In this document: one piece after another, positions 1 to 64,000 of the stretch | How the letters are laid out: each line of letters begins with the position of its first letter | How positions within the stretch are numbered: position 1 is the first letter of the stretch | Assembly: GCA_903843225.1 (NCBI GenBank) | Contig: CAIMOX010000007.1 | Span: 1 to 64,000 of the forward strand | Length of the DNA: 64,000 nt | Source: an uncultured Actinomycetes bacterium | GTDB taxonomy: Bacteria > Actinomycetota > Actinomycetes > Nanopelagicales > Nanopelagicaceae | Direction: 5' to 3' | Program-made: the position numbers and the translations under genes | Notes under the pieces: model-generated | What the model saw: the letters and a program-made list of their open reading frames with translations, nothing else | What the model was told of the DNA's origin: nothing | Databases searched by the model: none

Positions 1-169
1 AAAAAGTGGTTCTTAAATCTGATGGTGCGTCGCTTGATACAAGTGTAAAGATAAGTGGCTGGTAATGGCAATCGAGGGCGGCAGGAGCACGCTCGGTGAA
101 GCTCGCGCCTTAAAGTGTCAGCGCCCCTGGTAACGCTTGGGAGCGCTCGCGTTGTAACGAGCCAGAGAG

Positions 170-646
170 CTAGTTTTTACCCGATGTCCGGCGAGAGAGC
201 TCGCGCGTTGTTTCACGATTGGCCTGCTTCTCCATGAGCGCTTGGCGCTTGTCATGTGACTTCTTACCCTTAGCGAGTGCGATCTCTACCTTTGCTCGTC
301 CATCTTTAAAATAGAGCGAGAGCGGCACAATCGTCAGTCCACCCTGCTTCAAGATTGATGCAAGCTTGGTAATTTCACGTGCATGCATCAAAAGTTTACG
401 TTCACGGCGTGGGACATGATTTGTCCAGGAACCCTCATTGTACTCAGGGATATGAACACCGCTGAGCCAGAGTTCGCCGTTATTCATCATGGCGAAGCCA
501 TCAACGAGTGATGCGCGACCAGCTCGTAGCGACTTTACTTCGGTACCAGTGAGAACGAGGCCAGCTTCGTACACCTCTTCAATGAAATAGTCATGACGTG
601 CTGACTTATTCTGCGCAATTAACTTCTTGCCAACTTCCTTGACCAT
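170..646 (-). CDS. smpB: SsrA-binding protein SmpB
   Basis: SmpB binds tmRNA and delivers it to stalled ribosomes for trans-translation. The 158-residue product has the family's usual length, with the N-terminal block [12 protein letters not shown], the GTEVKSLR motif and the basic tail KSHDKRQ that enters the decoding centre. The ATG start follows an AGGTGAG ribosome-binding site. It is the last gene of the leftward prfB-ftsE-ftsX-smpB group, an order common in actinobacteria and other bacteria. The tmRNA gene is not visible in the 169 bases downstream. Identification is secure. Confidence 0.96.
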
Positions 647-729
647 CTCATCTCACCTGCCCCTCATACCTTTATTTCCATCTCGTTTACCGTATGGACT
701 AGGGCTAAGGATACTCCAGTGAGAGCGGA

Positions 730-1632
730 CTAAACCTTGAGGTGGCGGCGAAGGGTCACAAACGATGCAAGCGCCGAGATCACGAGGCCAACCCCGAGAA
801 GTTCCGCGCTACTCACCCATACATCTGACCAGGTGAAGAAGCGTGTGAAACTGAGCAGCGGAGAGACTTTGGTATCTATCAGCAATTTGAAGAGCGAGAG
901 CAGTCCAGTTGATATCCCCCAACCGATAAGTGCAGAGAAGATTCCTTCGAGTAAGAACGGAAGCTGGATCGAGAATGAGGATGCTCCAACTAATTTCATT
1001 ACGCCAGTTTCACGGCGTCGGTTGAAAGCAGCGATCCGCAGAGTATTGCTAATCAAGAGCATCGCGGTAAGAACGCTTGCAACACCAATTAGGAGAGCGC
1101 CGTTACGGAGGACATTGAGCAGCTTGAAGAATTTATCGAGAATCGTCCGTTGATCTTGCACAGTATCAATTCCGGGACGGCCAGCAAAAGCGCTTTGTAC
1201 AACGGCAAATTGGGTCGGGTCCTTTAATTTCACGCGGAAGGATTCGGGGAGTTGATCTGGAGTGACATTCTGCGCGATCGCTGAGCCTTTGAATCGCTCT
1301 TGGAAGTGCTGATAGGCCGCAGCTTGTGATTCATAAAAAACATCTTGAACAACTGGTAGCGCTTTGAGATCAGCCTGGATCGCCGCCCGTTGTGCATCAG
1401 TGACAGGTCCAGCAGAACATGAAGACGATTCAGAGAGAGCGCCACAGAGGAATACTGAAACTTCGATCTTGTCATACCAATAATCTTTCATGACGCGAAC
1501 CTGCGAATTGGCGAGCAAGCCAATACCCAGAAGTGTGAGCGAGATAGCTACTGTGGTGACCACCGCGAGAGTCATCGTGACATTACGGCGAAGTCCAATG
1601 CGAACTTCTTGAGCGATAAATCCAGCGCGCAT
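730..1632 (-). CDS. ftsX: Cell division protein FtsX (permease-like)
   Basis: FtsX is the membrane partner of FtsE; the complex passes a signal across the membrane to activate peptidoglycan hydrolases during division and growth. The 300-residue protein shows the expected topology: one membrane segment near residues 20-45, an extracellular domain to about 170, then three more segments near 178-200, 222-250 and 270-292. The C-terminal domain carries the FtsX/MacB-type stretch RRRETGVMKLVGAS. The start has a GAGAGG site 10 bases upstream. It lies 43 bases after ftsE. Confidence 0.95.
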   Translation of the reverse strand: MRAGFIAQEVRIGLRRNVTMTLAVVTTVAISLTLLGIGLLANSQVRVMKDYWYDKIEVSVFLCGALSESSSCSAGPVTDAQRAAIQADLKALPVVQDVFYESQAAAYQHFQERFKGSAIAQNVTPDQLPESFRVKLKDPTQFAVVQSAFAGRPGIDTVQDQRTILDKFFKLLNVLRNGALLIGVASVLTAMLLISNTLRIAAFNRRRETGVMKLVGASSFSIQLPFLLEGIFSALIGWGISTGLLSLFKLLIDTKVSPLLSFTRFFTWSDVWVSSAELLGVGLVISALASFVTLRRHLKV

Positions 1633-1675
1633 CGATTAAGCCTCTCTCGAAAGAAGAATGAAAGCAACCATACTT

Positions 1676-2365
1676 TTAACCCGTATATCCGTAGACACCG
1701 CGAGCCTGGTCGCGAATAACGTGACCGCCCTCGAGTTCGATCACACGCTTGCGCATCTGATCGACAATGCCGGCATCGTGCGTTGCCATAACAACCGTGG
1801 TGCCTTCACGGTTAATTCTGTCGAGTAGCTTCATGATTCCTACTGAAGTGTTTGGATCGAGGTTTCCGGTTGGTTCATCTGCAATGAGGATCATCGGGCG
1901 CGACACATAGGCGCGTGCGATTGCCACTCTTTGCTGCTCTCCACCCGAGAGTTCATTTGGCTTGCGATCAGCCTTCTCCTCAAGACCTACGAGCTCGAGA
2001 ACTTCGGGGACTTCACGATTGATCTCTTTCTGCGAATAGCCCAAGACATGGAGAGTGAATGCGACATTCTCGGCTACGGTCTTGTTGGGAAGTAGGCGGA
2101 AATCTTGGAAAACAGTTCCTACCTGCCGCCGTAGCTCTGGAATTTTGTGCTTTGCCAGCGTCGAAAGATCTTTGCCAGCGACGATGATCTTCCCAGCCGA
2201 AGGAACCTCTTCGCGCAGGACTAAGCGCAGAAAGGTCGACTTGCCTGAGCCGGAAAGTCCAACCAAGAAGACAAACTCCCCCTTGACGATATCGAGCTCG
2301 ACGTTGTCGAGGGCGGGCTTATCTTGCTTCGGATAGAGCTTGGTGACGTTCTCAAAGCGAATCAA
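1676..2365 (-). CDS. ftsE: Cell division ATP-binding protein FtsE
   Basis: FtsE is the cytoplasmic ATPase of the FtsEX complex. Walker A is GLSGSGKST, the signature is LSGGEQQR and Walker B is [12 protein letters not shown], all intact. I place the start at the TTG at 2365, giving MIRFENV, because AGGAGG sits 7 bases upstream and family members usually begin MI-x-F. The longer frame starting with GTG at 2371 would leave only one base between AGGAGG and the start. About 229 residues, normal for FtsE. Confidence 0.94.
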
Positions 2366-2491
2366 CGGCACTCCTCCTAATATTCACGGCTCACCGGACG
2401 GCGGCGGGGATGCCACGCTCTCGGGTACAGGTTGCAGTTTAGGTAGGTTGCGCGCTCAGAGTGGGTAAATACGCGCAAATTTGGCTGTGAG

Positions 2492-2524
2492 AAAAAACTA
2501 ATTTGAGCGTAACTGCTACTCAAA
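2492..2524 (-). terminator. Possible intrinsic terminator after prfB
   Basis: On the minus strand TTTGAG (2519-2524) can pair with CTCAAA (2502-2507), and a run of six T (2492-2497) follows. The stem is short and the loop is 11 bases, so this is a modest candidate. It lies beyond the repeat-filled spacer downstream of prfB. Confidence 0.35.
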
Positions 2525-2551
2525 GAGCGCTGGGATATCGATGAAGCGGAT

Positions 2552-2641
2552 GGCAAAGCAGTGGCCGCTCGGCGCTCACTCGGCCATCACTGGGTCGGCA
2601 AAGCAGTGGCCACTCGGTTGGTACTCGGTAATTACTCGGTC
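2552..2641. repeat. 45-bp tandem repeat, two copies
   Basis: Two adjacent 45-bp units (2552-2596 and 2597-2641) both begin GGCAAAGCAGTGGCC and end in GTC. They differ at several internal positions, so they are older than the perfect 14-mers just beyond them. They fill the spacer between ftsE and prfB. An open frame runs through them on the plus strand but looks spurious. Confidence 0.8.
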
Positions 2642-2704
2642 GGCGAGGAAGCCACCACCATTCTTGTGGGGATCCAAAGTTCACCTGGACAGTAGTTCAT
2701 TGCT

Positions 2705-2777
2705 TAACACCAGTGGATTTACGCCAGTGGATTTACGCCAGTGGATTTACGCCAGTGGATTTACGCCACTGGTGTTA
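2705..2777. repeat. Four perfect 14-bp repeats inside a 12-bp palindrome
   Basis: The unit CAGTGGATTTACGC occurs four times without a mismatch at 2711-2766. The array is framed by a perfect inverted repeat: TAACACCAGTGG at 2705-2716 and its complement at 2766-2777. Further single copies of GTGGATTTACGCCAG lie at 2797-2811, and there the sequence codes for the last residues of prfB (WRKST on the minus strand). The repeat is therefore probably derived from the prfB 3' end. Confidence 0.9.
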
Positions 2778-2788
2778 GGTCCGCCGAT

Positions 2789-3892
2789 TTACTCGGTGGA
2801 TTTACGCCAGCGGATTCCGGCTTCGAGGAAGCCATCTATGTCGCCATCGAGGACTCCGGCAGGATTACCCACTTCGAAATCAGTGCGGAGATCCTTCACC
2901 ATTTGATAGGGAGCCAATACATAGGAGCGCATCTGGTTACCCCATGAACCGGAGTTATCACCCTTGAGGGCATCGATTCGGGCACGCTCTTCTTGGCGGC
3001 GACGCTCTAATAGTTTTGATTGCAGGACAGCCATCGCCGTTGCCTTATTTTGAATTTGAGAACGTTCGTTCTGGCACGAGACAACGATTCCGGTCGCAAG
3101 GTGAGTGATACGTACCGCCGAGTCAGTGGTGTTAACTCCCTGACCACCCGGACCAGATGAGCGATAGACATCGATGCGGATCTCTTTCTCATCAATATCA
3201 ATATGATCGCTCTGCTCTACAACCGGCACAACTTCAACGCCAGCAAAGGATGTGTGACGACGACTCTGCGAATCGAAAGGTGAGATACGAACAAGACGAT
3301 GGGTTCCTTGCTCAACCGAGAGCATTCCGTAGGCGTACGGTGCGCTGACTCTAAAGGTAGTTGATTTAATTCCGGCTTCTTCTGCATATGATGTTTCAAG
3401 GACATCCACTTTGTACTCTTTACGTTCGCAGTAACGAAGATACATGCGCATCAGCATTTGCGCCCAATCGGCAGCCTCAACTCCCCCGGCTTCAGAGCGA
3501 ATTGTGATGAGGCAATCGCGATCATCATATTCTCCGCTCAGGAGCGTCGTTACCTCTAGCTCTCGGATCGCTCTACCAACAGAGTCCAACTCTCCTTCTG
3601 CATCGTTTAGCGCTGCGCTATCTGATTCATCTTGGGCGAGCTCGATCAGGATTGGAACATCATCGAGACGGCGGCGGATTCCGCTGACGCGATTAATTGT
3701 TGACTGGAGGCGCGAGAGTTTACTTGTAATAATTTGAGCCTTCTCTGGATCATCCCAAAGGTTTGGAGCCGAGGCCTCTACCTCTAGGGTTTCAAACTCA
3801 CTGCGAAGGCGCGGCAGGTCAATGACCTTCTCAATACTTGTGAGAGTGGCGCTTAAGTTCTCGAGTTCGAGGGAATATTCACGGGCGGCCAT
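2789..3892 (-). CDS. prfB: Peptide chain release factor 2
   Basis: RF2 reads UGA and UAA stop codons and triggers peptide release. The 367-residue protein has the SPF tripeptide (in [15 protein letters not shown]) that defines RF2, and the catalytic GGQ motif in [16 protein letters not shown]. The frame is continuous from its ATG, so the programmed +1 frameshift used by many bacteria to regulate RF2 is absent. A TACTCT -10 hexamer ends six bases before the ATG, suggesting a leaderless mRNA. Its last codons (GIRWRKSTE) match the tandem repeat found just downstream. Confidence 0.96.
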
Positions 3893-3904
3893 AGGGCAAG
3901 AGTA
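3893..3904 (-). promoter_or_regulatory. Leaderless promoter of prfB
   Basis: A TACTCT hexamer (3899-3904 on the minus strand) is followed by six bases and then the prfB ATG. The spacing predicts transcription starting at or next to the start codon. Confidence 0.5.
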
Positions 3905-3951
3905 GCGTGTTAGGTTGCCCCTGCTGCTTGTGCATCATGAACCCCTACCTA

Positions 3952-4569
3952 TTAACCACCAATAACGTTGCTTGCACTGACTGTCGCCTTGATCGTTAGT
4001 AGTCGATTCATCGCAGAACCAGGTAGCAACGGCAACGCTAGCATCGGGGCAATCTGCGCAGTAATAGTTGTATGGAGCACATCACCATCGCAAGCGAAGT
4101 GAGCGACGGAAATCGGAGCTCCGTGTAACTGCACCGACGCTAGTTCGGTTTCAAGGGTTTGCGCTGCTGCAGAACAGTCAATGGGGAGTAAATAGGTTGG
4201 GGCATTTCCGCCAGCATCTGCTTGCACTCGCTCCCCCGAGTAATAGCGATTCAGGTCAACGTTATGTGCGGCAGTAGATATTGCTGCCTCACCGATATTA
4301 ATCAATTGGCGTTGCGAAAGGTAAGCCCCAGATACATCAATGATTGCAAATGAGAGCACCACTGTGAGTAAGAAGAGGGCGGTGATAAAAAGTGATAACG
4401 ATCCAGACTCATCACTAAGGAATGAACTGCTCGCCGTGCATGTGCTCCGTGCGCATTGGTCGCTGGGCGCGGGTATATCGCCAATCGCGGGTATATCACC
4501 AGGCGCGGGTAAGTCGCTGCGCGCGGGTAAGTCGCTGGGCGAGCGTTGCAATCTCGCTGAGCTAGCCAC
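3952..4569 (-). CDS. TadG-like pilus assembly protein
   Basis: This is the last gene of the Tad operon. After residue 50 it shows the TadG-type N-terminal module: DESGSLSLFITALFLL, one membrane segment, then a stretch ending LINIGEAAISTAAHNVD. The remainder is an extracytoplasmic domain of about 110 residues. I choose the GTG at 4569 because GGAG lies seven bases upstream; an ATG at 4584 is possible but lacks a good site. Either way the gene starts inside the end of the preceding TadE gene. The first 45 residues are unusual: they are coded by an in-frame 18-bp repeat (SDLPAR, SDLPAP, GDIPAI, GDIPAP), which normal relatives do not have. The start is uncertain, the family is fairly sure. Confidence 0.7.
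   Translation of the reverse strand: MASSARLQRSPSDLPARSDLPAPGDIPAIGDIPAPSDQCARSTCTASSSFLSDESGSLSLFITALFLLTVVLSFAIIDVSGAYLSQRQLINIGEAAISTAAHNVDLNRYYSGERVQADAGGNAPTYLLPIDCSAAAQTLETELASVQLHGAPISVAHFACDGDVLHTTITAQIAPMLALPLLPGSAMNRLLTIKATVSASNVIGG
4466..4537. repeat. 18-bp degenerate tandem repeat, four copies
   Basis: Units 4466-4483, 4484-4501, 4502-4519 and 4520-4537 all contain GCGGGTAWRTC and differ at a few positions. They lie just after the stop codon of the upstream TadE gene and are read in frame as six-residue Pro-rich units by the TadG-like gene. Confidence 0.8.
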
Positions 4570-4963
4570 TGCTTCTCCAAGCATCAACAATCTGTGTTGC
4601 GCTCCCGCTCTTTCCACTAGGCGATGCCGTGACCGTGACCGATACTTTTGCATTCGGCGATAAGCAAGGTATCGCTCCACATTGAATCGCTAAGGTTAAA
4701 ATTTCACGACTCCCGTGTATCGGCAGAATTTGATTCTGATACACGCTCAATACTTCATTCGCTCTGACCAGGGCTAAATCCTCGCTGGTACTAGTGGTGT
4801 AGGCCCGGGCAACTTGCCTAGAAATATTCTGTAAATCCATCGACCCCTGGGCAGCACCATTGACCGAATTCAAATAGAGCGACAGTGGGATAAAGAGCGG
4901 CAGGGCAATCATGATGAACTCTAGAACCGCGCTTCCAGCCTCATCACGAAACCATCGCTTCAT
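4562..4963 (-). CDS. TadE-like pseudopilin
   Basis: TadE-family proteins are minor pseudopilins of Tad/Flp pili, processed by prepilin peptidase. The N-terminus MKRWFRDEAGSAVLEF leads straight into a hydrophobic segment (about residues 10-32), the pattern of this family with a Glu five positions after the small residue of the cleavage site. The rest, about 100 residues, is exported and has two cysteines (CGAIPC) that may pair. The ATG overlaps the stop of the gene before by 4 bp, so translation is probably coupled. Confidence 0.82.
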   Translation of the reverse strand: MKRWFRDEAGSAVLEFIMIALPLFIPLSLYLNSVNGAAQGSMDLQNISRQVARAYTTSTSEDLALVRANEVLSVYQNQILPIHGSREILTLAIQCGAIPCLSPNAKVSVTVTASPSGKSGSATQIVDAWRSSG

Positions 4964-5370
4964 GGTCCTTCCCCAAGCGTGACTCCAACCGACGCGAAAT
5001 TGTCACCTCTAGGTAAAAGTGGCGTTATCGCTGCAAGGTGGCTCTGTTCTTCACCGATCAACAATTGACCACCGCCGGTTAGCGACAAGCCAGTCGCGGC
5101 ATCAATTCCATTCGCCTTCATGAATTCAAATGGATTACCGATGGTGGCCGTACGAAGCCCGCTCTGCACCACTGTGCTCTGAACACGATTACTCGCAACC
5201 TGACGACCTAATACGCCAGCTGCAATTTGCAATATACTCAGAACTAATACAAGTAACGGAACAAGTACTAGAGCGCTCTCGACCGTTCCGCTCTCATCGC
5301 GCAATCTCCGCTGCCAGGATTCCCGGATACTCTTCCTGAGCAACATATCGGGAGCGGCCTCATCGAACAT
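4960..5370 (-). CDS. TadE-like pseudopilin
   Basis: A second TadE-type protein of 136 residues. The motif RDESGTVESALVLVPLL (from about residue 23) opens the single hydrophobic segment, with Glu at the pilin-like position. The exported part of about 85 residues has no cysteine. It overlaps the pilin-like gene before it by 11 bp and the TadE gene after it by 4 bp. Having two TadE-type proteins and a TadG-type protein is normal for actinobacterial Tad loci. Confidence 0.8.
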   Translation of the reverse strand: MFDEAAPDMLLRKSIRESWQRRLRDESGTVESALVLVPLLVLVLSILQIAAGVLGRQVASNRVQSTVVQSGLRTATIGNPFEFMKANGIDAATGLSLTGGGQLLIGEEQSHLAAITPLLPRGDNFASVGVTLGEGP

Positions 5371-5830
5371 TATTCATCGCGTCGAGTGAGCCGCGTAGCA
5401 ATGATTCAATGCGCGGGGCTGCGACGGTCCAGATTCCTGTAACGAGACCCGTAGTCATCAACACCACGAGTACCCATCCTGGCACATCTCCACGCTCATC
5501 AATGATTACCCTACGAATGCACCTCTTAAAGTCGCGCACAAAATTGCTGATACGCACCGAGAGCCAGAGGAACGCTGACTCACCCTCTCTCGCGTAGACC
5601 TCGACCCCCTCCTTCTCTTCCTCTGCATCTGCATCTAGCTCTGCATCTAGCTCTGCATCTAGCTCTGCATCTAGCTCTGCATCTAGCTCTGCATCTAGCT
5701 CTGCATCTAGCTCTGCATCTAGCTCTGCATCTAGCTCTGCATCTAGCTCTGCATCTAGCTCTTCGATGCTCGGGCCGTCCACAGGTAGCTCCCCCACCCA
5801 CACATCTTCCGTTTCGCTCTTAGCTTGCAT
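5360..5830 (-). CDS. Flp-pilin-like membrane protein with ELDA repeat
   Basis: The last 50 residues (DERGDVPGWVLVVLMTTG and onwards) hold one membrane segment and resemble the small Flp-like proteins found between tadC and tadE in actinobacteria. The conserved pilin Glu5 is not evident, so it may be an accessory rather than the major pilin. What is odd is the N-terminus: about 100 extra residues with eleven identical ELDA units followed by DADAEEEKEG, very acidic and probably cytoplasmic. The start at 5830 is favoured by GGAG six bases upstream; alternatives are ATG 5842 and GTG 5854. Function of the acidic arm is unknown. Confidence 0.68.
   Translation of the reverse strand: MQAKSETEDVWVGELPVDGPSIEELDAELDAELDAELDAELDAELDAELDAELDAELDAELDAELDADAEEEKEGVEVYAREGESAFLWLSVRISNFVRDFKRCIRRVIIDERGDVPGWVLVVLMTTGLVTGIWTVAAPRIESLLRGSLDAMNNVR
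5629..5760. repeat. 12-bp tandem repeat, eleven perfect copies
   Basis: The plus-strand unit CTGCATCTAGCT is repeated eleven times with no difference, coding ELDA on the minus strand. Identity at silent positions shows the array expanded recently by slippage or unequal exchange. The copy number is a multiple of three bases, so the frame survives any gain or loss of units. Confidence 0.97.
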
Positions 5831-5918
5831 CGTTATCTCCATTCGATTCCCCACTCTCGCTCTCTCATTTTCTTCTTGATATTTTCATCTCCGGTATTGA
5901 TATTCCTACAGCCCTCGA

Positions 5919-6524
5919 TTAACCACCTCCGAAGTTCTTCCCCAGCGCAAAGTAAGAAGGCCAAAGCGCAAAGAGGATCGAAATCGGCAGGATCAGAAAT
6001 ACGACTGGAACCATCAAGGAGATCTCCGCCTTGTTAGCCCTCTCCGTAATCGCCAAACGTTGAGCCGATCTCACCTCTTCGACCTGTCTTGCGACAACAT
6101 CAATAAGAGAGGTACCGCGTTCCACCGAGATCGCAAGCGAATCACAGAATCGCCGAATGATCGGTGAATCAAATTCGCCATTGAGGAGATCTAGCGCCTG
6201 TGCAAGATTCATGCCCTCGCGCATCCGTTCAACAATCGGCCTTAGATGGGTGAGAAATTCTCCCTCGCCTTCTTCGCAGATATAGGCCAGTGCTGTTGAT
6301 GGACTCATCCCACCACCAATCAGAATCGCGAAAAGCTCCACAATGAGCGGAAACTCACGTTCAATCTCGTCACGCCTCTTCTTTCGCGCACCTTTAGCAA
6401 TTAAACCCCGCTTAGCTGAAGAAATCCCGTCACGATATTCATCGACAAGAATTCGACTGAAGTAGATAACGATGGGAAGAACGACGAGTAAGGCGAGGAT
6501 GTGCAGAGATTGAGAATTATTCAT
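5919..6524 (-). CDS. tadC: Tad inner-membrane platform protein TadC-like (T2SS-F family)
   Basis: The gene encodes a type II secretion F-domain protein, one half of the membrane platform on which the Tad ATPase works. There is an N-terminal membrane segment (residues 8-24), the F domain (FPLIVELFAILIGGGMSPSTAL to about 150), and a pair of hydrophobic stretches at the C-terminus. At 201 residues it is shorter than typical TadC (about 290), as in other actinobacterial loci. ATGA overlap with tadB indicates coupling. Confidence 0.82.
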   Translation of the reverse strand: MNNSQSLHILALLVVLPIVIYFSRILVDEYRDGISSAKRGLIAKGARKKRRDEIEREFPLIVELFAILIGGGMSPSTALAYICEEGEGEFLTHLRPIVERMREGMNLAQALDLLNGEFDSPIIRRFCDSLAISVERGTSLIDVVARQVEEVRSAQRLAITERANKAEISLMVPVVFLILPISILFALWPSYFALGKNFGGG

Positions 6525-7225
6525 CGCTGGAAAATCCTTGGTGTCTGAGGCAATCTACCGACACGACCCATCCAGATGTACGCCACGATACTCATCACGA
6601 CTCCAGCGAGAAGAACGCTCACCCCGCCTGGAGTAGAGAAAGCCTTCACTGTATTTGATTGTGTTGAGAGGATGAGAAGGAGAATCCATGGCGCAGCGGC
6701 GGCGATGAGTGCGGAGTTTTTAATCCAACCATGTTTGGCCCTAATCTCACTCCGCAACGAAATATCACTGCGAATAAAGTCCCCTAAAGTGCGTAGCGTT
6801 ATCGTCGTATCTCGACTTCCAGTACCTCGGGCGAAATTCAAAACTTCGCAGACTTGATCGGCCAATCCATCATCAAATCTCTGCCTAATAATTCTAAATA
6901 CTTCATCAAAATCTCCATTCGTCCTTAAAACGCTCTCACAATCTCTAAAAGTTTCTCGGGTAGCGAGCGGGCCACGCTGAGAGAGCCCTATAAGTGTCTC
7001 CGCCAACGACATTCCCGATCTCAGTCCAGAGATGATGTGGTCGATGATCTCTGGCCACAACGCTGCCAATTCGATTCGTTCCCGCTCAGCACTTCGCTTC
7101 GCAAAGGCGGTAGGTAGATACAAAGATAGAAGTGCAATGAGCACCGCCAAGAGCAAGGATCTCAGCAGGAGATAACTTGTGAGGAAGGCTGCTAGCGGAA
7201 GTGTAATTTTCTTCGATCGGATCAT
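6521..7225 (-). CDS. tadB: Tad inner-membrane platform protein TadB-like (T2SS-F family)
   Basis: This is the second F-domain platform protein. Membrane segments occupy roughly residues 10-42, the F domain (LWPEIIDHIISGLRSGMSLAET) covers about 50-165, and two more segments near 170-190 and 200-220 close the protein. It overlaps tadA and tadC by 4 bp each. Together with TadC it forms the inner-membrane core of the pilus machine. Confidence 0.83.
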   Translation of the reverse strand: MIRSKKITLPLAAFLTSYLLLRSLLLAVLIALLSLYLPTAFAKRSAERERIELAALWPEIIDHIISGLRSGMSLAETLIGLSQRGPLATRETFRDCESVLRTNGDFDEVFRIIRQRFDDGLADQVCEVLNFARGTGSRDTTITLRTLGDFIRSDISLRSEIRAKHGWIKNSALIAAAAPWILLLILSTQSNTVKAFSTPGGVSVLLAGVVMSIVAYIWMGRVGRLPQTPRIFQR

Positions 7226-8298
7226 CTCATCTCCGTTTCCAATGAATGGTTGCGGCGCTCAAAGATTCGCTCCGGGTTACCTAACCCAGGGAGATATTTA
7301 CCGTTCTGATATATAAAGAGTGGCTCACTCTCGACTCGATTATTTTCGACTCGACCGGTTATTGCACAAATCTCAACAACTCGTCTTACGCCGGCCCGCG
7401 ATGCCGGAACGAGCCCAGGCTTCAGGGTCGTGCTGTTATCTCGAGCAATCGTGGTGTGAATGACGAGATCGATCGTAGAGGCGACTATTGGTGCAATAAA
7501 ATCGTGTGAGATATTTTCTCCCGCTAATAAGGGAAGGGTTTGTAACTTGCTCACTGCATCGCGAGCTGAGTTTGCGTGGATTGTGGCCATCCCTGGAATT
7601 CCTGAATTCAGTGCGATGAGGAGATCAAGTGACTCCGCCTCGCGTATTTCACCAACAACTAATTGTGAGGGGCGCATACGTAGCGCTTCTTTAATCAACC
7701 GTCGTAGCGCGATCTCGCCCTCCCCTTGTAGGTTGGCAGGTCTTGTTTGAAGCGCAACACAGTCAGGCAACTTTGGTTTAAGTTCAAATACTTCTTCGAT
7801 GGTGAGAACGCGGTTTCCTGCTGGCACTGCACTCACTAAGGCGTTGAGTAAGGTCGTCTTCCCAGCTTGCGTCGATCCACTCACTAAAATATTGAGGCCG
7901 TGCGCGACCGCCCGACTCATGAAGGTGGCTACCTCTCTGCTCATAACGCCAAGGTCCGCAAGTTCATCGAGCGACTTCCCTCGGACGAGATGCTTGCGGA
8001 TATTCACAGCCCAGTGATTCGCCGTGACTTCAGGGATGGCCACATGCAATCGGCTTCCATCGGGCAATCTGGCGTCAACGAATGGGTGCGAAAGATCTAA
8101 CCGTCTTCCTCCCCACATGAGTAGTCGTTCAACGAGTTCGCGAACCTCCTCGGAGCTCATGACGAGATTCGTTAATTCACTCACTCCAGCCTTCGCGACA
8201 AAGATGCGATGAGGTGAATTGATCCAAACTTCTTCTACTGCTGGATCTTCGATCAATTCGGCGATCTTCCCGAACTCTGCTTGGCGCTCAATCTTCAC
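7222..8298 (-). CDS. tadA: Tad pilus assembly ATPase TadA/CpaF
   Basis: This is the hexameric secretion ATPase that powers pilus growth. Walker A is GSTQAGKTTLL, slightly off the common GGTGTGKTT but with the essential GKT intact. The Asp/Glu boxes and Walker B region RMRPSQLVVGEIREAE, followed by MATIHANS with the conserved His, are all present. Length 358 is near the usual size. The start codon is GTG. No tadZ/cpaE or cpaB gene is seen next to it, so the septum/polar localisation factor must be elsewhere or missing. Confidence 0.92.
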   Translation of the reverse strand: MKIERQAEFGKIAELIEDPAVEEVWINSPHRIFVAKAGVSELTNLVMSSEEVRELVERLLMWGGRRLDLSHPFVDARLPDGSRLHVAIPEVTANHWAVNIRKHLVRGKSLDELADLGVMSREVATFMSRAVAHGLNILVSGSTQAGKTTLLNALVSAVPAGNRVLTIEEVFELKPKLPDCVALQTRPANLQGEGEIALRRLIKEALRMRPSQLVVGEIREAESLDLLIALNSGIPGMATIHANSARDAVSKLQTLPLLAGENISHDFIAPIVASTIDLVIHTTIARDNSTTLKPGLVPASRAGVRRVVEICAITGRVENNRVESEPLFIYQNGKYLPGLGNPERIFERRNHSLETEMR

Positions 8299-8419
8299 TG
8301 CTGAAGGGAACTATCCCACCGACCTCATCTCAGGCATGATCCACAAGAAGAGGAGCAACTACCTCGTTCTATCTACCCACAGGAAGATTCCAAGCGCTGA
8401 CAGTATTCCTCGGAGGTAA

Positions 8420-8431
8420 TAGAGTGCAGAC
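8420..8431 (+). promoter_or_regulatory. Leaderless promoter of lipoprotein gene
   Basis: TAGAGT at 8420-8425 is followed by six bases and the ATG at 8432. An upstream GGAGG is 16 bases from the ATG, too far to act as a normal ribosome-binding site. Confidence 0.5.
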
Positions 8432-9082
8432 ATGAGTAAATCCTCCCCAAGCAAGCTGACACGACTTGGCGTGATAACTCTTCTCACCCTATTTACCTTG
8501 ACCGCCTGCGGCGCTGCCAACCCTGATATACGTCCAGATGATCAAAAGTTACGTGATGGAATTTCTCTCCTAATAAAAGATCTGACCCTTAACCATCCAG
8601 CAAATCGCAACTGGGATCAAAAATCTGTTGATGCGCAATTACAGAAGCCACTTCCCAAGGGTTTCTCTACACCAGCGGGTTGGAAATTAACCTGGCCGAG
8701 TGCAACGAGTAATGAGCTTGCCTATGTATATATTCCATGGGCACTGACCGGCACATTCCCCAATCACTTCACTAGCGAGAACGCGTCATACACAGCAGGC
8801 ACTCCGGTTCCCACCGCTGTCGCACGTGATATTGCGACACAAGTGGTAGGAAGCGATGATTATTTTGCAGCGATCGTTGATGTTCGCTACTCCACAACCA
8901 ATAAGAAGTGGGTAATTTTTACTAGCGTCCCCTACCTGCCTGTGACAGATAATGCCTACGGTTGGGCGAATGCCGTCAATGGGCGCTGGAAGGTCATTGA
9001 CTTCGGTACCGCCACCGTCGGTTGCGGTAAAGTTCCTACCGATGTGCAGAGCGAATTTGGATTCTCCTGTCCCGGTAAATAA
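8432..9082 (+). CDS. Secreted lipoprotein, function unknown
   Basis: A basic N-terminus (KSSPSKLTR), a hydrophobic stretch and the lipobox LTAC (Cys at residue 26) mark a signal-peptidase II lipoprotein anchored on the outer face of the membrane. The rest of the 216 residues has no motif I recognise; two further cysteines (GCG and FSC near the end) could form a disulfide. It stands alone between the Tad operon and a convergent permease gene, whose stop lies 4 bases away. Confidence 0.75.
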   Translation: MSKSSPSKLTRLGVITLLTLFTLTACGAANPDIRPDDQKLRDGISLLIKDLTLNHPANRNWDQKSVDAQLQKPLPKGFSTPAGWKLTWPSATSNELAYVYIPWALTGTFPNHFTSENASYTAGTPVPTAVARDIATQVVGSDDYFAAIVDVRYSTTNKKWVIFTSVPYLPVTDNAYGWANAVNGRWKVIDFGTATVGCGKVPTDVQSEFGFSCPGK

Positions 9083-9086
9083 CCGT

Positions 9087-10316
9087 CTATCTGCTCTTGA
9101 TGTAACTCTCTTTACATCCATCCATGCAAAAGTAATACATCTTCACGCCATCGAGGTAGGACGCCGGCGCATCACTCTTTCGCACCTGCATGCCACAGAT
9201 TGGATCCTGGGCGAAATCACTTTCAGAATTAACAGATGGATTTTTATAGAGATAATAAATCAAAGCCGCTATAAGTACCGCTACTCCATTGAGAATCGTT
9301 GTGGTATTGAGACCAAAGTGTTTAGCGGTGGTATGAGCATTGTGATGTATCGGGATCTGCTTAAGTAGGGTGAAGATTCCTTCAGTCACTAAGCCATTCA
9401 CTGCCATAATCACCCAGAAGAGCAGCGACATCCGAAGCGCAACGGCATTTCCGTAATACTTTCGATAGATCATCACGAGTGGAAAGGAGAGTAAGTCGGC
9501 GAAGATAAAGGCAATGACTCCGCCAAAGGTGATCCCTGCTCCCCAGAGCGCGGCTGCAAGTGGAACATTTCCCACAGAACAGACGAAGGAGATGAATGCT
9601 AATACTGGGCCTATACATGCATTCTCAAGCGCCGACCAGAAGCCGTGGCCAGAGATAAAGAGCGCCTTCCACCAAGAGAGCGGAATGAGGGTGGTAGCTA
9701 ACCCTGCAACAACAAATCCGATGATCAACTCCCACCGGAGCATAATGAAATCACCGATGGTGTAGCCAGCAGATGAACTCAACCCGGACCGCAAATGTGA
9801 GCGAGAAGTGGGCGAGTGAGACGAATGTGAATCTTCACCGGAGCTTTCGTGAGGTTTCTCTGGGTCGGGCTCAATGGTCTGAATAGGTTGGGCTAGCCTA
9901 GAAATATTTATCACCCGTGGCGTGAGGAGAGCAAGTAAGAAGATCATGACCGCACCGCCGACAAATTCTGCTGCGGCAAATTGCCAGCCGAGCAGAAGCC
10001 AGAGGACGATGCCAAGTTCGATTACTAGGTTGGTGCTAGCGAACATGAAGACCATCGAGGCGGTGAAATCAGCACCCTTTCGATAGATTGAATGGGCAAG
10101 TGCGCTAGCTGCGTAGGAACACGAGCTACTGATCACTCCAAAGAGTGAAGCTTTAGCAATGGTCGTTGGTCGATGGTTGCCGAGCACCCCTTGCATCTGC
10201 GACCTCGTGACAAAGGCCTGGACGATTCCAGAGAGTGCAAAGCCAAAGATCAGAGCCCAAAAAGTATCGAAGAGCATCCAGCCGCCCTCACTGAGTCCGC
10301 TCACAATTTTATGCAT
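9087..10316 (-). CDS. Predicted permease (DUF318/ArsP-like) with C-terminal YHS domain
   Basis: The protein has two bundles of about four membrane segments separated by a Ser/His-rich loop (residues 155-185), the layout of the COG0701 permease family that includes ArsP and YraQ. The motif SSSCSYAA in the first half matches the family's cysteine site. The last 45 residues form a YHS domain (DPICGMQVRKSDAP, then YYFCMDGC), a small metal-related module. This suggests transport or handling of a heavy metal or metalloid, but substrate cannot be read from the sequence. AGGAG precedes the ATG. It follows the glycosyltransferase-like gene by 14 bases. Confidence 0.85.
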   Translation of the reverse strand: MHKIVSGLSEGGWMLFDTFWALIFGFALSGIVQAFVTRSQMQGVLGNHRPTTIAKASLFGVISSSCSYAASALAHSIYRKGADFTASMVFMFASTNLVIELGIVLWLLLGWQFAAAEFVGGAVMIFLLALLTPRVINISRLAQPIQTIEPDPEKPHESSGEDSHSSHSPTSRSHLRSGLSSSAGYTIGDFIMLRWELIIGFVVAGLATTLIPLSWWKALFISGHGFWSALENACIGPVLAFISFVCSVGNVPLAAALWGAGITFGGVIAFIFADLLSFPLVMIYRKYYGNAVALRMSLLFWVIMAVNGLVTEGIFTLLKQIPIHHNAHTTAKHFGLNTTTILNGVAVLIAALIYYLYKNPSVNSESDFAQDPICGMQVRKSDAPASYLDGVKMYYFCMDGCKESYIKSR

Positions 10317-10330
10317 CTCGGGGCTCCTGG

Positions 10331-11614
10331 CTACTTGAGGTTCTCTTTGATAACTGAAGAACTAAACCTTCCATCATGATAGAACCTTACAAACTCTTGG
10401 GCGGCCCGTACTCCTTCAGCGATGGGGAGAGATTGAAGGGTACGTTGTGGCTGACCATGATCATTCTCTGGTACTTGTGCATACATCAGGCTCTTCTCGC
10501 GCTCTCTCGCAATGCTGCGTAGTTTTGACTCCAACGTCTCAGGATTGATGTTGATGTGTGGCAAAGTCGGGTGGTGGGCGTGCAAAGGATCGATATAGGT
10601 TGCGACGATTCGACCAGCGGCAGCGGCCTCTAAAGCGAAAACTCCAGTTAAGCCAATAAATTGGTCGATCACGAGATCGACCTCACTAAAAATTTTCGGA
10701 ATCTGATCGTGCAACACGGGCCCGCTATCAACCCAGTTCTGATACTCAATCACGCCTTCATCTCGTAACTTTTCGAGGATCGGAGTAATAATTCCCGATG
10801 ACTTGAGCCACGATTTGCTTGGGAGATAGAGGACTCGCAATTTTTTTGATGCAAAGAGCGGTGAACTATCTGCAATTGCCTCATAAGGAGCGATATCGAT
10901 TACCGCCGGCAGCCAGATCGCATCGGGCACCTCATGAAATAAATCTGGCGTTGTAACAAAGAGAGGGATCTTTTTCTTACGAATGCGCGGAAGAAGCGAA
11001 CGATTAACGCCAGAGACTTCTAGTAATTCGATCGCCTCTTTGCGCAAGAGACCAGGATGGCCAGGCTCTTGAAAGGGCGAATACGGATTGCGTGCGAGGT
11101 GGGCAGCGGGATCTCGAATGTCACTGCCATGGAATACAACTCCCACACGCTTTCCCATTCGACGGAGCAAGATTAGGTCATCAACGCTATGTCGCGATGC
11201 AAACCCTTGACGCCCTTTTCGAAAGGCGAAGATCGGGCGAAGCGATTCAAGAAGGATGGAGCCTTTATCGGAAAAGATCTCATGGAGTATCGAGATGCGA
11301 TGGACCTCGGCGTTACGATCTGAGCTCTTCACCTCGTGATCTGCATGAAACCATTCAGTGGCTGGGTCGGCTGCGATGCGCAACGACTCTCCCTCAGGGA
11401 GTGAGCGCGCCCATGCCGTAGCCTGATTCGCAGAATTTGTCGGTCCAATAATGAAGCCGGTTCGGGGCACAACTCTAAAAAGTTTTTTGAATTGAGCTAC
11501 AACGATAGTTCGGAGCTCAAAGAGGCGTTCAGGTAACTCCTCGCGAAGAAAGATTTTTAGATCGACAACTCGACCCTTCTTAGCTCTTTCTGGCGCTTGT
11601 GCCGTAGTACTCAC
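10331..11614 (-). CDS. Glycosyltransferase-like protein (GT-B fold), specificity unknown
   Basis: The 427-residue protein has features of a GT4-like GT-B enzyme: an N-terminal half with VGVVFHGSDIRDP and a C-terminal Rossmann-like half with LRVLYLPSKSW and the donor-site-like stretch GVFALEAAAAGRIVATY. The canonical EX7E motif is not clearly formed, so assignment is tentative. The start codon is GTG, with GATACT six bases upstream as a possible leaderless -10. It is co-directional with the permease gene but the functional link is obscure. Confidence 0.6.
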   Translation of the reverse strand: MSTTAQAPERAKKGRVVDLKIFLREELPERLFELRTIVVAQFKKLFRVVPRTGFIIGPTNSANQATAWARSLPEGESLRIAADPATEWFHADHEVKSSDRNAEVHRISILHEIFSDKGSILLESLRPIFAFRKGRQGFASRHSVDDLILLRRMGKRVGVVFHGSDIRDPAAHLARNPYSPFQEPGHPGLLRKEAIELLEVSGVNRSLLPRIRKKKIPLFVTTPDLFHEVPDAIWLPAVIDIAPYEAIADSSPLFASKKLRVLYLPSKSWLKSSGIITPILEKLRDEGVIEYQNWVDSGPVLHDQIPKIFSEVDLVIDQFIGLTGVFALEAAAAGRIVATYIDPLHAHHPTLPHININPETLESKLRSIAREREKSLMYAQVPENDHGQPQRTLQSLPIAEGVRAAQEFVRFYHDGRFSSSVIKENLK

Positions 11615-11640
11615 ACCGCAAGTATCTCAGGGTTCCAGCC

Positions 11641-11982
11641 CTATTCAGCCACGAGATGCGAGATCACACTCTCGTGAATAACAGCCTTGGAGCGTTCATG
11701 GGCTTTACGAATTTGTAGATCAAAGTTATCGATAGCGAGGTCAAAGGCGGCAAGGTCGTTAAAAGCTAGACCTTCAGCTCGCAGAAACGGCCCTGCGCCG
11801 TGAGAGGTCAATCTGACTAGATGGGAGTTTTTACCCCAGGATGGGTTCGCTTCGTGCTGAACTTCAACTTTTATCGATTCGATCACAATGTTAAATCGAG
11901 AGAGTGATAGCAATTTCTCTCGAACTATCCCCTCGAAATCTTCGGCGAGCTGGGCATTGCGTGCATGAACAATTATTTCCAC
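11641..11982 (-). CDS. hpf: Ribosome hibernation promoting factor, short form (HPF/RaiA)
   Basis: The S30AE domain is seen in MEIIVHARNAQLAEDFEGIV, the basic RFNIVIESIKVEVQHE strand, and the final helix FDLAIDNFDLQIRKAHERSK. The protein would bind the 30S decoding region in stationary phase and block translation. At 113 residues it has only this domain; actinobacterial relatives usually carry an extra C-terminal dimerisation domain of about 60 residues, absent here. The GTG start has GGGAGAG upstream. Confidence 0.78.
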   Translation of the reverse strand: MEIIVHARNAQLAEDFEGIVREKLLSLSRFNIVIESIKVEVQHEANPSWGKNSHLVRLTSHGAGPFLRAEGLAFNDLAAFDLAIDNFDLQIRKAHERSKAVIHESVISHLVAE

Positions 11983-12108
11983 GAGAGGCTCTCCCTACAA
12001 ATAGTCTGGAACTCTTCTTCTCACGCTACTCCTGCGCCTACCCGGCCACAAGTGGTGGAGCCATGGCTAGGTAGGTGCAGAAATGAGCAGTGCCTATTGC
12101 CTGAAGGT

Positions 12109-13092
12109 TTAGAGCCCTGCGCGTACCTTCTTCATGGCGCGCTTACCCTTTGTGCTCTTTCGGCTCGCCTTCTTTACTACGCCTGACTTGTTCGCTGCGC
12201 CAGACTTTTTCGCTGCGCCTGACTTCTTGCCACCCTTAGCGGCTCCAGAAGCCGGTGCACTAGATCCGTTCACATCAGAGCCAGCACCTTGCTTAGCTAC
12301 ATGCGCGGAAGCCGGTACGAACGCTGAATCAGTTGCTGCCTGGAAAGGTGCTGCAATCCCAGCGCCGCTCCCGACCTTTGCGATACCCCCATTACCCGCA
12401 TTATCTGATGTGAGGGTTATTGATCCTGGCTCCCCGGTCATTGAAACTTTCTTGAGTGCAGCACCTTTCTTCATGGTCGGACGCTTCACGGTCGAACGCT
12501 TGACGGCCGGACGCTTCACGGTCGAACCCTTGACGGCCGGACTCTTCGTCGCTCGGCGAGAGGTTGTAGAACTCTTTTTAGCTTGAGTTACTCGAACTGC
12601 AGCAGCGCGCTTAGAGAGAGCTACCTTCTTTGTTGCAATGGACTTCTTGGCAGCAGTTGCTGCAGCGGCGCTTGCCTGACTTTTGGCAGATCGCGCAGCG
12701 GATGCCTTGGTGCGCAATGCAGCGCGCTTTCGTACTACCTCTTTCAACGCTTGCGCTTTACGTGTAGCGGCAGTACCTGAAGAAACTTTGGCGGACGTTG
12801 AGTTGGGAGTGAAAGCTGCGCCTGTCGCCTTCAGTCGCTTGACGCCGGTGCGACGCGTTGGAGCCTTCGCCTTCTTCACTGCTGCCTTCTTCACTGCTGC
12901 TTTCTTAGGAGCGCTCTTCTTTGCCACGGTCGAACCGAGAGCGGTTGCCGGTGCAGCTTTAGTTGCAGCTTTAGTCGCAGCCGATGCCGCAGTGATATCT
13001 AAGGCACCCGCTGGCAGAGCGAGCGCACCAATGAGGGCACAGGCGAGAGCTCCGCGCCGGATAGGTGAGTGATTGAACTTCTGAATATTCAC
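12109..13092 (-). CDS. Secreted Lys/Ala-rich basic protein (histone H1-like composition)
   Basis: The N-terminus has a signal peptide: basic IRRGALACALIGALALPAGA with likely cleavage after ASAA near residue 39. The rest is extremely rich in Lys, Ala, Ser, Thr and Arg, with degenerate pentapeptides such as VKRPA, VKRST and VKRPT and a 30-bp repeat at about 12480-12540. A less basic segment (GSITLTSDNAGNGGIAKV, residues 222-265) interrupts two basic arms. Such arms bind DNA or acidic polymers in other proteins. Because this one is exported, binding to surface polysaccharide or external DNA is more likely than chromosome packing; that is inference. It neighbours the glycan locus in the opposite direction. 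Confidence 0.65.
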   Translation of the reverse strand: MNIQKFNHSPIRRGALACALIGALALPAGALDITAASAATKAATKAAPATALGSTVAKKSAPKKAAVKKAAVKKAKAPTRRTGVKRLKATGAAFTPNSTSAKVSSGTAATRKAQALKEVVRKRAALRTKASAARSAKSQASAAAATAAKKSIATKKVALSKRAAAVRVTQAKKSSTTSRRATKSPAVKGSTVKRPAVKRSTVKRPTMKKGAALKKVSMTGEPGSITLTSDNAGNGGIAKVGSGAGIAAPFQAATDSAFVPASAHVAKQGAGSDVNGSSAPASGAAKGGKKSGAAKKSGAANKSGVVKKASRKSTKGKRAMKKVRAGL

Positions 13093-13234
13093 ATTAGACC
13101 CTTTCTTTAGTCATAACGTTGGGTCGGCATCTGGCCGAATGAGCGGATCTTTGGCGAAAATCTCGATCGCTGGAGGCGCAAAACTCTTCTCTTGGGCATA
13201 ACGCGTGGCTGTGGAAAGGGCTGCTTCTTATAAC

Positions 13235-13248
13235 TAGACTCATGCCCT
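13235..13248 (+). promoter_or_regulatory. Promoter of glycan export operon
   Basis: TAGACT at 13235-13240 lies eight bases before the ATG at 13249, preceded by an overlapping TATAAC at 13229. The leader would be zero to two bases. Confidence 0.45.
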
Positions 13249-14160
13249 ATGAGTGCAGCGGGATCGGATCAAAAGGGCGCGTCAGTCAAACGCCCATCAA
13301 CTCCGCTTATTCAGGTCTTCGAACCCCACAAAGCTCAGACTCCACCGCTCATCCCCTACATCAAAGAGTTCTGGGAGCGCAGAGCATTCGCCCTCGAGCT
13401 CGCTCGCTTCGCCGATAAGGCTGAATATCTTGAGTCCAAGTTAGGTAAGGCATGGCTCGTCCTCAACCCCCTCTTCCTCTCGCTTGTCTACTTCCTCCTC
13501 GTCACCGTGCTCCGAGGTGGAGCAAATAAGAACACTGGATTAAGCACGCTGGCACATATCTTGATCGGCATCTTCATGTTCTATTTCGCACAGAACATCA
13601 TCAGCGATGGTGCGCAATCAATCACTGCTGGCGGACGACTCATTCTCAATCAAGCATTTCCGCGCGCCTTACTTCCATTCTCATCATCAGTGCGTGCCTT
13701 TGGTCAGTTCTGGCCAACGATCCCGACCTACTTTGCCGTGGTCTTGATCGGAAAAGCCTTCTACCCCAAGACAGTAATTCCATTAGCTGATTGGAATTAC
13801 CTCTGGGCCCCACTGATCATTGCGGCACTCGCAATCACCGCCTTTGGTCTATCACTCATCTTTGCGGTGATGAATGTCTACTTCCGTGATACGAGCAAAT
13901 TACTGACGTACACAACCCGTATCTGGCTCTACGGTTCTCCCGTTCTCTGGAAGCCTGAGATGCTCCATGGCTGGCATCGCCTCTTTCTCTATATCAATCC
14001 ACTTGGTCCGACGCTCGCTGCGACCTATCACGTCTGGATCGATGGAGTGCGACCATCGAATGCAGAATTCATCGGTATGGGAGTCTGGGTGCTCATGGCG
14101 ATGGCGATTGGTACATATTTCTTCACATCGCGAGAGAGAGATTTTGCGGTGCGTATCTGA
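13249..14160 (+). CDS. ABC-2 type polysaccharide export permease (Wzm/TagG-like)
   Basis: This membrane subunit exports undecaprenyl-linked glycans or teichoic-acid-like polymers. After a cytoplasmic N-terminus of about 60 residues come six hydrophobic segments between residues 70 and 295. The stretch LESKLGKAWLVLNPLF before the first segment and VYFRDTSKLL between later ones are typical of the Wzm/TagG family. Its stop overlaps the start of the ATPase gene as TGATG, so the two are made together. Confidence 0.87.
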   Translation: MSAAGSDQKGASVKRPSTPLIQVFEPHKAQTPPLIPYIKEFWERRAFALELARFADKAEYLESKLGKAWLVLNPLFLSLVYFLLVTVLRGGANKNTGLSTLAHILIGIFMFYFAQNIISDGAQSITAGGRLILNQAFPRALLPFSSSVRAFGQFWPTIPTYFAVVLIGKAFYPKTVIPLADWNYLWAPLIIAALAITAFGLSLIFAVMNVYFRDTSKLLTYTTRIWLYGSPVLWKPEMLHGWHRLFLYINPLGPTLAATYHVWIDGVRPSNAEFIGMGVWVLMAMAIGTYFFTSRERDFAVRI

Positions 14161-15029
14161 TGACTATCGGTAAAGATGTGATCAGACTCGGCAACAGCAC
14201 GCCATCAACAACGCTCTTGCAAGCAAAGGGTTATAACGGAAATATCTCCATCCCCGACGACCTCGCTATTCGCATTGAAGATCTCTCTATCACCTACAAG
14301 ATCAACGTTGATACGAAGAAGACTCTCAAGAACGCTGTGATGCGCGCATCTAAGGGCGAGAAGGTTCGCATGCGTACCGTCGAAGCGGTGAAGAAGGTAT
14401 CACTCGATATTCCTCACGGCTCTGTTGTTGGAATTGTCGGCGCAAATGGCGCTGGTAAATCAACTCTTATGCGCTCGATTGCAGGCATCATGCCTCCAAC
14501 TACTGGTCGTATTATCGTCAACGGCAAAATCTCAACTCTGCTCGCACTCGGTGTTGGATTTAATCCAGCGCTCTCAGGCCGCGACAATATTATTTTAGGT
14601 GGCCTCGCTGCTGGCTTAAGCCGTGATGAGATCGAGTCGAAGACTGACGAGATTGCTGCCTTTGCAGATCTTCCTGATGGCTTTATCGATATGCCAGTGC
14701 GTACCTACTCTTCTGGAATGTATGGCCGCGTGGCCTTTGCAGTTTCAGTGAGTATGACGCCAGATATCTTGTTACTTGACGAAGCGCTCTCTGCCGGTGA
14801 TGCAGCATTTAAAGAGAAGTCATTCCTTCGGATGCGTGAACTCGTTGAAGAAGCACGCACCATCGTAATCGTCTCGCATGCCCTTGCCACCATTAGCGAT
14901 CTCTGCGATACCGCAATCTGGATGCACAAAGGAAAGCTACTTGCTCACGGTGAACCAGGTGCGATCGTTGAAGAGTATTTGAAGTTCCTGGATGTCGGAA
15001 CCCTTCCTTCTAACCTCGAAGATATGTAA
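14160..15029 (+). CDS. ABC polysaccharide export ATPase (Wzt/TagH-like)
   Basis: The nucleotide-binding subunit shows Walker A GANGAGKST, the family's TLLALGVGFNPALSGRDNI insertion, the signature YSSGMYGRVAFA and Walker B DILLLDEALSAGD. These are hallmarks of the Wzt/TagH group. At 289 residues it ends soon after the ATPase domain, so it lacks the C-terminal glycan-binding domain of chain-end-reading Wzt; export is then probably not tied to a terminal sugar cap. An N-terminal extension of about 35 residues precedes the domain. Confidence 0.9.
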   Translation: MTIGKDVIRLGNSTPSTTLLQAKGYNGNISIPDDLAIRIEDLSITYKINVDTKKTLKNAVMRASKGEKVRMRTVEAVKKVSLDIPHGSVVGIVGANGAGKSTLMRSIAGIMPPTTGRIIVNGKISTLLALGVGFNPALSGRDNIILGGLAAGLSRDEIESKTDEIAAFADLPDGFIDMPVRTYSSGMYGRVAFAVSVSMTPDILLLDEALSAGDAAFKEKSFLRMRELVEEARTIVIVSHALATISDLCDTAIWMHKGKLLAHGEPGAIVEEYLKFLDVGTLPSNLEDM

Positions 15030-15032
15030 GTA

Positions 15033-16157
15033 ATGCAGAAGGTAGATATCTCCATCATCTCCTCTGGCGCCTCGCTTGCTGATGCGCGGCTTCACCGAAT
15101 CGTTAACGCCCTCATCAGGGCAGGCCTCACCGTCGAAATTTTTGCACCGGGCGCAGCCGCCGATGCTCCTGCCGGCGCAATGATTCGCGCTGTGCATCAG
15201 GGTAAAGGTTTTAAGTGGCGCATCCATCGAGCCTTCTACTCGCCATGGCGCGCAGAAGGAAGAGTGCTCTACTGTCTCGCACCAGAAGCCCAACTCTTTA
15301 CCTGGAAGGCGGCGCTTCTCAAGCGTCGCATCTATTGCGCGGATATTTATGAAGATTATCAATCCCTCCTTAAAGATCGAGCATGGGCCAAGAAATTATT
15401 TACCCTTCCCGGCAAGGTCGGTTCGGTAATCACAAAGGTTTCAACCTTCTATGCATCTAAGGCATCTCTTACAACCGTTGCCGATACACAAGTACCGCCA
15501 TTCACAGCGAAAGATCGACTTGTTCTACGGAACGTGCCAGATGCTGCGCACCTCTCGATGAGCGGCAAACTCGCAAAGAAACCCCGGGCGATCTATATCG
15601 GTGACGTTCGGGAATCTCGTGGATTACATACGATGCTTCAAGCTGCTGTGCTTGCTCCAAACTGGCACTTCGATATCGTCGGACCGATCTCGGATGCAGA
15701 CGCGACATGGATTCATCTCTGGTCGATCTCGAATGAGAGTGCGGCTTCGCGCGTTACATTCCATGGCCGACTCTCTCCTCATCAATCGTGGAAGCTCGCG
15801 AAGGGCGCATGGGTTGGACTGTCACTACTAGAACCGACGCCTGCATTTATCGCTGCGGTCCCATCAAAGATCTATGAATATATGTCGGTTGGTCTGGCAA
15901 CAATTACAACACCTCTGCCACGAAGTGCTGCCCTTGTTTCGTCGTCGAAATCTGGAGCGATCGCCGATGGCCCTACATCCGTCGCAAAACTGCTCAACTC
16001 GTGGGAGGTTAAGCCAGCCCCACTTGAGAAAATGCGTACCAATGGACTCACCTGGTCGGCGAAGAACCTCGATGCAGAGGCAGAATATGGTGCGATGATC
16101 GCTCGTATTCAGGGCTTGATTCTCCGATCCACGCGCACCGCCCGCAGTAAGGGCTGA
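15033..16157 (+). CDS. Glycosyltransferase, GT4-like
   Basis: The 374-residue protein has a GT-B layout. The donor-binding half starts near residue 188 (RAIYIGDVRESRG), continues to VTFHGRLSPHQSW and ends with PSKIYEYMSVGLATITT, where the first Glu fits the EX7E-type site. There are no membrane segments. Four bases separate it from the ABC ATPase gene, so it likely adds a sugar to the lipid-linked glycan that the transporter exports. Acceptor and donor are unknown. Confidence 0.8.
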   Translation: MQKVDISIISSGASLADARLHRIVNALIRAGLTVEIFAPGAAADAPAGAMIRAVHQGKGFKWRIHRAFYSPWRAEGRVLYCLAPEAQLFTWKAALLKRRIYCADIYEDYQSLLKDRAWAKKLFTLPGKVGSVITKVSTFYASKASLTTVADTQVPPFTAKDRLVLRNVPDAAHLSMSGKLAKKPRAIYIGDVRESRGLHTMLQAAVLAPNWHFDIVGPISDADATWIHLWSISNESAASRVTFHGRLSPHQSWKLAKGAWVGLSLLEPTPAFIAAVPSKIYEYMSVGLATITTPLPRSAALVSSSKSGAIADGPTSVAKLLNSWEVKPAPLEKMRTNGLTWSAKNLDAEAEYGAMIARIQGLILRSTRTARSKG

Positions 16158-16177
16158 GAAAAACCGAGTCGAGAGAC

Positions 16178-16189
16178 TAGACTTTACAA
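16178..16189 (+). promoter_or_regulatory. Leaderless promoter of wbpD-like gene
   Basis: TAGACT at 16178-16183, six bases, then the ATG at 16190. It shows that the nucleotide-sugar genes can be transcribed apart from the upstream ABC genes. Confidence 0.55.
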
Positions 16190-16795
16190 ATGAGCACCGC
16201 ACTCCCCGCGCGCATTGTCGCCTCTGCGGAAGTTGATCCCACGGCAGTTATTGGAACAGGCTCCTCAATCTGGCACCTTGTTCAGATTCGTGATGGGGTA
16301 AAGATTGGTCAGAACTGTATCGTCGGGCGAGGCGCCTATATCGGCAGTGGCGTTGAAATCGGCGATAACTGCAAGATTCAAAATTATGCACTCGTCTATG
16401 AACCAGCGAAATTAGGTAACGGTGTCTTTATTGGACCTGCAGCTGTATTAACGAATGATCAATTTCCGCGTGCAGTAAATCCAGATGGAAGCATCAAAGC
16501 CGCCTCCGATTGGGATGCGGTTGGAGTCACTATTGGCGATGGTGCTTCAATTGGAGCGAGAGCGGTCTGCATTGCTCCGGTGAATATCGGCGCATGGGCC
16601 CTCGTCGCTGCCGGCGCAGTCGTGACGAAAGATGTCCCGGATTACGCTCTAGTGGCAGGTGTCCCCGCAAAAAGAATCCGTTGGGTGGGCCGTGCGGGAG
16701 TACCGTTGGAACCAATCGGCGATAATCTCTTCCGATGCCCCGTAACAGAGCAGCTCTACCGAGAGATCTCGGATGGGCAACTCGAGCTCGAGTAA
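16190..16795 (+). CDS. Hexapeptide-repeat N-acetyltransferase (WbpD/WlbB-like)
   Basis: The left-handed beta-helix repeats run from residue 20 to 150 (VKIGQNCIVGRGAYIG, GVEIGDNCKI, VTIGDGASIG), and the segment FPRAVNPDGS with ALVAAGAVVTKDVPDYALVAGVPAKRI is typical of WbpD. These trimeric enzymes acetylate the 3-amino group of UDP-GlcNAc(3NH2)A using acetyl-CoA. The three genes that follow provide the other steps, which supports the call. The last 25 residues extend beyond the helix. Confidence 0.82.
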   Translation: MSTALPARIVASAEVDPTAVIGTGSSIWHLVQIRDGVKIGQNCIVGRGAYIGSGVEIGDNCKIQNYALVYEPAKLGNGVFIGPAAVLTNDQFPRAVNPDGSIKAASDWDAVGVTIGDGASIGARAVCIAPVNIGAWALVAAGAVVTKDVPDYALVAGVPAKRIRWVGRAGVPLEPIGDNLFRCPVTEQLYREISDGQLELE

Positions 16796-16837
16796 TTCAC
16801 TAGCGTTTTAACCACAAGAAAAGGAACCAGGCCATTC

Positions 16838-17965
16838 ATGGGATTGTTTAAGAAGAGTTCAGCAACTACGAGCACTGTCACAATGATCCCTGCCGCAAAG
16901 CCGTTGATTGGCGATGACGAGCGAAAAGCTGTTGACCGAGTCCTTCGTAGTGGAATGCTTGCTCAAGGCCCAGAAGTTAAGGCATTTGAAGAAGAGTTCT
17001 CACATCATGTTGAAGGCCGCCACTGCATCGCAGTGAACTCTGGAACATCGGCTCTCCATCTTGGATTCCTTGCCGCTGGAATCAAAGCCGGCGATGAAGT
17101 CATCGTTCCATCCTTCTCCTTTGCCGCCACCGCGAACTCGGTCGCGCTTGCTGGCGGAACTCCTATCTTCGCTGATATCGACCCGAAGACATTTAATATG
17201 GATCCAGCCCACGTCGAGTCCCTCATTACACCTCGTACCAAGGCGATCATGCCGGTTCATCTCTATGGACACATTGCTGCGATGGATCGATTCGAAGAGA
17301 TCTGTAAGAAGCACAACCTTCTACTCATCGAAGATTCTGCTCAGGCACACCTGGCAACTCTTAACGGACGACCAACTGGCGCCTGGGGTACCGTCGCATC
17401 TTTTAGTTTCTATCCAACAAAGAATATGACCGCTGGTGAAGGCGGAATGGTGACCACAGATAGCACCGATATCGCGCGCATGATTCGTCTCTTACGTAAC
17501 CAAGGCCAAGAGGTGATCTATCAGAACGAAGTTGTCGGCTTTAATAATCGCATGACCGATATCCACGCTGCCATAGGCCGCGTTCAGCTTCGCAAACTTC
17601 CAGGCTGGACTGCAACTCGTCAAAAGAATGCCGCCTACCTCACCGAACACCTCAAGGGCGTCGTCACTCCTTATGTCGCACCGAATACAACGCATGCCTT
17701 CCACCAGTACACCATCCGAATCGAAGGCGAAGATGCTGCAAAGCGAGATCGCTTCATGGCATTGATTCGTGAACGTGGCGTAGGTTGTGGCGTTTATTAC
17801 CCAACACCTATCCATCGCCTACCAACCTTTAAGCTCGATCTTGATCTCCCTGAGACCGAGAAGGTCATCAAGGAGTGCGTCTCAATCCCTGTACATCCAT
17901 CACTTTCCAAGCACGATCTCGAGAAGATTGTGACCGTTGTTAATGATGTGGCTGCAGGGCTCTAA
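16838..17965 (+). CDS. PLP-dependent sugar aminotransferase (DegT/WbpE family)
   Basis: Members transfer an amino group from glutamate to a keto-sugar nucleotide. PLP-binding features are visible: NSGTSALHLGFLAAGIKAGDEV, the DSAQAHLAT stretch, and the Schiff-base lysine in SFYPTKNMTAGEGG. The NNRMTDIHAAIGRVQL and YPTPIHRLP motifs are typical. By context it would act on UDP-3-keto-GlcNAcA as WbpE does. The first 20 residues (GLFKKSSATTSTVT) are a short extension. An alternative start is possible at Met 22. Confidence 0.86.
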   Translation: MGLFKKSSATTSTVTMIPAAKPLIGDDERKAVDRVLRSGMLAQGPEVKAFEEEFSHHVEGRHCIAVNSGTSALHLGFLAAGIKAGDEVIVPSFSFAATANSVALAGGTPIFADIDPKTFNMDPAHVESLITPRTKAIMPVHLYGHIAAMDRFEEICKKHNLLLIEDSAQAHLATLNGRPTGAWGTVASFSFYPTKNMTAGEGGMVTTDSTDIARMIRLLRNQGQEVIYQNEVVGFNNRMTDIHAAIGRVQLRKLPGWTATRQKNAAYLTEHLKGVVTPYVAPNTTHAFHQYTIRIEGEDAAKRDRFMALIRERGVGCGVYYPTPIHRLPTFKLDLDLPETEKVIKECVSIPVHPSLSKHDLEKIVTVVNDVAAGL

Positions 17966-18013
17966 CGGCTCGCATTGCAGATTATTCGATAGTAAAAACG
18001 ATCAGGAGTAAAA

Positions 18014-19039
18014 GTGGCCGAAAAGCTTCGTGCAGGACTAGTTGGATTAGGCATGATGGGACGTCATCATGCTCGAGTTCTGAGCTCACTTGAAGGTGTC
18101 GAACTTGTCGCCGTCTCCGATCCGATGGGTGACCCACATGGCGTTGCCGGCGGACGCCCCGTTCTCTCCTCCGTGCAAGAGCTCATTGACACTGGCATTG
18201 ATTACGCGATGGTTGCAGCACCGACCGCCTTCCATGAGGATCTCGCTCTGCACCTTGCAGAAGCTGGAATTCATGCACTCATTGAGAAGCCACTCGCTGT
18301 TGATACCCCTGCCGCTCAGCGGATTACTGCAGCATTTGCTGCAAAGAAGCTTGTTGGCGCAGTTGGCCACATTGAGCGATACAACCCAGCGCTCCAACAA
18401 CTGCGCGCTCGCCTTGATGCCGGCGAATTAGGCAGCGTCTACCAGATCGCCACCAGGCGCCAAGGCCCCTTCCCAGCTCGAATCGCCGATGTGGGTGTTA
18501 TTAAAGATCTTGCTACACACGATATTGATCTCACCGCATGGGTCGCACGTTCCTCCTTTGCATCTGTCTCAGCGCGTACCGCTTTGAAATCTGGCCGCCC
18601 ACATGAAGATATGGTGGCCGCGGTCGGCGAACTCGAAAATGGAATCATCACTAATCACTTAGTGAATTGGTTGACTCCCTTTAAAGAGCGTCTCACTATC
18701 GTGACTGGTGAGCGCGGCACATTTGTTGCAGATACTCTGACCGCAGACCTTACGTACTACGCCAACGCATCTATTGAGACCGAATGGGATTCAGTTGCTG
18801 CCTTTCGCGGTGTAAGCGAAGGCGATGTCATTCGCTATGCATTTGCCAAGCCAGAACCACTTAAGACAGAGCATGAGGCTTTTCGTGATGCCGTCTTAGG
18901 GCTACCCGGCGCAGTCGATCGTATTGTCACCATGGAGCAAGGTCTTGCTACTGTCGCTGTCGCGGCGGCAATGATCGACTCGAATGATCGAAATGAAGTT
19001 ATCTTTCTCAATCCATCAGCTGCGAAAGGCTCTCGTTAA
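18014..19039 (+). CDS. Gfo/Idh/MocA oxidoreductase (WbpB/WlbA-like)
   Basis: The Rossmann fold opens with GLVGLGMMGRHHARVL and the family motif is ALIEKPLAVD, with the catalytic-region HIERYNPAL and DLATHDIDL further on. WbpB/WlbA enzymes oxidise the 3-hydroxyl of UDP-GlcNAcA to a ketone with NAD. The GTG start follows AGGAG. Position between the aminotransferase and the 6-dehydrogenase fits this role; inositol or other sugar oxidation is the alternative. Confidence 0.82.
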   Translation: MAEKLRAGLVGLGMMGRHHARVLSSLEGVELVAVSDPMGDPHGVAGGRPVLSSVQELIDTGIDYAMVAAPTAFHEDLALHLAEAGIHALIEKPLAVDTPAAQRITAAFAAKKLVGAVGHIERYNPALQQLRARLDAGELGSVYQIATRRQGPFPARIADVGVIKDLATHDIDLTAWVARSSFASVSARTALKSGRPHEDMVAAVGELENGIITNHLVNWLTPFKERLTIVTGERGTFVADTLTADLTYYANASIETEWDSVAAFRGVSEGDVIRYAFAKPEPLKTEHEAFRDAVLGLPGAVDRIVTMEQGLATVAVAAAMIDSNDRNEVIFLNPSAAKGSR

Positions 19040-19042
19040 ATT

Positions 19043-20338
19043 ATGAAGATCGCTGTCGTCGCGCTTGGAAAGATCGGCTTACCTCTCGCTGTCCAGTTTG
19101 CGATGAAGGGCCACCACGTCATTGGTTGTGACGTTAATCAGCAGGCCGTCGATCTCGTCAACGCTGGAAAAGAGCCATTCCCGGGCGAGGCTCATCTAGA
19201 CGAATACCTCAAAGAGGTTATTGCTTCAGGGCACCTCACTGCTACAACCGATACAACATTGGCTGTTTCGCAATCAGATGCAGTTGTCGTAGTAGTCCCA
19301 CTCTTTGTTAATAACGAGGGAATCCCTGATTTTGGTTGGATGGATGAGGCGACAACGAAGATTGCTGCTGGTCTCAAGCCCGGCACGCTCGTCTCATACG
19401 AGACAACTCTTCCAGTCGGAACCACTCGTACTCGCTTTGCACCAGCGCTCGAAAAGATCTCTGGCCTCACTGCAGGTAAAGACTTCTCACTCGTCTTCTC
19501 ACCAGAGCGCGTTCTCACTGGGCGCGTCTTTGCAGATCTGCGCAAATATCCAAAGCTAGTCGGTGGAATCGATGCGAAGAGCACCGCTGCCGGCGTTGAG
19601 TTCTACGAAGCGGTTCTCGACTTTGATGATCGCCCTGACCTCGTGCAACCTAACGGCGTCTGGGATCTCGGTACGGCAGAGGCATCTGAGATGGCAAAGC
19701 TTGCTGAAACAACCTACCGCGACGTCAATATCGCGCTCGCCAATCAATTTGCGATCTTTGCCGAAAGTGCGAATATCGATATCGCAAAAGTTATTGCTGC
19801 CTCAAACTCCCAGCCCTACAGCCATATCCATCAACCAGGTATCGCAGTGGGTGGCCACTGTATTCCGATCTACCCACGCTTCTACCTATGGAACGATCCC
19901 GGTGCGACCGTTGTTCGCGCCGCTCGTGAGGCAAATGCTGCAATGCCTGCGCATGCTGTCTCTATACTGAAAGCAGAACTTGGCTCACTCACCGGCAAAA
20001 AGGTCGTCGTTCTTGGTATCTCATACCGTGGCGGCGTAAAGGAATCTGCATTCTCTGGAGTTTTCGGCACAGTTGCCGCTCTCAAGGCAGAGGGTGCGAT
20101 CGTTACAGTCCACGATCCGATGTATACCGATGCTGAATCAGAGCGACTCGGCTTCTCACCACATCACCTTGGCACTGCCGTTGACGGTGTAGTTCTTCAA
20201 GCCGATCACACCGAATATACATCACTGAGTGCAAGCGATTTTCCATCCGTGAAAGCGATTGTGGATGGTCGACGCGCTTTGGATTCCTCGCGCTTTCCTG
20301 GAGTTGCTTTCCGAGTTATTGGAGCGCCAGCGCGTTAA
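19043..20338 (+). CDS. UDP-N-acetylhexosamine 6-dehydrogenase (WbpA/WecC-like)
   Basis: UDP-sugar dehydrogenases oxidise the C6 alcohol to a carboxylate in two NAD-dependent steps. Seen here are the N-terminal Rossmann VVALGKIGLPLAVQFA, VSYETTLPVGTT, SPERVLTG, and the catalytic cysteine in GIAVGGHCIPIYPRF, followed by the C-terminal domain GISYRGGVKES. It starts three bases after the oxidoreductase. UDP-GlcNAc is the probable substrate given its neighbours. Its stop TAA shares the palindrome TTAA with the stop of the convergent glycosyltransferase gene. Confidence 0.88.
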   Translation: MKIAVVALGKIGLPLAVQFAMKGHHVIGCDVNQQAVDLVNAGKEPFPGEAHLDEYLKEVIASGHLTATTDTTLAVSQSDAVVVVVPLFVNNEGIPDFGWMDEATTKIAAGLKPGTLVSYETTLPVGTTRTRFAPALEKISGLTAGKDFSLVFSPERVLTGRVFADLRKYPKLVGGIDAKSTAAGVEFYEAVLDFDDRPDLVQPNGVWDLGTAEASEMAKLAETTYRDVNIALANQFAIFAESANIDIAKVIAASNSQPYSHIHQPGIAVGGHCIPIYPRFYLWNDPGATVVRAAREANAAMPAHAVSILKAELGSLTGKKVVVLGISYRGGVKESAFSGVFGTVAALKAEGAIVTVHDPMYTDAESERLGFSPHHLGTAVDGVVLQADHTEYTSLSASDFPSVKAIVDGRRALDSSRFPGVAFRVIGAPAR

Positions 20339-21633
20339 TTCGAAAGAGTAGAGGGCGCCGAGAGGGTAAAACTCTTATGCTCCCGAGCCGTTGGTGTGAC
20401 TTTTGCAATTCGGTTGTAGATCGAAAGTAAATTCTCAGCCTGTCGCTCCCATGAGCGCTCTTGTAGAACTCTGGCCGTATAAACATCGCTATAACGGCTC
20501 TTATCAGCAAGCACCTTCCGTACAGCACGTACGAAGTCTGTGGTGTCTTGCGCAATAAATACTTCACCATTACCTAGACGAACCACCTCTGCCGCCATGG
20601 TCCGGACATCGCTCACGACGATCGGGAGCTTTGCTTGCATATACTCACCAAACTTTGTGATCAATGAGATCTCATGATTGAGTTTGTGATGGATCGGAAT
20701 CAATCCAATATCTCCGGCTCGTAGATAATCAACTAGCTCTGCATTGGGAACATAAGGCAAAACATGGAAGCGGTCAGCGATATCTGCAGCATCAAGAATA
20801 AATTGCTTTACAGATGCGCTCTCAGGATTAGCGATAAGTGCGCAATGCACATCAGGCATCTGACGCAAACCTTCGATCACAGTCCCGATTCCGCGCTGCG
20901 GTGCAACCGCACCGGAGTAAACAATCAGAGGGACATCCCCAGAAATTCCACAATCGTGACGAAGGCTTCTCGCAGCGGGTTGCTGGCCCTCAACTAATGG
21001 ATCGTTAGCAACAATCTCGGGGCGACAGTCACCCATCTTGAGGTGTGGAATTAAAAGCTCAGACATTCCTTCACTCACCGAAAGGACAGCGGCGGATTGC
21101 GCCGTATAAATAATCTCTTGCTCGGTGTATGAGCGCATGAGCGGTGCCTTCAGGTGAGCTACTCCCGGAACATACTCGTGAGCGTCATAAATTAATTGAG
21201 CGTCGTGGCCCGCTTTTTTGAGGGCGGCAACGATCTCGCCTGCTATTGGCAATGCGGTGTAATCGTGGGCATGAACTACATCAGGCTTGAATGAGAGAGC
21301 TGTAGGGAGGATCGCTTTTACCGCTCTCCCCCAGTTTGGCACCCCCGGCGTATACCCTCCCAAGAATCGCGCTTGGAATCTACGCTGGTAGTAACGACCT
21401 TTACGGAGAACTTTTGCTATGAAATCTTGTTTCAGAACGACCTTCAGGGGTAATCGCTTGATAGTTGCATAACCAATAGTGAGTTGATCATTGTGAGTAA
21501 ATGGTGTCGCGCCGGCGACGATGACATCCCAACCAGAATTACCTAATGACCAAGCACATTTAAGAACGCGTGAATCTTCAGTCACGGCGTTAAGGACAAT
21601 ATGGAGCGCCTTTGGAGCTACTTTTTCCGACAT
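20335..21633 (-). CDS. Glycosyltransferase, GT4 family
   Basis: The 432-residue GT-B enzyme shows PDVVHAHDYTALPIAGEI in the acceptor half and VPLIVYSGAVAPQRGIGTVIEGL, then FGEYMQAKLPIVVSDV, in the donor half. It is the last gene of a three-gene leftward operon that starts with two small membrane proteins and converges on the nucleotide-sugar genes. Sugar and linkage are unknown. Confidence 0.83.
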   Translation of the reverse strand: MSEKVAPKALHIVLNAVTEDSRVLKCAWSLGNSGWDVIVAGATPFTHNDQLTIGYATIKRLPLKVVLKQDFIAKVLRKGRYYQRRFQARFLGGYTPGVPNWGRAVKAILPTALSFKPDVVHAHDYTALPIAGEIVAALKKAGHDAQLIYDAHEYVPGVAHLKAPLMRSYTEQEIIYTAQSAAVLSVSEGMSELLIPHLKMGDCRPEIVANDPLVEGQQPAARSLRHDCGISGDVPLIVYSGAVAPQRGIGTVIEGLRQMPDVHCALIANPESASVKQFILDAADIADRFHVLPYVPNAELVDYLRAGDIGLIPIHHKLNHEISLITKFGEYMQAKLPIVVSDVRTMAAEVVRLGNGEVFIAQDTTDFVRAVRKVLADKSRYSDVYTARVLQERSWERQAENLLSIYNRIAKVTPTAREHKSFTLSAPSTLSN

Positions 21634-21638
21634 TGTGA

Positions 21639-22031
21639 TCAGAGCGGTAGGAGTACTACCACGAGTGTCAAAACAAGCGCGATTGCCACCGCTTCACCAA
21701 GAATCTTTAACGCTGTTGCTCGATCCCGAGCCCGATCTTCTGGGAGTGAGACTCGTGCGATATCTCGAGATTTTCCAAAATTGAAGGTACCCATAAAGCC
21801 AAATGCCAGGCAGAATTTTTTTCTTGATTGAATAAAACCGACGCTAAAGACGAGCAATGGAATAAAGATTCCCAAGCGAGCTGTATGTGTGCTGTGCAGA
21901 TGGATGTAAGAGGCGATTCCTAGTCCCGTCAATACCAGGCCAAGCAAGGCAACAGTACGACGCTTCCTAATTTCAGATGGACCGATATTGCATTGACCTG
22001 ATACATACTCAGGTGAGATATCGGTGGCCAC
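21639..22031 (-). CDS. Small integral membrane protein, function unknown
   Basis: The 130-residue product has four hydrophobic segments (about 28-46, 51-65, 73-85 and 110-130) with a basic and acidic loop between (KSRDIARVSLPEDRARDRA). The GTG start overlaps the stop of the 48-residue gene as TAGTG, and the glycosyltransferase gene starts five bases after its stop, so all three are probably co-translated. I do not recognise the family. Confidence 0.65.
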   Translation of the reverse strand: MATDISPEYVSGQCNIGPSEIRKRRTVALLGLVLTGLGIASYIHLHSTHTARLGIFIPLLVFSVGFIQSRKKFCLAFGFMGTFNFGKSRDIARVSLPEDRARDRATALKILGEAVAIALVLTLVVVLLPL

Positions 22032-22177
22032 TAGAGCGAGTGCTCCTCTTCCTCGGCAAAGATCTCGTGGTCATCCTCACCGTTGTGATCTAGCCATTGA
22101 AAGATAGTCTTGAGCGCTCCAAAGATAATCGCCAAGAGGGCGAAGAGTCCAAAGAGTCTGCGTATCGCCTTAAACAT
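22031..22177 (-). CDS. 48-residue membrane protein, function unknown
   Basis: A short frame begins MFKAIRRLFGLFALLAIIFG, one basic-then-hydrophobic membrane segment, and ends in a soluble acidic tail (WLDHNGEDDHEIFAEEEEHS). Support comes from context: a TAGATT hexamer lies six bases before the ATG, like the promoters of many neighbours, and the stop TAG overlaps the GTG of the next gene. It would be the first gene of the operon with the 130-residue protein and the glycosyltransferase. No family is recognised. Confidence 0.65.
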   Translation of the reverse strand: MFKAIRRLFGLFALLAIIFGALKTIFQWLDHNGEDDHEIFAEEEEHSL

Positions 22178-22189
22178 AGGGAGAATCTA
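22178..22189 (-). promoter_or_regulatory. Leaderless promoter of small membrane protein operon
   Basis: Minus-strand TAGATT (22184-22189) followed by CTCCCT and the ATG. Confidence 0.5.
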
Positions 22190-22218
22190 ACACTTTCACG
22201 GCAGGAAGGTTGGTTTGG

Positions 22219-23337
22219 CTAATGAATAGCAGAAAGAGCCTGATCAATATCGGCCCAGAGATCTTCGACGTTCTCAATCCCTACCGAGAGCCGGATCAGG
22301 CTTTGAGAGATGTGTTCGCTCTCGCCCGCCCAGCGATGTCTACGCTCCCAGAGCGTCTCAACTCCGCCAAGTGAGGTCGCATGAACTACCACTTTCGATG
22401 CCGCACATGCTCGGTCGGCGGCGTCAGCCCCGGCCTTCACCTCAAAGGAGATGATCGCGCCAAAGCCCTTCATGAAAGATGCCGCACGCTCGTGCTGCGG
22501 ATGAGATGGCAGCCCTGGGTAACGCACTGATTGAACTGCCGGGTGAGCGCTCAATCGTGTTGCGATCTCGAGAGCGTTCTTCTGCGCGCGCTCAAGGCGA
22601 ACATCGAGAGTGCGAATACCTCGGAGCGCGAGATAGACCTCCATCGCTCCTGGAATCGCTCCACCTTGCTTGCGTTGCATCGTTAATCGAGAGAGGAGTG
22701 CCTCATCATTCATCGAAAGAGATCCCATGATGAGATCGCTATGTCCGGCGATAAATTTGGTCACCGAGTTCATTGAGATATCAGCACCCATCGCCAGAGG
22801 TTGTTGATTGAGCGCAGTTGCAAAGGTGTTATCGACTCCCACGCCGAGTCCGAGCGCTTTAGCAGCGGGAATAATTTTTGGAAGATCAGCAACTTCAAGC
22901 GCGGGATTTGTTGGCGATTCCATCCATAGAAAGTTGGCACCTTGAAGCGCCGCTAGGACTTCCTCTGTATGTGCAATATCAACGTAGCGGATCTCGCACT
23001 GGTTATCACTCTCAAGCTTTTGAAGGAGATACATCGTGCCGGTGTAACCATTTCGTGAAGCGACGATAATTGAGCGATGCGGTAAGAGTGAGAAGACGGC
23101 AGAGATCGCACCCATTCCAGATGAGAAGAGCAGAGTGCTTCCACCTTCAATGCCACCAATCGCACTTTCGAGCGCGGTCCAGGTCTCATTTCCAGAACGG
23201 CCGTAGCCAATTCCATCAGGAGCGACATAGGTAGAAGTGAAGGAGACGCCAGTATTTACAGATGCACCAGGAATCGCATCTGGTCGTCCTGAGGTAACGA
23301 TCAAGGAGTCGGGTTGGAGTCTTTTAGAATCGCTCAT
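22219..23337 (-). CDS. Cystathionine gamma-synthase/lyase family PLP enzyme (MetB-like)
   Basis: The protein belongs to the Cys/Met metabolism PLP family: LFSSGMGAISAVFSLL, VDNTFATALNQQPLAMGADI and the Schiff-base lysine in NSVTKFIAGHSDLIMG are all in place, as is the C-terminal LIRLSVGIENVEDL. It could make cystathionine from an activated homoserine and cysteine, or cleave it; the sequence does not separate these. The ATG overlaps the MalY-like gene's stop by 4 bp, so the pair would work in trans-sulfuration. Confidence 0.85.
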   Translation of the reverse strand: MSDSKRLQPDSLIVTSGRPDAIPGASVNTGVSFTSTYVAPDGIGYGRSGNETWTALESAIGGIEGGSTLLFSSGMGAISAVFSLLPHRSIIVASRNGYTGTMYLLQKLESDNQCEIRYVDIAHTEEVLAALQGANFLWMESPTNPALEVADLPKIIPAAKALGLGVGVDNTFATALNQQPLAMGADISMNSVTKFIAGHSDLIMGSLSMNDEALLSRLTMQRKQGGAIPGAMEVYLALRGIRTLDVRLERAQKNALEIATRLSAHPAVQSVRYPGLPSHPQHERAASFMKGFGAIISFEVKAGADAADRACAASKVVVHATSLGGVETLWERRHRWAGESEHISQSLIRLSVGIENVEDLWADIDQALSAIH

Positions 23338-24488
23338 GAGGTAAGCGTAGCAATGCGTGCGACCGCCTCGACCAGGATCTCTTCACTCGTTGCAAAGTTC
23401 AATCGGACAAATTGATGGTGATCGGCAGCAAAAGTAACCCCATTACTGAAGGCAACCTTCGCCTCTGTTAAGAGTCTGCCGCTTGGATCAGCGCCGAGGT
23501 TGAGATCAGTGAGATCGAGCCAGGCGAGGTAACTGCAATCAGGGATTCGATAGCCGATTGCTGGGAGTTCACGTGCAAGGAGCTCCTTTAAAAAATTACG
23601 GCGATGGTTATTAGTTGCGATCGCAGCATCGAGCCACTCTGTCGTTTGATAGGCGATCGCAGCAGCGGCTGCCCCAAAGAGTGAAGAACGCCAATGAACT
23701 GCCGGCGGCATCGACTTTGCAAGATCAAAGGCGCGCGTCGAGCCAGTAACTATCTGAGCGCATTTTAGACCGGCAAGGTTCCATGACTTACTGGCTGATG
23801 TCACACAGATACCGACCTCACGCGCGGTATCACTCACCGCAAGGAAGGGAACAAATTCATGATCAGTGTAGGTAAGCGGTGCATGAATCTCATCACTCAG
23901 TATCGTGACGCCATATTTCTTCGCAAGATCGGCTAGGTAAGAAAGTTCTGCTCGTGTGAATACTGTGCCGACAGGATTTGCAGGATTGCATAGGAAGTGA
24001 ACTTTTGCCCCAGTCTGGTATGCCTTGTCAATCGCATCGAAATCTAAGGCGTACTGCAATCCCTCTCGTTTCAATGGAGCTTCGACGCTGACGCATTTTA
24101 ACTCCTGAATCCAGTGAAACATATTGTGATAGACCGGTGGATTAATAACAATTCCATCACCTGGCTTTACAAGAAGTCGTGTGAGCTCAACCATTCCTAC
24201 TCCGACATCAGTTGCCGGAAAGATTGAGTCCGTCGTGATCTCCCAGTTCCAACGCCTCTTCATAAAAGTTTGCATTGATTCTGCAAGCTCTGGCATTGAA
24301 CCGAGATAACCAATATCAGAGCTACTGACCATTGCAATCAAACGTTCTCGAATAGGTAGTGCAACTTCATAATCCATTTCAGCGACAGGGAGTGGGAGCA
24401 CATCCTGTGGGAAATCACGCCACTTCGCACTCGTGCGTTGCTTTAAATCAGCCAGGGGTGGGACGGCTAAGAGCTCGATCGATTCCAT
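23334..24488 (-). CDS. MalY/PatB family PLP aminotransferase (probable cystathionine beta-lyase)
   Basis: The fold type I protein begins properly at ATG 24488 (MESIELL), five bases after the terC stop; a longer frame to 24533 overlaps terC. Markers are WRDFPQDVLPLPVAEMDYEV near the start, the FLCNPANPVG stretch, SDEIHAPLTY, and the PLP lysine in SASKSWNLAGLK. MalY/PatB members cleave cystathionine to homocysteine. Coupling with the MetB-like gene supports that role here. Confidence 0.85.
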   Translation of the reverse strand: MESIELLAVPPLADLKQRTSAKWRDFPQDVLPLPVAEMDYEVALPIRERLIAMVSSSDIGYLGSMPELAESMQTFMKRRWNWEITTDSIFPATDVGVGMVELTRLLVKPGDGIVINPPVYHNMFHWIQELKCVSVEAPLKREGLQYALDFDAIDKAYQTGAKVHFLCNPANPVGTVFTRAELSYLADLAKKYGVTILSDEIHAPLTYTDHEFVPFLAVSDTAREVGICVTSASKSWNLAGLKCAQIVTGSTRAFDLAKSMPPAVHWRSSLFGAAAAAIAYQTTEWLDAAIATNNHRRNFLKELLARELPAIGYRIPDCSYLAWLDLTDLNLGADPSGRLLTEAKVAFSNGVTFAADHHQFVRLNFATSEEILVEAVARIATLTS

Positions 24489-24492
24489 CGGC

Positions 24493-25419
24493 TTACTCTT
24501 CCTTACCTTCTGCGTGAGGTAAAGAGTCAGCACCGCCTTTACTCTTGATCAAGCTGATGATCGCGGTCAGTACAAGCGTCCCGATAATAAAACCAAGACT
24601 AATTCGAAGGGAGATGACGGGAACATTTAGCCCAAGCACCTGACGATGGTGGGTCGAAATCGCAGCCTCAAAAATCAATTTAATGCCGATAAAGGCGAGG
24701 ACGATGGAGAGGCCCTCGGTGAGATAGATGAGGCGAGACATGAGTCCGCCGATAAGGAAGTAGAGCTGGCGCAGACCCATCAACGCGAAGATATTTGCGC
24801 TGACGATAACGTAAGGGTTACGCGTGAGACCAAAGATCGCAGGAATTGAATCGAAGGCAAAAAGTACGTTGGTGAGTGCGATGGCAGTGAGTGCGAGCAG
24901 GAAGATAGAAGCACCACGTTTGCGCATATATGTGAGGGTGCGACCTTCGCGCCACTCCTCCTCTTCACTCTCCCGAAAGAGTTGGATAGCGGTATAAATC
25001 AAGAAAGCGCCAAAGAAGAAGAAGATCCACTCAAATCGGTTAACAATCGCTGAGCCCGCTGCAATAAATATTCCACGTAAGAATAGTGACGAGATGATTC
25101 CGATAAGAAGAACTAGCTCTTCACGTTCTTTCGCGACTTTGAGGCGCGCAAGAATCAGGATAAAGACAAAGAGGTTATCGAATGAGAGCGAGTACTCAGT
25201 GATCCAGCCTGCAAAGAATTCGGTCCGTGCTTGGTGTGTTGCCCACACACCTAGATAGGCGCCAAAGGCGATCGCGAGACCAATGTAAATAATTACCCAA
25301 AGCGTCGCCTTCTTGAGCGTTGTCGGATGATGTCGATCTTTATAGGCGATAAAGAAATCTAGGGCGAGAAAGAGGGCAAGCCCGGTCAGCGTAATCGTCC
25401 ATGCAAAAGTGCTGATCAT
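24493..25419 (-). CDS. TerC/Alx family membrane protein
   Basis: The 308-residue protein has about nine hydrophobic segments and the TerC signature EFFAGWITEYSLSFDNLFVFILI, plus AFDSIPAIFGLTRNPYVIVSANIFALMGLR. Family members are linked to tellurite resistance and, more recently, to manganese export and loading of exported metalloproteins. It lies three bases after msrA and four before the MalY-like gene, so one transcript covers oxidative repair, TerC and sulfur amino acid enzymes. Confidence 0.9.
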   Translation of the reverse strand: MISTFAWTITLTGLALFLALDFFIAYKDRHHPTTLKKATLWVIIYIGLAIAFGAYLGVWATHQARTEFFAGWITEYSLSFDNLFVFILILARLKVAKEREELVLLIGIISSLFLRGIFIAAGSAIVNRFEWIFFFFGAFLIYTAIQLFRESEEEEWREGRTLTYMRKRGASIFLLALTAIALTNVLFAFDSIPAIFGLTRNPYVIVSANIFALMGLRQLYFLIGGLMSRLIYLTEGLSIVLAFIGIKLIFEAAISTHHRQVLGLNVPVISLRISLGFIIGTLVLTAIISLIKSKGGADSLPHAEGKEE

Positions 25420-25422
25420 CTG

Positions 25423-25977
25423 TTACTTAACGAGTGAGGGGAAAACAACCCCTGTCGAAGAGTGGCAGTCGTAGCCATGTGGATTCTTCTTCAAATACTT
25501 TTGGTGGTACTCCTCAGCGGGCCAGTACGGATGTGGTGTCGCATCTTCAATCTGAGTGACGATTGGTCCGATGCCGTCGGCGCTCAGCGCTACTTGATAA
25601 AGCTCTCGAGTAGCGAGCGCATCGTTGTACTGCTCGGCTGTGGTCGTAAAGATCGCACTGCGATATTGGGTTCCGATATCTCCGCCTTGCTGATTGAGCG
25701 AGGTTGGGTCGTGCATCACCCAAAACTCTTCTAGAAGCCTGCGATAGGAGATCACAGATGGATCAAAGAGAACTTCAACTGTCTCAGCATGGCCAGTGAC
25801 ACCAGTGCAGACTTGTTCATAACTTGGAGCAGGGCGAACTCCGCCCATATAACCCACAGATGTTGAGATGACGCCGCCAAGTTTCCAGAATCTGCGCTCT
25901 GCACCCCAGAAGCATCCGGTTGCGAAATAGGCGCGGGAAAGCTCGGGCGTGCTCTCGGGGCTAGATTCTCTGCTCAT
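25423..25977 (-). CDS. msrA: Peptide methionine-S-sulfoxide reductase MsrA
   Basis: MsrA repairs methionine S-sulfoxide in proteins. The active-site motif GCFWGAE has the catalytic cysteine at residue 22; YMGG, HAETVEVLFDP, DPTSLNQQGGDIGTQYRS and the C-terminal HQKYLKKNPHGYDCHS are typical, the last with a resolving cysteine. The 184-residue length is normal. It heads the msrA-terC-malY-metB operon. Confidence 0.95.
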   Translation of the reverse strand: MSRESSPESTPELSRAYFATGCFWGAERRFWKLGGVISTSVGYMGGVRPAPSYEQVCTGVTGHAETVEVLFDPSVISYRRLLEEFWVMHDPTSLNQQGGDIGTQYRSAIFTTTAEQYNDALATRELYQVALSADGIGPIVTQIEDATPHPYWPAEEYHQKYLKKNPHGYDCHSSTGVVFPSLVK

Positions 25978-25989
25978 GGGGTAATTCTT
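25978..25989 (-). promoter_or_regulatory. Possible leaderless promoter of msrA operon
   Basis: AAGAAT (25984-25989, minus strand) differs by one base from TAGAAT and ends six bases before the ATG. Confidence 0.35.
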
Positions 25990-26032
25990 GCACTGATACC
26001 CTTTATCTCACGTACCACTCTTCACAACCCGA

Positions 26033-26104
26033 GCCCCCGTAGCTCAGGGGATAGAGCACCGCCCTCCGGAGGCGGGTGCACAGGTTCGAATCCTGTCGGG
26101 GGCA
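26033..26104 (+). tRNA. tRNA-Arg (anticodon CCG)
   Basis: The acceptor stem GCCCCCG (26033-26039) pairs with CGGGGGC (26097-26103), followed by discriminator A. The D arm GCTC/GAGC, the anticodon stem CCGCC/GGCGG around loop CTCCGGA, and the T arm ACAGG-TTCGAAT-CCTGT are all complete. The CCA end is not encoded. Confidence 0.96.
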
Positions 26105-26324
26105 CATTGGTGACTATGGCAACGGTTTAGCCCCACCTATACCCGCGCCTTTTATGCGTCTGAGCCAACGGCCAAACAATGAGGAATGTCTCAGTCAATA
26201 TCCTTGTTATGAGAGGTAATCGCTGAGAGAATAAGCATATTCAAGTCAGCAAACGAGTCATTGAATCAACTCGATGAACCCGTTCTACGACTCAACTTCC
26301 CCGTTCTAAAGGAGTTCACCACGC

Positions 26325-26594
26325 ATGGATTGGCGACACGAATCGGCTTGCCGAGAAGAAGATCCAGAGCTCTTCTTTCCTATTGGCAACACTGGCCCCG
26401 CCCTTGCACAAATCGAAGAGGCGAAGAAGGTCTGTAATCGTTGTGTCGTGAAGGATGCCTGTCTCGCTTGGGCGCTTGAATCGGGTCAAGATGCCGGCGT
26501 ATGGGGCGGACTCTCTGAAGATGAACGTCGCGCTATGAAGCGCCGCGCCGCGCGTAACCGTGCACGTATGCAAGAGCAGCAGCAGAATTTTTAG
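26325..26594 (+). CDS. whiB1: WhiB1-type iron-sulfur transcription factor
   Basis: WhiB proteins bind a [4Fe-4S] cluster and the sigma-A factor to control transcription; WhiB1 is the essential, NO-sensing member. The 89-residue product starts MDWRHESACREEDPELFFP and has cysteines at 9, 37, 40 and 46, the same positions as in mycobacterial WhiB1, followed by GVWGGLSEDERRAMKRR. The ATG has AAGGAG ten bases upstream. The 220-base spacer after tRNA-Arg carries a repeated CCGTTCTA just before the gene but no recognisable regulatory element. Confidence 0.93.
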   Translation: MDWRHESACREEDPELFFPIGNTGPALAQIEEAKKVCNRCVVKDACLAWALESGQDAGVWGGLSEDERRAMKRRAARNRARMQEQQQNF

Positions 26595-26605
26595 TTTTTT
26601 AAAAA

Positions 26606-27961
<1,356 letters not shown>

Positions 27962-28041
27962 ACTCCCCGAATCAGCGAAAATTCTCAGCAAATACTGATC
28001 GAAAATCACCAAATAGTTCTCGCTATTCCCAGCGCCATCCG

Positions 28042-28053
28042 TAGGCTTAACCC
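28042..28053 (+). promoter_or_regulatory. Leaderless promoter of secreted Gly-rich protein
   Basis: TAGGCT at 28042-28047, six bases, ATG at 28054. Confidence 0.45.
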
Positions 28054-28779
28054 ATGACAAGAAATAACTCCGGCACGCGCTTGATCGCAGCCACAATCCT
28101 CGCGCTCTCTCTCTCAACCATCTTTACTCCGGGTTCATTCGCCGCAATTTCCAAGAGTGCGCCTGCAAAGGCTGGCGCCGCCTGCGCCACTGCGGGAGCG
28201 ACAACAACTGTGAGCGGCAAGGCTCTGATCTGTGCGAAATCGTTAAGCGGAAAACTTACCTGGAGCGCACCCGCTCCTGCAGCTGCCGGCTCTCGCGCTG
28301 GTGGGGCAGATGCAGGTGGACCAAATGGCAATCCTGCATTTGCCGCTGCAATGACAAAGTACACCGCATGTCTTAAAGCACAAGGTGTCACGCTCCCCGC
28401 ATTTGGTGGAGGCCGTGGCGGATTCGGTGGAGCTCCAACTGCTGGCGCGACACCTGCTCCCGCACCATCTCGAACACCTCTCACTGCAAAGCAACAAGCT
28501 GCCATGACTAAGTGTGCAGCGCTTCGTCCAGCCTTTGGTGGCCGTCGTGGTGCTGGCGGGGCTGGCGGTTTCGGTGGCGGAGCTGGTGCTCCGGGTGGTT
28601 TCGGTGGCGGAGCGTCACTTCCGAATACTCCAGCAAACACAGCTGCCTACATCGCATGTCTCAATACCAACGGCGTGAACATCGCATCCCTTGCAGATAT
28701 CGCAGGGCTGGATCGTCAATCTCCAAAGATTGCTACCGCACTTGCTGCCTGCCGATCAAAGCGAGTTGCTAGCAATTAA
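28054..28779 (+). CDS. Secreted Gly/Ala-rich protein with repeated Cys motif
   Basis: A signal peptide (about residues 1-30, ending SFA) leads into a 241-residue exported protein. Residues 38-72 contain a small module with two cysteines (AGAACATAG, ALICAKSLSGKLTW). Then a Cys-pair unit appears twice: YTACLKAQGVTLP with a later MTKCAALRP, and YIACLNTNGVNI with a later LAACRSK. Between them are Gly-rich linkers (GGGRGGFGG, GGGAGAPGGFGGG). Similar 'C-x-x-x-x-G-v ... C' units occur in actinobacterial lipoproteins of unknown role. An intrinsic terminator follows. Function unknown. Confidence 0.75.
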   Translation: MTRNNSGTRLIAATILALSLSTIFTPGSFAAISKSAPAKAGAACATAGATTTVSGKALICAKSLSGKLTWSAPAPAAAGSRAGGADAGGPNGNPAFAAAMTKYTACLKAQGVTLPAFGGGRGGFGGAPTAGATPAPAPSRTPLTAKQQAAMTKCAALRPAFGGRRGAGGAGGFGGGAGAPGGFGGGASLPNTPANTAAYIACLNTNGVNIASLADIAGLDRQSPKIATALAACRSKRVASN

Positions 28780-28798
28780 CCCTCGGTATTAACTCAAT

Positions 28799-28850
28799 GA
28801 ACCTACTTCGTAAAGTGGATCGCATCCATTCTGCGAAGTAGGTTCTTTAT
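28799..28850 (+). terminator. Intrinsic terminator overlapping a convergent gene end
   Basis: GAACCTACTTCG (28799-28810) pairs perfectly with 28834-28845, with an inner GGAT/ATCC pairing, and is followed on the plus strand by TTTATATTTT. The hairpin is also the coding sequence for the final 14 codons of the convergent gene. Confidence 0.75.
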
Positions 28851-29345
28851 ATTTTCACCGCTCTCACTCTCGCAGAACTCAACTCGCCAGAGAAGCTCAT
28901 TAACAAGCCCATCAGTACTTTGACCAATTAATCGTGGCGCAGCCTTCCGCGCAGATTCACCATCACCGCGAATTAAAATCCAGAAGCCAGTTTCAGAGAT
29001 TCGAGCGCAGTAATCACCAGCCCGCAACTGATCTCGAATCTTGCCAGCCAGTTGAGTGAGGAGTAACTCTTGCTCATCAATCTGCCTAGTGAGTTGCTCT
29101 TCACTCAATCGAATAGAGATGAGGGTGATCTGCCGATGCTCGCGCGAAGCCATACGTAACTCACTCGCAAGAATTTCAAGAAAGCGTTCTGGCGCTAAGG
29201 CTCCAGTCAGGGAATCAAAGAGGCCATCGCTTTGTAGCTCCAGGCTCTTTTGAGAAGAATTGGCTTGTGCTCTCCCACGATCACTTCCCATAAGCCATGG
29301 TAAAACCGCACGCCCATAAATGTCATATCTGGATCCGACATTCAT
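28803..29345 (-). CDS. Degenerate GGDEF-like domain protein
   Basis: After about 45 residues the sequence follows the diguanylate cyclase pattern: FDSLTGALAPERFLEILASEL (the usual D-x-LTG-L-x-NR start), a strand TLISIRL, and the LRAGDYCARISETGFWILI stretch where the GGDEF signature should stand. Here SETGF replaces GGDEF and the Asp metal ligands are missing, so cyclase activity is unlikely; a sensory or structural role is more plausible. Start is uncertain: I use ATG 29345, eight bases after a TAGCTC hexamer; ATG at MGSDRGR is the alternative. There are no membrane segments. Confidence 0.6.
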   Translation of the reverse strand: MNVGSRYDIYGRAVLPWLMGSDRGRAQANSSQKSLELQSDGLFDSLTGALAPERFLEILASELRMASREHRQITLISIRLSEEQLTRQIDEQELLLTQLAGKIRDQLRAGDYCARISETGFWILIRGDGESARKAAPRLIGQSTDGLVNELLWRVEFCESESGENIKNLLRRMDAIHFTK

Positions 29346-29357
29346 TCCATGCGGAGC

Positions 29358-29370
29358 TAGAATCACACCT
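29358..29370 (+). promoter_or_regulatory. Leaderless promoter, divergent region
   Basis: TAGAAT at 29358-29363, seven bases, ATG at 29371. It overlaps the minus-strand hexamer TAGCTC (29354-29359) proposed for the divergent gene. Confidence 0.5.
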
Positions 29371-29763
29371 ATGAGTAGAACTAACGAAGGCACCTTCCAT
29401 CACATCGCCAGGCGTGGTGCCGTTGCGCTTCTTCGCCTTGAGGGAGCGATTCTCTTCGCTCTTGCGCTCTACCTCTCGGTGGCAGCTACCGTGAGAACTG
29501 TGACTCATCCTGGCGCCCTCGGCGCAGAGATCGCCTTCGCACTTCTCGCGGCGATGGGTCTCTACCTATGCTCACTCTCATATTCACGCCAAACCTCGTG
29601 GGGACGCTCTCCCGCCGTCTTGGCTAATTTGATCGCCATCGGAGTCTCCTACTTCATGTTCGCAGGCAAGCTCTATATCACCGCAATTCCCTTACTCGCC
29701 CTCGCCGCTGTGACCCTTATCGCTTGCCTATTCGGCTATCAGCCTGATGGAGATGAAAAGTAA
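29371..29763 (+). CDS. Small membrane protein, function unknown
   Basis: The 130-residue protein has four hydrophobic segments (about 22-42, 50-68, 83-97 and 102-120) and short polar ends (GYQPDGDEK at the C-terminus). The ATG at 29371 is chosen over earlier in-frame starts because of the TAGAAT hexamer seven bases upstream. It sits 90 bases before kgd, but kgd has its own promoter. Similar small actinobacterial membrane proteins are known without function. Confidence 0.65.
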   Translation: MSRTNEGTFHHIARRGAVALLRLEGAILFALALYLSVAATVRTVTHPGALGAEIAFALLAAMGLYLCSLSYSRQTSWGRSPAVLANLIAIGVSYFMFAGKLYITAIPLLALAAVTLIACLFGYQPDGDEK

Positions 29764-29778
29764 GGCCACATTTTTGAC

Positions 29779-29784
29779 TAGACT
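29779..29784 (+). promoter_or_regulatory. Probable -10 of kgd
   Basis: TAGACT at 29779-29784 would start transcription near 29791, giving kgd a 5' leader of about 60 bases, unlike the leaderless genes around it. Confidence 0.35.
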
Positions 29785-29850
29785 TGGCGTGCGAGCAAAA
29801 GCCCCAGATATTTCACTGGGCCATGATCGAGAGAGAGAAGCGGAGCGCCA

Positions 29851-32800
29851 GTGTCGTCGTCGGGATCACACACTCCTGAGAATCACTTTGGTGGATCATT
29901 TGGTCCCAATGAGTGGCTCGTCGATGAGATGTACGAAAAATTCCTTCGCGATCCTCAATCAGTAGATTCAGCGTGGCACGAGTTCTTTGTTGACTATGTG
30001 ACATCAAGTAAGAGTTCGCCATCACAAACTCTCCCACCTTTATCAGCTGCACCTCTTGGTGGAAACCCACCGCAACCAAAGTCGGCTGCTCCAGTCGCTC
30101 CAGCTCCAGTTGTATCTGCACCTACGACGAATGAGATACCCGTGAATAATCCTGTAACTCCAGCGACTCCAGCAGCAGCCAGCAGCATCGATCCTGCAAA
30201 GGCCCCGGTCTCAACTCCTGCTGATCCGATCATGAAGCCGATCCCAACTCTCGCGACTCCTAGCGCTGCATCTGTTGAGCCGATTCGCGGAGTTGCTGCT
30301 CGCGTCGTTCAAAGCATGGAAGCATCTCTCACGGTCCCAACCGCCACCTCTGTTCGTGCAATTCCAGCAAAGCTCATGATCGATAATCGCACCGTTATTA
30401 ATAACCACCTCAAGCGCGGACGCGGCGGCAAGGTCTCATTTACTCACATCATTGGTTATGCGATGGTGAAGGCACTTCGCCAGATGCCAGCGATGAACGC
30501 TTTCTACACTGAACTCGATGGCAAGCCAGCGATCGGCAAGCCCGAACACATCAACATAGGTATTGCGATCGATCTCGCAAAGCCAGATGGTTCGCGCCAA
30601 CTCCTTGTTCCATCGATTAAAGGTTGTGAAGATCTCGACTTCGGTCAGTTCTGGGCATCCTATGAAGAGACCGTTCGCAAGGCCCGTACAGGTGCACTGA
30701 CCGTTGAAGATTTCGCCGGAACAACTGTCTCACTCACCAACCCAGGCACAATCGGTACCGTTCACTCCGTTCCGCGATTGGTACAAGGACAAGGACTTAT
30801 TCTCGGCGTTGGTGCGATGGATTACCCAGCCGAATTCCAAGGTGCAAATGAAGAGACGCTCTCAAATCTTGCAATTAGCAAAGTCATCACACTCACCAGT
30901 ACCTACGATCACCGCATTATTCAAGGTGCACAATCAGGAGACTTCCTCAGTCGCCTCCATGGCATCCTGCTTGGCGAAGGTGAGTTCTACGACGAGATCT
31001 TTGCAGCCTTACGTATTCCATACCAGCCAATTCGCTGGGTTCAGGATATGCAGTTCTCGAAGGATGATCAGATCTCCAAGACCGCTCGCGTTCAACAACT
31101 TATTGAGGCATATCGTAAATCTGGCCACCTCATGGCAGATATCGATCCACTTCGTTACGAACAACGGTCACATCCAGATCTTGATGTAGTGACTCACGGA
31201 CTCTCCCTGTGGGATCTTGATCGTGAATTTGCAACAGGTGGCTTCGGCGGTAAGCCATTTATGAAGTTGCGTCGAATTCTCGGAATATTGCGCGACTCCT
31301 ACTGCCGTCATATCGGTATCGAGTACATGTATATCGAGAACCCAGAGGAGCGTCGCTGGATCCAAGAGCACGTTGAGATTGGTGCGCCAGTAACTGAGCG
31401 TGACGAACAACTCCGTATCTTGCGCAAGCTCAATAGCGCTGAGGCATTTGAAACGTTCCTCCAGACAAAATATGTTGGCCAGAAGCGCTTCTCACTCGAA
31501 GGCGGAGAGTCACTTATCCCAATGCTCGATGCCATCATCTATGGCGCTGCAGTCGATGGACTCGATGAGGTCTGTATCGGTATGCCACACCGCGGCCGAT
31601 TGAATGTTCTCGCAAATATCGCCGGTAAGTCTTACGGTCAGATCTTCCAAGAGTTTGAAGGTCACTACGCAGATAATGAAGTTCAGGGCACAGGCGATGT
31701 GAAATATCACCTCGGCACCGAAGGAACCTTCACTACTCCAGCGGGAGAGAGAACCAAGATCTATCTCGCAGCTAACCCATCCCACTTAGAGGCGGTCAAT
31801 CCGGTTCTTGAAGGAATCGTTCGCGCTAAGCAAGATATCAAGAATATTAAGAACGACTTTGCAACGCTGCCGATTCTTGTTCATGGTGATGCTGCATTTG
31901 CTGGTCAAGGAATCGTCTCTGAAGTGTTGAGTATGTCGCAGCTCTCCGGATATCGCACAGGTGGAACGATCCATATCGTTGTGAATAACCAGATCGGATT
32001 TACCACTTCACCATGGGCTGCTCGCTCTTCGACCTACAGCACCGATATCGCCAAGATGATTCAGGCGCCGGTCTTCCATGTGAATGGTGATGACCCAGAG
32101 TCAGTTGTTCGCGTTTCAAAGTTGGCATATGAGTATCGCCAAGCATTCAACAAAGATATTGTCATTGATCTTGTCTGTTACCGCCGTCGCGGTCACAACG
32201 AGGGTGATGAACCAAGCTACACCCAGCCAATGATGTACAAGCTCATCGATGCTAAGCGAAGCACTCGCAAGCTATATACCGAAGCTCTCATCGGTCGCGG
32301 TGATATCACCGTCGAAGAGGCTGAAGAAGTACTCCGTGATTATCAATCACAGCTTGAAGCAGTCTTTAACTCAGTCCACAATGTCGAACCGGATACCAAG
32401 TCTGGCTTTGTGGTCCCAGAAGTTCCACATCCATCCGCTCTCGCAACCAGCGTGGATGAAGCGACCTTGCGAAAGATTGCAGCTACTCAGGTAGCGACAC
32501 CTGAAGGATTTACCGTCCACCCACGCTTAGCTCCACAGCTAGCAAAGCGCGTAGACATGCTTGATGAAGGAACAGTCGATTGGGCGACAGGTGAGATGTT
32601 TGCCATGGGATCACTCCTGCTCGAGGGTCATCCAGTACGACTTGCTGGGCAAGATGTCGGTCGCGGCACCTTCTCACAGCGCCATGCGATAGTTCTCAAT
32701 CAGAATGATGGTTCATTCTGGACTCCGCTACGAGAGCTCGTCGCTGATGGCGAAAATCAATTCTTTGTCTTTAACTCGCTGCTCTCTGAGTATGGCGCGA

Positions 32801-33591
32801 TGGGCTTTGAATATGGCTACTCCGTGGTTCGCGACAACGCCCTTGTTATGTGGGAGGCGCAATTTGGAGACTTCGCCAATGGTGCCCAGACAATTATCGA
32901 CGAGTTCATTTCATCAGCGCTTCAGAAGTGGGGCGAGCGATCATCAGTAGTTCTACTTCTGCCGCATGGTTATGAAGGTCAAGGACCCGATCACTCCTCT
33001 GCTCGTATTGAGCGCTACCTCGCGCTCTGTGCTGAAGGAAATATGACAGTTGCTCAACCTTCAACACCTGCGAGTTACTTCCATCTCCTTCGCTGGCATA
33101 CAAAGAATCCAGCTCGTCGTCCTCTCATTGTCTTCGAGCCAAAGTCGATGCTTCGCTTAAAGGCGGCAGGTTCTGGTCTCGCTGACTTCACGAGCGGTCA
33201 CTTCCAACCGCTTATTCCAGATACAACCGTGCGCAGTGCACAACGCATTATCTTCACCTCCGGAAAGATTTACTGGGATCTTCTTGCCGATCGCACAAAG
33301 CGTGGTGATACCTCTACCGCGCTAGTCCGCGTTGAACAGCTCTATCCACTTCCAGTAGAAGAGATCGCTGCTATCGCTGCTCAAAATCCAAGCGCAGCTT
33401 TGATCTGGGTTCAAGATGAACCAGCAAATCAGGGGCCATGGCCATTTGTCGCTCTCAATACTCGTGATGCACTCGGTGGAAGAGATCTCTCACTAGTTTC
33501 GCGCCGAGCAACAGCATCACCTGCAACCGGTAGTCATCACCAACACGAAGAAGAGCAGAAGGCGCTCATCGAAGCCGCATTTACTCAGTAA
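29851..33591 (+). CDS. kgd: Multifunctional 2-oxoglutarate metabolism enzyme (Kgd/OdhA)
   Basis: This actinobacterial fusion acts as 2-oxoglutarate decarboxylase and as the E1o/E2-like subunit of the 2-oxoglutarate dehydrogenase complex in the TCA cycle. Residues 1-45 contain the E1 helix (FGPNEWLVDEMYEKFLRDP), 50-150 a Pro/Ala linker, about 150-365 an acyltransferase (E2) domain ending in STYDHRIIQGAQSGDFL, and the remainder the thiamine diphosphate E1 domain (GMPHRGRLNVLANI, HGDAAFAGQGIVSE, RRRGHNEGDEPSYTQP). The 1246-residue size matches mycobacterial Kgd. The start codon is GTG. Its 3' end overlaps the convergent sodX by 11 bp. Confidence 0.97.
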   Translation: MSSSGSHTPENHFGGSFGPNEWLVDEMYEKFLRDPQSVDSAWHEFFVDYVTSSKSSPSQTLPPLSAAPLGGNPPQPKSAAPVAPAPVVSAPTTNEIPVNNPVTPATPAAASSIDPAKAPVSTPADPIMKPIPTLATPSAASVEPIRGVAARVVQSMEASLTVPTATSVRAIPAKLMIDNRTVINNHLKRGRGGKVSFTHIIGYAMVKALRQMPAMNAFYTELDGKPAIGKPEHINIGIAIDLAKPDGSRQLLVPSIKGCEDLDFGQFWASYEETVRKARTGALTVEDFAGTTVSLTNPGTIGTVHSVPRLVQGQGLILGVGAMDYPAEFQGANEETLSNLAISKVITLTSTYDHRIIQGAQSGDFLSRLHGILLGEGEFYDEIFAALRIPYQPIRWVQDMQFSKDDQISKTARVQQLIEAYRKSGHLMADIDPLRYEQRSHPDLDVVTHGLSLWDLDREFATGGFGGKPFMKLRRILGILRDSYCRHIGIEYMYIENPEERRWIQEHVEIGAPVTERDEQLRILRKLNSAEAFETFLQTKYVGQKRFSLEGGESLIPMLDAIIYGAAVDGLDEVCIGMPHRGRLNVLANIAGKSYGQIFQEFEGHYADNEVQGTGDVKYHLGTEGTFTTPAGERTKIYLAANPSHLEAVNPVLEGIVRAKQDIKNIKNDFATLPILVHGDAAFAGQGIVSEVLSMSQLSGYRTGGTIHIVVNNQIGFTTSPWAARSSTYSTDIAKMIQAPVFHVNGDDPESVVRVSKLAYEYRQAFNKDIVIDLVCYRRRGHNEGDEPSYTQPMMYKLIDAKRSTRKLYTEALIGRGDITVEEAEEVLRDYQSQLEAVFNSVHNVEPDTKSGFVVPEVPHPSALATSVDEATLRKIAATQVATPEGFTVHPRLAPQLAKRVDMLDEGTVDWATGEMFAMGSLLLEGHPVRLAGQDVGRGTFSQRHAIVLNQNDGSFWTPLRELVADGENQFFVFNSLLSEYGAMGFEYGYSVVRDNALVMWEAQFGDFANGAQTIIDEFISSALQKWGERSSVVLLLPHGYEGQGPDHSSARIERYLALCAEGNMTVAQPSTPASYFHLLRWHTKNPARRPLIVFEPKSMLRLKAAGSGLADFTSGHFQPLIPDTTVRSAQRIIFTSGKIYWDLLADRTKRGDTSTALVRVEQLYPLPVEEIAAIAAQNPSAALIWVQDEPANQGPWPFVALNTRDALGGRDLSLVSRRATASPATGSHHQHEEEQKALIEAAFTQ

Positions 33592-33949
33592 TTTCTCCTG
33601 CGCTACCGCGACGGTAGCGCAACACGAATAGACCGACGATCTCCTCCGGCGCGAGAGTCAAATAGTGACGAGAGTCGGTTGATGCCTCTTGATTATCGCC
33701 CTCAACCCAATACCCAGTATCTAAAACCTTTATGAGCCGCTTTGTCGTCAGACATCCTGGCTCCGAAGTGCGCCGCACTAGGACAACTTTGCCTATCGCT
33801 CGTTCAAGAGCTCGATTGGGCATCCCAGCGGGATAAAACCGGAAAAGTGTCCAATCGCCCGCTATCAGGGTTGGCTCCATTGATCGACCGATGATTCGCA
33901 CGGGTAAAAAGCGCACTCTTCTGCCACCTCGTAGCTCTGCAGATGCCAT
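33581..33949 (-). CDS. sodX: Signal-peptidase-like protease, probable NiSOD maturation protease
   Basis: S26-type serine protease with the Ser-Lys dyad: Ser23 in GRSMEPTL and Lys70 in TTKRL. The protein is only 122 residues and has no N-terminal membrane anchor, so it is not an ordinary signal peptidase. Divergence from sodN across 30 bases fits SodX, which removes the NiSOD propeptide to free the nickel-binding N-terminus. The stop lies inside the end of kgd. Confidence 0.88.
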   Translation of the reverse strand: MASAELRGGRRVRFLPVRIIGRSMEPTLIAGDWTLFRFYPAGMPNRALERAIGKVVLVRRTSEPGCLTTKRLIKVLDTGYWVEGDNQEASTDSRHYLTLAPEEIVGLFVLRYRRGSAGEITE

Positions 33950-33962
33950 GCACCTAAGTCTA
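33950..33962 (-). promoter_or_regulatory. Leaderless promoter of sodX
   Basis: Minus-strand TAGACT (33957-33962), seven bases, ATG. It stands back to back with the sodN hexamer four bases away. Confidence 0.5.
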
Positions 33963-33966
33963 GATG

Positions 33967-33979
33967 TACGCTATCGGGC
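33967..33979 (+). promoter_or_regulatory. Leaderless promoter of sodN
   Basis: TACGCT at 33967-33972, seven bases, ATG at 33980. Confidence 0.45.
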
Positions 33980-34408
33980 ATGAACACACTTACAACACTT
34001 ACAACACTTATTGAATCAGTACTTGCCCCTCGCACTGTTGCATCTGCACACTGCGATCTCCCATGTGGAATTTATGACCCAGCACAAGCAAAGCTCGAGG
34101 CACAATCAGTGAAGGCTGCGATGGAGAAATACGCTGCATCTAGCGATGTTGACTTCAAATCTCGTGCTGTAGCGATCAAGGAAGAGCGCTCTGATGCGGT
34201 CAAGCATCACCTCTGGGTCCTCTGGACTGATTACTTCAAGGCTCCTCACTTCGAGGCCTACCCTCAACTTCATGCACTCTTCAACGAGACAACCAAGCTC
34301 GCTGGTGCCGGCGGAACTAAGGGAACAAACGATGTTGCAGTAGCCGACAAGTTGCTTGCAAAGATCGAAGAGATTTCCGAGATCTTCTGGGCAACAAAGA
34401 AGGCTTAA
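33980..34408 (+). CDS. sodN: Nickel-containing superoxide dismutase
   Basis: NiSOD converts superoxide to hydrogen peroxide and oxygen. The nickel hook HCDLPCGIYDP begins at residue 24, giving ligands His1, Cys2 and Cys6 once the 23-residue propeptide is removed. The mature 119 residues match the family and include the four-helix bundle segment DYFKAPHFEAYPQLH. The propeptide begins with a 9-bp repeat (TLTTLTTL). SodX next door is the processing protease. NiSOD spares iron and manganese, a common choice in aquatic bacteria. Confidence 0.97.
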   Translation: MNTLTTLTTLIESVLAPRTVASAHCDLPCGIYDPAQAKLEAQSVKAAMEKYAASSDVDFKSRAVAIKEERSDAVKHHLWVLWTDYFKAPHFEAYPQLHALFNETTKLAGAGGTKGTNDVAVADKLLAKIEEISEIFWATKKA

Positions 34409-34414
34409 GTTTAA

Positions 34415-34825
34415 TCAGGCTGAAATAATCTTTTCAGCGGCGATACGCGCCATAAATGAGATTCGATCGACCAATCGCCGCTGCACTTCTGCAGTGGCGA
34501 TTGTTCTATTTATATGGGTAATAGCTGCCTCAAAGGTCAGCGTCGATTCGGCAACATCGATTACACGAACGTGAGCTCTCACCTCTTCGCCAATCGGTAC
34601 CGAGGTAAGCATCTTGATCGAAAGCGACTCGGTGAAGGAGGTCTCACCTGGCGCAAAGTATTCGGCAAGAGCAGCGCTACACGCGCTCTCTACGAGTGAT
34701 TGGGCTGCACTGCTTGATAGCACCGTTAAATCATTTGTTCCGGCGGCGACCGATGTATCGCCAGCTCGGACAATCATCGTAGACATGCCAACTAGTCCTA
34801 GGAGTGGATGCTCTTCGCCGGTCAT
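34415..34825 (-). CDS. Hotdog-fold thioesterase (FlK-like)
   Basis: The 136-residue protein resembles the fluoroacetyl-CoA thioesterase group: TNDLTVLSSSAAQSLVESAC contains the active-site helix with Thr/Ser and Glu residues, followed by GETSFTESLSIKMLTSVPIGEEV, and the long strand pair VRVIDVAESTLTFEAAI. It would hydrolyse an acyl-CoA, but the substrate is unknown. It converges on sodN and lies downstream of rsrA in the same direction with its own hexamer TATGTT. Confidence 0.75.
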   Translation of the reverse strand: MTGEEHPLLGLVGMSTMIVRAGDTSVAAGTNDLTVLSSSAAQSLVESACSAALAEYFAPGETSFTESLSIKMLTSVPIGEEVRAHVRVIDVAESTLTFEAAITHINRTIATAEVQRRLVDRISFMARIAAEKIISA

Positions 34826-34837
34826 GGAATTAACATA
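34826..34837 (-). promoter_or_regulatory. Leaderless promoter of thioesterase gene
   Basis: Minus-strand TATGTT (34832-34837), six bases, ATG. Confidence 0.4.
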
Positions 34838-34891
34838 TCCGAAAAAGAGATTGAAGCTGTGTTATCCCCGCCCTAATACCGGCAAAAATTA

Positions 34892-35287
34892 TTAGAAATT
34901 TTCCCGAAACTCCTGCGTATGTGAGATCTCAATGGTTGTCTGACCATCAACTGTGATCGTTGTCTGCGTGAAAGTTTCAATATGGCTGAAGGCTCCACCA
35001 TTGAGCTGTTCGGCTGCCATTGCGGCGGCGAGCGCTTGGGTTTGGGCGATTAACTTCTCGTAGAGCTCTGGCGGCATCTCATCAAGCTGAGAATTCCCCA
35101 GCAAATTCTTCAAGAGCGCAACGCTGGTGCGATGAGATTCAAGGGTTGATCCACATGGCGGGCACTCTGCACAGTGAATAGTGAGCGCTCTTTCTAACAT
35201 CGGATCAAATAGCTCGTTATCCACTGAGAGGAGGATTACTGTGGAGATCTCTTCACAGGAGTGCTGGTGGTTTGCGCTGCAGGACAT
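34892..35287 (-). CDS. rsrA: Zinc-binding anti-sigma factor, RsrA-like
   Basis: RsrA-type proteins bind SigR under reducing conditions and release it when disulfide stress oxidises the zinc site. The zinc-associated motif is seen as HQHSCEE near the start and HCAECPPC at residues 37-46 of the mature frame. The C-terminal half is variable. The ATG overlaps the sigR stop as TGATG, the coupling usual for a sigma/anti-sigma pair. Confidence 0.85.
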   Translation of the reverse strand: MSCSANHQHSCEEISTVILLSVDNELFDPMLERALTIHCAECPPCGSTLESHRTSVALLKNLLGNSQLDEMPPELYEKLIAQTQALAAAMAAEQLNGGAFSHIETFTQTTITVDGQTTIEISHTQEFRENF

Positions 35288-35982
35288 CACTTTGCTCCCT
35301 TCTTCTCAGGTTTTTGCGCCTGGGTAGAAGAACTCGGATCAATCCCTCTTGCACGTGCATAATCGGCAAGTGACTCACGAAGCAACTTACGACCGCGATG
35401 AAGTCTTGACATCACAGTCCCTGTCGGGACTCCAAGGATCTCGGCAATCTCTTTATAAGAATAACCTTCGACATCGGCGTAATAGACAGCCATCCGAAAA
35501 TCTTCAGGGATAGCAGAGAGCGCCGCTTTCACATCGCCATCAGGAATATTCTCGAGGACAAGATCTTCGGCTGATTTGCCTTGATCACTCGTGTGGGATG
35601 CCGCTTCAAAGATCTGCCAATCTTCGACTTCGCCATCAGAGATTTGTGGCCGGCGTTGATCCTTGCGATAGGTGTTGATAAAAGTCGTTGTCAGAATGCG
35701 ATAAAGCCACGCCTTGAGATTTGTACCAGGCTCAAACTGATGGAAGGAGTTGAAGGCCTTGGCAAAGGTATCCTGAACAAGATCCTGCGCATCATGTTGG
35801 TTACGGGTATATCGCAGCGCAGCAGAGTAAAGGGGGCTCGCAAATACCAGTGCATCTCGTTCAAATCGTGCGGTGCGCTCGGCAAGAGTCTCGGTAGCGC
35901 GGTCCACTACGAGAACCGGGGCTGCTCCTGTTGAGGAGGTTAGATCCACTTCGGTGCTCATAGGTAATAAGGCTACTGGCAT
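35287..35982 (-). CDS. sigR: ECF sigma factor SigR/SigH
   Basis: Group IV sigma factor for the thiol-oxidative stress response. Region 2 ([31 protein letters not shown], residues 47-77) and region 4 ([38 protein letters not shown], near 165-203) are complete. The residues match the SigR/SigH subgroup. Its own consensus GGAAT-N18-GTT lies just upstream, with GTT ending eight bases before the ATG at 35982, so it is autoregulated and probably leaderless. Confidence 0.92.
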
Positions 35983-35990
35983 ATTCTGAT

Positions 35991-36017
35991 AACGCGCTGT
36001 GAGAGATATCTATTCCC
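35991..36017 (-). promoter_or_regulatory. SigR-type autoregulatory promoter
   Basis: On the minus strand GGGAAT (36012-36017) is followed by exactly 18 bases and GTT (35991-35993), matching the GGAAT-N18/19-GTT consensus of SigR/SigH promoters. Transcription would start at or near the sigR ATG. Confidence 0.75.
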
Positions 36018-36019
36018 AG

Positions 36020-36031
36020 TAGAATCCTGAC
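36020..36031 (+). promoter_or_regulatory. Leaderless promoter of aroA
   Basis: TAGAAT at 36020-36025, six bases, ATG at 36032. The region upstream of this hexamer is occupied by the SigR promoter on the other strand, so the two polymerases may exclude each other. Confidence 0.55.
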
Positions 36032-37348
36032 ATGACGCAACTCTGGCCAGCCCCCCACCGCGGGAGTACTCCAGTCAATGCGCGCATCACGATTCCTGGC
36101 TCAAAGTCGGTTACCAACCGAGCGCTCATCTTGGCCGCCTTGGCCAACTCCCCTTCACTACTTCGAAAGCCATTGCACTCACGAGATTCTGCGCTCATGA
36201 TCGCTGGGCTAAAGGCGATTGGCGTCGGAATCGAGAGTGCTGCACATGGCGACCTCACCGTTACTCCCGCTCCTCTGTACGGCCCGGCTCAGGTGGATGT
36301 TGGTAATGCTGGGACTGTCATGCGCTTTCTGCCGCCGGTTGCTGCGATGGCTAATGGGCTCGTTCACTTTGATGGCGATGCCAGATCTCACGAACGACCA
36401 CTAGGTCCGGTAATTGCAGCCCTTGAATCACTTGGTGTCAGTATCGAACATGGCAATCGCTACTCGCTACCCCTCACTATCAATGCGCATGGTCAGCTAC
36501 GCGGTGGTCTTGTGGATGTAGATGCTTCATCATCGAGTCAATTCATCTCCGCTCTCCTACTCGTTGCGCCGGCGACGCAAGAGGGAATTACTATTCGCCA
36601 CACTGGCCAGACGCTGCCATCGATGCCTCATATTGAAATGACTGTTCAGATGCTTCGTGAGATTGGTGTCGAAGTTGAGGTAACTGATGGCACGAACTGG
36701 CGTGTCTATCCGACCGTGATGGCTGGTCGTGAGATCACGATTGAACCGGATCTATCAAATGCCGCACCTTTTATGGGAGCTGCAATGATCTGTGGTGGAT
36801 CAGTAACTATTACCGATTGGCCACGTCACACCACTCAGCCAGGTGATCAGTTGCGATCAATCTTTACCCAGATGGGTGCGAAGGTGAGCTTCTCCGAATC
36901 CGAGCATGGATCTGACCTCACCATTACCGGCACCGGAACTATCCGCGGGATTGATATCGACCTGCACGATGTTGGCGAACTCACGCCATCGATTGCAGCT
37001 CTTTGCGCCTTAGCCCAAACTCCTTCCACACTTCGTGGCATTGGCCATCTACGGCTTCACGAGACTGATCGCTTGGCAGCACTCGCGGCAGAGATCAACG
37101 CATTAGGTGGTGATGTTGATGAAGAAGAGAGCGCGCTCCACATATCACCAGCGCCATTACATGCCGGAACCTTTCATAGTTATGAAGACCACCGCCTAGC
37201 GACCGCTGGTGCGATGCTTGGATTACACGTACCTGGCATTATGGTTGAGAATATTGAAACTACCCAAAAAACCCTTCCTGATTTCCCCGGTGCATGGAGC
37301 GATCTCCTGCAGCAAACTCGAGTCGAGCCTGGGGCAGCGAATCAGTGA
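36032..37348 (+). CDS. aroA: 3-phosphoshikimate 1-carboxyvinyltransferase (EPSP synthase)
   Basis: AroA joins shikimate-3-phosphate and PEP in the shikimate pathway. Motifs seen: PGSKSVTNRALILAALA, NAGTVMRFLPPVAAM, the Arg-containing HERPLGPVI, SSSQFISALLL, and LHETDRLAALAAEI with the catalytic residues. 438 residues, normal. The GTG of rsgA overlaps its stop by four bases. Linkage of sigR, aroA, rsgA and hisN is known from other actinobacteria. Confidence 0.96.
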   Translation: MTQLWPAPHRGSTPVNARITIPGSKSVTNRALILAALANSPSLLRKPLHSRDSALMIAGLKAIGVGIESAAHGDLTVTPAPLYGPAQVDVGNAGTVMRFLPPVAAMANGLVHFDGDARSHERPLGPVIAALESLGVSIEHGNRYSLPLTINAHGQLRGGLVDVDASSSSQFISALLLVAPATQEGITIRHTGQTLPSMPHIEMTVQMLREIGVEVEVTDGTNWRVYPTVMAGREITIEPDLSNAAPFMGAAMICGGSVTITDWPRHTTQPGDQLRSIFTQMGAKVSFSESEHGSDLTITGTGTIRGIDIDLHDVGELTPSIAALCALAQTPSTLRGIGHLRLHETDRLAALAAEINALGGDVDEEESALHISPAPLHAGTFHSYEDHRLATAGAMLGLHVPGIMVENIETTQKTLPDFPGAWSDLLQQTRVEPGAANQ

Positions 37349-38331
37349 CGCCACGCGAATTTGATGAGGATGATGTTCGAATTCGGCCGAAGGAGCGCAC
37401 TCGCCCACGTACGAAAGATCGCCCAGATTACTCCGCCTCACAAATCGCCCGCGTTATTGCAGTAGATAGAGGTCGCACCACCTGTCTCATTGAGGAGAGT
37501 GGCCTCCTTATCACCGCCATGAAATCTCGAGAGCTCGGCCGCAAATCAGTCGTTGTCGGCGATCTCGTTGGCCTTGTGGGAGATCTCACCGGCACGGAAG
37601 GAACTCTCGCTCGAATCGTCCTCGTTACTCCTCGAAAGAATGTCCTCACGCGCACTGTCGATGATATCGCTGAATTTGAACGCATGATCGTCTCGAACGT
37701 CGATCAGATCGGTATCGTGATAGCCGCAGCTGATCCAGAACCACGTCATGGTTTTGTTGATCGAGCACTTGTAGTCGCCTTTGATCAGGCAATTACACCA
37801 CTCATTATTGTGACGAAATGCGATCTCGCCGATCCTCGAGAATTCCTCGAGATGTACTCTGAGCTCGATGTGAAATCGCTCATGATCTCTCGAGGTAGTG
37901 ATCTTGATCCACTGCGCAAAGAGCTCCGACATAAACGAACAGTTCTTCTTGGCCATTCTGGCGTAGGCAAATCCACGTTGGTGAATGCACTGACTCAGAG
38001 TGAGAGTCGAGCTACCGGTGTCGTGAACTCCGCAACGGGGCGCGGTCGACATACTTCCTCAAGCGCGGTCGCTCTCAAAATTGATCTCGATGCGAATGAG
38101 AGTGGCTGGATTATCGATACTCCAGGAGTCCGCTCATTCGGTTTGGCGCATGTTGAGCGGGATCGCGTCATTAGCGCTTTTCCAGAGTTTGCTGCCGCAA
38201 TCGAACACTGCCCGCGAAACTGCTCACACGATGAAGAGAATTGCGCACTCAATCACTGGCCAACGCTCTCAGAGAGTGCACTCCACCGTTTAGCGAACCT
38301 GCGGCGCCTTCTTGCCGAAGGCGCAAAATAA
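37345..38331 (+). CDS. rsgA: Ribosome biogenesis GTPase RsgA
   Basis: RsgA checks late 30S subunit assembly. The GTPase motifs are circularly permuted as expected: TKCD (NKxD position) near residue 153, then GHSGVGKSTLVNAL, then DTPGVRSF, followed by a zinc site (HCPRNCSHDEENC). An OB-fold domain occupies roughly residues 30-95. I use the GTG at 37345, which overlaps the aroA stop; a frame open to 37294 lies inside aroA. Confidence 0.93.
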   Translation: MTPREFDEDDVRIRPKERTRPRTKDRPDYSASQIARVIAVDRGRTTCLIEESGLLITAMKSRELGRKSVVVGDLVGLVGDLTGTEGTLARIVLVTPRKNVLTRTVDDIAEFERMIVSNVDQIGIVIAAADPEPRHGFVDRALVVAFDQAITPLIIVTKCDLADPREFLEMYSELDVKSLMISRGSDLDPLRKELRHKRTVLLGHSGVGKSTLVNALTQSESRATGVVNSATGRGRHTSSSAVALKIDLDANESGWIIDTPGVRSFGLAHVERDRVISAFPEFAAAIEHCPRNCSHDEENCALNHWPTLSESALHRLANLRRLLAEGAK

Positions 38332-38342
38332 GTGGCAGCAGA

Positions 38343-38354
38343 TAGAATCTGACC
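38343..38354 (+). promoter_or_regulatory. Leaderless promoter of hisN
   Basis: TAGAAT at 38343-38348, six bases, ATG at 38355. Confidence 0.55.
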
Positions 38355-39161
38355 ATGAGAAATTATGCTCTCGATTTATCATTGGCACTTCGGTTAGCCG
38401 ATGCCGCTGATGCAATTTCAAGTGCGAAATATCAAAGCGCTGAGTTGATTATCGAAACGAAACCAGATCTCACTCCCGTGACTGATGTTGATAAGGGTAT
38501 CGAGTTCATGATTCGCGATGTCCTCTCGCAAGAACGCCCCCTCGATCTCGTCGTCGGTGAAGAGTTCGGTGGAAAAGAGGAAGCGTTAGCTGCCGGTAGC
38601 GAGAAGTACTACTGGGTAATTGACCCCATCGATGGAACAAAGAACTTCGTTCGCGGGGTTCCGACCTGGGGAACTCTGATTGCACTCGTAAGCCCAGCAC
38701 ACGAAGTAGTTGTAGGTGTTGTCAGCGCGCCTGCTCTCTATCGACGTTGGTATGCCCAGAAGAATGGCGGAGCGTTCGTCAGTGAAAATGGCGGAGCCGC
38801 ACGACAGATCCATGTTTCACAGGTTGCATCACTTGCTGACTGCTCAATCTCATATTCCGATTTGGTCGGGTGGGGTAATCGTCGCCAACACTTTATCGAT
38901 CTCCAAGAGAAGATTTGGCGCACTCGTGGCCTCGGTGACTTCTGGTCACATATGTTGGTCGCAGAAGGTGCCGTTGATATTGCAGTAGAACCAGCACTCG
39001 CACTCTGGGATATGGCAGCGAATGCCATTATCGTTGAAGAGGCCGGTGGAACCTTCGGTGATCTCGATGGTGGGCGCGGTGCGCATGGTCCAAATGCACT
39101 CTCTACCAATGGAAAATTACACCAACCATTCCTTGATGCGATCAACCCAGTAAAGAATTAA
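38355..39161 (+). CDS. hisN: Histidinol-phosphatase, inositol-monophosphatase type
   Basis: The magnesium-dependent IMPase fold is marked by VVGEEFGG (metal Glu), IDPIDGTKNFVRGVPTWGT and the C-terminal LWDMAANAIIVEEAGG. Actinobacterial members next to aroA/rsgA act as the histidinol-phosphate phosphatase of histidine synthesis. The sequence alone cannot exclude activity on inositol phosphate. Length 268 is typical. Confidence 0.85.
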   Translation: MRNYALDLSLALRLADAADAISSAKYQSAELIIETKPDLTPVTDVDKGIEFMIRDVLSQERPLDLVVGEEFGGKEEALAAGSEKYYWVIDPIDGTKNFVRGVPTWGTLIALVSPAHEVVVGVVSAPALYRRWYAQKNGGAFVSENGGAARQIHVSQVASLADCSISYSDLVGWGNRRQHFIDLQEKIWRTRGLGDFWSHMLVAEGAVDIAVEPALALWDMAANAIIVEEAGGTFGDLDGGRGAHGPNALSTNGKLHQPFLDAINPVKN

Positions 39162-39177
39162 GGAACGGTAATCACAT

Positions 39178-39783
39178 ATGGGCTTGTTCTCATTCTTCTC
39201 CAGAAAGAAGAAACGCTCCCAGATCGATGGGCTCAATGGCGAAACATCGCACGGTAGCGCGGCCAAAGTTATTGAAAGACAATGGCACCACAACCTCGAG
39301 CATCTCACTGTCGTAACCCACCCACTCGGCGATACCCGAGGTACTGATCTCGACCACACGCTTATCATGAGTTCACTCGTCGCTATGAGCCAAGAAATTT
39401 CATTACTTGCCCATGAAGAGCAATCACTGCAATCACTCTTTCGTGCACTCTCACTCGCACTTACCGCCAAAGCGGCAGCTGAAGATATTTCACTAGAGAG
39501 CGTTGACGTTTTATCACTCTCTGGTCAAGAGAGCGTGGGATATTCGGCGAGAGCGCTCTTGAATGGAAGACGGTTTACGATCTTGCTTGGCGATCGTGCG
39601 GCAGTTGGGCGGGCGAGCACGCCATTTGCTGCCGAAATTTCTGCCCACCTCGCCTTAGAAATCGCAGATACTCCACGCGAAGATCTGCGACATCCCGCAG
39701 ATGAAAGCTCAGCGCGAACCCTAGTACTCGCTATCGATGGAATTTCCTACGCAGCCGTCACTACCAGCTCGCAGCTGCGTTAG
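39178..39783 (+). CDS. Unknown protein with weak resemblance to a P-type ATPase nucleotide-binding domain
   Basis: The first residues (MGLFSFFSRKKKRSQ) are hydrophobic then basic. The rest, about 170 residues, shows an order of features like the N-domain of metal P-type ATPases: a helix in the place of the SEHPLA motif (IMSSLVAMSQEISLLAHEE), then VLSLSGQESVGYSARALLNGRRFTILLGD in the position of the 'G-x-G-V-x-A-x-v-x-G-x-x-v-x-v-G' element. The phosphorylation loop DKTGT and all membrane segments are absent. It may be a domesticated remnant with a binding role. The stop overlaps the zwf stop on the other strand. Confidence 0.5.
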   Translation: MGLFSFFSRKKKRSQIDGLNGETSHGSAAKVIERQWHHNLEHLTVVTHPLGDTRGTDLDHTLIMSSLVAMSQEISLLAHEEQSLQSLFRALSLALTAKAAAEDISLESVDVLSLSGQESVGYSARALLNGRRFTILLGDRAAVGRASTPFAAEISAHLALEIADTPREDLRHPADESSARTLVLAIDGISYAAVTTSSQLR

Positions 39784-41165
39784 AGATCAATCCACTTTCC
39801 GCCAACAAGGTCAGAAGCGCGCTCTGGTCCCCATGATCCAACAAAGTATGGGAAGAGTGCTGGCTCACCTGAAATAACATTTTCGAGGATGCGCCAGGTT
39901 TCAAGTACTGAATCAATGCGAGTAAAACGCATATGGTCGCCCGACATTGCGGCGCGCAGCAGACGTTCATACGCCTCTTGACGTTCACCAAGGGCTGCCG
40001 AAAATTCGACGTTCAGCTGCACTGGTTGTGTGCTGAGGGAATCTCCCGGAGATTTCGCAAGGAGTGAAATATCAACACCATCATTTTTGCCTAGACGGAA
40101 ACGGAGGAGGTTTGGTGCACCTGCTTGCGTTTCAGCGAAGAGCAATCGAGGTGGTTGCTTAAACTCGATGACCACTTCAAGTGTGGATTCTGCAAGTTCC
40201 TTGCCAGTGCGGAGATAGAACGGAACTCCTGCCCATCGCCAGTTATCAATATGGACCAGCGCTGCTGCGAAGGTTTCGGTATCTGAGTGTGGCTTCACTC
40301 CTGGCTCATCGAGGTAGCCCACATATTGTCCACGTACGACATTCTCTGGTTTGAGCGGTGAGATCGCACGGAAGATCTTTAACTTCTCATCTTCCATATT
40401 GTGCGAGTTGATCTCTGACGGTGGCTCCATTGCAATCAGTGCCAGAACTTGCAATAGGTGGTTCTGCAAGACATCGCGGAGCGCACCAACTCCGTCATAG
40501 AAAGCACCGCGTCCATCAATGCCAAAATCTTCAGCCATGGTGATCTGAACACTTGCGATATAACGATGATTCCAGACTGGTTCCCAGATTGAATTTGCGA
40601 AGCGGAAGATCAAAATATCTTCAACCGCCTCTTTTCCGAGATAGTGATCGATACGAAAGATTCGCTCTTCTGGAAGAACAGCTTCGAGTGAATCTTGGAG
40701 TTGAATCGCAGATGCTAGATCGCGGCCGAATGGCTTCTCAACGACGAGGCGGACTCGATCCATCAGTCCGGCAGCCGCCAAGCCACGTGTCACCTGCTCA
40801 AAAGCAGATGGTGGGATCGCAAGGTAGATAACAATATTTTTCTTGCCCTCAAGGCTAATGGCTAAACGATCATAGAGATCTTGATCTTCATATGTTCCAA
40901 CGACGAGGTGGAGGTGCTTATCAAGAAACTCTAATACTTTATCGTCTGGGGCTTTAACAATATTCTTAATCGAATCAAAGGCATATGTAACGAATTCTTG
41001 ATCGCTCCACTTTGTTGAGGCTACACCGACGATATCTGTTGTGAGAAAGCCACTACGTGCCATGTTGTAGAGCGCGGGAAAGAGTTTCTTCTTCGCAAGA
41101 TCACCGGTCGCTCCAAAGAGCACAAGTACATCTGCATCATCAAGCTTCTTTTTGCGGGGTGCCAT
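39780..41165 (-). CDS. zwf: Glucose-6-phosphate 1-dehydrogenase
   Basis: Zwf makes 6-phosphogluconolactone and NADPH, the entry to the oxidative pentose phosphate pathway. The dinucleotide site VLFGATGDLAKKKLFPALY and the substrate motif RIDHYLGKEAVEDILIFRF are complete. 461 residues. GAGGAA precedes the ATG. The gene is the last of pgl-gnd-zwf. The activator gene opcA, usual next to zwf in actinobacteria, is not here. Confidence 0.95.
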   Translation of the reverse strand: MAPRKKKLDDADVLVLFGATGDLAKKKLFPALYNMARSGFLTTDIVGVASTKWSDQEFVTYAFDSIKNIVKAPDDKVLEFLDKHLHLVVGTYEDQDLYDRLAISLEGKKNIVIYLAIPPSAFEQVTRGLAAAGLMDRVRLVVEKPFGRDLASAIQLQDSLEAVLPEERIFRIDHYLGKEAVEDILIFRFANSIWEPVWNHRYIASVQITMAEDFGIDGRGAFYDGVGALRDVLQNHLLQVLALIAMEPPSEINSHNMEDEKLKIFRAISPLKPENVVRGQYVGYLDEPGVKPHSDTETFAAALVHIDNWRWAGVPFYLRTGKELAESTLEVVIEFKQPPRLLFAETQAGAPNLLRFRLGKNDGVDISLLAKSPGDSLSTQPVQLNVEFSAALGERQEAYERLLRAAMSGDHMRFTRIDSVLETWRILENVISGEPALFPYFVGSWGPERASDLVGGKWIDL

Positions 41166-41173
41166 GAATTCCT

Positions 41174-42223
41174 CTACTTCTTGGTTGCTTGCGTATTTTT
41201 CGCTTCGATATGTCCGCCAAACTTCTTTCGCATTGCAGAGAGCACCTTATTTGCATAAAGGTCATTTCCGCGCGAAGTAAAGCGACCCATGAGTGAGGCG
41301 CTCAACACATTTGCTGGCACACCTGCATCGATAGCGGTAGCTACGGTCCAGCGGCCCTCGCCTGAATCTGAGACCGATCCCTCATAACCATCGAGCTTCG
41401 GATCTTCCTGGTACGCAATCGCCGTAAGGTCTAAGAGCCAGGATGCGACTACTGATCCGCGGCGCCAAACTTCCGTGATCTCGCGCATATCTAAATCGTA
41501 TTGAGTCTGGTTGTGATCGCCAACCGTAGTTGGGTGGTTGATTCCCGACCTCGCTGCTTCAAAGATGTTGAGGCCTTCTGCATACGCTGCCATCGCGCCA
41601 TACTCAATTCCATTATGGACCATCTTGACGAAATGTCCCGCACCGACCGGGCCGCAATGGTAGAAACCACATTCAGAGTTAGATGGTTCGCCGGTACGTC
41701 CTGGTGTGCGCTCGGCAGATTCAAATCCTGGTGCGAGTGCCTTAAAAATCGGAGTGAGGCGGTCAACAACCTTTACATCGCCACCAATCATCAATGAATA
41801 CCCACGCTCTAATCCGTAGACCCCACCAGATGTTCCGACATCGACAAAGTTAATTCCCTTACTTGCAAGAAAAGCCGCGTTAGCAATGTCATCACGATAG
41901 AAAGTATTTCCGCCATCAATAATGGTTGAGCCTGGTGCGAGATGCTCGGCGACGGCATGAATAGTCTGCTGGGTAACTTCGGCGGGGACCATAATCCAGA
42001 CGATCTGTGGATTGCTCTCGTTATTTTGCTTCGCAAGATCTGCGAGCGAAGAGAGACCGGTGTGGCCTTCTGCGGCGAGACTCTTCACCGTATCTGCATT
42101 CACATCAAAGAGACTGATCTGCACTGGGGTTGTTGGATCGATATGAGTGGAGATGCGGCGGACAATATTGGCGCCCATTCGGCCAAGACCAACCATAGTA
42201 AATTGCAGTCCTTGAGTACTCAT
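41174..42223 (-). CDS. gnd: 6-phosphogluconate dehydrogenase, short form
   Basis: The enzyme oxidatively decarboxylates 6-phosphogluconate to ribulose-5-phosphate. Seen are VGLGRMGANIVRRI, IIDGGNTFYRDD, FVDVGTSGGVYGLERG and the catalytic GHFVKMVHNGIEYGAM. At 349 residues it is the short type. The second beta strand ends in an acidic residue (SLFDVNAD), which by the family rule favours NAD over NADP. GGGAG precedes the ATG. Confidence 0.93.
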   Translation of the reverse strand: MSTQGLQFTMVGLGRMGANIVRRISTHIDPTTPVQISLFDVNADTVKSLAAEGHTGLSSLADLAKQNNESNPQIVWIMVPAEVTQQTIHAVAEHLAPGSTIIDGGNTFYRDDIANAAFLASKGINFVDVGTSGGVYGLERGYSLMIGGDVKVVDRLTPIFKALAPGFESAERTPGRTGEPSNSECGFYHCGPVGAGHFVKMVHNGIEYGAMAAYAEGLNIFEAARSGINHPTTVGDHNQTQYDLDMREITEVWRRGSVVASWLLDLTAIAYQEDPKLDGYEGSVSDSGEGRWTVATAIDAGVPANVLSASLMGRFTSRGNDLYANKVLSAMRKKFGGHIEAKNTQATKK

Positions 42224-42271
42224 TCATCTCCCTCTAACTTGTGGCACATCATGTAATGGTAAAAATTTAAT

Positions 42272-43039
42272 CTAGAACTTGAGATCTGTAACGATGCTTA
42301 TTGAGGCGTTAGGTGAACTCTCTCGAAACAGTGAGATTGGGCTCGTCTGACCGCCACCAAGGAGCTCTTCGAGCGCCTCTCGCTTACCCTCGCCTACAAC
42401 GAAGATATAGATAGCAGATGCATTAGCCAATCGAGCTACACCGATCGAAACCCGCTCTGCGGGTGGCTTAGGAGAATTATCTACCGCAACAGCTGATTTC
42501 ATAGAATCGAGCTCGCGGGTGTGGCCTGGAAAGAGTGAGGCGATATGGCCATCCTCGCCCATACTGAGGATGACGGCATCAAAGCGCGAGGTATCCCCTA
42601 CCTTTATGTCGAGCTCGCTGGCGTACTTCTCGGCCGCCTCGGCAAGGGTGCAGGTACTCGGTTCTGCCACTCTCTCAAAGAGGATGTGGCTGGTCGATCT
42701 TTCAAAGCCAGCCATCAGCGTTGAATCTGAGCGCTCTGGGTCATCTAATCCAAGGAAGCGTTCATCACTCAACCAGATTCTCACCTTGGCGCCCTTAAAG
42801 GTCTCATCTTGCGAGGTAGTGCGAAAGAGCGCGACATCAATCCCCTTGGCGATCGCAAGGCCAGTACGGCCTCCAGTGATCACTATCTGAGCTTCGCGGC
42901 CTTCATGCCAGGCATGAACAATTGCGGCGACGGTGCGACCAGCCACGAGTTGAATGAGTTGTTCGGCAGATGGATCAAAGAGTTTCTGAAAACGCGTCGA
43001 CTCTGAGCCGCTCTGAGGTGAAGAGTCGTCGGATGGCAT
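42272..43039 (-). CDS. pgl: 6-phosphogluconolactonase
   Basis: Pgl hydrolyses the lactone made by Zwf. The DevB-type motifs VIVITGGRTG-like (QIVITGGRTGLAIAKGI), IWLSDERFLGLDDPERSD and DAVILSMGEDGHIASLFPGH are present. 255 residues. First gene of the operon; a TACGCT hexamer ends seven bases before the ATG. Confidence 0.92.
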   Translation of the reverse strand: MPSDDSSPQSGSESTRFQKLFDPSAEQLIQLVAGRTVAAIVHAWHEGREAQIVITGGRTGLAIAKGIDVALFRTTSQDETFKGAKVRIWLSDERFLGLDDPERSDSTLMAGFERSTSHILFERVAEPSTCTLAEAAEKYASELDIKVGDTSRFDAVILSMGEDGHIASLFPGHTRELDSMKSAVAVDNSPKPPAERVSIGVARLANASAIYIFVVGEGKREALEELLGGGQTSPISLFRESSPNASISIVTDLKF

Positions 43040-43052
43040 ATGTCTTAGCGTA
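43040..43052 (-). promoter_or_regulatory. Leaderless promoter of pgl-gnd-zwf
   Basis: Minus-strand TACGCT (43047-43052), seven bases, ATG. Confidence 0.45.
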
Positions 43053-43068
43053 TTCGTTTTTCAAGGCG

Positions 43069-43108
43069 AAAAAAAATCCGACTCATGAAAACTTCTCATG
43101 AGTCGGAT
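43069..43108 (-). terminator. Intrinsic terminator after initiator tRNA
   Basis: On the minus strand ATCCGACTCATGA (43096-43108) pairs perfectly with 43076-43088 around a seven-base loop, and a run of eight T (43069-43076) follows. It ends the tRNA-fMet transcript before the pgl promoter. Confidence 0.92.
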
Positions 43109-43119
43109 CTTCGTACAAG

Positions 43120-43193
43120 TAGCGGGGACAGGATTTGAACCTATGACCTCTGGGTTATGAGCCCAGCGAGCTACCGAGCTGCTCCACCCCGCG
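43120..43193 (-). tRNA. Initiator tRNA-fMet (anticodon CAT)
   Basis: The 74-base gene begins CGCGGGG and ends CCCCGCT plus A, leaving the unpaired first position typical of initiator tRNA. The anticodon stem is CTGGG/CCCAG with three G-C pairs next to loop CTCATAA, another initiator mark. T loop TTCAAAT. CCA is not encoded. Confidence 0.97.
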
Positions 43194-43245
43194 TCGGTAA
43201 CTCAATCTTAAAGGAAATCCTCTGAATTACCCAATCCGGTCTGAG

Positions 43246-46143
43246 TTACTTACCTGCTTGAGCCCGAATAGCAGCCGCGATCGCTGATTTCAAACGATTT
43301 TGAGCCGCACCATATGCCGTGAAATCACCATTCTTCAGCGCAGCTTGTGAATCTGCGATAGCAGATTGCGCAGCAGCGAGTGCTGATTTCAATGAAGAAC
43401 TTGTAGCACCGGCAGACCCAGGCGTTCCAGTTGTTGTCACTGGTGCGCCTAAACTATTTGTCAGAGTAGCGCCAGCGTTTCCACCGAAGACCTGATCAAG
43501 CGCGCCTTGGAGTGTGTTATCGAAGCCAATCTGATCTCCAAAGCTAATGAGGACTTTCTGAAGCAACGGATAAGCAGCAGAGTTTGCTGTTGCTCGAACA
43601 TAAACTGGCTGAACGTAGAGTAGGCCGCCTCCAACAGGGAGCGTTAGCAAGTTACCGAGAACCACATCTGAGCCACCTTGACGCAAGAGTGAGAGCGCCT
43701 GTGCCACATCAGGTTTCGCTTCGAAGTTCGAAGCAACCTGTGACGGACCAGAGATATTGGTTGAACGCGGCAACTGGAGAACGGTGATCTTGCCGTAATT
43801 CGGACCAGCATCAGAGTTCACAACAGCGAAGGCAGTCAGATTCTGGCGACCACCTTTGGGAACAAAGCTGGTTGAGAGTGAGAATGATGCGCTCTTTGCA
43901 CCAGGCAGTTGCATCGTCTGGTAGTACGGCGGTTGCGTTGCAGCATTTGCACCAAGTGATGATGGGTCACTTGGAATACGCCAGAAATCTTGACCTCCAT
44001 AGAAGGCGCTCGCCGAATCTACGTGATAGGTGCTGAGCACATCACGCTGAACATTGAAGAGATCTTCTGGATAACGAATATGCGCCAATAGTGCTGGTGA
44101 GATCGCGCTCTTTGGCTCAACAGTTCCTGGGTAGGCCTTCGACCAGGTCTTCAGAACTGGGTCTGTTGTATCCCACTGGTAAAGGTGAACCGTGCCATCA
44201 AAGGCATCAACCGTTGCCTTAACTGAGTTTCGAATGTAGTTCACATTCTGATCAGCAAGTGGTGCGACAGCGGTCGTTGATGAGCTGACAGAGTTTGTGG
44301 TCGCAGCGTTGAGATTGGTGACCTTCGCATATGGGTAGCCAGCAGAAGTTGTATATCCATCAATAATCCAGAGAATGTGGCCATTGACGATTGATGGGTA
44401 CTCATTACCATCGAGGGTCAACCATGGCGCAACCTTTTGGACTCGCTCCATTGGGTTTCTGTTAAAGAGAATCTTTGAATCTTTATTAATGAGATTTGAG
44501 AGGACGATGCGTTGTTCTTTATATTTAATCGCGAAGAGCAGACGAGAGAAGATTGATCCCATTGGGACGCCACCCGTACCTGTGTAGGTGTAATTCTTCT
44601 GGCCATTAGCCGATGTATCGTCTGGATAATCTAACTCTGTTGGAGCGCTGGTTTTGGTGCCACCAATAATCGAGTAATCCGGAACATTCTCACCGAAGTA
44701 GATCCGAGGTTCAAATGTGCCAAGTCCACCTGTTGGTGGGATATTGCCTACGGCGAAGGATGGCTTTCCATCAGCATCAACTGTATTGGCATATGCCCCA
44801 ACGAAGCCGAAGCCGTGGGTATAGACCAAGTGATCATTAATCCAGTTTCGAACTGGGCTGCCGGCAATATTTAGCTCACGCACTGCAACAACGGTATCGC
44901 GACTCTTGCCGTTGATCACATAGCGATCCATATCTAAGGAATCTGGGAAGGTGTAGTACGGCTTAATCTGCTGAAGCTGGCGGAAGGTTGCAGAAACTAC
45001 GTTGGGATCGAGCAATCGAGTATTTGAAACTGTGAGCGCATCTCCTGCTAGCTGTCCAGAGGAGGCACTTGTTGTCGCTTGGTAATCCTTGATGGTGACT
45101 TTATCAAGACCATATGCGGCCCGGGTAGCGTTGATATTGCGCTGAATATACGGTGCCTCTTTTGAAGATTCAGATGGCTTGACTTGGAACTGCTGAATGA
45201 ATGCCGGATAGATTCCAGCGATCAAGAGTGAGGAGATCACCATCAGCGAGACTCCAGCCGCTGGGAGGATCCATGATCGTCGAACAATATTTGCAAAGAA
45301 GAGGAGCGCACAGATCACTGCGATCGCCGCCAAGATTGATTGAGCAGGAAGTGTGGCATTGACATCGGTGTAGGCGAGCCCGGTGATCAACTTGCCCGAT
45401 TTAAGGGCGAGTGCGTAGCGGTCAAACCAGTATGCAACGGCCTTCACGAGCACAAGGATGCCGAGGAGTACAGAGAGTTGGACTCTTGCTGCGACTGTTG
45501 TGCGATCTTGCGCGATCTGCGGACGGATTCCGCCATAGAGGTAATGCACTCCAGCAGTTGCCACCAAGGTGAGCACGAGCGTTGAGATCGCCCATCCGAT
45601 CATTGATTGATAGAACGGTAATTTAAAGGCGAAGAAGGAGATATCTAAGCCAAACTGAGGATCCTTTGTGCCCCACAAGGTGGAGTTCTTAAATTGCAAC
45701 CAAACCTGCCAGAGGCGCGAGCCAGACATTCCTGCAAAGTAGAAGATAGCGACTGATAGGCCAACGAGGATCAGACGTTTGATCGGATCGAGCTGGCTGC
45801 GATAGCGCTCGATGTTATCTCCCTCAAGCGAGGTCGGAACGTAGATAGGGCGACTTCTATGCGCGAGGAAGATATTGGTCGAGATGATCGCAGAGGTAAG
45901 AACTCCAAAGAAGAGGAAGAGTTCGGTCTTAGTCAATAAGGTCGTGCGCCAGACAGATGAGAAATGAACTGATTTGAACCAGAGGATGTCGGCATAGAAA
46001 CCACTCAGCGAGACGAGCACAAGCGCGATGACGACCAAGGCTGCAATGGTGAGGGGTAGCGGTCCAACCTTCTTTCGCGGACCAGGTCTCATCGGGTTAT
46101 TTCCTTGAGAGAACGGGTTATTTGGAAAGTTAAATGAACTCAT
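43246..46143 (-). CDS. UPF0182 family membrane protein
   Basis: A 965-residue protein with about seven membrane segments in the first 330 residues and a large exported domain after that, ending in an Ala/Ser-rich tail (residues 900-965). It matches the UPF0182/COG1615 family found almost only in actinobacteria (Rv3193c in M. tuberculosis as I recall). Function unknown. The start is ATG 46143 (MSSFNFPNNPF), seven bases after TAGAGT; a GTG at 46152 is less likely. Confidence 0.9.
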   Translation of the reverse strand: MSSFNFPNNPFSQGNNPMRPGPRKKVGPLPLTIAALVVIALVLVSLSGFYADILWFKSVHFSSVWRTTLLTKTELFLFFGVLTSAIISTNIFLAHRSRPIYVPTSLEGDNIERYRSQLDPIKRLILVGLSVAIFYFAGMSGSRLWQVWLQFKNSTLWGTKDPQFGLDISFFAFKLPFYQSMIGWAISTLVLTLVATAGVHYLYGGIRPQIAQDRTTVAARVQLSVLLGILVLVKAVAYWFDRYALALKSGKLITGLAYTDVNATLPAQSILAAIAVICALLFFANIVRRSWILPAAGVSLMVISSLLIAGIYPAFIQQFQVKPSESSKEAPYIQRNINATRAAYGLDKVTIKDYQATTSASSGQLAGDALTVSNTRLLDPNVVSATFRQLQQIKPYYTFPDSLDMDRYVINGKSRDTVVAVRELNIAGSPVRNWINDHLVYTHGFGFVGAYANTVDADGKPSFAVGNIPPTGGLGTFEPRIYFGENVPDYSIIGGTKTSAPTELDYPDDTSANGQKNYTYTGTGGVPMGSIFSRLLFAIKYKEQRIVLSNLINKDSKILFNRNPMERVQKVAPWLTLDGNEYPSIVNGHILWIIDGYTTSAGYPYAKVTNLNAATTNSVSSSTTAVAPLADQNVNYIRNSVKATVDAFDGTVHLYQWDTTDPVLKTWSKAYPGTVEPKSAISPALLAHIRYPEDLFNVQRDVLSTYHVDSASAFYGGQDFWRIPSDPSSLGANAATQPPYYQTMQLPGAKSASFSLSTSFVPKGGRQNLTAFAVVNSDAGPNYGKITVLQLPRSTNISGPSQVASNFEAKPDVAQALSLLRQGGSDVVLGNLLTLPVGGGLLYVQPVYVRATANSAAYPLLQKVLISFGDQIGFDNTLQGALDQVFGGNAGATLTNSLGAPVTTTGTPGSAGATSSSLKSALAAAQSAIADSQAALKNGDFTAYGAAQNRLKSAIAAAIRAQAGK

Positions 46144-46156
46144 ACCCCGCACTCTA
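46144..46156 (-). promoter_or_regulatory. Leaderless promoter of UPF0182 gene
   Basis: Minus-strand TAGAGT (46151-46156), seven bases, ATG at 46143. It supports the shorter start. Confidence 0.5.
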
Positions 46157-46235
46157 GCGCGGGGGGATTCACGCTGCTGATTTACACCTGGTTAAACCGG
46201 TTTCCACCTCTTTAATCCTGGTAGTTCTGGAGCCA

Positions 46236-46511
46236 CTATTCAGGCTTAGTTGGCTCGTTCCCAGCTTCGCGCTCCGCGAAATCTTCCCCTGGCGCGGTAA
46301 AGCTGCGCTGAAAGGCTTGAAATGCTGAGACTGAGCGATTGGTCTCGCTCTCATATTTATCTTTGAAGCGTGAAACCCAGATGACATAGATGATGGCACC
46401 AGTGACGGCGAAGAGCGGGACGAGCCACCAGATCAACGCTGAGAAGGCGGCATTCCCATGTGTGGAACCGGTCGTTGCCTGCGCGAAGTGAAGCCCTGCT
46501 CGTAAATCCAT
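46236..46511 (-). CDS. Small membrane protein, function unknown
   Basis: The 91-residue protein has one long hydrophobic segment (residues 24-45, ALIWWLVPLFAVTGAIIYVIW) and a charged cytoplasmic tail with RFKDKYESE and GEDFAEREAGNEPTKPE. Short membrane proteins of this pattern are common near UPF0182/DUF2342 genes in actinobacteria. The start is supported by TAGAGT six bases upstream. Confidence 0.72.
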   Translation of the reverse strand: MDLRAGLHFAQATTGSTHGNAAFSALIWWLVPLFAVTGAIIYVIWVSRFKDKYESETNRSVSAFQAFQRSFTAPGEDFAEREAGNEPTKPE

Positions 46512-46523
46512 AGGAGCACTCTA
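46512..46523 (-). promoter_or_regulatory. Leaderless promoter of small membrane protein
   Basis: Minus-strand TAGAGT (46518-46523), six bases, ATG. Confidence 0.5.
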
Positions 46524-46628
46524 CGGCTAAACCCACAATTGATCTCCGCCACAAGAATGTGATCTCCATCGGAATAATCTTTCTCTACTCGTGGTTCTCT
46601 ATCTCATGAAAAGTTCACTCAACATTGG

Positions 46629-46640
46629 CAGACTTTCCCT
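46629..46640 (+). promoter_or_regulatory. Possible leaderless promoter of DUF2342 gene
   Basis: CAGACT at 46629-46634 is one base from TAGACT and ends six bases before the ATG at 46641. Confidence 0.35.
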
Positions 46641-47906
46641 ATGAGCGGTGACTTTGGATTTACTCCCGGTGGAGCTTTCAACTCTCCAAATTCCGGTAGT
46701 GGTAGTGGGGATATCCCGATGATCGCTATTCAAGCACTGCGAGATAGCGCTCGGACTTTTCTCAACTCACACTCGGTCATTCCAGTCGGAACCGCAGATC
46801 TAGCTTCAGTTCAAGAGTCACTTGATATCGCAAACACGTGGCTAGATAACGCAACGATCTTTCCTAATGTAAGCGCTCCACGAGATGTGGCCTGGAGTCG
46901 TAAAGATTGGCTTGATTCATCTATTCCCGGTTGGCAGAAAATTGTTGAACCCCTCGCCGAGGGTATGGCATCGGCCCTCTCAGAATTGATGAGCGGCATG
47001 AATTTTAGTGAGGGCGATAACGCTTTAGATGCGATCCCAGAGGTTGCCATTCCTGCCTTCACGTCAATTATGGGAGATAGCCCACTTACAACTGGCGCGA
47101 TTATGCCGATGATGCGCGGTTTTATGGGAGCGATGATCGCGACCCAACTAGGCCAATCCGTAGGCGCCCTCGCTATAAGAGTTACTGGCGCTAACGATGT
47201 TGCTCTACCGCTCTTTTCCAGTGCGCAGACCCATCTCATTCCACAAAATATCGCAGCATGGGGTGAGGGTTTAGATCTTCCTGCCAGTGAAATTTCAATC
47301 TTCTTAGCGCTACGTGAATCTGCTGCTGTGCGACTCTTTCGCCACACTCCGTGGCTCGCAGACTTCATGCGCGAGACGATCACTGCTTATGGTCGCGGTA
47401 TAAAAATAGATATGGAGGCTATCCAGCGACAGGCTGAGGAAGCAATCTCATCTGGCGCGCTCGATATTGAAAACGCTGATTCAATTAATCTCGCAATCAC
47501 CAGCGGCATGTTTATGCCAGAGCAATCCACTGAACAGAACGCTGCACTTGAGAAATTAGAGATGGCGCTAGCGCTGATTGAAGGGTGGATCGATCATGTT
47601 GTTTCCTTAGCTGCGAAGGATCGTCTTCCATCACTCTCAGCGCTCCAGGAAGTGCTTCGCCGTTCGCGTGTGAGTAATTCACCAACTCAACAACTCTTTA
47701 AATCACTTCTTAACTTAGAAGTTTCACCGCGCAAGATGCGCGAAACTGCGATCTTCTGGGGCGCACTCTTCGAACTCGGTGGCGTAGATGGTCGAGATCA
47801 CAGATGGGAAGATGCAGCGCTTCTCCCACGTGGTGAAGATCTCGCTGATCCAGCCGCATTCTTGAAGAGCACAACGGTTCCTGATGATTTAAGTGGGCTG
47901 ATCTAA
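46641..47906 (+). CDS. DUF2342 family protein (zinc-dependent metalloprotease-like)
   Basis: The 421-residue protein follows the pattern of the actinobacterial DUF2342/'putative hydrolase' family: an N-terminal Gly/Ser-rich part, MIATQLGQSVGALAIRVTG, FSSAQTHLIPQNIAAWGEGLDLP and IFLALRESAAVRLFRHTPWL. Where relatives carry a His-containing metal helix, this one reads LRESAAVRLFRH and no HExxH is visible anywhere, so peptidase activity is doubtful. It sits next to the UPF0182 gene as in other actinobacteria. Confidence 0.78.
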   Translation: MSGDFGFTPGGAFNSPNSGSGSGDIPMIAIQALRDSARTFLNSHSVIPVGTADLASVQESLDIANTWLDNATIFPNVSAPRDVAWSRKDWLDSSIPGWQKIVEPLAEGMASALSELMSGMNFSEGDNALDAIPEVAIPAFTSIMGDSPLTTGAIMPMMRGFMGAMIATQLGQSVGALAIRVTGANDVALPLFSSAQTHLIPQNIAAWGEGLDLPASEISIFLALRESAAVRLFRHTPWLADFMRETITAYGRGIKIDMEAIQRQAEEAISSGALDIENADSINLAITSGMFMPEQSTEQNAALEKLEMALALIEGWIDHVVSLAAKDRLPSLSALQEVLRRSRVSNSPTQQLFKSLLNLEVSPRKMRETAIFWGALFELGGVDGRDHRWEDAALLPRGEDLADPAAFLKSTTVPDDLSGLI

Positions 47907-48322
47907 CTCACCTATCGCCGGGTATAAAAAAGCGAAGCCCCCGGTCGCACAATTCTTTATCAGCCTTCCCCTTGCTGATAATGAACGGTTATCCGAGGAC
48001 TCCGTGTGAGAAAAGTAGGCTCTTATTCTCAGTAAATCAAATGAGAGCGCCGAGCTTTTAAACGAATAATTGATCGATGCGAGAAAGATTCGCACTCGGT
48101 CGAGATGAATATCCGATGTAGGACTAGGACATTGCCCGCGAGATGACGAATCTTGCGACTGCGGAGCCAAAAAATTTTCGTAAGACTCTCAATCAAGATC
48201 CCACCGAACTGTGTACAAGTAGGAGAAAATTTCTCTTGGATCTACCTTAGCTGTTGATAACTATGTTGATAACGCGACATTTTCTGTTGATAACGTTGTG
48301 GAGAATGAGGGGATAACTCACT
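47907..48322. other. Intergenic region with hairpin and direct repeats, no gene seen
   Basis: About 415 bases separate two rightward genes. A perfect 8-bp hairpin TTATCAGC/GCTGATAA (47957-47981) with a nine-base loop lies 50 bases after the DUF2342 stop and may help to end that transcript, though no T run follows. The middle, 47990-48240, holds no frame I would trust and no RNA I recognise. The last 70 bases carry the TGTTGATAAC repeats and the next gene's promoter. Confidence 0.5.
48252..48294 (+). repeat. Three direct repeats TGTTGATAAC
   Basis: Perfect 10-mers at 48252-48261, 48264-48273 and 48285-48294, spaced 12 and 21 bases. The third contains TTGATA, which could serve as a -35 for a GATAAC-like -10 at 48312. 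The array may be an operator for the peptidase gene. The complement TTATCAACA is one base from a DnaA box. Confidence 0.7.
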
Positions 48323-49006
48323 ATGTCGGTGGAGAACTTTATTCAAGAGAGTTTCTTCGAAGATATCTTCCCTTCCGTGACCGGAACGCCTCAACCGTCG
48401 AACTTTCAGCAGCGCCAGCGTAGGCGACTTCTCTCCCCCGCTAAAACTGCACCTCACCCATCACTTCCTGACTTTCGCGTCGTACGCTCGACCCGCCGCA
48501 AGCGCGGTGTCACCGCCTTTCGTAACAATGGCATCATCGAGATTCATATCCCGGATCGCACCACGAGGCGGGATGAAGCTGCACTGATCCCCGAGATGAT
48601 CGCACTTGTCGTAGAACGCGAAGCGCGCCAACGTCGCGGTGATGACCTCCTAGAGAAGATGTCCAGTCAACTACTCTCCCAGTACCTCCCAGAATTTCAT
48701 GAGCGTCCATCCTCAATCCGCTGGCGGAGCATGCAAGGGCGTTGGGGTAGCTGCACCACAGTGGATGGCACCATCCGTGTCGCCGGCCGGTTAGCGAGCG
48801 CACCCGATTATGTGTTGAACTGCGTCATCCTCCATGAGCTCATTCACCTACGCCTGCCAGGCCACGGCCCAGAGTTTTATGAGCTCCTTGCCCGCTACCC
48901 AGATTTAGCCCGAGCGGAGGCCTTCCTCGAAGGCTTTGAATCTGGGCTGGCTAGCGCCCCAGAACCGGTTATCCCGCAGGATCTAGAGCCAGCGCCACTC
49001 CTCTAG
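48323..49006 (+). CDS. YgjP-like (DUF45/M48-type) metallopeptidase
   Basis: The zinc site HELIHLRLPGHGPEFYELL (HExxH plus downstream His) and the preceding SSIRWRSMQGRWGSCTTVDGTIRVAGRLASAP are clear marks of the YgjP/WLM-like peptidase family. About 80 N-terminal residues form the beta-rich lead. The last 25 residues are Pro/Glu-rich. The protein is cytoplasmic; substrates are unknown. The ATG follows GATAACT by about five bases, so it too may be leaderless. Its stop is followed by an array of further in-frame TAG codons. Confidence 0.85.
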   Translation: MSVENFIQESFFEDIFPSVTGTPQPSNFQQRQRRRLLSPAKTAPHPSLPDFRVVRSTRRKRGVTAFRNNGIIEIHIPDRTTRRDEAALIPEMIALVVEREARQRRGDDLLEKMSSQLLSQYLPEFHERPSSIRWRSMQGRWGSCTTVDGTIRVAGRLASAPDYVLNCVILHELIHLRLPGHGPEFYELLARYPDLARAEAFLEGFESGLASAPEPVIPQDLEPAPLL

Positions 49007-49078
49007 GCCGATGAGGCCGATTAGGCCGATTAGGCCGATTAGGCCGATTAGGCCGATTAGGCCGATTAGGCCGACTAG
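49007..49078. repeat. 9-bp tandem repeat of in-frame stop codons
   Basis: Eight units follow the peptidase stop TAG directly: GCCGATGAG, six times GCCGATTAG, then GCCGACTAG. The unit is nine bases long, so seven extra TAG codons stay in frame with the gene. Confidence 0.95.
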
Positions 49079-49121
49079 CCCACGCTCGACCCACGCTCGA
49101 CCCAGCTCGACCCACGCTCGA
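49079..49121. repeat. 11-bp tandem repeat, four copies
   Basis: CCCACGCTCGA occurs at 49079-49089, 49090-49100, a 10-base variant at 49101-49110, and 49111-49121. It directly adjoins the 9-bp array, making one compound repeat tract between the two genes. Confidence 0.88.
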
Positions 49122-49262
49122 CCCACTCAATCGTGCACACAAATAGACGCTCAAGATCCCCCACTACGCTCACACACGCGGGTACCCTCAGCATGTACGC
49201 ACGCTCAGCGCGGGAAGCACCCGGGCGAATTTATGAGTTGCTGCGGCGATAGGAGGGTCATC

Positions 49263-49421
49263 ATGGCTGAGGAATATAAGGGCGAGGCTTACTGCGTAAA
49301 GTGCAAAGAGAAGCGTTCATTCGAAGGACACGTCAAGGTCTCTGAATCTGGCCGCCGCATGGCACAGGGCATCTGCCCAGTGTGTGGCACCAAGGTCAAC
49401 CGCATTTTGGGCAAGGCTTAA
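49263..49421 (+). CDS. DUF5679 zinc-ribbon protein
   Basis: The 52-residue protein begins at ATG 49263 with AGGAGG six bases upstream. It has two CxxC knuckles (CVKC and CPVC) flanking KEKRSFEGHVKV and ends KVNRILGKA, the DUF5679 pattern. A longer open frame upstream is only the repeat tract read through. Such proteins are small zinc ribbons related to topoisomerase zinc fingers; the role is unknown. A strong terminator follows, so it is monocistronic. Confidence 0.92.
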   Translation: MAEEYKGEAYCVKCKEKRSFEGHVKVSESGRRMAQGICPVCGTKVNRILGKA

Positions 49422-49440
49422 TTCCCAAACTAGTTTTATC

Positions 49441-49488
49441 CACCCCGCCTATCTCACACTTCAATCGGTGAGATAGGCGGGGTGTTTT
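49441..49488 (+). terminator. Strong intrinsic terminator after DUF5679 gene
   Basis: CACCCCGCCTATCTCAC (49441-49457) pairs perfectly with 49468-49484 around a ten-base loop, followed by TTTT. Confidence 0.93.
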
Positions 49489-49582
49489 CATCTGAGCGCT
49501 CGATCGAATATTTTCTTCGCGCTCACCCACAATCTCTGATCGGTGCGCTCACTCGCCTTCTGCGTAGAGAACCATCTCCCCC

Positions 49583-50764
49583 GTGATAAACATTGACTCC
49601 ATTGACTCCACTGACTCTGGCTCCCCTACTTACTCCACCTACCCCAAGGTGAAGGGTGCAACCTGCGCGATTCCTCTTAACTCCTCTAACTCCGCTAACT
49701 TGCCTGCCTCAGGTGAGTCGCTCGAGTCGGTCGAGATGAACGCTGCGGAGTTCTTCGCTGGAGATAGCCGAGGCGGGTACAACCTTCCCAGCACTCCCTA
49801 TCTCTGGTTGATGAAACGTTCGAGTGGACTGACCAGGGCCTCATCCATTGTGGCCGATGTTGCCCGCGAAAATTCTTTACCCCACGACCAGGTACGAGCT
49901 GCTCTCCTTGATCTGGCTACCTGGGGCCTGATCGAGCTCTTACCTACACCCATCTACTCAACACTTACTCACCGCGAAAATATTAATCAGCATGAGATCA
50001 ATAATCAGACGCGCTTATCCATTGAGAGATCACTTATCACCCATCGAAGCCCTGATGGCGGCGTTGCTGAATGGGCTAATCGCGCAGAACACGTCATTGC
50101 AATCATGGGAGATACTCGAATTGCCCGGAACTTACTCCCTCTACTCACCTCAAGTGGATTTACCAAAAGCTCTGTGATCGCCTTGCCGAGTGAACCTTTT
50201 CTACTTGGGGCAATGGATATCAACGGTCTCTCTGTGACTCTTGAGCATCTCGGTAAAAGCAAGGCTCTCCACCATCGCGAACTGATTCGCCACTCTCATA
50301 TCTCAGGAGCAACCCAACTCATCTCCTCGCGTAAGAGCGATCTGATAATCGCTACTACTCCGCCTGCACCTGATCAGATTCAGGAGTGGCAGAGTGAGGG
50401 GATCACTCATATTGCCGTCAGTGATCCAATCCGTGCAGAGATTGAGCTTTCATACTTCATCCAACCCGGGCTCACCCCATGCCTTCGTTGCATTGCGCTT
50501 CATCGGCGAGATGCCCTCCCACCTAATCTTTCAGCGCTCTCACTCTCATCTGGCCGCCATGAACTCCCTGTTGCAGCAGCGGCGCTCGTAGCCGCATTAC
50601 TTGCCAGCGCCGTTGAGAACTTTTACCAGGCGAATCGACCGGTAAGCACGACCTCGCAGCTGATTAACTTGCTTGAACCAGCTCTTGCCCCAGGGGTTCG
50701 CAGGTGGAACTTCCATCCAGAGTGCGGGTGCGTGGACGTCCGACGCCGCGCTTTGCAGCGATAA
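49583..50764 (+). CDS. ThiF/cyclodehydratase-like protein
   Basis: The C-terminal two thirds resemble the E1-like (ThiF/HesA) fold used in TOMM cyclodehydratases and their orphan actinobacterial relatives: HVIAIMGDTRIARNLLPLL, a middle Rossmann part, PGLTPCLRCIALHRRDALP, and the C-terminal RRWNFHPECGC with zinc-type cysteines. The Gly-rich nucleotide loop is weak (MGDTRI), so it may not adenylate. The first 50 residues are low-complexity (DSIDSTDSG), coded by a repeated ATTGACTCC; the true start may be ATG 49736. The gene ends 101 bases inside the convergent whiB7. Confidence 0.65.
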   Translation: MINIDSIDSTDSGSPTYSTYPKVKGATCAIPLNSSNSANLPASGESLESVEMNAAEFFAGDSRGGYNLPSTPYLWLMKRSSGLTRASSIVADVARENSLPHDQVRAALLDLATWGLIELLPTPIYSTLTHRENINQHEINNQTRLSIERSLITHRSPDGGVAEWANRAEHVIAIMGDTRIARNLLPLLTSSGFTKSSVIALPSEPFLLGAMDINGLSVTLEHLGKSKALHHRELIRHSHISGATQLISSRKSDLIIATTPPAPDQIQEWQSEGITHIAVSDPIRAEIELSYFIQPGLTPCLRCIALHRRDALPPNLSALSLSSGRHELPVAAAALVAALLASAVENFYQANRPVSTTSQLINLLEPALAPGVRRWNFHPECGCVDVRRRALQR

Positions 50765-51050
50765 CGAGACCGCCCTCAAAGAGCTCGCCACCCCACACAC
50801 CACATGGTTCACTCCGAGAGAGTGCGCCTTCAAGACAAGCGGTGACCATCGGGCAACCGCGGCAAAGTTGCTTTGCGCTAGTTATCTGATCTACATCCTC
50901 TGAGAAGAAGAGCTCTGGATCAGCGGTGTGGCAGGGTAGTGAAAACTCATCCCCCGAACCCGTTACGGAAGTAACTGCGTCAAGTCCGATCAACGCATCA
51001 CTGCCTTCTGCCCATCCTGGGAGTAATAAATCGCTCAAGAGAACGCTCAT
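50664..51050 (-). CDS. whiB7: WhiB7-type transcription factor with AT-hook
   Basis: WhiB7 activates intrinsic antibiotic-resistance genes together with the housekeeping sigma factor. Iron-sulfur cysteines are at 40, 63, 66 and 72 (LPCHTADP, LCRGCPMVTAC), then CGVWGG, and the WhiB7-specific AT-hook GVGRPRTRTL near residues 102-111. The gene follows uvrD2, as in M. tuberculosis, and has a long leader with an upstream ORF and terminator. I use ATG 51050 (MSVLLSD); a frame open to 51260 crosses the terminator and is not real. The 3' 101 bases overlap the ThiF-like gene. Confidence 0.9.
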   Translation of the reverse strand: MSVLLSDLLLPGWAEGSDALIGLDAVTSVTGSGDEFSLPCHTADPELFFSEDVDQITSAKQLCRGCPMVTACLEGALSRSEPCGVWGGELFEGGLVIAAKRGVGRPRTRTLDGSSTCEPLGQELVQAS

Positions 51051-51116
51051 CGTTCTCACTTCCTCTCGTGTAATTTTCTGGTTTTTCTTCTGTGATTGTT
51101 TTATGGGGTAGAAATG

Positions 51117-51153
51117 AAAAAGGACCGCATATCCTGTTACGGATTTGCGGCCC
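51117..51153 (-). terminator. Attenuator terminator in the whiB7 leader
   Basis: On the minus strand GGGCCGCAAATCC (51141-51153) pairs with 51122-51134 around a six-base loop; the stem has one A-A mismatch and one G-U pair and is followed by five T. It lies between the upstream ORF and whiB7, so it must be bypassed for whiB7 to be made. Confidence 0.85.
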
Positions 51154-51164
51154 CTGGGGGTTTG

Positions 51165-51182
51165 GTATCGGTTATCCGATAC
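51165..51182 (-). promoter_or_regulatory. Hairpin on the stop codon of the whiB7 upstream ORF
   Basis: GTATCGG and CCGATAC form a perfect 7-bp stem with loop ATAA; the uORF stop TAA (51172-51174) is inside the loop. A ribosome stalled on the last codons would melt it and alter pairing of the following terminator arm. Confidence 0.65.
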
Positions 51183-51372
51183 TCCTCCAGGTCCCGCTCG
51201 CACCGTTGCGCTGTGTATTCGCATATGCATACGTATGTGAGAATGCATAGGCGGTGGCATCTGCGAAGGTAAGTGCGGGTGTTGTTGATGTAGGCCAAGC
51301 AGCGGCCATCACAAAGCGTTGCTCGTGTGAGCCTGCTCCTGTGAGTGCCTGATTGATCATGATCTTCTCCAC
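51172..51372 (-). CDS. whiB7 upstream ORF (leader peptide)
   Basis: From GTG 51372 a frame of 66 codons runs to a TAA at 51172. The product starts with KIMINQALTGAGSHEQRF and ends NGASGTWRSIG, with a run rich in Ala, Thr and Tyr between. A TACTCT hexamer six bases before the GTG suggests leaderless translation; ATG 51360 with GGAG seven bases upstream is the alternative. In mycobacteria and Streptomyces, antibiotic-slowed ribosomes on such an ORF allow read-through into whiB7. Confidence 0.7.
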   Translation of the reverse strand: MEKIMINQALTGAGSHEQRFVMAAAWPTSTTPALTFADATAYAFSHTYAYANTQRNGASGTWRSIG

Positions 51373-51378
51373 GCATTT

Positions 51379-51420
51379 AGAGTAAAGCAGTGCGGTGAGG
51401 CGGCGCAACTTAATTTAAAT
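51379..51420 (-). promoter_or_regulatory. WhiB7-type autoregulated promoter
   Basis: On the minus strand an 11-base AT-only box (51410-51420) ends one base before TTGCGC (51403-51408), then 18 bases and TACTCT (51379-51384). An AT-rich box just upstream of -35 is the known WhiB7 target, so whiB7 probably activates itself. The box overlaps the uvrD2 stop codon. Confidence 0.7.
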
Positions 51421-53070
51421 GGCCGCCCCAAGCGCAGCTAGAAATGGACTCGGCTCACCCGATGTGCTGATATGAACCTGGCGCTTTGCGCGAGTGAGTC
51501 CCACGTAGAAGAGGCGACGCTCCTCTTCAAGAAGTGAGGGTGAAGGCTGCGAGCCATCTTTTACAGTCAGCGGCAGGGTGCCATCGTTGACCCCCACCAA
51601 AAATACGTGATCCCACTCAAGCCCCTTGGCAGCGTGGAGCGAGGAGAGCACTACTCCGGGCAAGGCCGGAGGGTTGTTCTGCTGCGCACGATCTTCAAGT
51701 TCTCGAAGGTAGGCACGAAGTGATGGCGCCCCTTCGGCAAACATTGTTCTGGCCAAGGACATCAGCGCTCTGATGTAATCGGCCTCTCCAAATGGTCGGA
51801 GCACTGACTCTAAGTCGCGAAGCCAACTCTCATCATTGGGCAATACTGAAGCGCTACGAATGACCTTCATTGCATCTCTCACATCTACACGATCGAAGAA
51901 TCTTTCGGCGCTCTTTAATTGTGATTCGATCTTTCGCGTCGCAAGTTCGCGCTCAAAGATATCTAACTGCTGATTAGTGCGCGCCAAGATCGCAACGCTA
52001 CTCTCGGTGAGGTCTAACTCGGTGATGCGCTTACCCACATGAGCCGCCTCGCCGGCAGCTGTCGTAAAGGTCTGGAGTTCAAAGTTTGCACCATGTGTAT
52101 TCATTGATACGAGCTGCTGATCTCCGTGCGTTGCGCTCTCGCTCAAGACACGATTGGCCATCTGAATAATCTCTGGGGTCGATCGATAACCACGAGTAAG
52201 TTTGACCACCTTCGCATCTGGGAAGCGGCCAGTAAATCCTAAGAGGAAGGCGGAGGTCGCTCCGGCAAATGAGTAGATGGTCTGTGCTGCATCGCCAACC
52301 ACACAGATATCGCTTCGGTTGCCTAGCCAGAGATTGAGTAATCGCTGTTGCAGCGGTGAGACATCTTGGTACTCATCGACAGTGAAGTAACGGTATTGAT
52401 CCCGAATGCGTTCACAGACCGCCCGATCTTCTTCGAGCATTCCAACAGTCAGTAGTAAGACATCTTCGAAATCAATGACACGCTCTTGGCGCTTGAGCGT
52501 CTCGTAGGCGTCGTAGACCTTTGCAATCTCAGCGAAGTTCTCACGATCAGATTTTCCATTAGGAATTCGAAGTGATCGTGACGCGGCGATCGCAGATTCG
52601 GCATATTGATCGGGAGCAAACTCTCCCGCCTTCGCCCATTCGATCTCACTAGAAATTTCGCGAAGTGTTGTTGCACCTGGTGCTAAGAAGGTATCGCTTC
52701 GACCCATCGCCTCCGACATAAAGCCGGCTTTGCTCGTAAGTAGCTTTGGAAAGGCTCCACCAAATGAGTACGGCCAGAAATACATCAACTGTTTGAGCGC
52801 CGCTGCGTGAAATGTACGAGCGGCTGCGTTGGGGACTCCTAAAGCCCGTAACCGGGCGCGCATCTCGCCAGCAGCGCGCGCAGTGAAGGTCAGGGCAAGT
52901 GTTTTACTCTGATCTGTTACTCCTGCAGCAACCGCATAGGCGATGCGATGTGTAATGACTCGAGTTTTACCGGTACCCGCACCCGCAATTACGCAGACTG
53001 GTCCGCGGATTGCAGTGACCGCCTCCTGTTGCTGCGGATCAAGCCCTTCTAAGATCTCCTCCAGCTCCAT
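51415..53070 (-). CDS. uvrD2: UvrD2-like DNA helicase without HRDC domain
   Basis: Superfamily 1 helicase with motif I GAGTGKTRVI, motif II VDEYQDVSPLQQRLL, motif III AQTIYSFAGA, motif IV TRGYRSTPEI and motif VI FYVGLTRAKRQVH. Mycobacterial UvrD2 has about 700 residues and ends in HRDC and tetracysteine domains; this 551-residue protein stops right after motif VI, so those are missing. Position between nudC and whiB7 supports orthology. It starts six bases after nudC ends. Confidence 0.88.
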   Translation of the reverse strand: MELEEILEGLDPQQQEAVTAIRGPVCVIAGAGTGKTRVITHRIAYAVAAGVTDQSKTLALTFTARAAGEMRARLRALGVPNAAARTFHAAALKQLMYFWPYSFGGAFPKLLTSKAGFMSEAMGRSDTFLAPGATTLREISSEIEWAKAGEFAPDQYAESAIAASRSLRIPNGKSDRENFAEIAKVYDAYETLKRQERVIDFEDVLLLTVGMLEEDRAVCERIRDQYRYFTVDEYQDVSPLQQRLLNLWLGNRSDICVVGDAAQTIYSFAGATSAFLLGFTGRFPDAKVVKLTRGYRSTPEIIQMANRVLSESATHGDQQLVSMNTHGANFELQTFTTAAGEAAHVGKRITELDLTESSVAILARTNQQLDIFERELATRKIESQLKSAERFFDRVDVRDAMKVIRSASVLPNDESWLRDLESVLRPFGEADYIRALMSLARTMFAEGAPSLRAYLRELEDRAQQNNPPALPGVVLSSLHAAKGLEWDHVFLVGVNDGTLPLTVKDGSQPSPSLLEEERRLFYVGLTRAKRQVHISTSGEPSPFLAALGAAI

Positions 53071-53076
53071 GATGCG

Positions 53077-54036
53077 CTACTTGCGCCAGCTCTCATTCAT
53101 CTCGATGGAATTAAAAGGAGTTCGCGGCGAACCATCGGCTGCCGGAACCTGGTTGTACCAAGCTTCGATCATGGCACGTGCAACGCTTATCTTTGGTGGG
53201 AGCAAGAGCTCGCCTACTTGAATCTCTTCAATGATTGAATCTCGATCAAACCATTTGATCTCTTCGATCTCGTTTCCATCAGGCCTTGCATTCTCAGGAT
53301 CGAGAATCGTTGCTTCAAAGGCGACCATCAGGGATGCCGGGAATGGCCATGGTTGAGAGCCGAGATATTGCACATCACTGACGAGCACGCCAGCCTCTTC
53401 AGCAACTTCACGTGCGACACATTGTTCGAAGGATTCACCTGTCTCAACAAAGCCTGCGAAAGTTGAGAAGCGATGTTCTGGCCAAACCTTCTGCCTGCCA
53501 AGCAAGATTCGATCGTCACGATCTTTCACTAAGACGATGATCGCTGGATCAGTTCGTGGGTAATGATCGGTTTCGCATTGCGAACAATGCCGTACTGAAC
53601 CGCCAAGTGCTGGTGCGGTCAGAGCGCCACAGAGCGAGCATCGTGGATGTCGCTTGTGCCAGTGAGCTAACCCTTGTGCATGGACTGCTAATCCGATTTG
53701 AAGGTGATCAAGTAATCCACCGACCTCTCGAAGCGTCTTATAACTCTCTTCTCTGCCAGCGATCTGAGGTGAGAGAAAGAGAAAGTATGGGTCGCCGCTA
53801 TCTAGGCCGAGGAAGAATTCATCCCCATTATCGGGCGCTTCAAAATTTTTGAGATAGGCGAGCTTGCCGCTCTCCTGATCTATGAGGAATTTCTCACCAT
53901 CGGAGTGAATGATCTTGGCGCGCTCCCACAAGGCCTCGAGGAGATCTGGATCCTTGCGCAGGTGTTCGGCGCGATCAACAACGCTGTGGGCCAAGGGCAG
54001 GTCGAGGATCTTGATCTTCTTTTCGGCTCGCTCCAC
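53077..54036 (-). CDS. nudC: NAD(+) diphosphatase / RNA decapping enzyme NudC
   Basis: NudC splits NAD(H) to NMN(H) and AMP and removes NAD caps from RNA. The zinc ribbon (CSLCGALTAP, CSQCETDHYPRTDP) is followed by the Nudix box GFVETGESFEQCVAREVAEEAGV and the NudC marker SQPWPFPASLM. 319 residues. The start codon is GTG with TAGGGT six bases upstream, 25 bases from a divergent gene. Confidence 0.94.
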   Translation of the reverse strand: MERAEKKIKILDLPLAHSVVDRAEHLRKDPDLLEALWERAKIIHSDGEKFLIDQESGKLAYLKNFEAPDNGDEFFLGLDSGDPYFLFLSPQIAGREESYKTLREVGGLLDHLQIGLAVHAQGLAHWHKRHPRCSLCGALTAPALGGSVRHCSQCETDHYPRTDPAIIVLVKDRDDRILLGRQKVWPEHRFSTFAGFVETGESFEQCVAREVAEEAGVLVSDVQYLGSQPWPFPASLMVAFEATILDPENARPDGNEIEEIKWFDRDSIIEEIQVGELLLPPKISVARAMIEAWYNQVPAADGSPRTPFNSIEMNESWRK

Positions 54037-54061
54037 GAGGCGACCCTACTAGCCTGTACGC
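54037..54061. promoter_or_regulatory. 25-bp divergent leaderless promoters
   Basis: The spacer holds TAGGGT on the minus strand (54043-54048) for nudC and TAGCCT on the plus strand (54050-54055) for the endonuclease gene, each six bases from its start codon. Each promoter's -35 must lie inside the other gene. Confidence 0.55.
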
Positions 54062-54940
54062 ATGAAGGTCATCTCGTGGAATATCTTGCATGGGCAGCCC
54101 GTCCCACCTCCCGCCAAGCCAATGAGCCCAAAGCTGGCTCATGATCTGCTCGATCAAGCGGTGACCCGACTTGGAGATATCGGCGCCGATCTCATTGGTC
54201 TCCAAGAGGTTGATGATGGCCAATCTAGATCGAGTGATCTCTCTCAGATCTCTGCGATGGCGAAATCACTCGGTGCGGTTGATTGGGCCTACGCGCCAAC
54301 GGTGATCGGAACCCCGGGCGAAAAATGGCGGGCACTGAACAAGGGTGATGTTGATTTACGTATCGGTGCGCATACCTCTGATCATGCAAGTTATGGGATC
54401 GGTCTGATCTCAAAGATTCCAGTTACGAAGTGGCACAAACTTGATCTTGGTCGCAGTCTTATTGGACTCCCTCTTGCGATTCCGGGTGGTGGCGCTAGCG
54501 GTGATGCTGGCGGTGATGGTGACACTGAAAGTATCTCTGATAAGAAGAAGAGCTCGATCCGTTTTATCTATGTTCGCGATGAGCCACGAGTTGCGCTCGC
54601 CGCCGAATTAGAGAATGGCTATACCGTTGTTGTCACTCATCTATCTTTTGTCCCATTTGTGAATTACTTCCAATTGATGAAGATCAGGCGCTGGGTAGCA
54701 AACCTCCCCGGCATCCACATCATTATGGGAGATCTCAATCTTGGGTGGGGGCTGCCAGTTCGCGGAACTCATTGGCGAACACTTGTGGTGAAGAATTCAT
54801 ATCCATCCTGGAACCCAAAGATTCAATTCGATTACATCACCGCGCATATCCCGCACTTTGGAGAACGCAATCTGCACCCCCTGGACCTTCCTGACCTAGG
54901 GGTCAGCGATCATCTACCGATTGGTGTCGAAATTAACTAA
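54062..54940 (+). CDS. Endonuclease/exonuclease/phosphatase family protein
   Basis: The metal-dependent EEP fold is marked by ISWNILHG at the start, GLQEVDDGQ, a central VVVTHLSFVP, IIMGDLNLGW and the final LGVSDHLPIGVEI. Members cleave nucleic acids or phosphoesters. 292 residues, cytoplasmic, with a Gly-rich loop (GGGASGDAGGDGD, near residue 142-156). Its 3' end overlaps adnB by 8 bp. The neighbourhood of DNA repair genes suggests a nuclease, but sphingomyelinase-like or phosphatase roles are possible. Confidence 0.82.
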   Translation: MKVISWNILHGQPVPPPAKPMSPKLAHDLLDQAVTRLGDIGADLIGLQEVDDGQSRSSDLSQISAMAKSLGAVDWAYAPTVIGTPGEKWRALNKGDVDLRIGAHTSDHASYGIGLISKIPVTKWHKLDLGRSLIGLPLAIPGGGASGDAGGDGDTESISDKKKSSIRFIYVRDEPRVALAAELENGYTVVVTHLSFVPFVNYFQLMKIRRWVANLPGIHIIMGDLNLGWGLPVRGTHWRTLVVKNSYPSWNPKIQFDYITAHIPHFGERNLHPLDLPDLGVSDHLPIGVEIN

Positions 54941-57900
54941 CCACATCAACTGATTGAATGAGTGCTATCAATTGCTCTTCATTGAGTAGATCCGCTGGAT
55001 GAATCGTCTTGCCTTCGTTGATGTAGTGAAAACCGGCACGGACCTTTTCCGGTGAGAGATCTTGTAACTTCGCATAGGCAAGGCGGTAGATCGCGAGCTG
55101 AATCGATGCTTGCTCAAGGTCATCCCCTGATTTCTCGCGGCCGGTCTTCCAGTCGATCACCTCATAAGAGCCATCTCCAGCAGCATAAATCGCATCGATT
55201 CGACCCTTGACCACAATGCCTGCGATCACTGTTTCAAAGCCAAGCTCAACGGCTACTGGAGTTCGGTGTGCCCACTCTGATGCGAGCCACTTATCCTGGA
55301 GATCTTTAATCGAAAGTTCTGCAATCGGAGCTGGATCGAAGAGATCATCATCAAAGAGGGTTGAGATCTGTAAATACCGCTCTACCCATCTATGGAACTC
55401 AGTACCGCGAGCAGCAAATGGATCGCTGTGGTTGGGCATTGGTCGACGTATCGTCATCGCAAGTTGATCGGGATCACTCTTCAATGAGAGAAGTGCTGAA
55501 GCGGAGAGTCGATTCGGGAGATAGATCGGATCATCACTTCGCCGCGCCTCTATCTCGGCGATGATGGAAAGCGCATCGCGTGCTTTGTCACTGCCGAACT
55601 CTCTCAGTTGGCTTTGCTCGAATGGTCTCTTCCCGCGGATATATCCTGCACTGGCAGCGATTGCCTCGGCTCGTTCGCTACGTATCGGCCACGTTGCGCT
55701 ACGAGGGTTAGTAATTACCGGATTGATCCCGTCGTCATCAATTGCAGCCATCAGGATGGAATCGGGATCACGTGCAGAGAGATAGTCAGAGATCCAAATA
55801 TAGATATCTGAGATCTCCTTCTCCTTTGCCCCATCACGGTAGATTGACGAGGTAGCAAGTACGCTGTGGCGCGCTCTGGTAAATGCGACATAGGCAAGGC
55901 GATACTCCTCATGAAGGCGCAACTCCTTCCATGATTCATCAAAACTTTTGAGAGCCTTACCGACCTGCGCAGCCTTAGGTCGATCTGCAGTGTGGGGAAA
56001 TTCGAAGGAGAAACCAAATTGAAGGCGATCTGCGCGCAGCTCAAGCGGAATCGAACCTGAGTTCTTGAGCCAGCTATCACTCTTCTTGCCAGCACTTGGG
56101 AAGTTTCCCTTGACGAGGCCAGGGATAGCGATGTGATCCCATTCGGCGCCTTTTGCCGTGTGAATAGTGAGAATTTGAATGGCAGAGGTCGAAGCAGTGA
56201 CAGATGCAGGTTTTAGGCCACCTTCTCGTTTATCTGCAACGTCTAACCAGCGCAAGAAACTCTGCAAAGTTCCGCCATTGCGCGCAAAGGAGGCGGCCTC
56301 ATCCATAAATTTATCGAGATGGCGCCGACCACTCTCCCACCCATCACGTACTAAGAGCTCAGTATCCAAGCGAAGGAATCGTTCCGCTTCAATGAGTGCG
56401 TCAGTGATTGACCCTTGAAGCTCTCGACGAAGAGTTGCAAGTTCTGACGAGAACTCGGTAAGTCGCGCTAATCCAACGGGAGAGAAATACTCACGAGGCG
56501 CATTGCCAATCTGATCAATCGCTTCAATGATTGAACCAATGGCAAAATCATCGCTCTCAAGGGTCGCAGAAGTTCCAAACTCGAGAATCTCCTCTAACCG
56601 TTTTGATTTGCCTTGTGCAGAACCTTCAGTGATATCACGGGCATATCGACCAAGAGCCATGAGATCTTTTGCGCCGAGTGCCAGACGGGGACCAGTGAGG
56701 AGTCGAGCAAGTGAAGTTCCGGAATCTGGCAGCGTCAAGGTACGAAGTAGCGCAATGATGTCGGCAATCTCTGGAATATGAATAAGACCTCCGAGGCCAA
56801 CAACATCAACAGGGAGCCCTGCTTCGCGTAGCGCCTCTTCAATCTCAGGAATATATGACTTTGCGCGGATCAAGATTGCAAAGGTCGATCGTTCACTCTC
56901 AGCAAGAGCGAGACGCGCTGGATCGTTCCAGAGCGCTGCAAAATGGGTAGCGATAGCGACCGCTTCATCGCGAGCAGTGAGATAACGTCCAGCGTAGAGC
57001 GAACCTTCCTCTGCTCTCGGGTTGAGGAGTAATCGATCAACAGTGACGCTCTGACCCGCGCTGCCCATACGGAGAGAGAGTTGATCAACGATATGGTTGG
57101 CGAAATCTAAGACCTTACGATCGTTGCGCCACGATGTCAGCAGCGTAAAACGCTCACAATGTAGGCCTACAGCGCTATCGGATGAGAGCGCCTGGTGTGC
57201 AGAGCGGACGAAATCACCTGCGAAGCGATCGAGCGTCCCAGCACTCGCACCACGCCAACCGTAGATCGCTTGATAAGGATCGCCGACTGCCGTGATCGGG
57301 AAGGAAGATTCCGCGGTGCTGCCAAAGAGTGAGGCGAGGAAGCGAACTTGAGATTGCGAGGTATCTTGATACTCATCTAAGAGAACAACCTTATATTTGC
57401 GCCGCTCATTTTCTGCGACCTCAGGAATTGCTGCGACTAACTTGGCAGCGAGGCTCATATGATCATCGAAGGTAAGCAGTCCCTCATCAAAGCGCTTCCG
57501 GTCTGCGATCTCCACCATATCCAAGATTGAGAGCCGCTCCTTTACCGTAGTGAGCGCTTGGCGAGTATCTGGATTACTTGTTGAGGGATCGATACTCTCC
57601 AGTTGAACAAGGAGTGCTTCTGTTGCGCTGCGGACGGCCTCGATTGATTGGCCATGTTCTGAGATCTGCGAGCTGAGCGAAATCACTGCATCAGTCACGG
57701 AATTTGGTGAGTGCTCCAGTGGGTAGAGCGTCTTTGGGAATTCGGCGACAACGTTGCTGAAGAGTTGCCATGCAGCTGCTTCGCCCAGTGGCTCAGTATC
57801 TGCATCAATACCTAATCTGATTCCGTGCTGGGAGAGCACGCGCCCTGCATAAGAGTGGTAGGTCGAGATATCTACGGCGATATCGAGTGGACCGAAGGAG

Positions 57901-58247
57901 TCGGATGGAATCCGTCCAGCCTTGCGTAATTGTCGCAAGCGATGGCGCATGCGCGATGAGAGCTCACCAGCGGCCTTGCGCGTGAAGGTGAGTCCTAAAA
58001 TCTCATCAGGGCGAACGATCCCATTGACGACGAGCCAGAGAACTCGCTGCGTCATTGTCTCGGTCTTGCCGGAGCCAGCGCCTGCGATGACAACAGTTGG
58101 TCCCCAATGCTTGGATTCAATAATCGCGCGCTGTTCGGGAGTCGGCTCTAAGTACCTGCCACCAGCATCTGCCAGTGCTTTTGCGATCTGAATGGCGGTG
58201 ATCTCGTTCTCAAGAACGATCATATTGTTGATGATCTGATGACTCAT
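54933..58247 (-). CDS. adnB: DSB-resecting helicase-nuclease subunit AdnB
   Basis: AdnAB is the actinobacterial motor-nuclease that resects double-strand breaks. This 1104-residue protein has a complete UvrD-like motor: GAGSGKTETMTQRVLWLV, LLDEYQDTSQSQVRFL, AVGDPYQAIYGWRGA, LTIHTAKGAEWDHIAIPG, YVAFTRARHSV. A C-terminal RecB-type nuclease domain shows VIDWKTGREKSGDD. In mycobacteria AdnB is the lead motor, consistent with intact motifs. It starts inside the end of adnA (4 bp overlap). Confidence 0.9.
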   Translation of the reverse strand: MSHQIINNMIVLENEITAIQIAKALADAGGRYLEPTPEQRAIIESKHWGPTVVIAGAGSGKTETMTQRVLWLVVNGIVRPDEILGLTFTRKAAGELSSRMRHRLRQLRKAGRIPSDSFGPLDIAVDISTYHSYAGRVLSQHGIRLGIDADTEPLGEAAAWQLFSNVVAEFPKTLYPLEHSPNSVTDAVISLSSQISEHGQSIEAVRSATEALLVQLESIDPSTSNPDTRQALTTVKERLSILDMVEIADRKRFDEGLLTFDDHMSLAAKLVAAIPEVAENERRKYKVVLLDEYQDTSQSQVRFLASLFGSTAESSFPITAVGDPYQAIYGWRGASAGTLDRFAGDFVRSAHQALSSDSAVGLHCERFTLLTSWRNDRKVLDFANHIVDQLSLRMGSAGQSVTVDRLLLNPRAEEGSLYAGRYLTARDEAVAIATHFAALWNDPARLALAESERSTFAILIRAKSYIPEIEEALREAGLPVDVVGLGGLIHIPEIADIIALLRTLTLPDSGTSLARLLTGPRLALGAKDLMALGRYARDITEGSAQGKSKRLEEILEFGTSATLESDDFAIGSIIEAIDQIGNAPREYFSPVGLARLTEFSSELATLRRELQGSITDALIEAERFLRLDTELLVRDGWESGRRHLDKFMDEAASFARNGGTLQSFLRWLDVADKREGGLKPASVTASTSAIQILTIHTAKGAEWDHIAIPGLVKGNFPSAGKKSDSWLKNSGSIPLELRADRLQFGFSFEFPHTADRPKAAQVGKALKSFDESWKELRLHEEYRLAYVAFTRARHSVLATSSIYRDGAKEKEISDIYIWISDYLSARDPDSILMAAIDDDGINPVITNPRSATWPIRSERAEAIAASAGYIRGKRPFEQSQLREFGSDKARDALSIIAEIEARRSDDPIYLPNRLSASALLSLKSDPDQLAMTIRRPMPNHSDPFAARGTEFHRWVERYLQISTLFDDDLFDPAPIAELSIKDLQDKWLASEWAHRTPVAVELGFETVIAGIVVKGRIDAIYAAGDGSYEVIDWKTGREKSGDDLEQASIQLAIYRLAYAKLQDLSPEKVRAGFHYINEGKTIHPADLLNEEQLIALIQSVDVVS

Positions 58248-61200
58248 TCGATCACACTCCGGCCGTTACTCTGGATTGGGCAGAGCCCTGCAACCTGGCA
58301 GGTAGAGCAACGCTTATTTGCTCGTGCAGTGAAAGTTGCTGCCGCCATACCTTCTGCGATCGAAGCAATATCCGCCTCGACTTCAGCTCTATCGATCGGT
58401 GCCTGTGGAAGTGAGGCTAACTTCTCCGTCTCTTTTGCGAGGAAGAGAAGTTCTGCGCCACCTGTTGAAGTGATATCGGTGAGTGGCTCTTTACCCGGGA
58501 GAGTAAAACCATCCATAATCACCGCGAGTTGGTAGGCCTTGAGTTGTCGATGCTGCTCCGTCTCAACCTTCGTCGAGACGCTCTTACCTGTCTTGAGGTC
58601 GACAATATGAATCTGGGCACCAGTTGCATCTGCCTCAATGCGATCCACTTGACCACGAATAACAGCTCGACCAACTTTGATGAGGAAGTCACGCTCTACT
58701 CCTAGGAGGATTCGATCGTTTGCTGCGTTCCAACGGAAGAAGCGGCGCAACATCTCTGATGCAGATTCACGTTGTGCGCTCTTATACCAACCGACATTTT
58801 GATCAACGATCCCCCAGGCATCGGTAAGTGATTCGATCGCTCTCTCTGCTGTGAGATCCGGCTCTTTCATCACTAGTGCTGCGAGAGCATGGATTGCAAC
58901 GCCTAAGAGTTGCGCCGTGGAATCGCCATCCTTGGCACCACTCTTCTCAAGGAACCACTTCAATCCACAATCAACAAAGTTTTGAAGGCTACTTGGTGAG
59001 ATGTTCACATCTGCACCATCTGGAATAAGTGGGAGGTCAACGCTGAGCTCTCGGGTACCTAGCCACTGCGTTGGATCAGCACTTCGAACTCCGGCATCTG
59101 CGAGGGTACGAAGAAGTGATGCTGCAAACTCTCGCTCACTCTCCTCCGAAGTTGGTGAGAGGAGGTCACGTCTAAGCGAGGCGACGAGCGCTTGCTGGGT
59201 AAGCGCTCGTGGAGGTTGCGTAAACTCCATCTCATCAGCTGAATTTCCATGTACCGCTTCGTAAAGCTCTTCAAAGTAGCGTGATGGGTAGGAATCTTCC
59301 TCTTGGGAAGCGGTGAGAATAAGCCCGGATTTAGCTCGCGTCAGAGCTACATGAAGCAATCGACGTTCATCTTCTACGAGTGCAAAACCCGCAGTCGCTG
59401 CGATCTGATCGCGAGCGGTGAAACCGGTACGGATCGCCTCAACGAGTCGCTCTGATCCAAGGAGTGATCCACGCTCTGCAAGGTTGGGCCAGCTACCTTC
59501 TTGCAGCCCTGCGAGAGCGACGAGCGACCACTCCAACCCTTTAGCGCCATGCACCGTTGTGAGTGTGACGACATCTTCGCGCTGGGCACGTGATGAGATT
59601 GCATCGCCAAGGATGCGCTCATCCATCATTTGATCGATAAAGAGTTGCGGAGTCGAATGTGTGGTTCGCTCAGAGAATCGTCTCGCCGCTTCAAAGAGTT
59701 GGATCACTGAATCGAGATCGCGATCAGCTGCCGCTCCACGTGACCCGCCAGCAAGTGCGCGCTCTCGCCACGATCCTGGAATCGACTCGCCCCGATAATT
59801 TTTAGCGTTTGACCAGATCGCCCACAAGAGCTCTGAGGTCTCGCCTCGCACCTTCGATCCTGCGCGAATGAGTGTGCGTAATCGAACAAGTGGTGCAATC
59901 TGATGATCTTCTACATCTGCGATGGGGTCGGTAATCGCATCGAGCATCATCTGAGTTGTTGATCGATCATCCCCCTCTTTACGAGCTTTGCTCAGGGCTA
60001 GCCGAATCTGACGGAGCTCAATCGCATCTGCTCCACCGAACTCTGAGAGTAAGAGCTCTTCAATCTTTGGCCAATGCGAGGTAATCAAGAGCTCAGGTTT
60101 AATAATAAGCTGCGCGATATCAAGGATCGGACGAACCGCTGGATTCTGCGCGAGCGCTGCTGCTTGCGAATCAATACTCAATGGAATGCCATTGAGTGCA
60201 CATGCTCGCTGCAATGCACTGACATGGTGACCCGGTGTGCGCACCAAGATCGCCATCTCGGACCAGGCGATTCCATCTTCAAGATGGGCCTTACGCAGCA
60301 TAAAGGCGATGTAATTCGCTGCTTCTGTGGGGTTACGTAACTTGGCTAACTTCACGCCATAGTCGGGGATATCAAGGTCCACCGTGGTCCGAGCACGCGC
60401 AGGGTTGCGTGAGCGAAAGTGAGATGCGGTAGCTACGCCGAGATTCGCGATAGTGGGTGCGCTCCGGTAGACCCTTGAGAGCGCAATCTTCGTGGTCGTG
60501 AACTCATCCATCCAGGCAACGAGCCCATCGGGATCAGCGCCACGAAAGCGGCCAACGGCCGAATCTGGATCAGCAAACAAGAGAACATCGTGCGGCGCGA
60601 TTAAACGAAGTAACTCACGTTGCGCCGGATCACTCTCGTGGAACTCATCGATAGCAATAGTGGTAAAGCGAGCACGATACGTCGCGAGCAGATCGGGGTC
60701 GCTCTTCAGGCGATCAATCGCTTCAACGATGACAGAGGAGGGATCGATACGGATCTGAGAATCTGAAACAGTGAGATTTCGAAGCTGCATGCTCTGATAA
60801 TAAGAAGCCCAGAACTTGGCTGCGCCATCCCAATATTTCTCACCTAGCTCTTCACCAAGCTTCTGAAGATCTTTTGGTGTCAGGTTGAGTTCAGTTGCGC
60901 GTGAGATCAGATCTCGAACTTCTCGAATAAAACCACGACTCTTCTGCGCATCGCGTAGATCCGGATGCCAATCAATAGGCGCAAGATCGTTCTGTAAGAG
61001 ATCTTTAATAAATGCATCTTGCTCCGCGCCCGAGACTAAGACATAGGAAGGATCTTCAGGTCGGAGCTTCTCGTTAAGGATGGAGAAAGCGAGTGAGTGG
61101 AAGGTTCGGGCTAGCGCTTCAAAGGATGTTGAGCCCGCCCCGAGTGCGATCGCATCACGCAAATCAGATGCACGTTCGCGGCTGTAGGTGAGGATCAGAA

Positions 61201-61396
61201 GTGAACTCGGATCGGCACCAGCGTGAACCCGTGCGAGCACTGTCTCGATGAGGGTGGTGGTTTTTCCAGTCCCAGGTCCGCCGTAGATGGCGACCCTTCC
61301 GAGCGTGGTAGCGACGCTTGATTGAAGTGAATCAAGCTCAAAGAAACGGGTCAGCAGAGGGCGGCGGAGTAGCTGAAGTTTGCGCCCGGCTTTCAT
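58244..61396 (-). CDS. adnA: Helicase-nuclease subunit AdnA
   Basis: The 1050-residue partner has Walker A GGPGTGKTTTLIE, but motif II reads IDEFHESDPAQRELL instead of DEYQDT, in line with the degenerate motor of known AdnA. The helicase-like part covers about 1-740. The nuclease domain shows GQVDRIEADATGAQIHIVDLKTGKS, and the end carries a cysteine cluster (CSTCQVAGLCPIQSNGR) with the first Cys probably further upstream, as in Fe-S nucleases. A TAGATA hexamer is six bases before the ATG. Confidence 0.9.
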   Translation of the reverse strand: MKAGRKLQLLRRPLLTRFFELDSLQSSVATTLGRVAIYGGPGTGKTTTLIETVLARVHAGADPSSLLILTYSRERASDLRDAIALGAGSTSFEALARTFHSLAFSILNEKLRPEDPSYVLVSGAEQDAFIKDLLQNDLAPIDWHPDLRDAQKSRGFIREVRDLISRATELNLTPKDLQKLGEELGEKYWDGAAKFWASYYQSMQLRNLTVSDSQIRIDPSSVIVEAIDRLKSDPDLLATYRARFTTIAIDEFHESDPAQRELLRLIAPHDVLLFADPDSAVGRFRGADPDGLVAWMDEFTTTKIALSRVYRSAPTIANLGVATASHFRSRNPARARTTVDLDIPDYGVKLAKLRNPTEAANYIAFMLRKAHLEDGIAWSEMAILVRTPGHHVSALQRACALNGIPLSIDSQAAALAQNPAVRPILDIAQLIIKPELLITSHWPKIEELLLSEFGGADAIELRQIRLALSKARKEGDDRSTTQMMLDAITDPIADVEDHQIAPLVRLRTLIRAGSKVRGETSELLWAIWSNAKNYRGESIPGSWRERALAGGSRGAAADRDLDSVIQLFEAARRFSERTTHSTPQLFIDQMMDERILGDAISSRAQREDVVTLTTVHGAKGLEWSLVALAGLQEGSWPNLAERGSLLGSERLVEAIRTGFTARDQIAATAGFALVEDERRLLHVALTRAKSGLILTASQEEDSYPSRYFEELYEAVHGNSADEMEFTQPPRALTQQALVASLRRDLLSPTSEESEREFAASLLRTLADAGVRSADPTQWLGTRELSVDLPLIPDGADVNISPSSLQNFVDCGLKWFLEKSGAKDGDSTAQLLGVAIHALAALVMKEPDLTAERAIESLTDAWGIVDQNVGWYKSAQRESASEMLRRFFRWNAANDRILLGVERDFLIKVGRAVIRGQVDRIEADATGAQIHIVDLKTGKSVSTKVETEQHRQLKAYQLAVIMDGFTLPGKEPLTDITSTGGAELLFLAKETEKLASLPQAPIDRAEVEADIASIAEGMAAATFTARANKRCSTCQVAGLCPIQSNGRSVIE

Positions 61397-61408
61397 AACC
61401 CCTATCTA
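61397..61408 (-). promoter_or_regulatory. Possible leaderless promoter of adnAB
   Basis: Minus-strand TAGATA (61403-61408), six bases, ATG. Confidence 0.35.
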
Positions 61409-61415
61409 AGCGAAT

Positions 61416-61441
61416 GGGGCTGACACAGTTGTGTTAGCCCC
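61416..61441 (-). terminator. Hairpin between typA and adnA
   Basis: GGGGCTGACACA (61416-61427) pairs with 61430-61441 over 12 positions (one G-T) around a two-base loop. No T run follows in either direction, so it may act as a Rho-independent terminator without a tail, common in actinobacteria, to end typA. Confidence 0.55.
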
Positions 61442-61469
61442 ACCCAGATCCTGCGGATAATTCTTCGGC

Positions 61470-63383
61470 CTACTTATCAGCGCCTTCATTTTGACGCTTG
61501 GTACGAGAAGTCGCGCGACCGCGCTCATTCTGATCCAAGATCACCTTACGGACGCGAACATGCTTTGGCGTGACTTCTACGCACTCATCTTCGCGACAGA
61601 ACTCAAGCGCCTGCTCCATATTCATGAGGCGTGGCGGAATGATCCGCTCAGCATCATCGGCACCGGATGAACGCATATTGGTCAGCTTCTTTTCGCGGAC
61701 AATATTGACATCCATATCTTCGGTACGAGAGTTCTCGCCGACGACCATACCTTCATAGACCTCGGTTCCAACTTCAAGGAAGATTGCGCCGCGCTCTTGG
61801 ATACCACCGACTGCATAGGCAGTGATGATTCCGCGACGATCTGCAACGAGTGAGCCGCTTAGACGAGTGCGAATCTCACCGTTCCAGTTCTCGTAACCAT
61901 CAAAGACGTGGTGGAGGAGACCGGTTCCGCGGGTTTCGGTGAGGAACTCAGTTCGGAATCCGATAAGTCCACGTGATGGAACCTTGTAATCCATACGGAT
62001 CCAACCAGTGCCGTGGTTAACCATCTGCTCCATGCGACCCTTACGAAGTGCCATGAGCTGTGTTACAACTCCAAGGAACTCATCCGGAATATCAATCGTC
62101 AAACGTTCCATCGGTTCTTGTAACTTGCCATCAACGGTCTTCACAACCACTTGTGGCTTACCAACGGTAAGTTCGAAACCTTCACGGCGCATGATTTCAA
62201 CAAGTACTGCGAGCTGGAGCTCACCGCGACCTTGCACTTCCCAGGTATCTGGGCGATCAGTATTTACAACGCGAAGTGAGACGTTACCGATCAACTCTGC
62301 ATCGAGGCGGTTCTTGACCTGGCGGGCAGTAAGAAGCTTTCCCTCTTGTCCGGCGATAGGTGAGGTATTAATACCGATTGTCATCGAGATCGATGGTTCA
62401 TCAACGATGATTGGTGGGAGTGCGTATGGACGCTCGAGATCAGCGAGGGTTTCGCCGAGTGTGATCGTTTCGATGCCAGCAATAGCGACGATATCGCCAG
62501 GTCCAGCTTCTAGAGCTGAAACGCGCTCAAGTCCATTGGTGATGAGGAGCTCAGAGATCTTTACCCGCTCACTTGTTCCATCGGACTTCATCCACATGAC
62601 GTTCTCGCCCTTTTTGATGACGCCTTCGCGGATACGACAGAGTGCAAGACGACCAAGGTATGGCGATGAGTCAAGGTTTGTGACGTGTGCTTGTAGTGGT
62701 GCATTCTCATGATAAACCGGAGCTGGGATTGTATTGAAGATGACTTCAAAGAGTGAATCCAAGTTCTCGAGATCTGGCATGACGCCATTCTCTGGACGAT
62801 TCAGTGATGAGCGACCAGCCTTTGCAGATGCATAGACGATCGGGAATTCAATCTGCTCTTCCGTTGCATCGAGATCTAAGAAGAGACCGTAGGCCTCATC
62901 GACAACTTCTGGGATTCGTGAATCGGGACGGTCAACCTTGTTGATGACCAAGATGACAGGAAGATTCTTGCTAAGCGCCTTACGAAGTACGAAACGTGTC
63001 TGAGGTAGTGGGCCTTCAGATGCATCGACGAGCAAGATCACGCCATCGACCATTTCAAGTCCGCGTTCAACTTCGCCACCGAAGTCGGCGTGGCCTGGTG
63101 TATCAATGATGTTTACAGTCTGTGCACCACGACGGATCGAGGTGTTCTTGGCAAGGATGGTAATTCCCTTTTCGCGTTCAAGATCCATTGAGTCCATGAC
63201 GCGGTCGCGGTTCTCGCCCTCTTTCTGGTGCTCAGAGAAGGCGCCAGATTGGGTCAACATCGCATCAACGAGTGTTGTCTTTCCATGGTCAACGTGGGCA
63301 ATAATCGCCACATTTCGGAGGTCATCGCGCTTCTTGAGTTCGCCAGTAATAAATGGGCTCTTCTCATATTTGATCTTAGACAT
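61470..63383 (-). CDS. typA: Translational GTPase TypA/BipA
   Basis: TypA is a ribosome-binding GTPase of the EF-G group needed for 50S assembly and stress adaptation. G1 AHVDHGKTTLVDAML, G2 region EREKGITILAKN, G3 DTPGHADFGGEVER and G4 NKVDRPDS are present, and the C-terminal RSSGADDAERIIPP and AL-E-F-DECVEVTP stretches are family specific. 637 residues. The start overlaps the end of ychF by 8 bp. Confidence 0.96.
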   Translation of the reverse strand: MSKIKYEKSPFITGELKKRDDLRNVAIIAHVDHGKTTLVDAMLTQSGAFSEHQKEGENRDRVMDSMDLEREKGITILAKNTSIRRGAQTVNIIDTPGHADFGGEVERGLEMVDGVILLVDASEGPLPQTRFVLRKALSKNLPVILVINKVDRPDSRIPEVVDEAYGLFLDLDATEEQIEFPIVYASAKAGRSSLNRPENGVMPDLENLDSLFEVIFNTIPAPVYHENAPLQAHVTNLDSSPYLGRLALCRIREGVIKKGENVMWMKSDGTSERVKISELLITNGLERVSALEAGPGDIVAIAGIETITLGETLADLERPYALPPIIVDEPSISMTIGINTSPIAGQEGKLLTARQVKNRLDAELIGNVSLRVVNTDRPDTWEVQGRGELQLAVLVEIMRREGFELTVGKPQVVVKTVDGKLQEPMERLTIDIPDEFLGVVTQLMALRKGRMEQMVNHGTGWIRMDYKVPSRGLIGFRTEFLTETRGTGLLHHVFDGYENWNGEIRTRLSGSLVADRRGIITAYAVGGIQERGAIFLEVGTEVYEGMVVGENSRTEDMDVNIVREKKLTNMRSSGADDAERIIPPRLMNMEQALEFCREDECVEVTPKHVRVRKVILDQNERGRATSRTKRQNEGADK

Positions 63384-64000
63384 TGAACCTAAATTCCACT
63401 ACATCACCATCGGCCATTACATACTCTTTACCTTCCATGCGGACTTTTCCGCGAGCACGGGCCTCTGTCATTGAACCTGCTTCTATCAAATCATCAAATG
63501 CCACAATTTCAGCCTTGATGAAACCTTTTTGGAAATCGGTATGAATCACACCTGCCGCAACGGGAGCGGTATCTCCTTTATGAATCGTCCACGCGCGCGC
63601 CTCTTTCGGGCCAGCGGTGAGATATGTCTGAAGTCCGAGAGTTTCAAAGCCGACACGTGCAAGTGTTGCAAGGCCAGGCTCTTCCATTCCGATCTCTTTC
63701 AAAAGTTCGAGCGCATCTGCATCATCGAGTTCAGCAAGTTCTGCTTCGGTCTTCGCATCAAGGAAGATTGCTTCAGCCGGCGCAACGAGCGCCTGCAACT
63801 TTGCACGCAGCGCCTGATCATTGAGTTCGGAGGCATCAACGTTAAAGACATAGAGGAATGGCTTCGTTGTCATCAACTGGAGTTCGGCAATCGCAGCGAG
63901 ATCTACCTTCGATCCGATGAGGAGCTTTCCTTCATTGAGAATAACTTGGGCTTGCTTCACTGCTTCAACGACAGCGGCCTTCTCTTTCTGAACACGCGCC
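63376..64000 (-). CDS. ychF: Redox-regulated ATPase YchF, 3' part
   Basis: The window edge cuts this gene: about 207 C-terminal residues are visible. They include the end of the G domain (TTKPFLYVFNVD, the NxxE-type region), a helical arm, and the TGS domain (LQTYLTAGPKEARAWTIHKGDTAPVAAGVIHTDFQKGF) ending in VEFRFNV, the invariant YchF C-terminus. YchF binds ATP and the ribosome and dampens the oxidative stress response. The N-terminal part lies beyond base 64000. Confidence 0.94.
   Translation of the reverse strand, partial: ARVQKEKAAVVEAVKQAQVILNEGKLLIGSKVDLAAIAELQLMTTKPFLYVFNVDASELNDQALRAKLQALVAPAEAIFLDAKTEAELAELDDADALELLKEIGMEEPGLATLARVGFETLGLQTYLTAGPKEARAWTIHKGDTAPVAAGVIHTDFQKGFIKAEIVAFDDLIEAGSMTEARARGKVRMEGKEYVMADGDVVEFRFNV

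Follow-up and report, generated by a model that had tools for sequence, protein, structure and literature searches.

The Tad cluster and the Flp-slot gene

The window analysed here, a stretch of 64,000 nucleotides from an uncultured member of the Nanopelagicaceae, carries a set of Tad pilus genes on its minus strand: a tadA-like ATPase (7222–8298; the genome yielded no other T2SSE match, suggesting that there is just one Tad cluster); tadB-like (6521–7225) and tadC-like (5919–6524) T2SSF proteins (PF00482, E 2e-8 and 2.9e-16, respectively); a TadE-like pseudopilin (4960–5370; PF07811 at 21.4 bits, just below the cut-off of 22.9); a second TadE-like pseudopilin (4562–4963) with RDEAG/SAVLEF before its membrane segment; and a TadF/G-like protein (3952–4680) with 18-bp repeats in its leader, the last two being named by place and motif and matching no Pfam family. 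Between tadC and tadE, the position looked for in a Flp/Tad pilin, lies a gene for a 156-aa protein with a single membrane segment (5360–5830, minus strand), referred to here as the Flp-slot protein, which by place and topology appears to be pilin-like. Its presumed start is the ATG at 5830, picked for a Shine-Dalgarno-like GGAG (5840–5837) six bases upstream; longer readings of the frame would begin at ATG 5842 or GTG 5854.

Sequence comparison with relatives delimited a conserved core comprising the membrane segment and C-terminus (IDERGDVPGWVLVVLMTTGLVTGIW..., 5363–5503, minus strand); relatives keep the core RGDVPGWVLVVLMTTGLVTGIW and differ in the N-terminal arm. Of 31 relative genomes, 26 have the core, as do 27 of the 32 genus genomes (the window's own included in both), and 16 consecutive residues (G114–L129 of the window protein) were invariant among 11 members. 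The Flp-slot protein matched no Pfam family, and Flp_Fap (PF04964) and DUF4244 (PF14029) were each found in 0/32 genus genomes, with positive controls, and in 0/11 aligned Flp-slot members. The processing site G/XXXXEY was also absent, the glycine being followed by DVPGW in 11/11 and 15/15 aligned members, so the protein is not filed as Flp and, with no Glu at +5 after the Gly, its cleavage is doubtful. A prepilin peptidase gene (PF01478) occurs in 31 of the 32 genus genomes, including the window's, where it lies on another contig. The Flp-slot protein, which has an almost invariant core, belongs to no Pfam family and occurs in genomes where no Flp is visible, may serve as the pilin in these bacteria. 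Matches to an MSCRAMM adhesin family were low-complexity and far under the cut-off, and no more than nine matches, all distant, came from viral contigs. The RGDVPGW core also adjoins tad genes in other actinobacteria, e.g. Kineococcus and Agrococcus (loci L103 and L107), and one genome (G007; contigs 10, 39 and 108) holds three Flp-slot cores, representing either paralogues or a mixed bin.

A perfect 12-bp array in the Flp-slot leader

Tandem Repeats Finder (TRF) reported an array of period 12 at 5628–5762 (11.2 copies, 100% match, no indels), which on the minus strand consists of 11 full units of GAGCTAGATGCA (E-L-D-A) plus 3 bp. Ten successive 12-bp steps of the unit dimer from 5630 to 5761 likewise gave 11 full units, so that the eleven identical units of the original prediction are confirmed and its coordinates of 5629–5760 are right to within 1–2 bases. 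The array lies in frame within the 156-aa open reading frame, N-terminal to the single membrane segment, as had been proposed. Its TRF score of 270 compares with a highest score of 55 in one set of five shuffles, and at a TRF score of 50 the window held 12 arrays against 0, 1, 0, 0 and 0 in another set of five dinucleotide shuffles. The unit dimer had no second site in the window's genome and was absent from all 31 other genus genomes searched, in agreement with the earlier view of an array that is very recent or maintained by exchange: it is young or homogenised, with a unit found only in the window's genome among 32 of the genus. The ELDA array has the features of an in-frame minisatellite, namely perfect tandem units, a period divisible by 3, an open frame and a unit that differs or is absent in close relatives of the window's species.

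Other repeats were seen elsewhere in the window. Arrays of 45-bp and 14-bp period occupy the spacer between ftsE-like and release-factor-2-like genes (2552–2816), and two adjacent intergenic arrays (9 bp x 8.3 and 11 bp x 4.5; 49004–49126) lie just behind a peptidase-like gene, these genes being named by reading their ORFs. A Lys/Ala-rich protein (12109–13092) contains several short in-frame arrays, and two contig ends also fall in Lys/Ala repeat DNA.

Leader length and turnover in relatives

Relatives were grouped by rank into a clade of 72 loci (L030–L101) among the best 80 of at least 570 relatives; an alternative definition, by a core identity of 60% or more to that of the window, takes in 83 of 105 loci, and neither definition is taxonomic. 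Seven clade loci labelled Bifidobacterium breve or Streptomyces griseus (L039, L040, L055, L063, L083, L096 and L099) group with freshwater actinobacterial MAGs, and their labels look wrong. Measured from the first ATG to the core, leaders among the matches listed were 8–120 aa long in the clade (median 45.5, n=78) and 15–69 aa outside it (median 24, n=21, viral-collection contigs included). The expectation that relatives are only about 60 residues long thus holds outside the clade and fails within it. The core began 107–594 bp after the tadC stop (n=57) in the clade vs 68–185 bp (n=16) outside.

In-frame arrays of different units occupy the same leader site: ELDA in the window, NINKVV (G006), PAISTA (G007), SPTSTE-type (L038), SPTETQ (L046), EVKN (L039), NNKETS (L063) and others. 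These units are chemically unrelated and mostly non-acidic, and the arms of some relatives have no repeat, so the arms do not have acidic charge in common; it is peculiar to the window's species, and the suggestion that the arm is a charged cytoplasmic tether, in the sense of a conserved one, is not supported. Two sister species illustrate the turnover: their tadC ends are 89% alike, and the Flp-slot protein of one (G006) has 116 aa and 6.1 units of 18 bp, that of the other (G013) 74 aa and no array, a difference of 42 codons that leaves both in frame, as predicted for a length change of this kind. Four further loci (L039, L042, L049 and L053; tadC approximately 86% alike) have a membrane-near leader in common and differ in the repeat zone. 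L038 carries 8 and L046 carries 4 copies of units that are related but have diverged, suggesting that units were homogenised within each species and that some arrays persist and homogenise, rather than being purely transient. The leader is not free everywhere, since 12 clade loci, among the matches listed, have a common, alignable 33-aa leader, and four genus loci and L033 have in common a conserved leader of approximately 70 aa.

Position and reading frame of the arrays

In the Tad pseudopilin or membrane-protein ORFs near the cluster, counted where an ORF of 60 aa bears a membrane segment, there are 25 in-frame arrays; 23 of them precede that segment, against 9.4 expected from leader lengths (a result matched in none of 200,000 simulations), and the two that follow it are in L031 and L042. 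The leaders of TadE-like and TadF/G-like proteins also carry in-frame arrays, including the 18-bp repeats at 4467–4541 of the window. In the Flp-slot leaders, in-frame arrays stop 71 bp or more short of the core, leaving a membrane-near piece of approximately 24 residues array-free. The TadF/G-like repeats read SDLPAR/GDIPAP, a pattern like that of the ELDA arm, and approximately 1.9 kb past the core of L076 there is a 24-bp, 1.9-copy in-frame repeat in an ORF that by eye resembles the window's release factor 2.

The gap between tadC and the core held 13 arrays in 11.7 kb, and the remaining noncoding DNA had 61 in 107.7 kb (p 0.03), counted at the 42 of 72 named clade loci with tadC found (among the best 80 of at least 570 relatives). 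As a case for a unique hotspot before the Flp-slot gene, this roughly twofold enrichment is weak. Array density in the clade was well above that of shuffles and, among the matches listed, not higher than at eight outgroup loci (155 in 917 kb vs 25 in 135 kb), which gives no support to a clade-specific richness in arrays. Since density does not exceed that of the outgroup and the gap is enriched only about twofold, no special hotspot is claimed.

Inside the pilin frame, all 10 arrays had a period divisible by 3, compared with 7 of the 19 that lie outside (Fisher p 0.0012; arrays under a TRF score of 50, lower-scoring overlapping arrays and those overlapping the core left out); arrays of other periods often contain a stop and are then counted as outside the frame, and three such outside arrays are open in all frames. 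Across the clade, among the matches listed, the rule held for 49 of the 51 arrays in coding DNA and 13 of the 48 in noncoding DNA (p 1.9e-13; arrays with fewer than 2.4 copies or periods under 7 and 10 partly coding arrays left out), although the species are related and the array counts are not independent. As to whether the reading frame is always kept, the ten in-frame periods keep it, and one relative, G004, does not: there a 29-bp unit in a 30-bp array breaks the frame and the part upstream of the break falls outside the pilin frame, so that either translation of the G004 protein begins downstream of that point or the assembly is in error. The periods of the coding arrays argue strongly that the arms are translated, and the ELDA arm very probably is.

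Interpretation

The explanation that we favour, and consider probable, is that the ELDA array is a young minisatellite in the loosely constrained distal part of a pseudopilin leader, filtered only for frame. Replication slippage or unequal exchange would make the array and keep its units uniform; the distal N-terminal leader would be cytoplasmic, ahead of the membrane segment, and could be cut off by the prepilin peptidase. Little beyond the frame and some 24 or more untouched membrane-near residues would then constrain the leader, and unrelated repeats could arise, grow, decay and be replaced species by species, likewise in the TadE- and TadF/G-like neighbours, probably with no specific function. 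The mutational process is an ordinary one; the place is unusual and recurrent.

A functional alternative is a length-tunable spacer, in which an extended cytoplasmic rod or tail would regulate the handling of the pilin by TadA/B/C and copy number would be selected. Repeats do recur at the same spot across many species, and the related array that L038 and L046 have retained, its units homogenised, would suit such a role. An AlphaFold2 model (mean pLDDT 82; helices at residues 22–79, 85–112 and 118–153) likewise predicts the arm as one helix over residues 22–79, with block mean pLDDT of 91–95 over 21–60; low-complexity repeats are often modelled as confident helices, and the pTM of the model was 0.39. 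Neither the composition nor the length of the arm is conserved, and a sister species does without the array; we consider the spacer unlikely. Quite improbable, too, is that Tad pseudopilin leaders in freshwater actinobacteria are a dedicated zone of fast length evolution, in which arrays are created again and again, homogenised and then retained for the sake of tail length, the cytoplasmic tail tuning pilin insertion or pilus output by its length whatever its sequence.

An artefact, in which the assembler made the array or its copy number or the arm is untranslated because the true start lies downstream, would fit the contigs of three relatives that end inside long perfect arrays (L030, L048 and L074) and the GTG and TTG codons located 21 and 15 codons upstream of the core. 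The GGAG-preceded ATG and the divisible-by-3 rule favour translation, however, and in the window's genome 26 pairs of contig ends dovetail, each by exactly 141 bases. MEGAHIT uses 141 as its largest default k, and these dovetails indicate k-mers that exceed the 135-bp array and hence span it; on these grounds a collapse at k=127, for which 135 bp would fall within the collapse range of 127–138, was rejected. Eleven units are thus probably the true copy number of the dominant allele, a number produced by assembly collapse is unlikely, and we regard the artefact as a whole as very unlikely. That copy number acts as a contingency locus, switching the gene on and off or setting its output, is exceedingly improbable, even with a perfect array near the start of a surface-structure gene and with relatives carrying arrays of other periods between tadC and the start codon that could alter expression, because the window's 12-bp unit lies inside the frame rather than being a frame-shifting unit or promoter array, and the in-frame periods are all divisible by 3, so that copy changes cannot switch the frame.

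Read as a young, frame-filtered minisatellite, the ELDA array is one of a series of natural variants in which a pilus protein of abundant lake bacteria differs in leader length, and which offers a clear test of where protein sequence may grow freely; if leader length does tune the machine, the question can be tested with existing species.

Comparison with known systems

Among the papers listed, no title or displayed abstract dealt with repeats in prepilin leaders or in this clade. In lake Planctomycetota, intergenic tandem repeats lie behind structural variants, for which the authors propose slippage (PMC9426551); these are likewise lake bacteria with proposed slippage and differ in phylum, in the intergenic location and in having been followed by long reads within populations, whereas our copy comparison between species used one genome per species.

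The flp gene of Micrococcus luteus is described in PMC4322843 as lying between tadC and tadE/F-like genes in the tad cluster, and the same paper places the prepilin peptidase gene of actinobacteria apart from the cluster. To judge from that account, the M. luteus Flp prepilin resembles the Flp-slot protein in its small size, its one membrane segment, its slot between tadC and tadE/F and a distant peptidase gene. The Flp-slot protein differs in that it lacks G/XXXXEY, matches neither Flp_Fap nor DUF4244 and has a leader of up to 120 aa when read from the first ATG. The TadE/TadF pseudopilins of the clade have the same topology and also gather in-frame arrays in their leaders; the TadE-like neighbours keep a Glu after the Gly, and the Flp-slot protein does not.

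The in-frame minisatellites (coding VNTRs) of other bacteria share with the ELDA array perfect tandem units, a period that is a multiple of three, species specificity and a location in a poorly conserved part of the protein. In contrast to those systems, the recurrence seen here involves unrelated units and spans several pseudopilin leaders within a single cluster.
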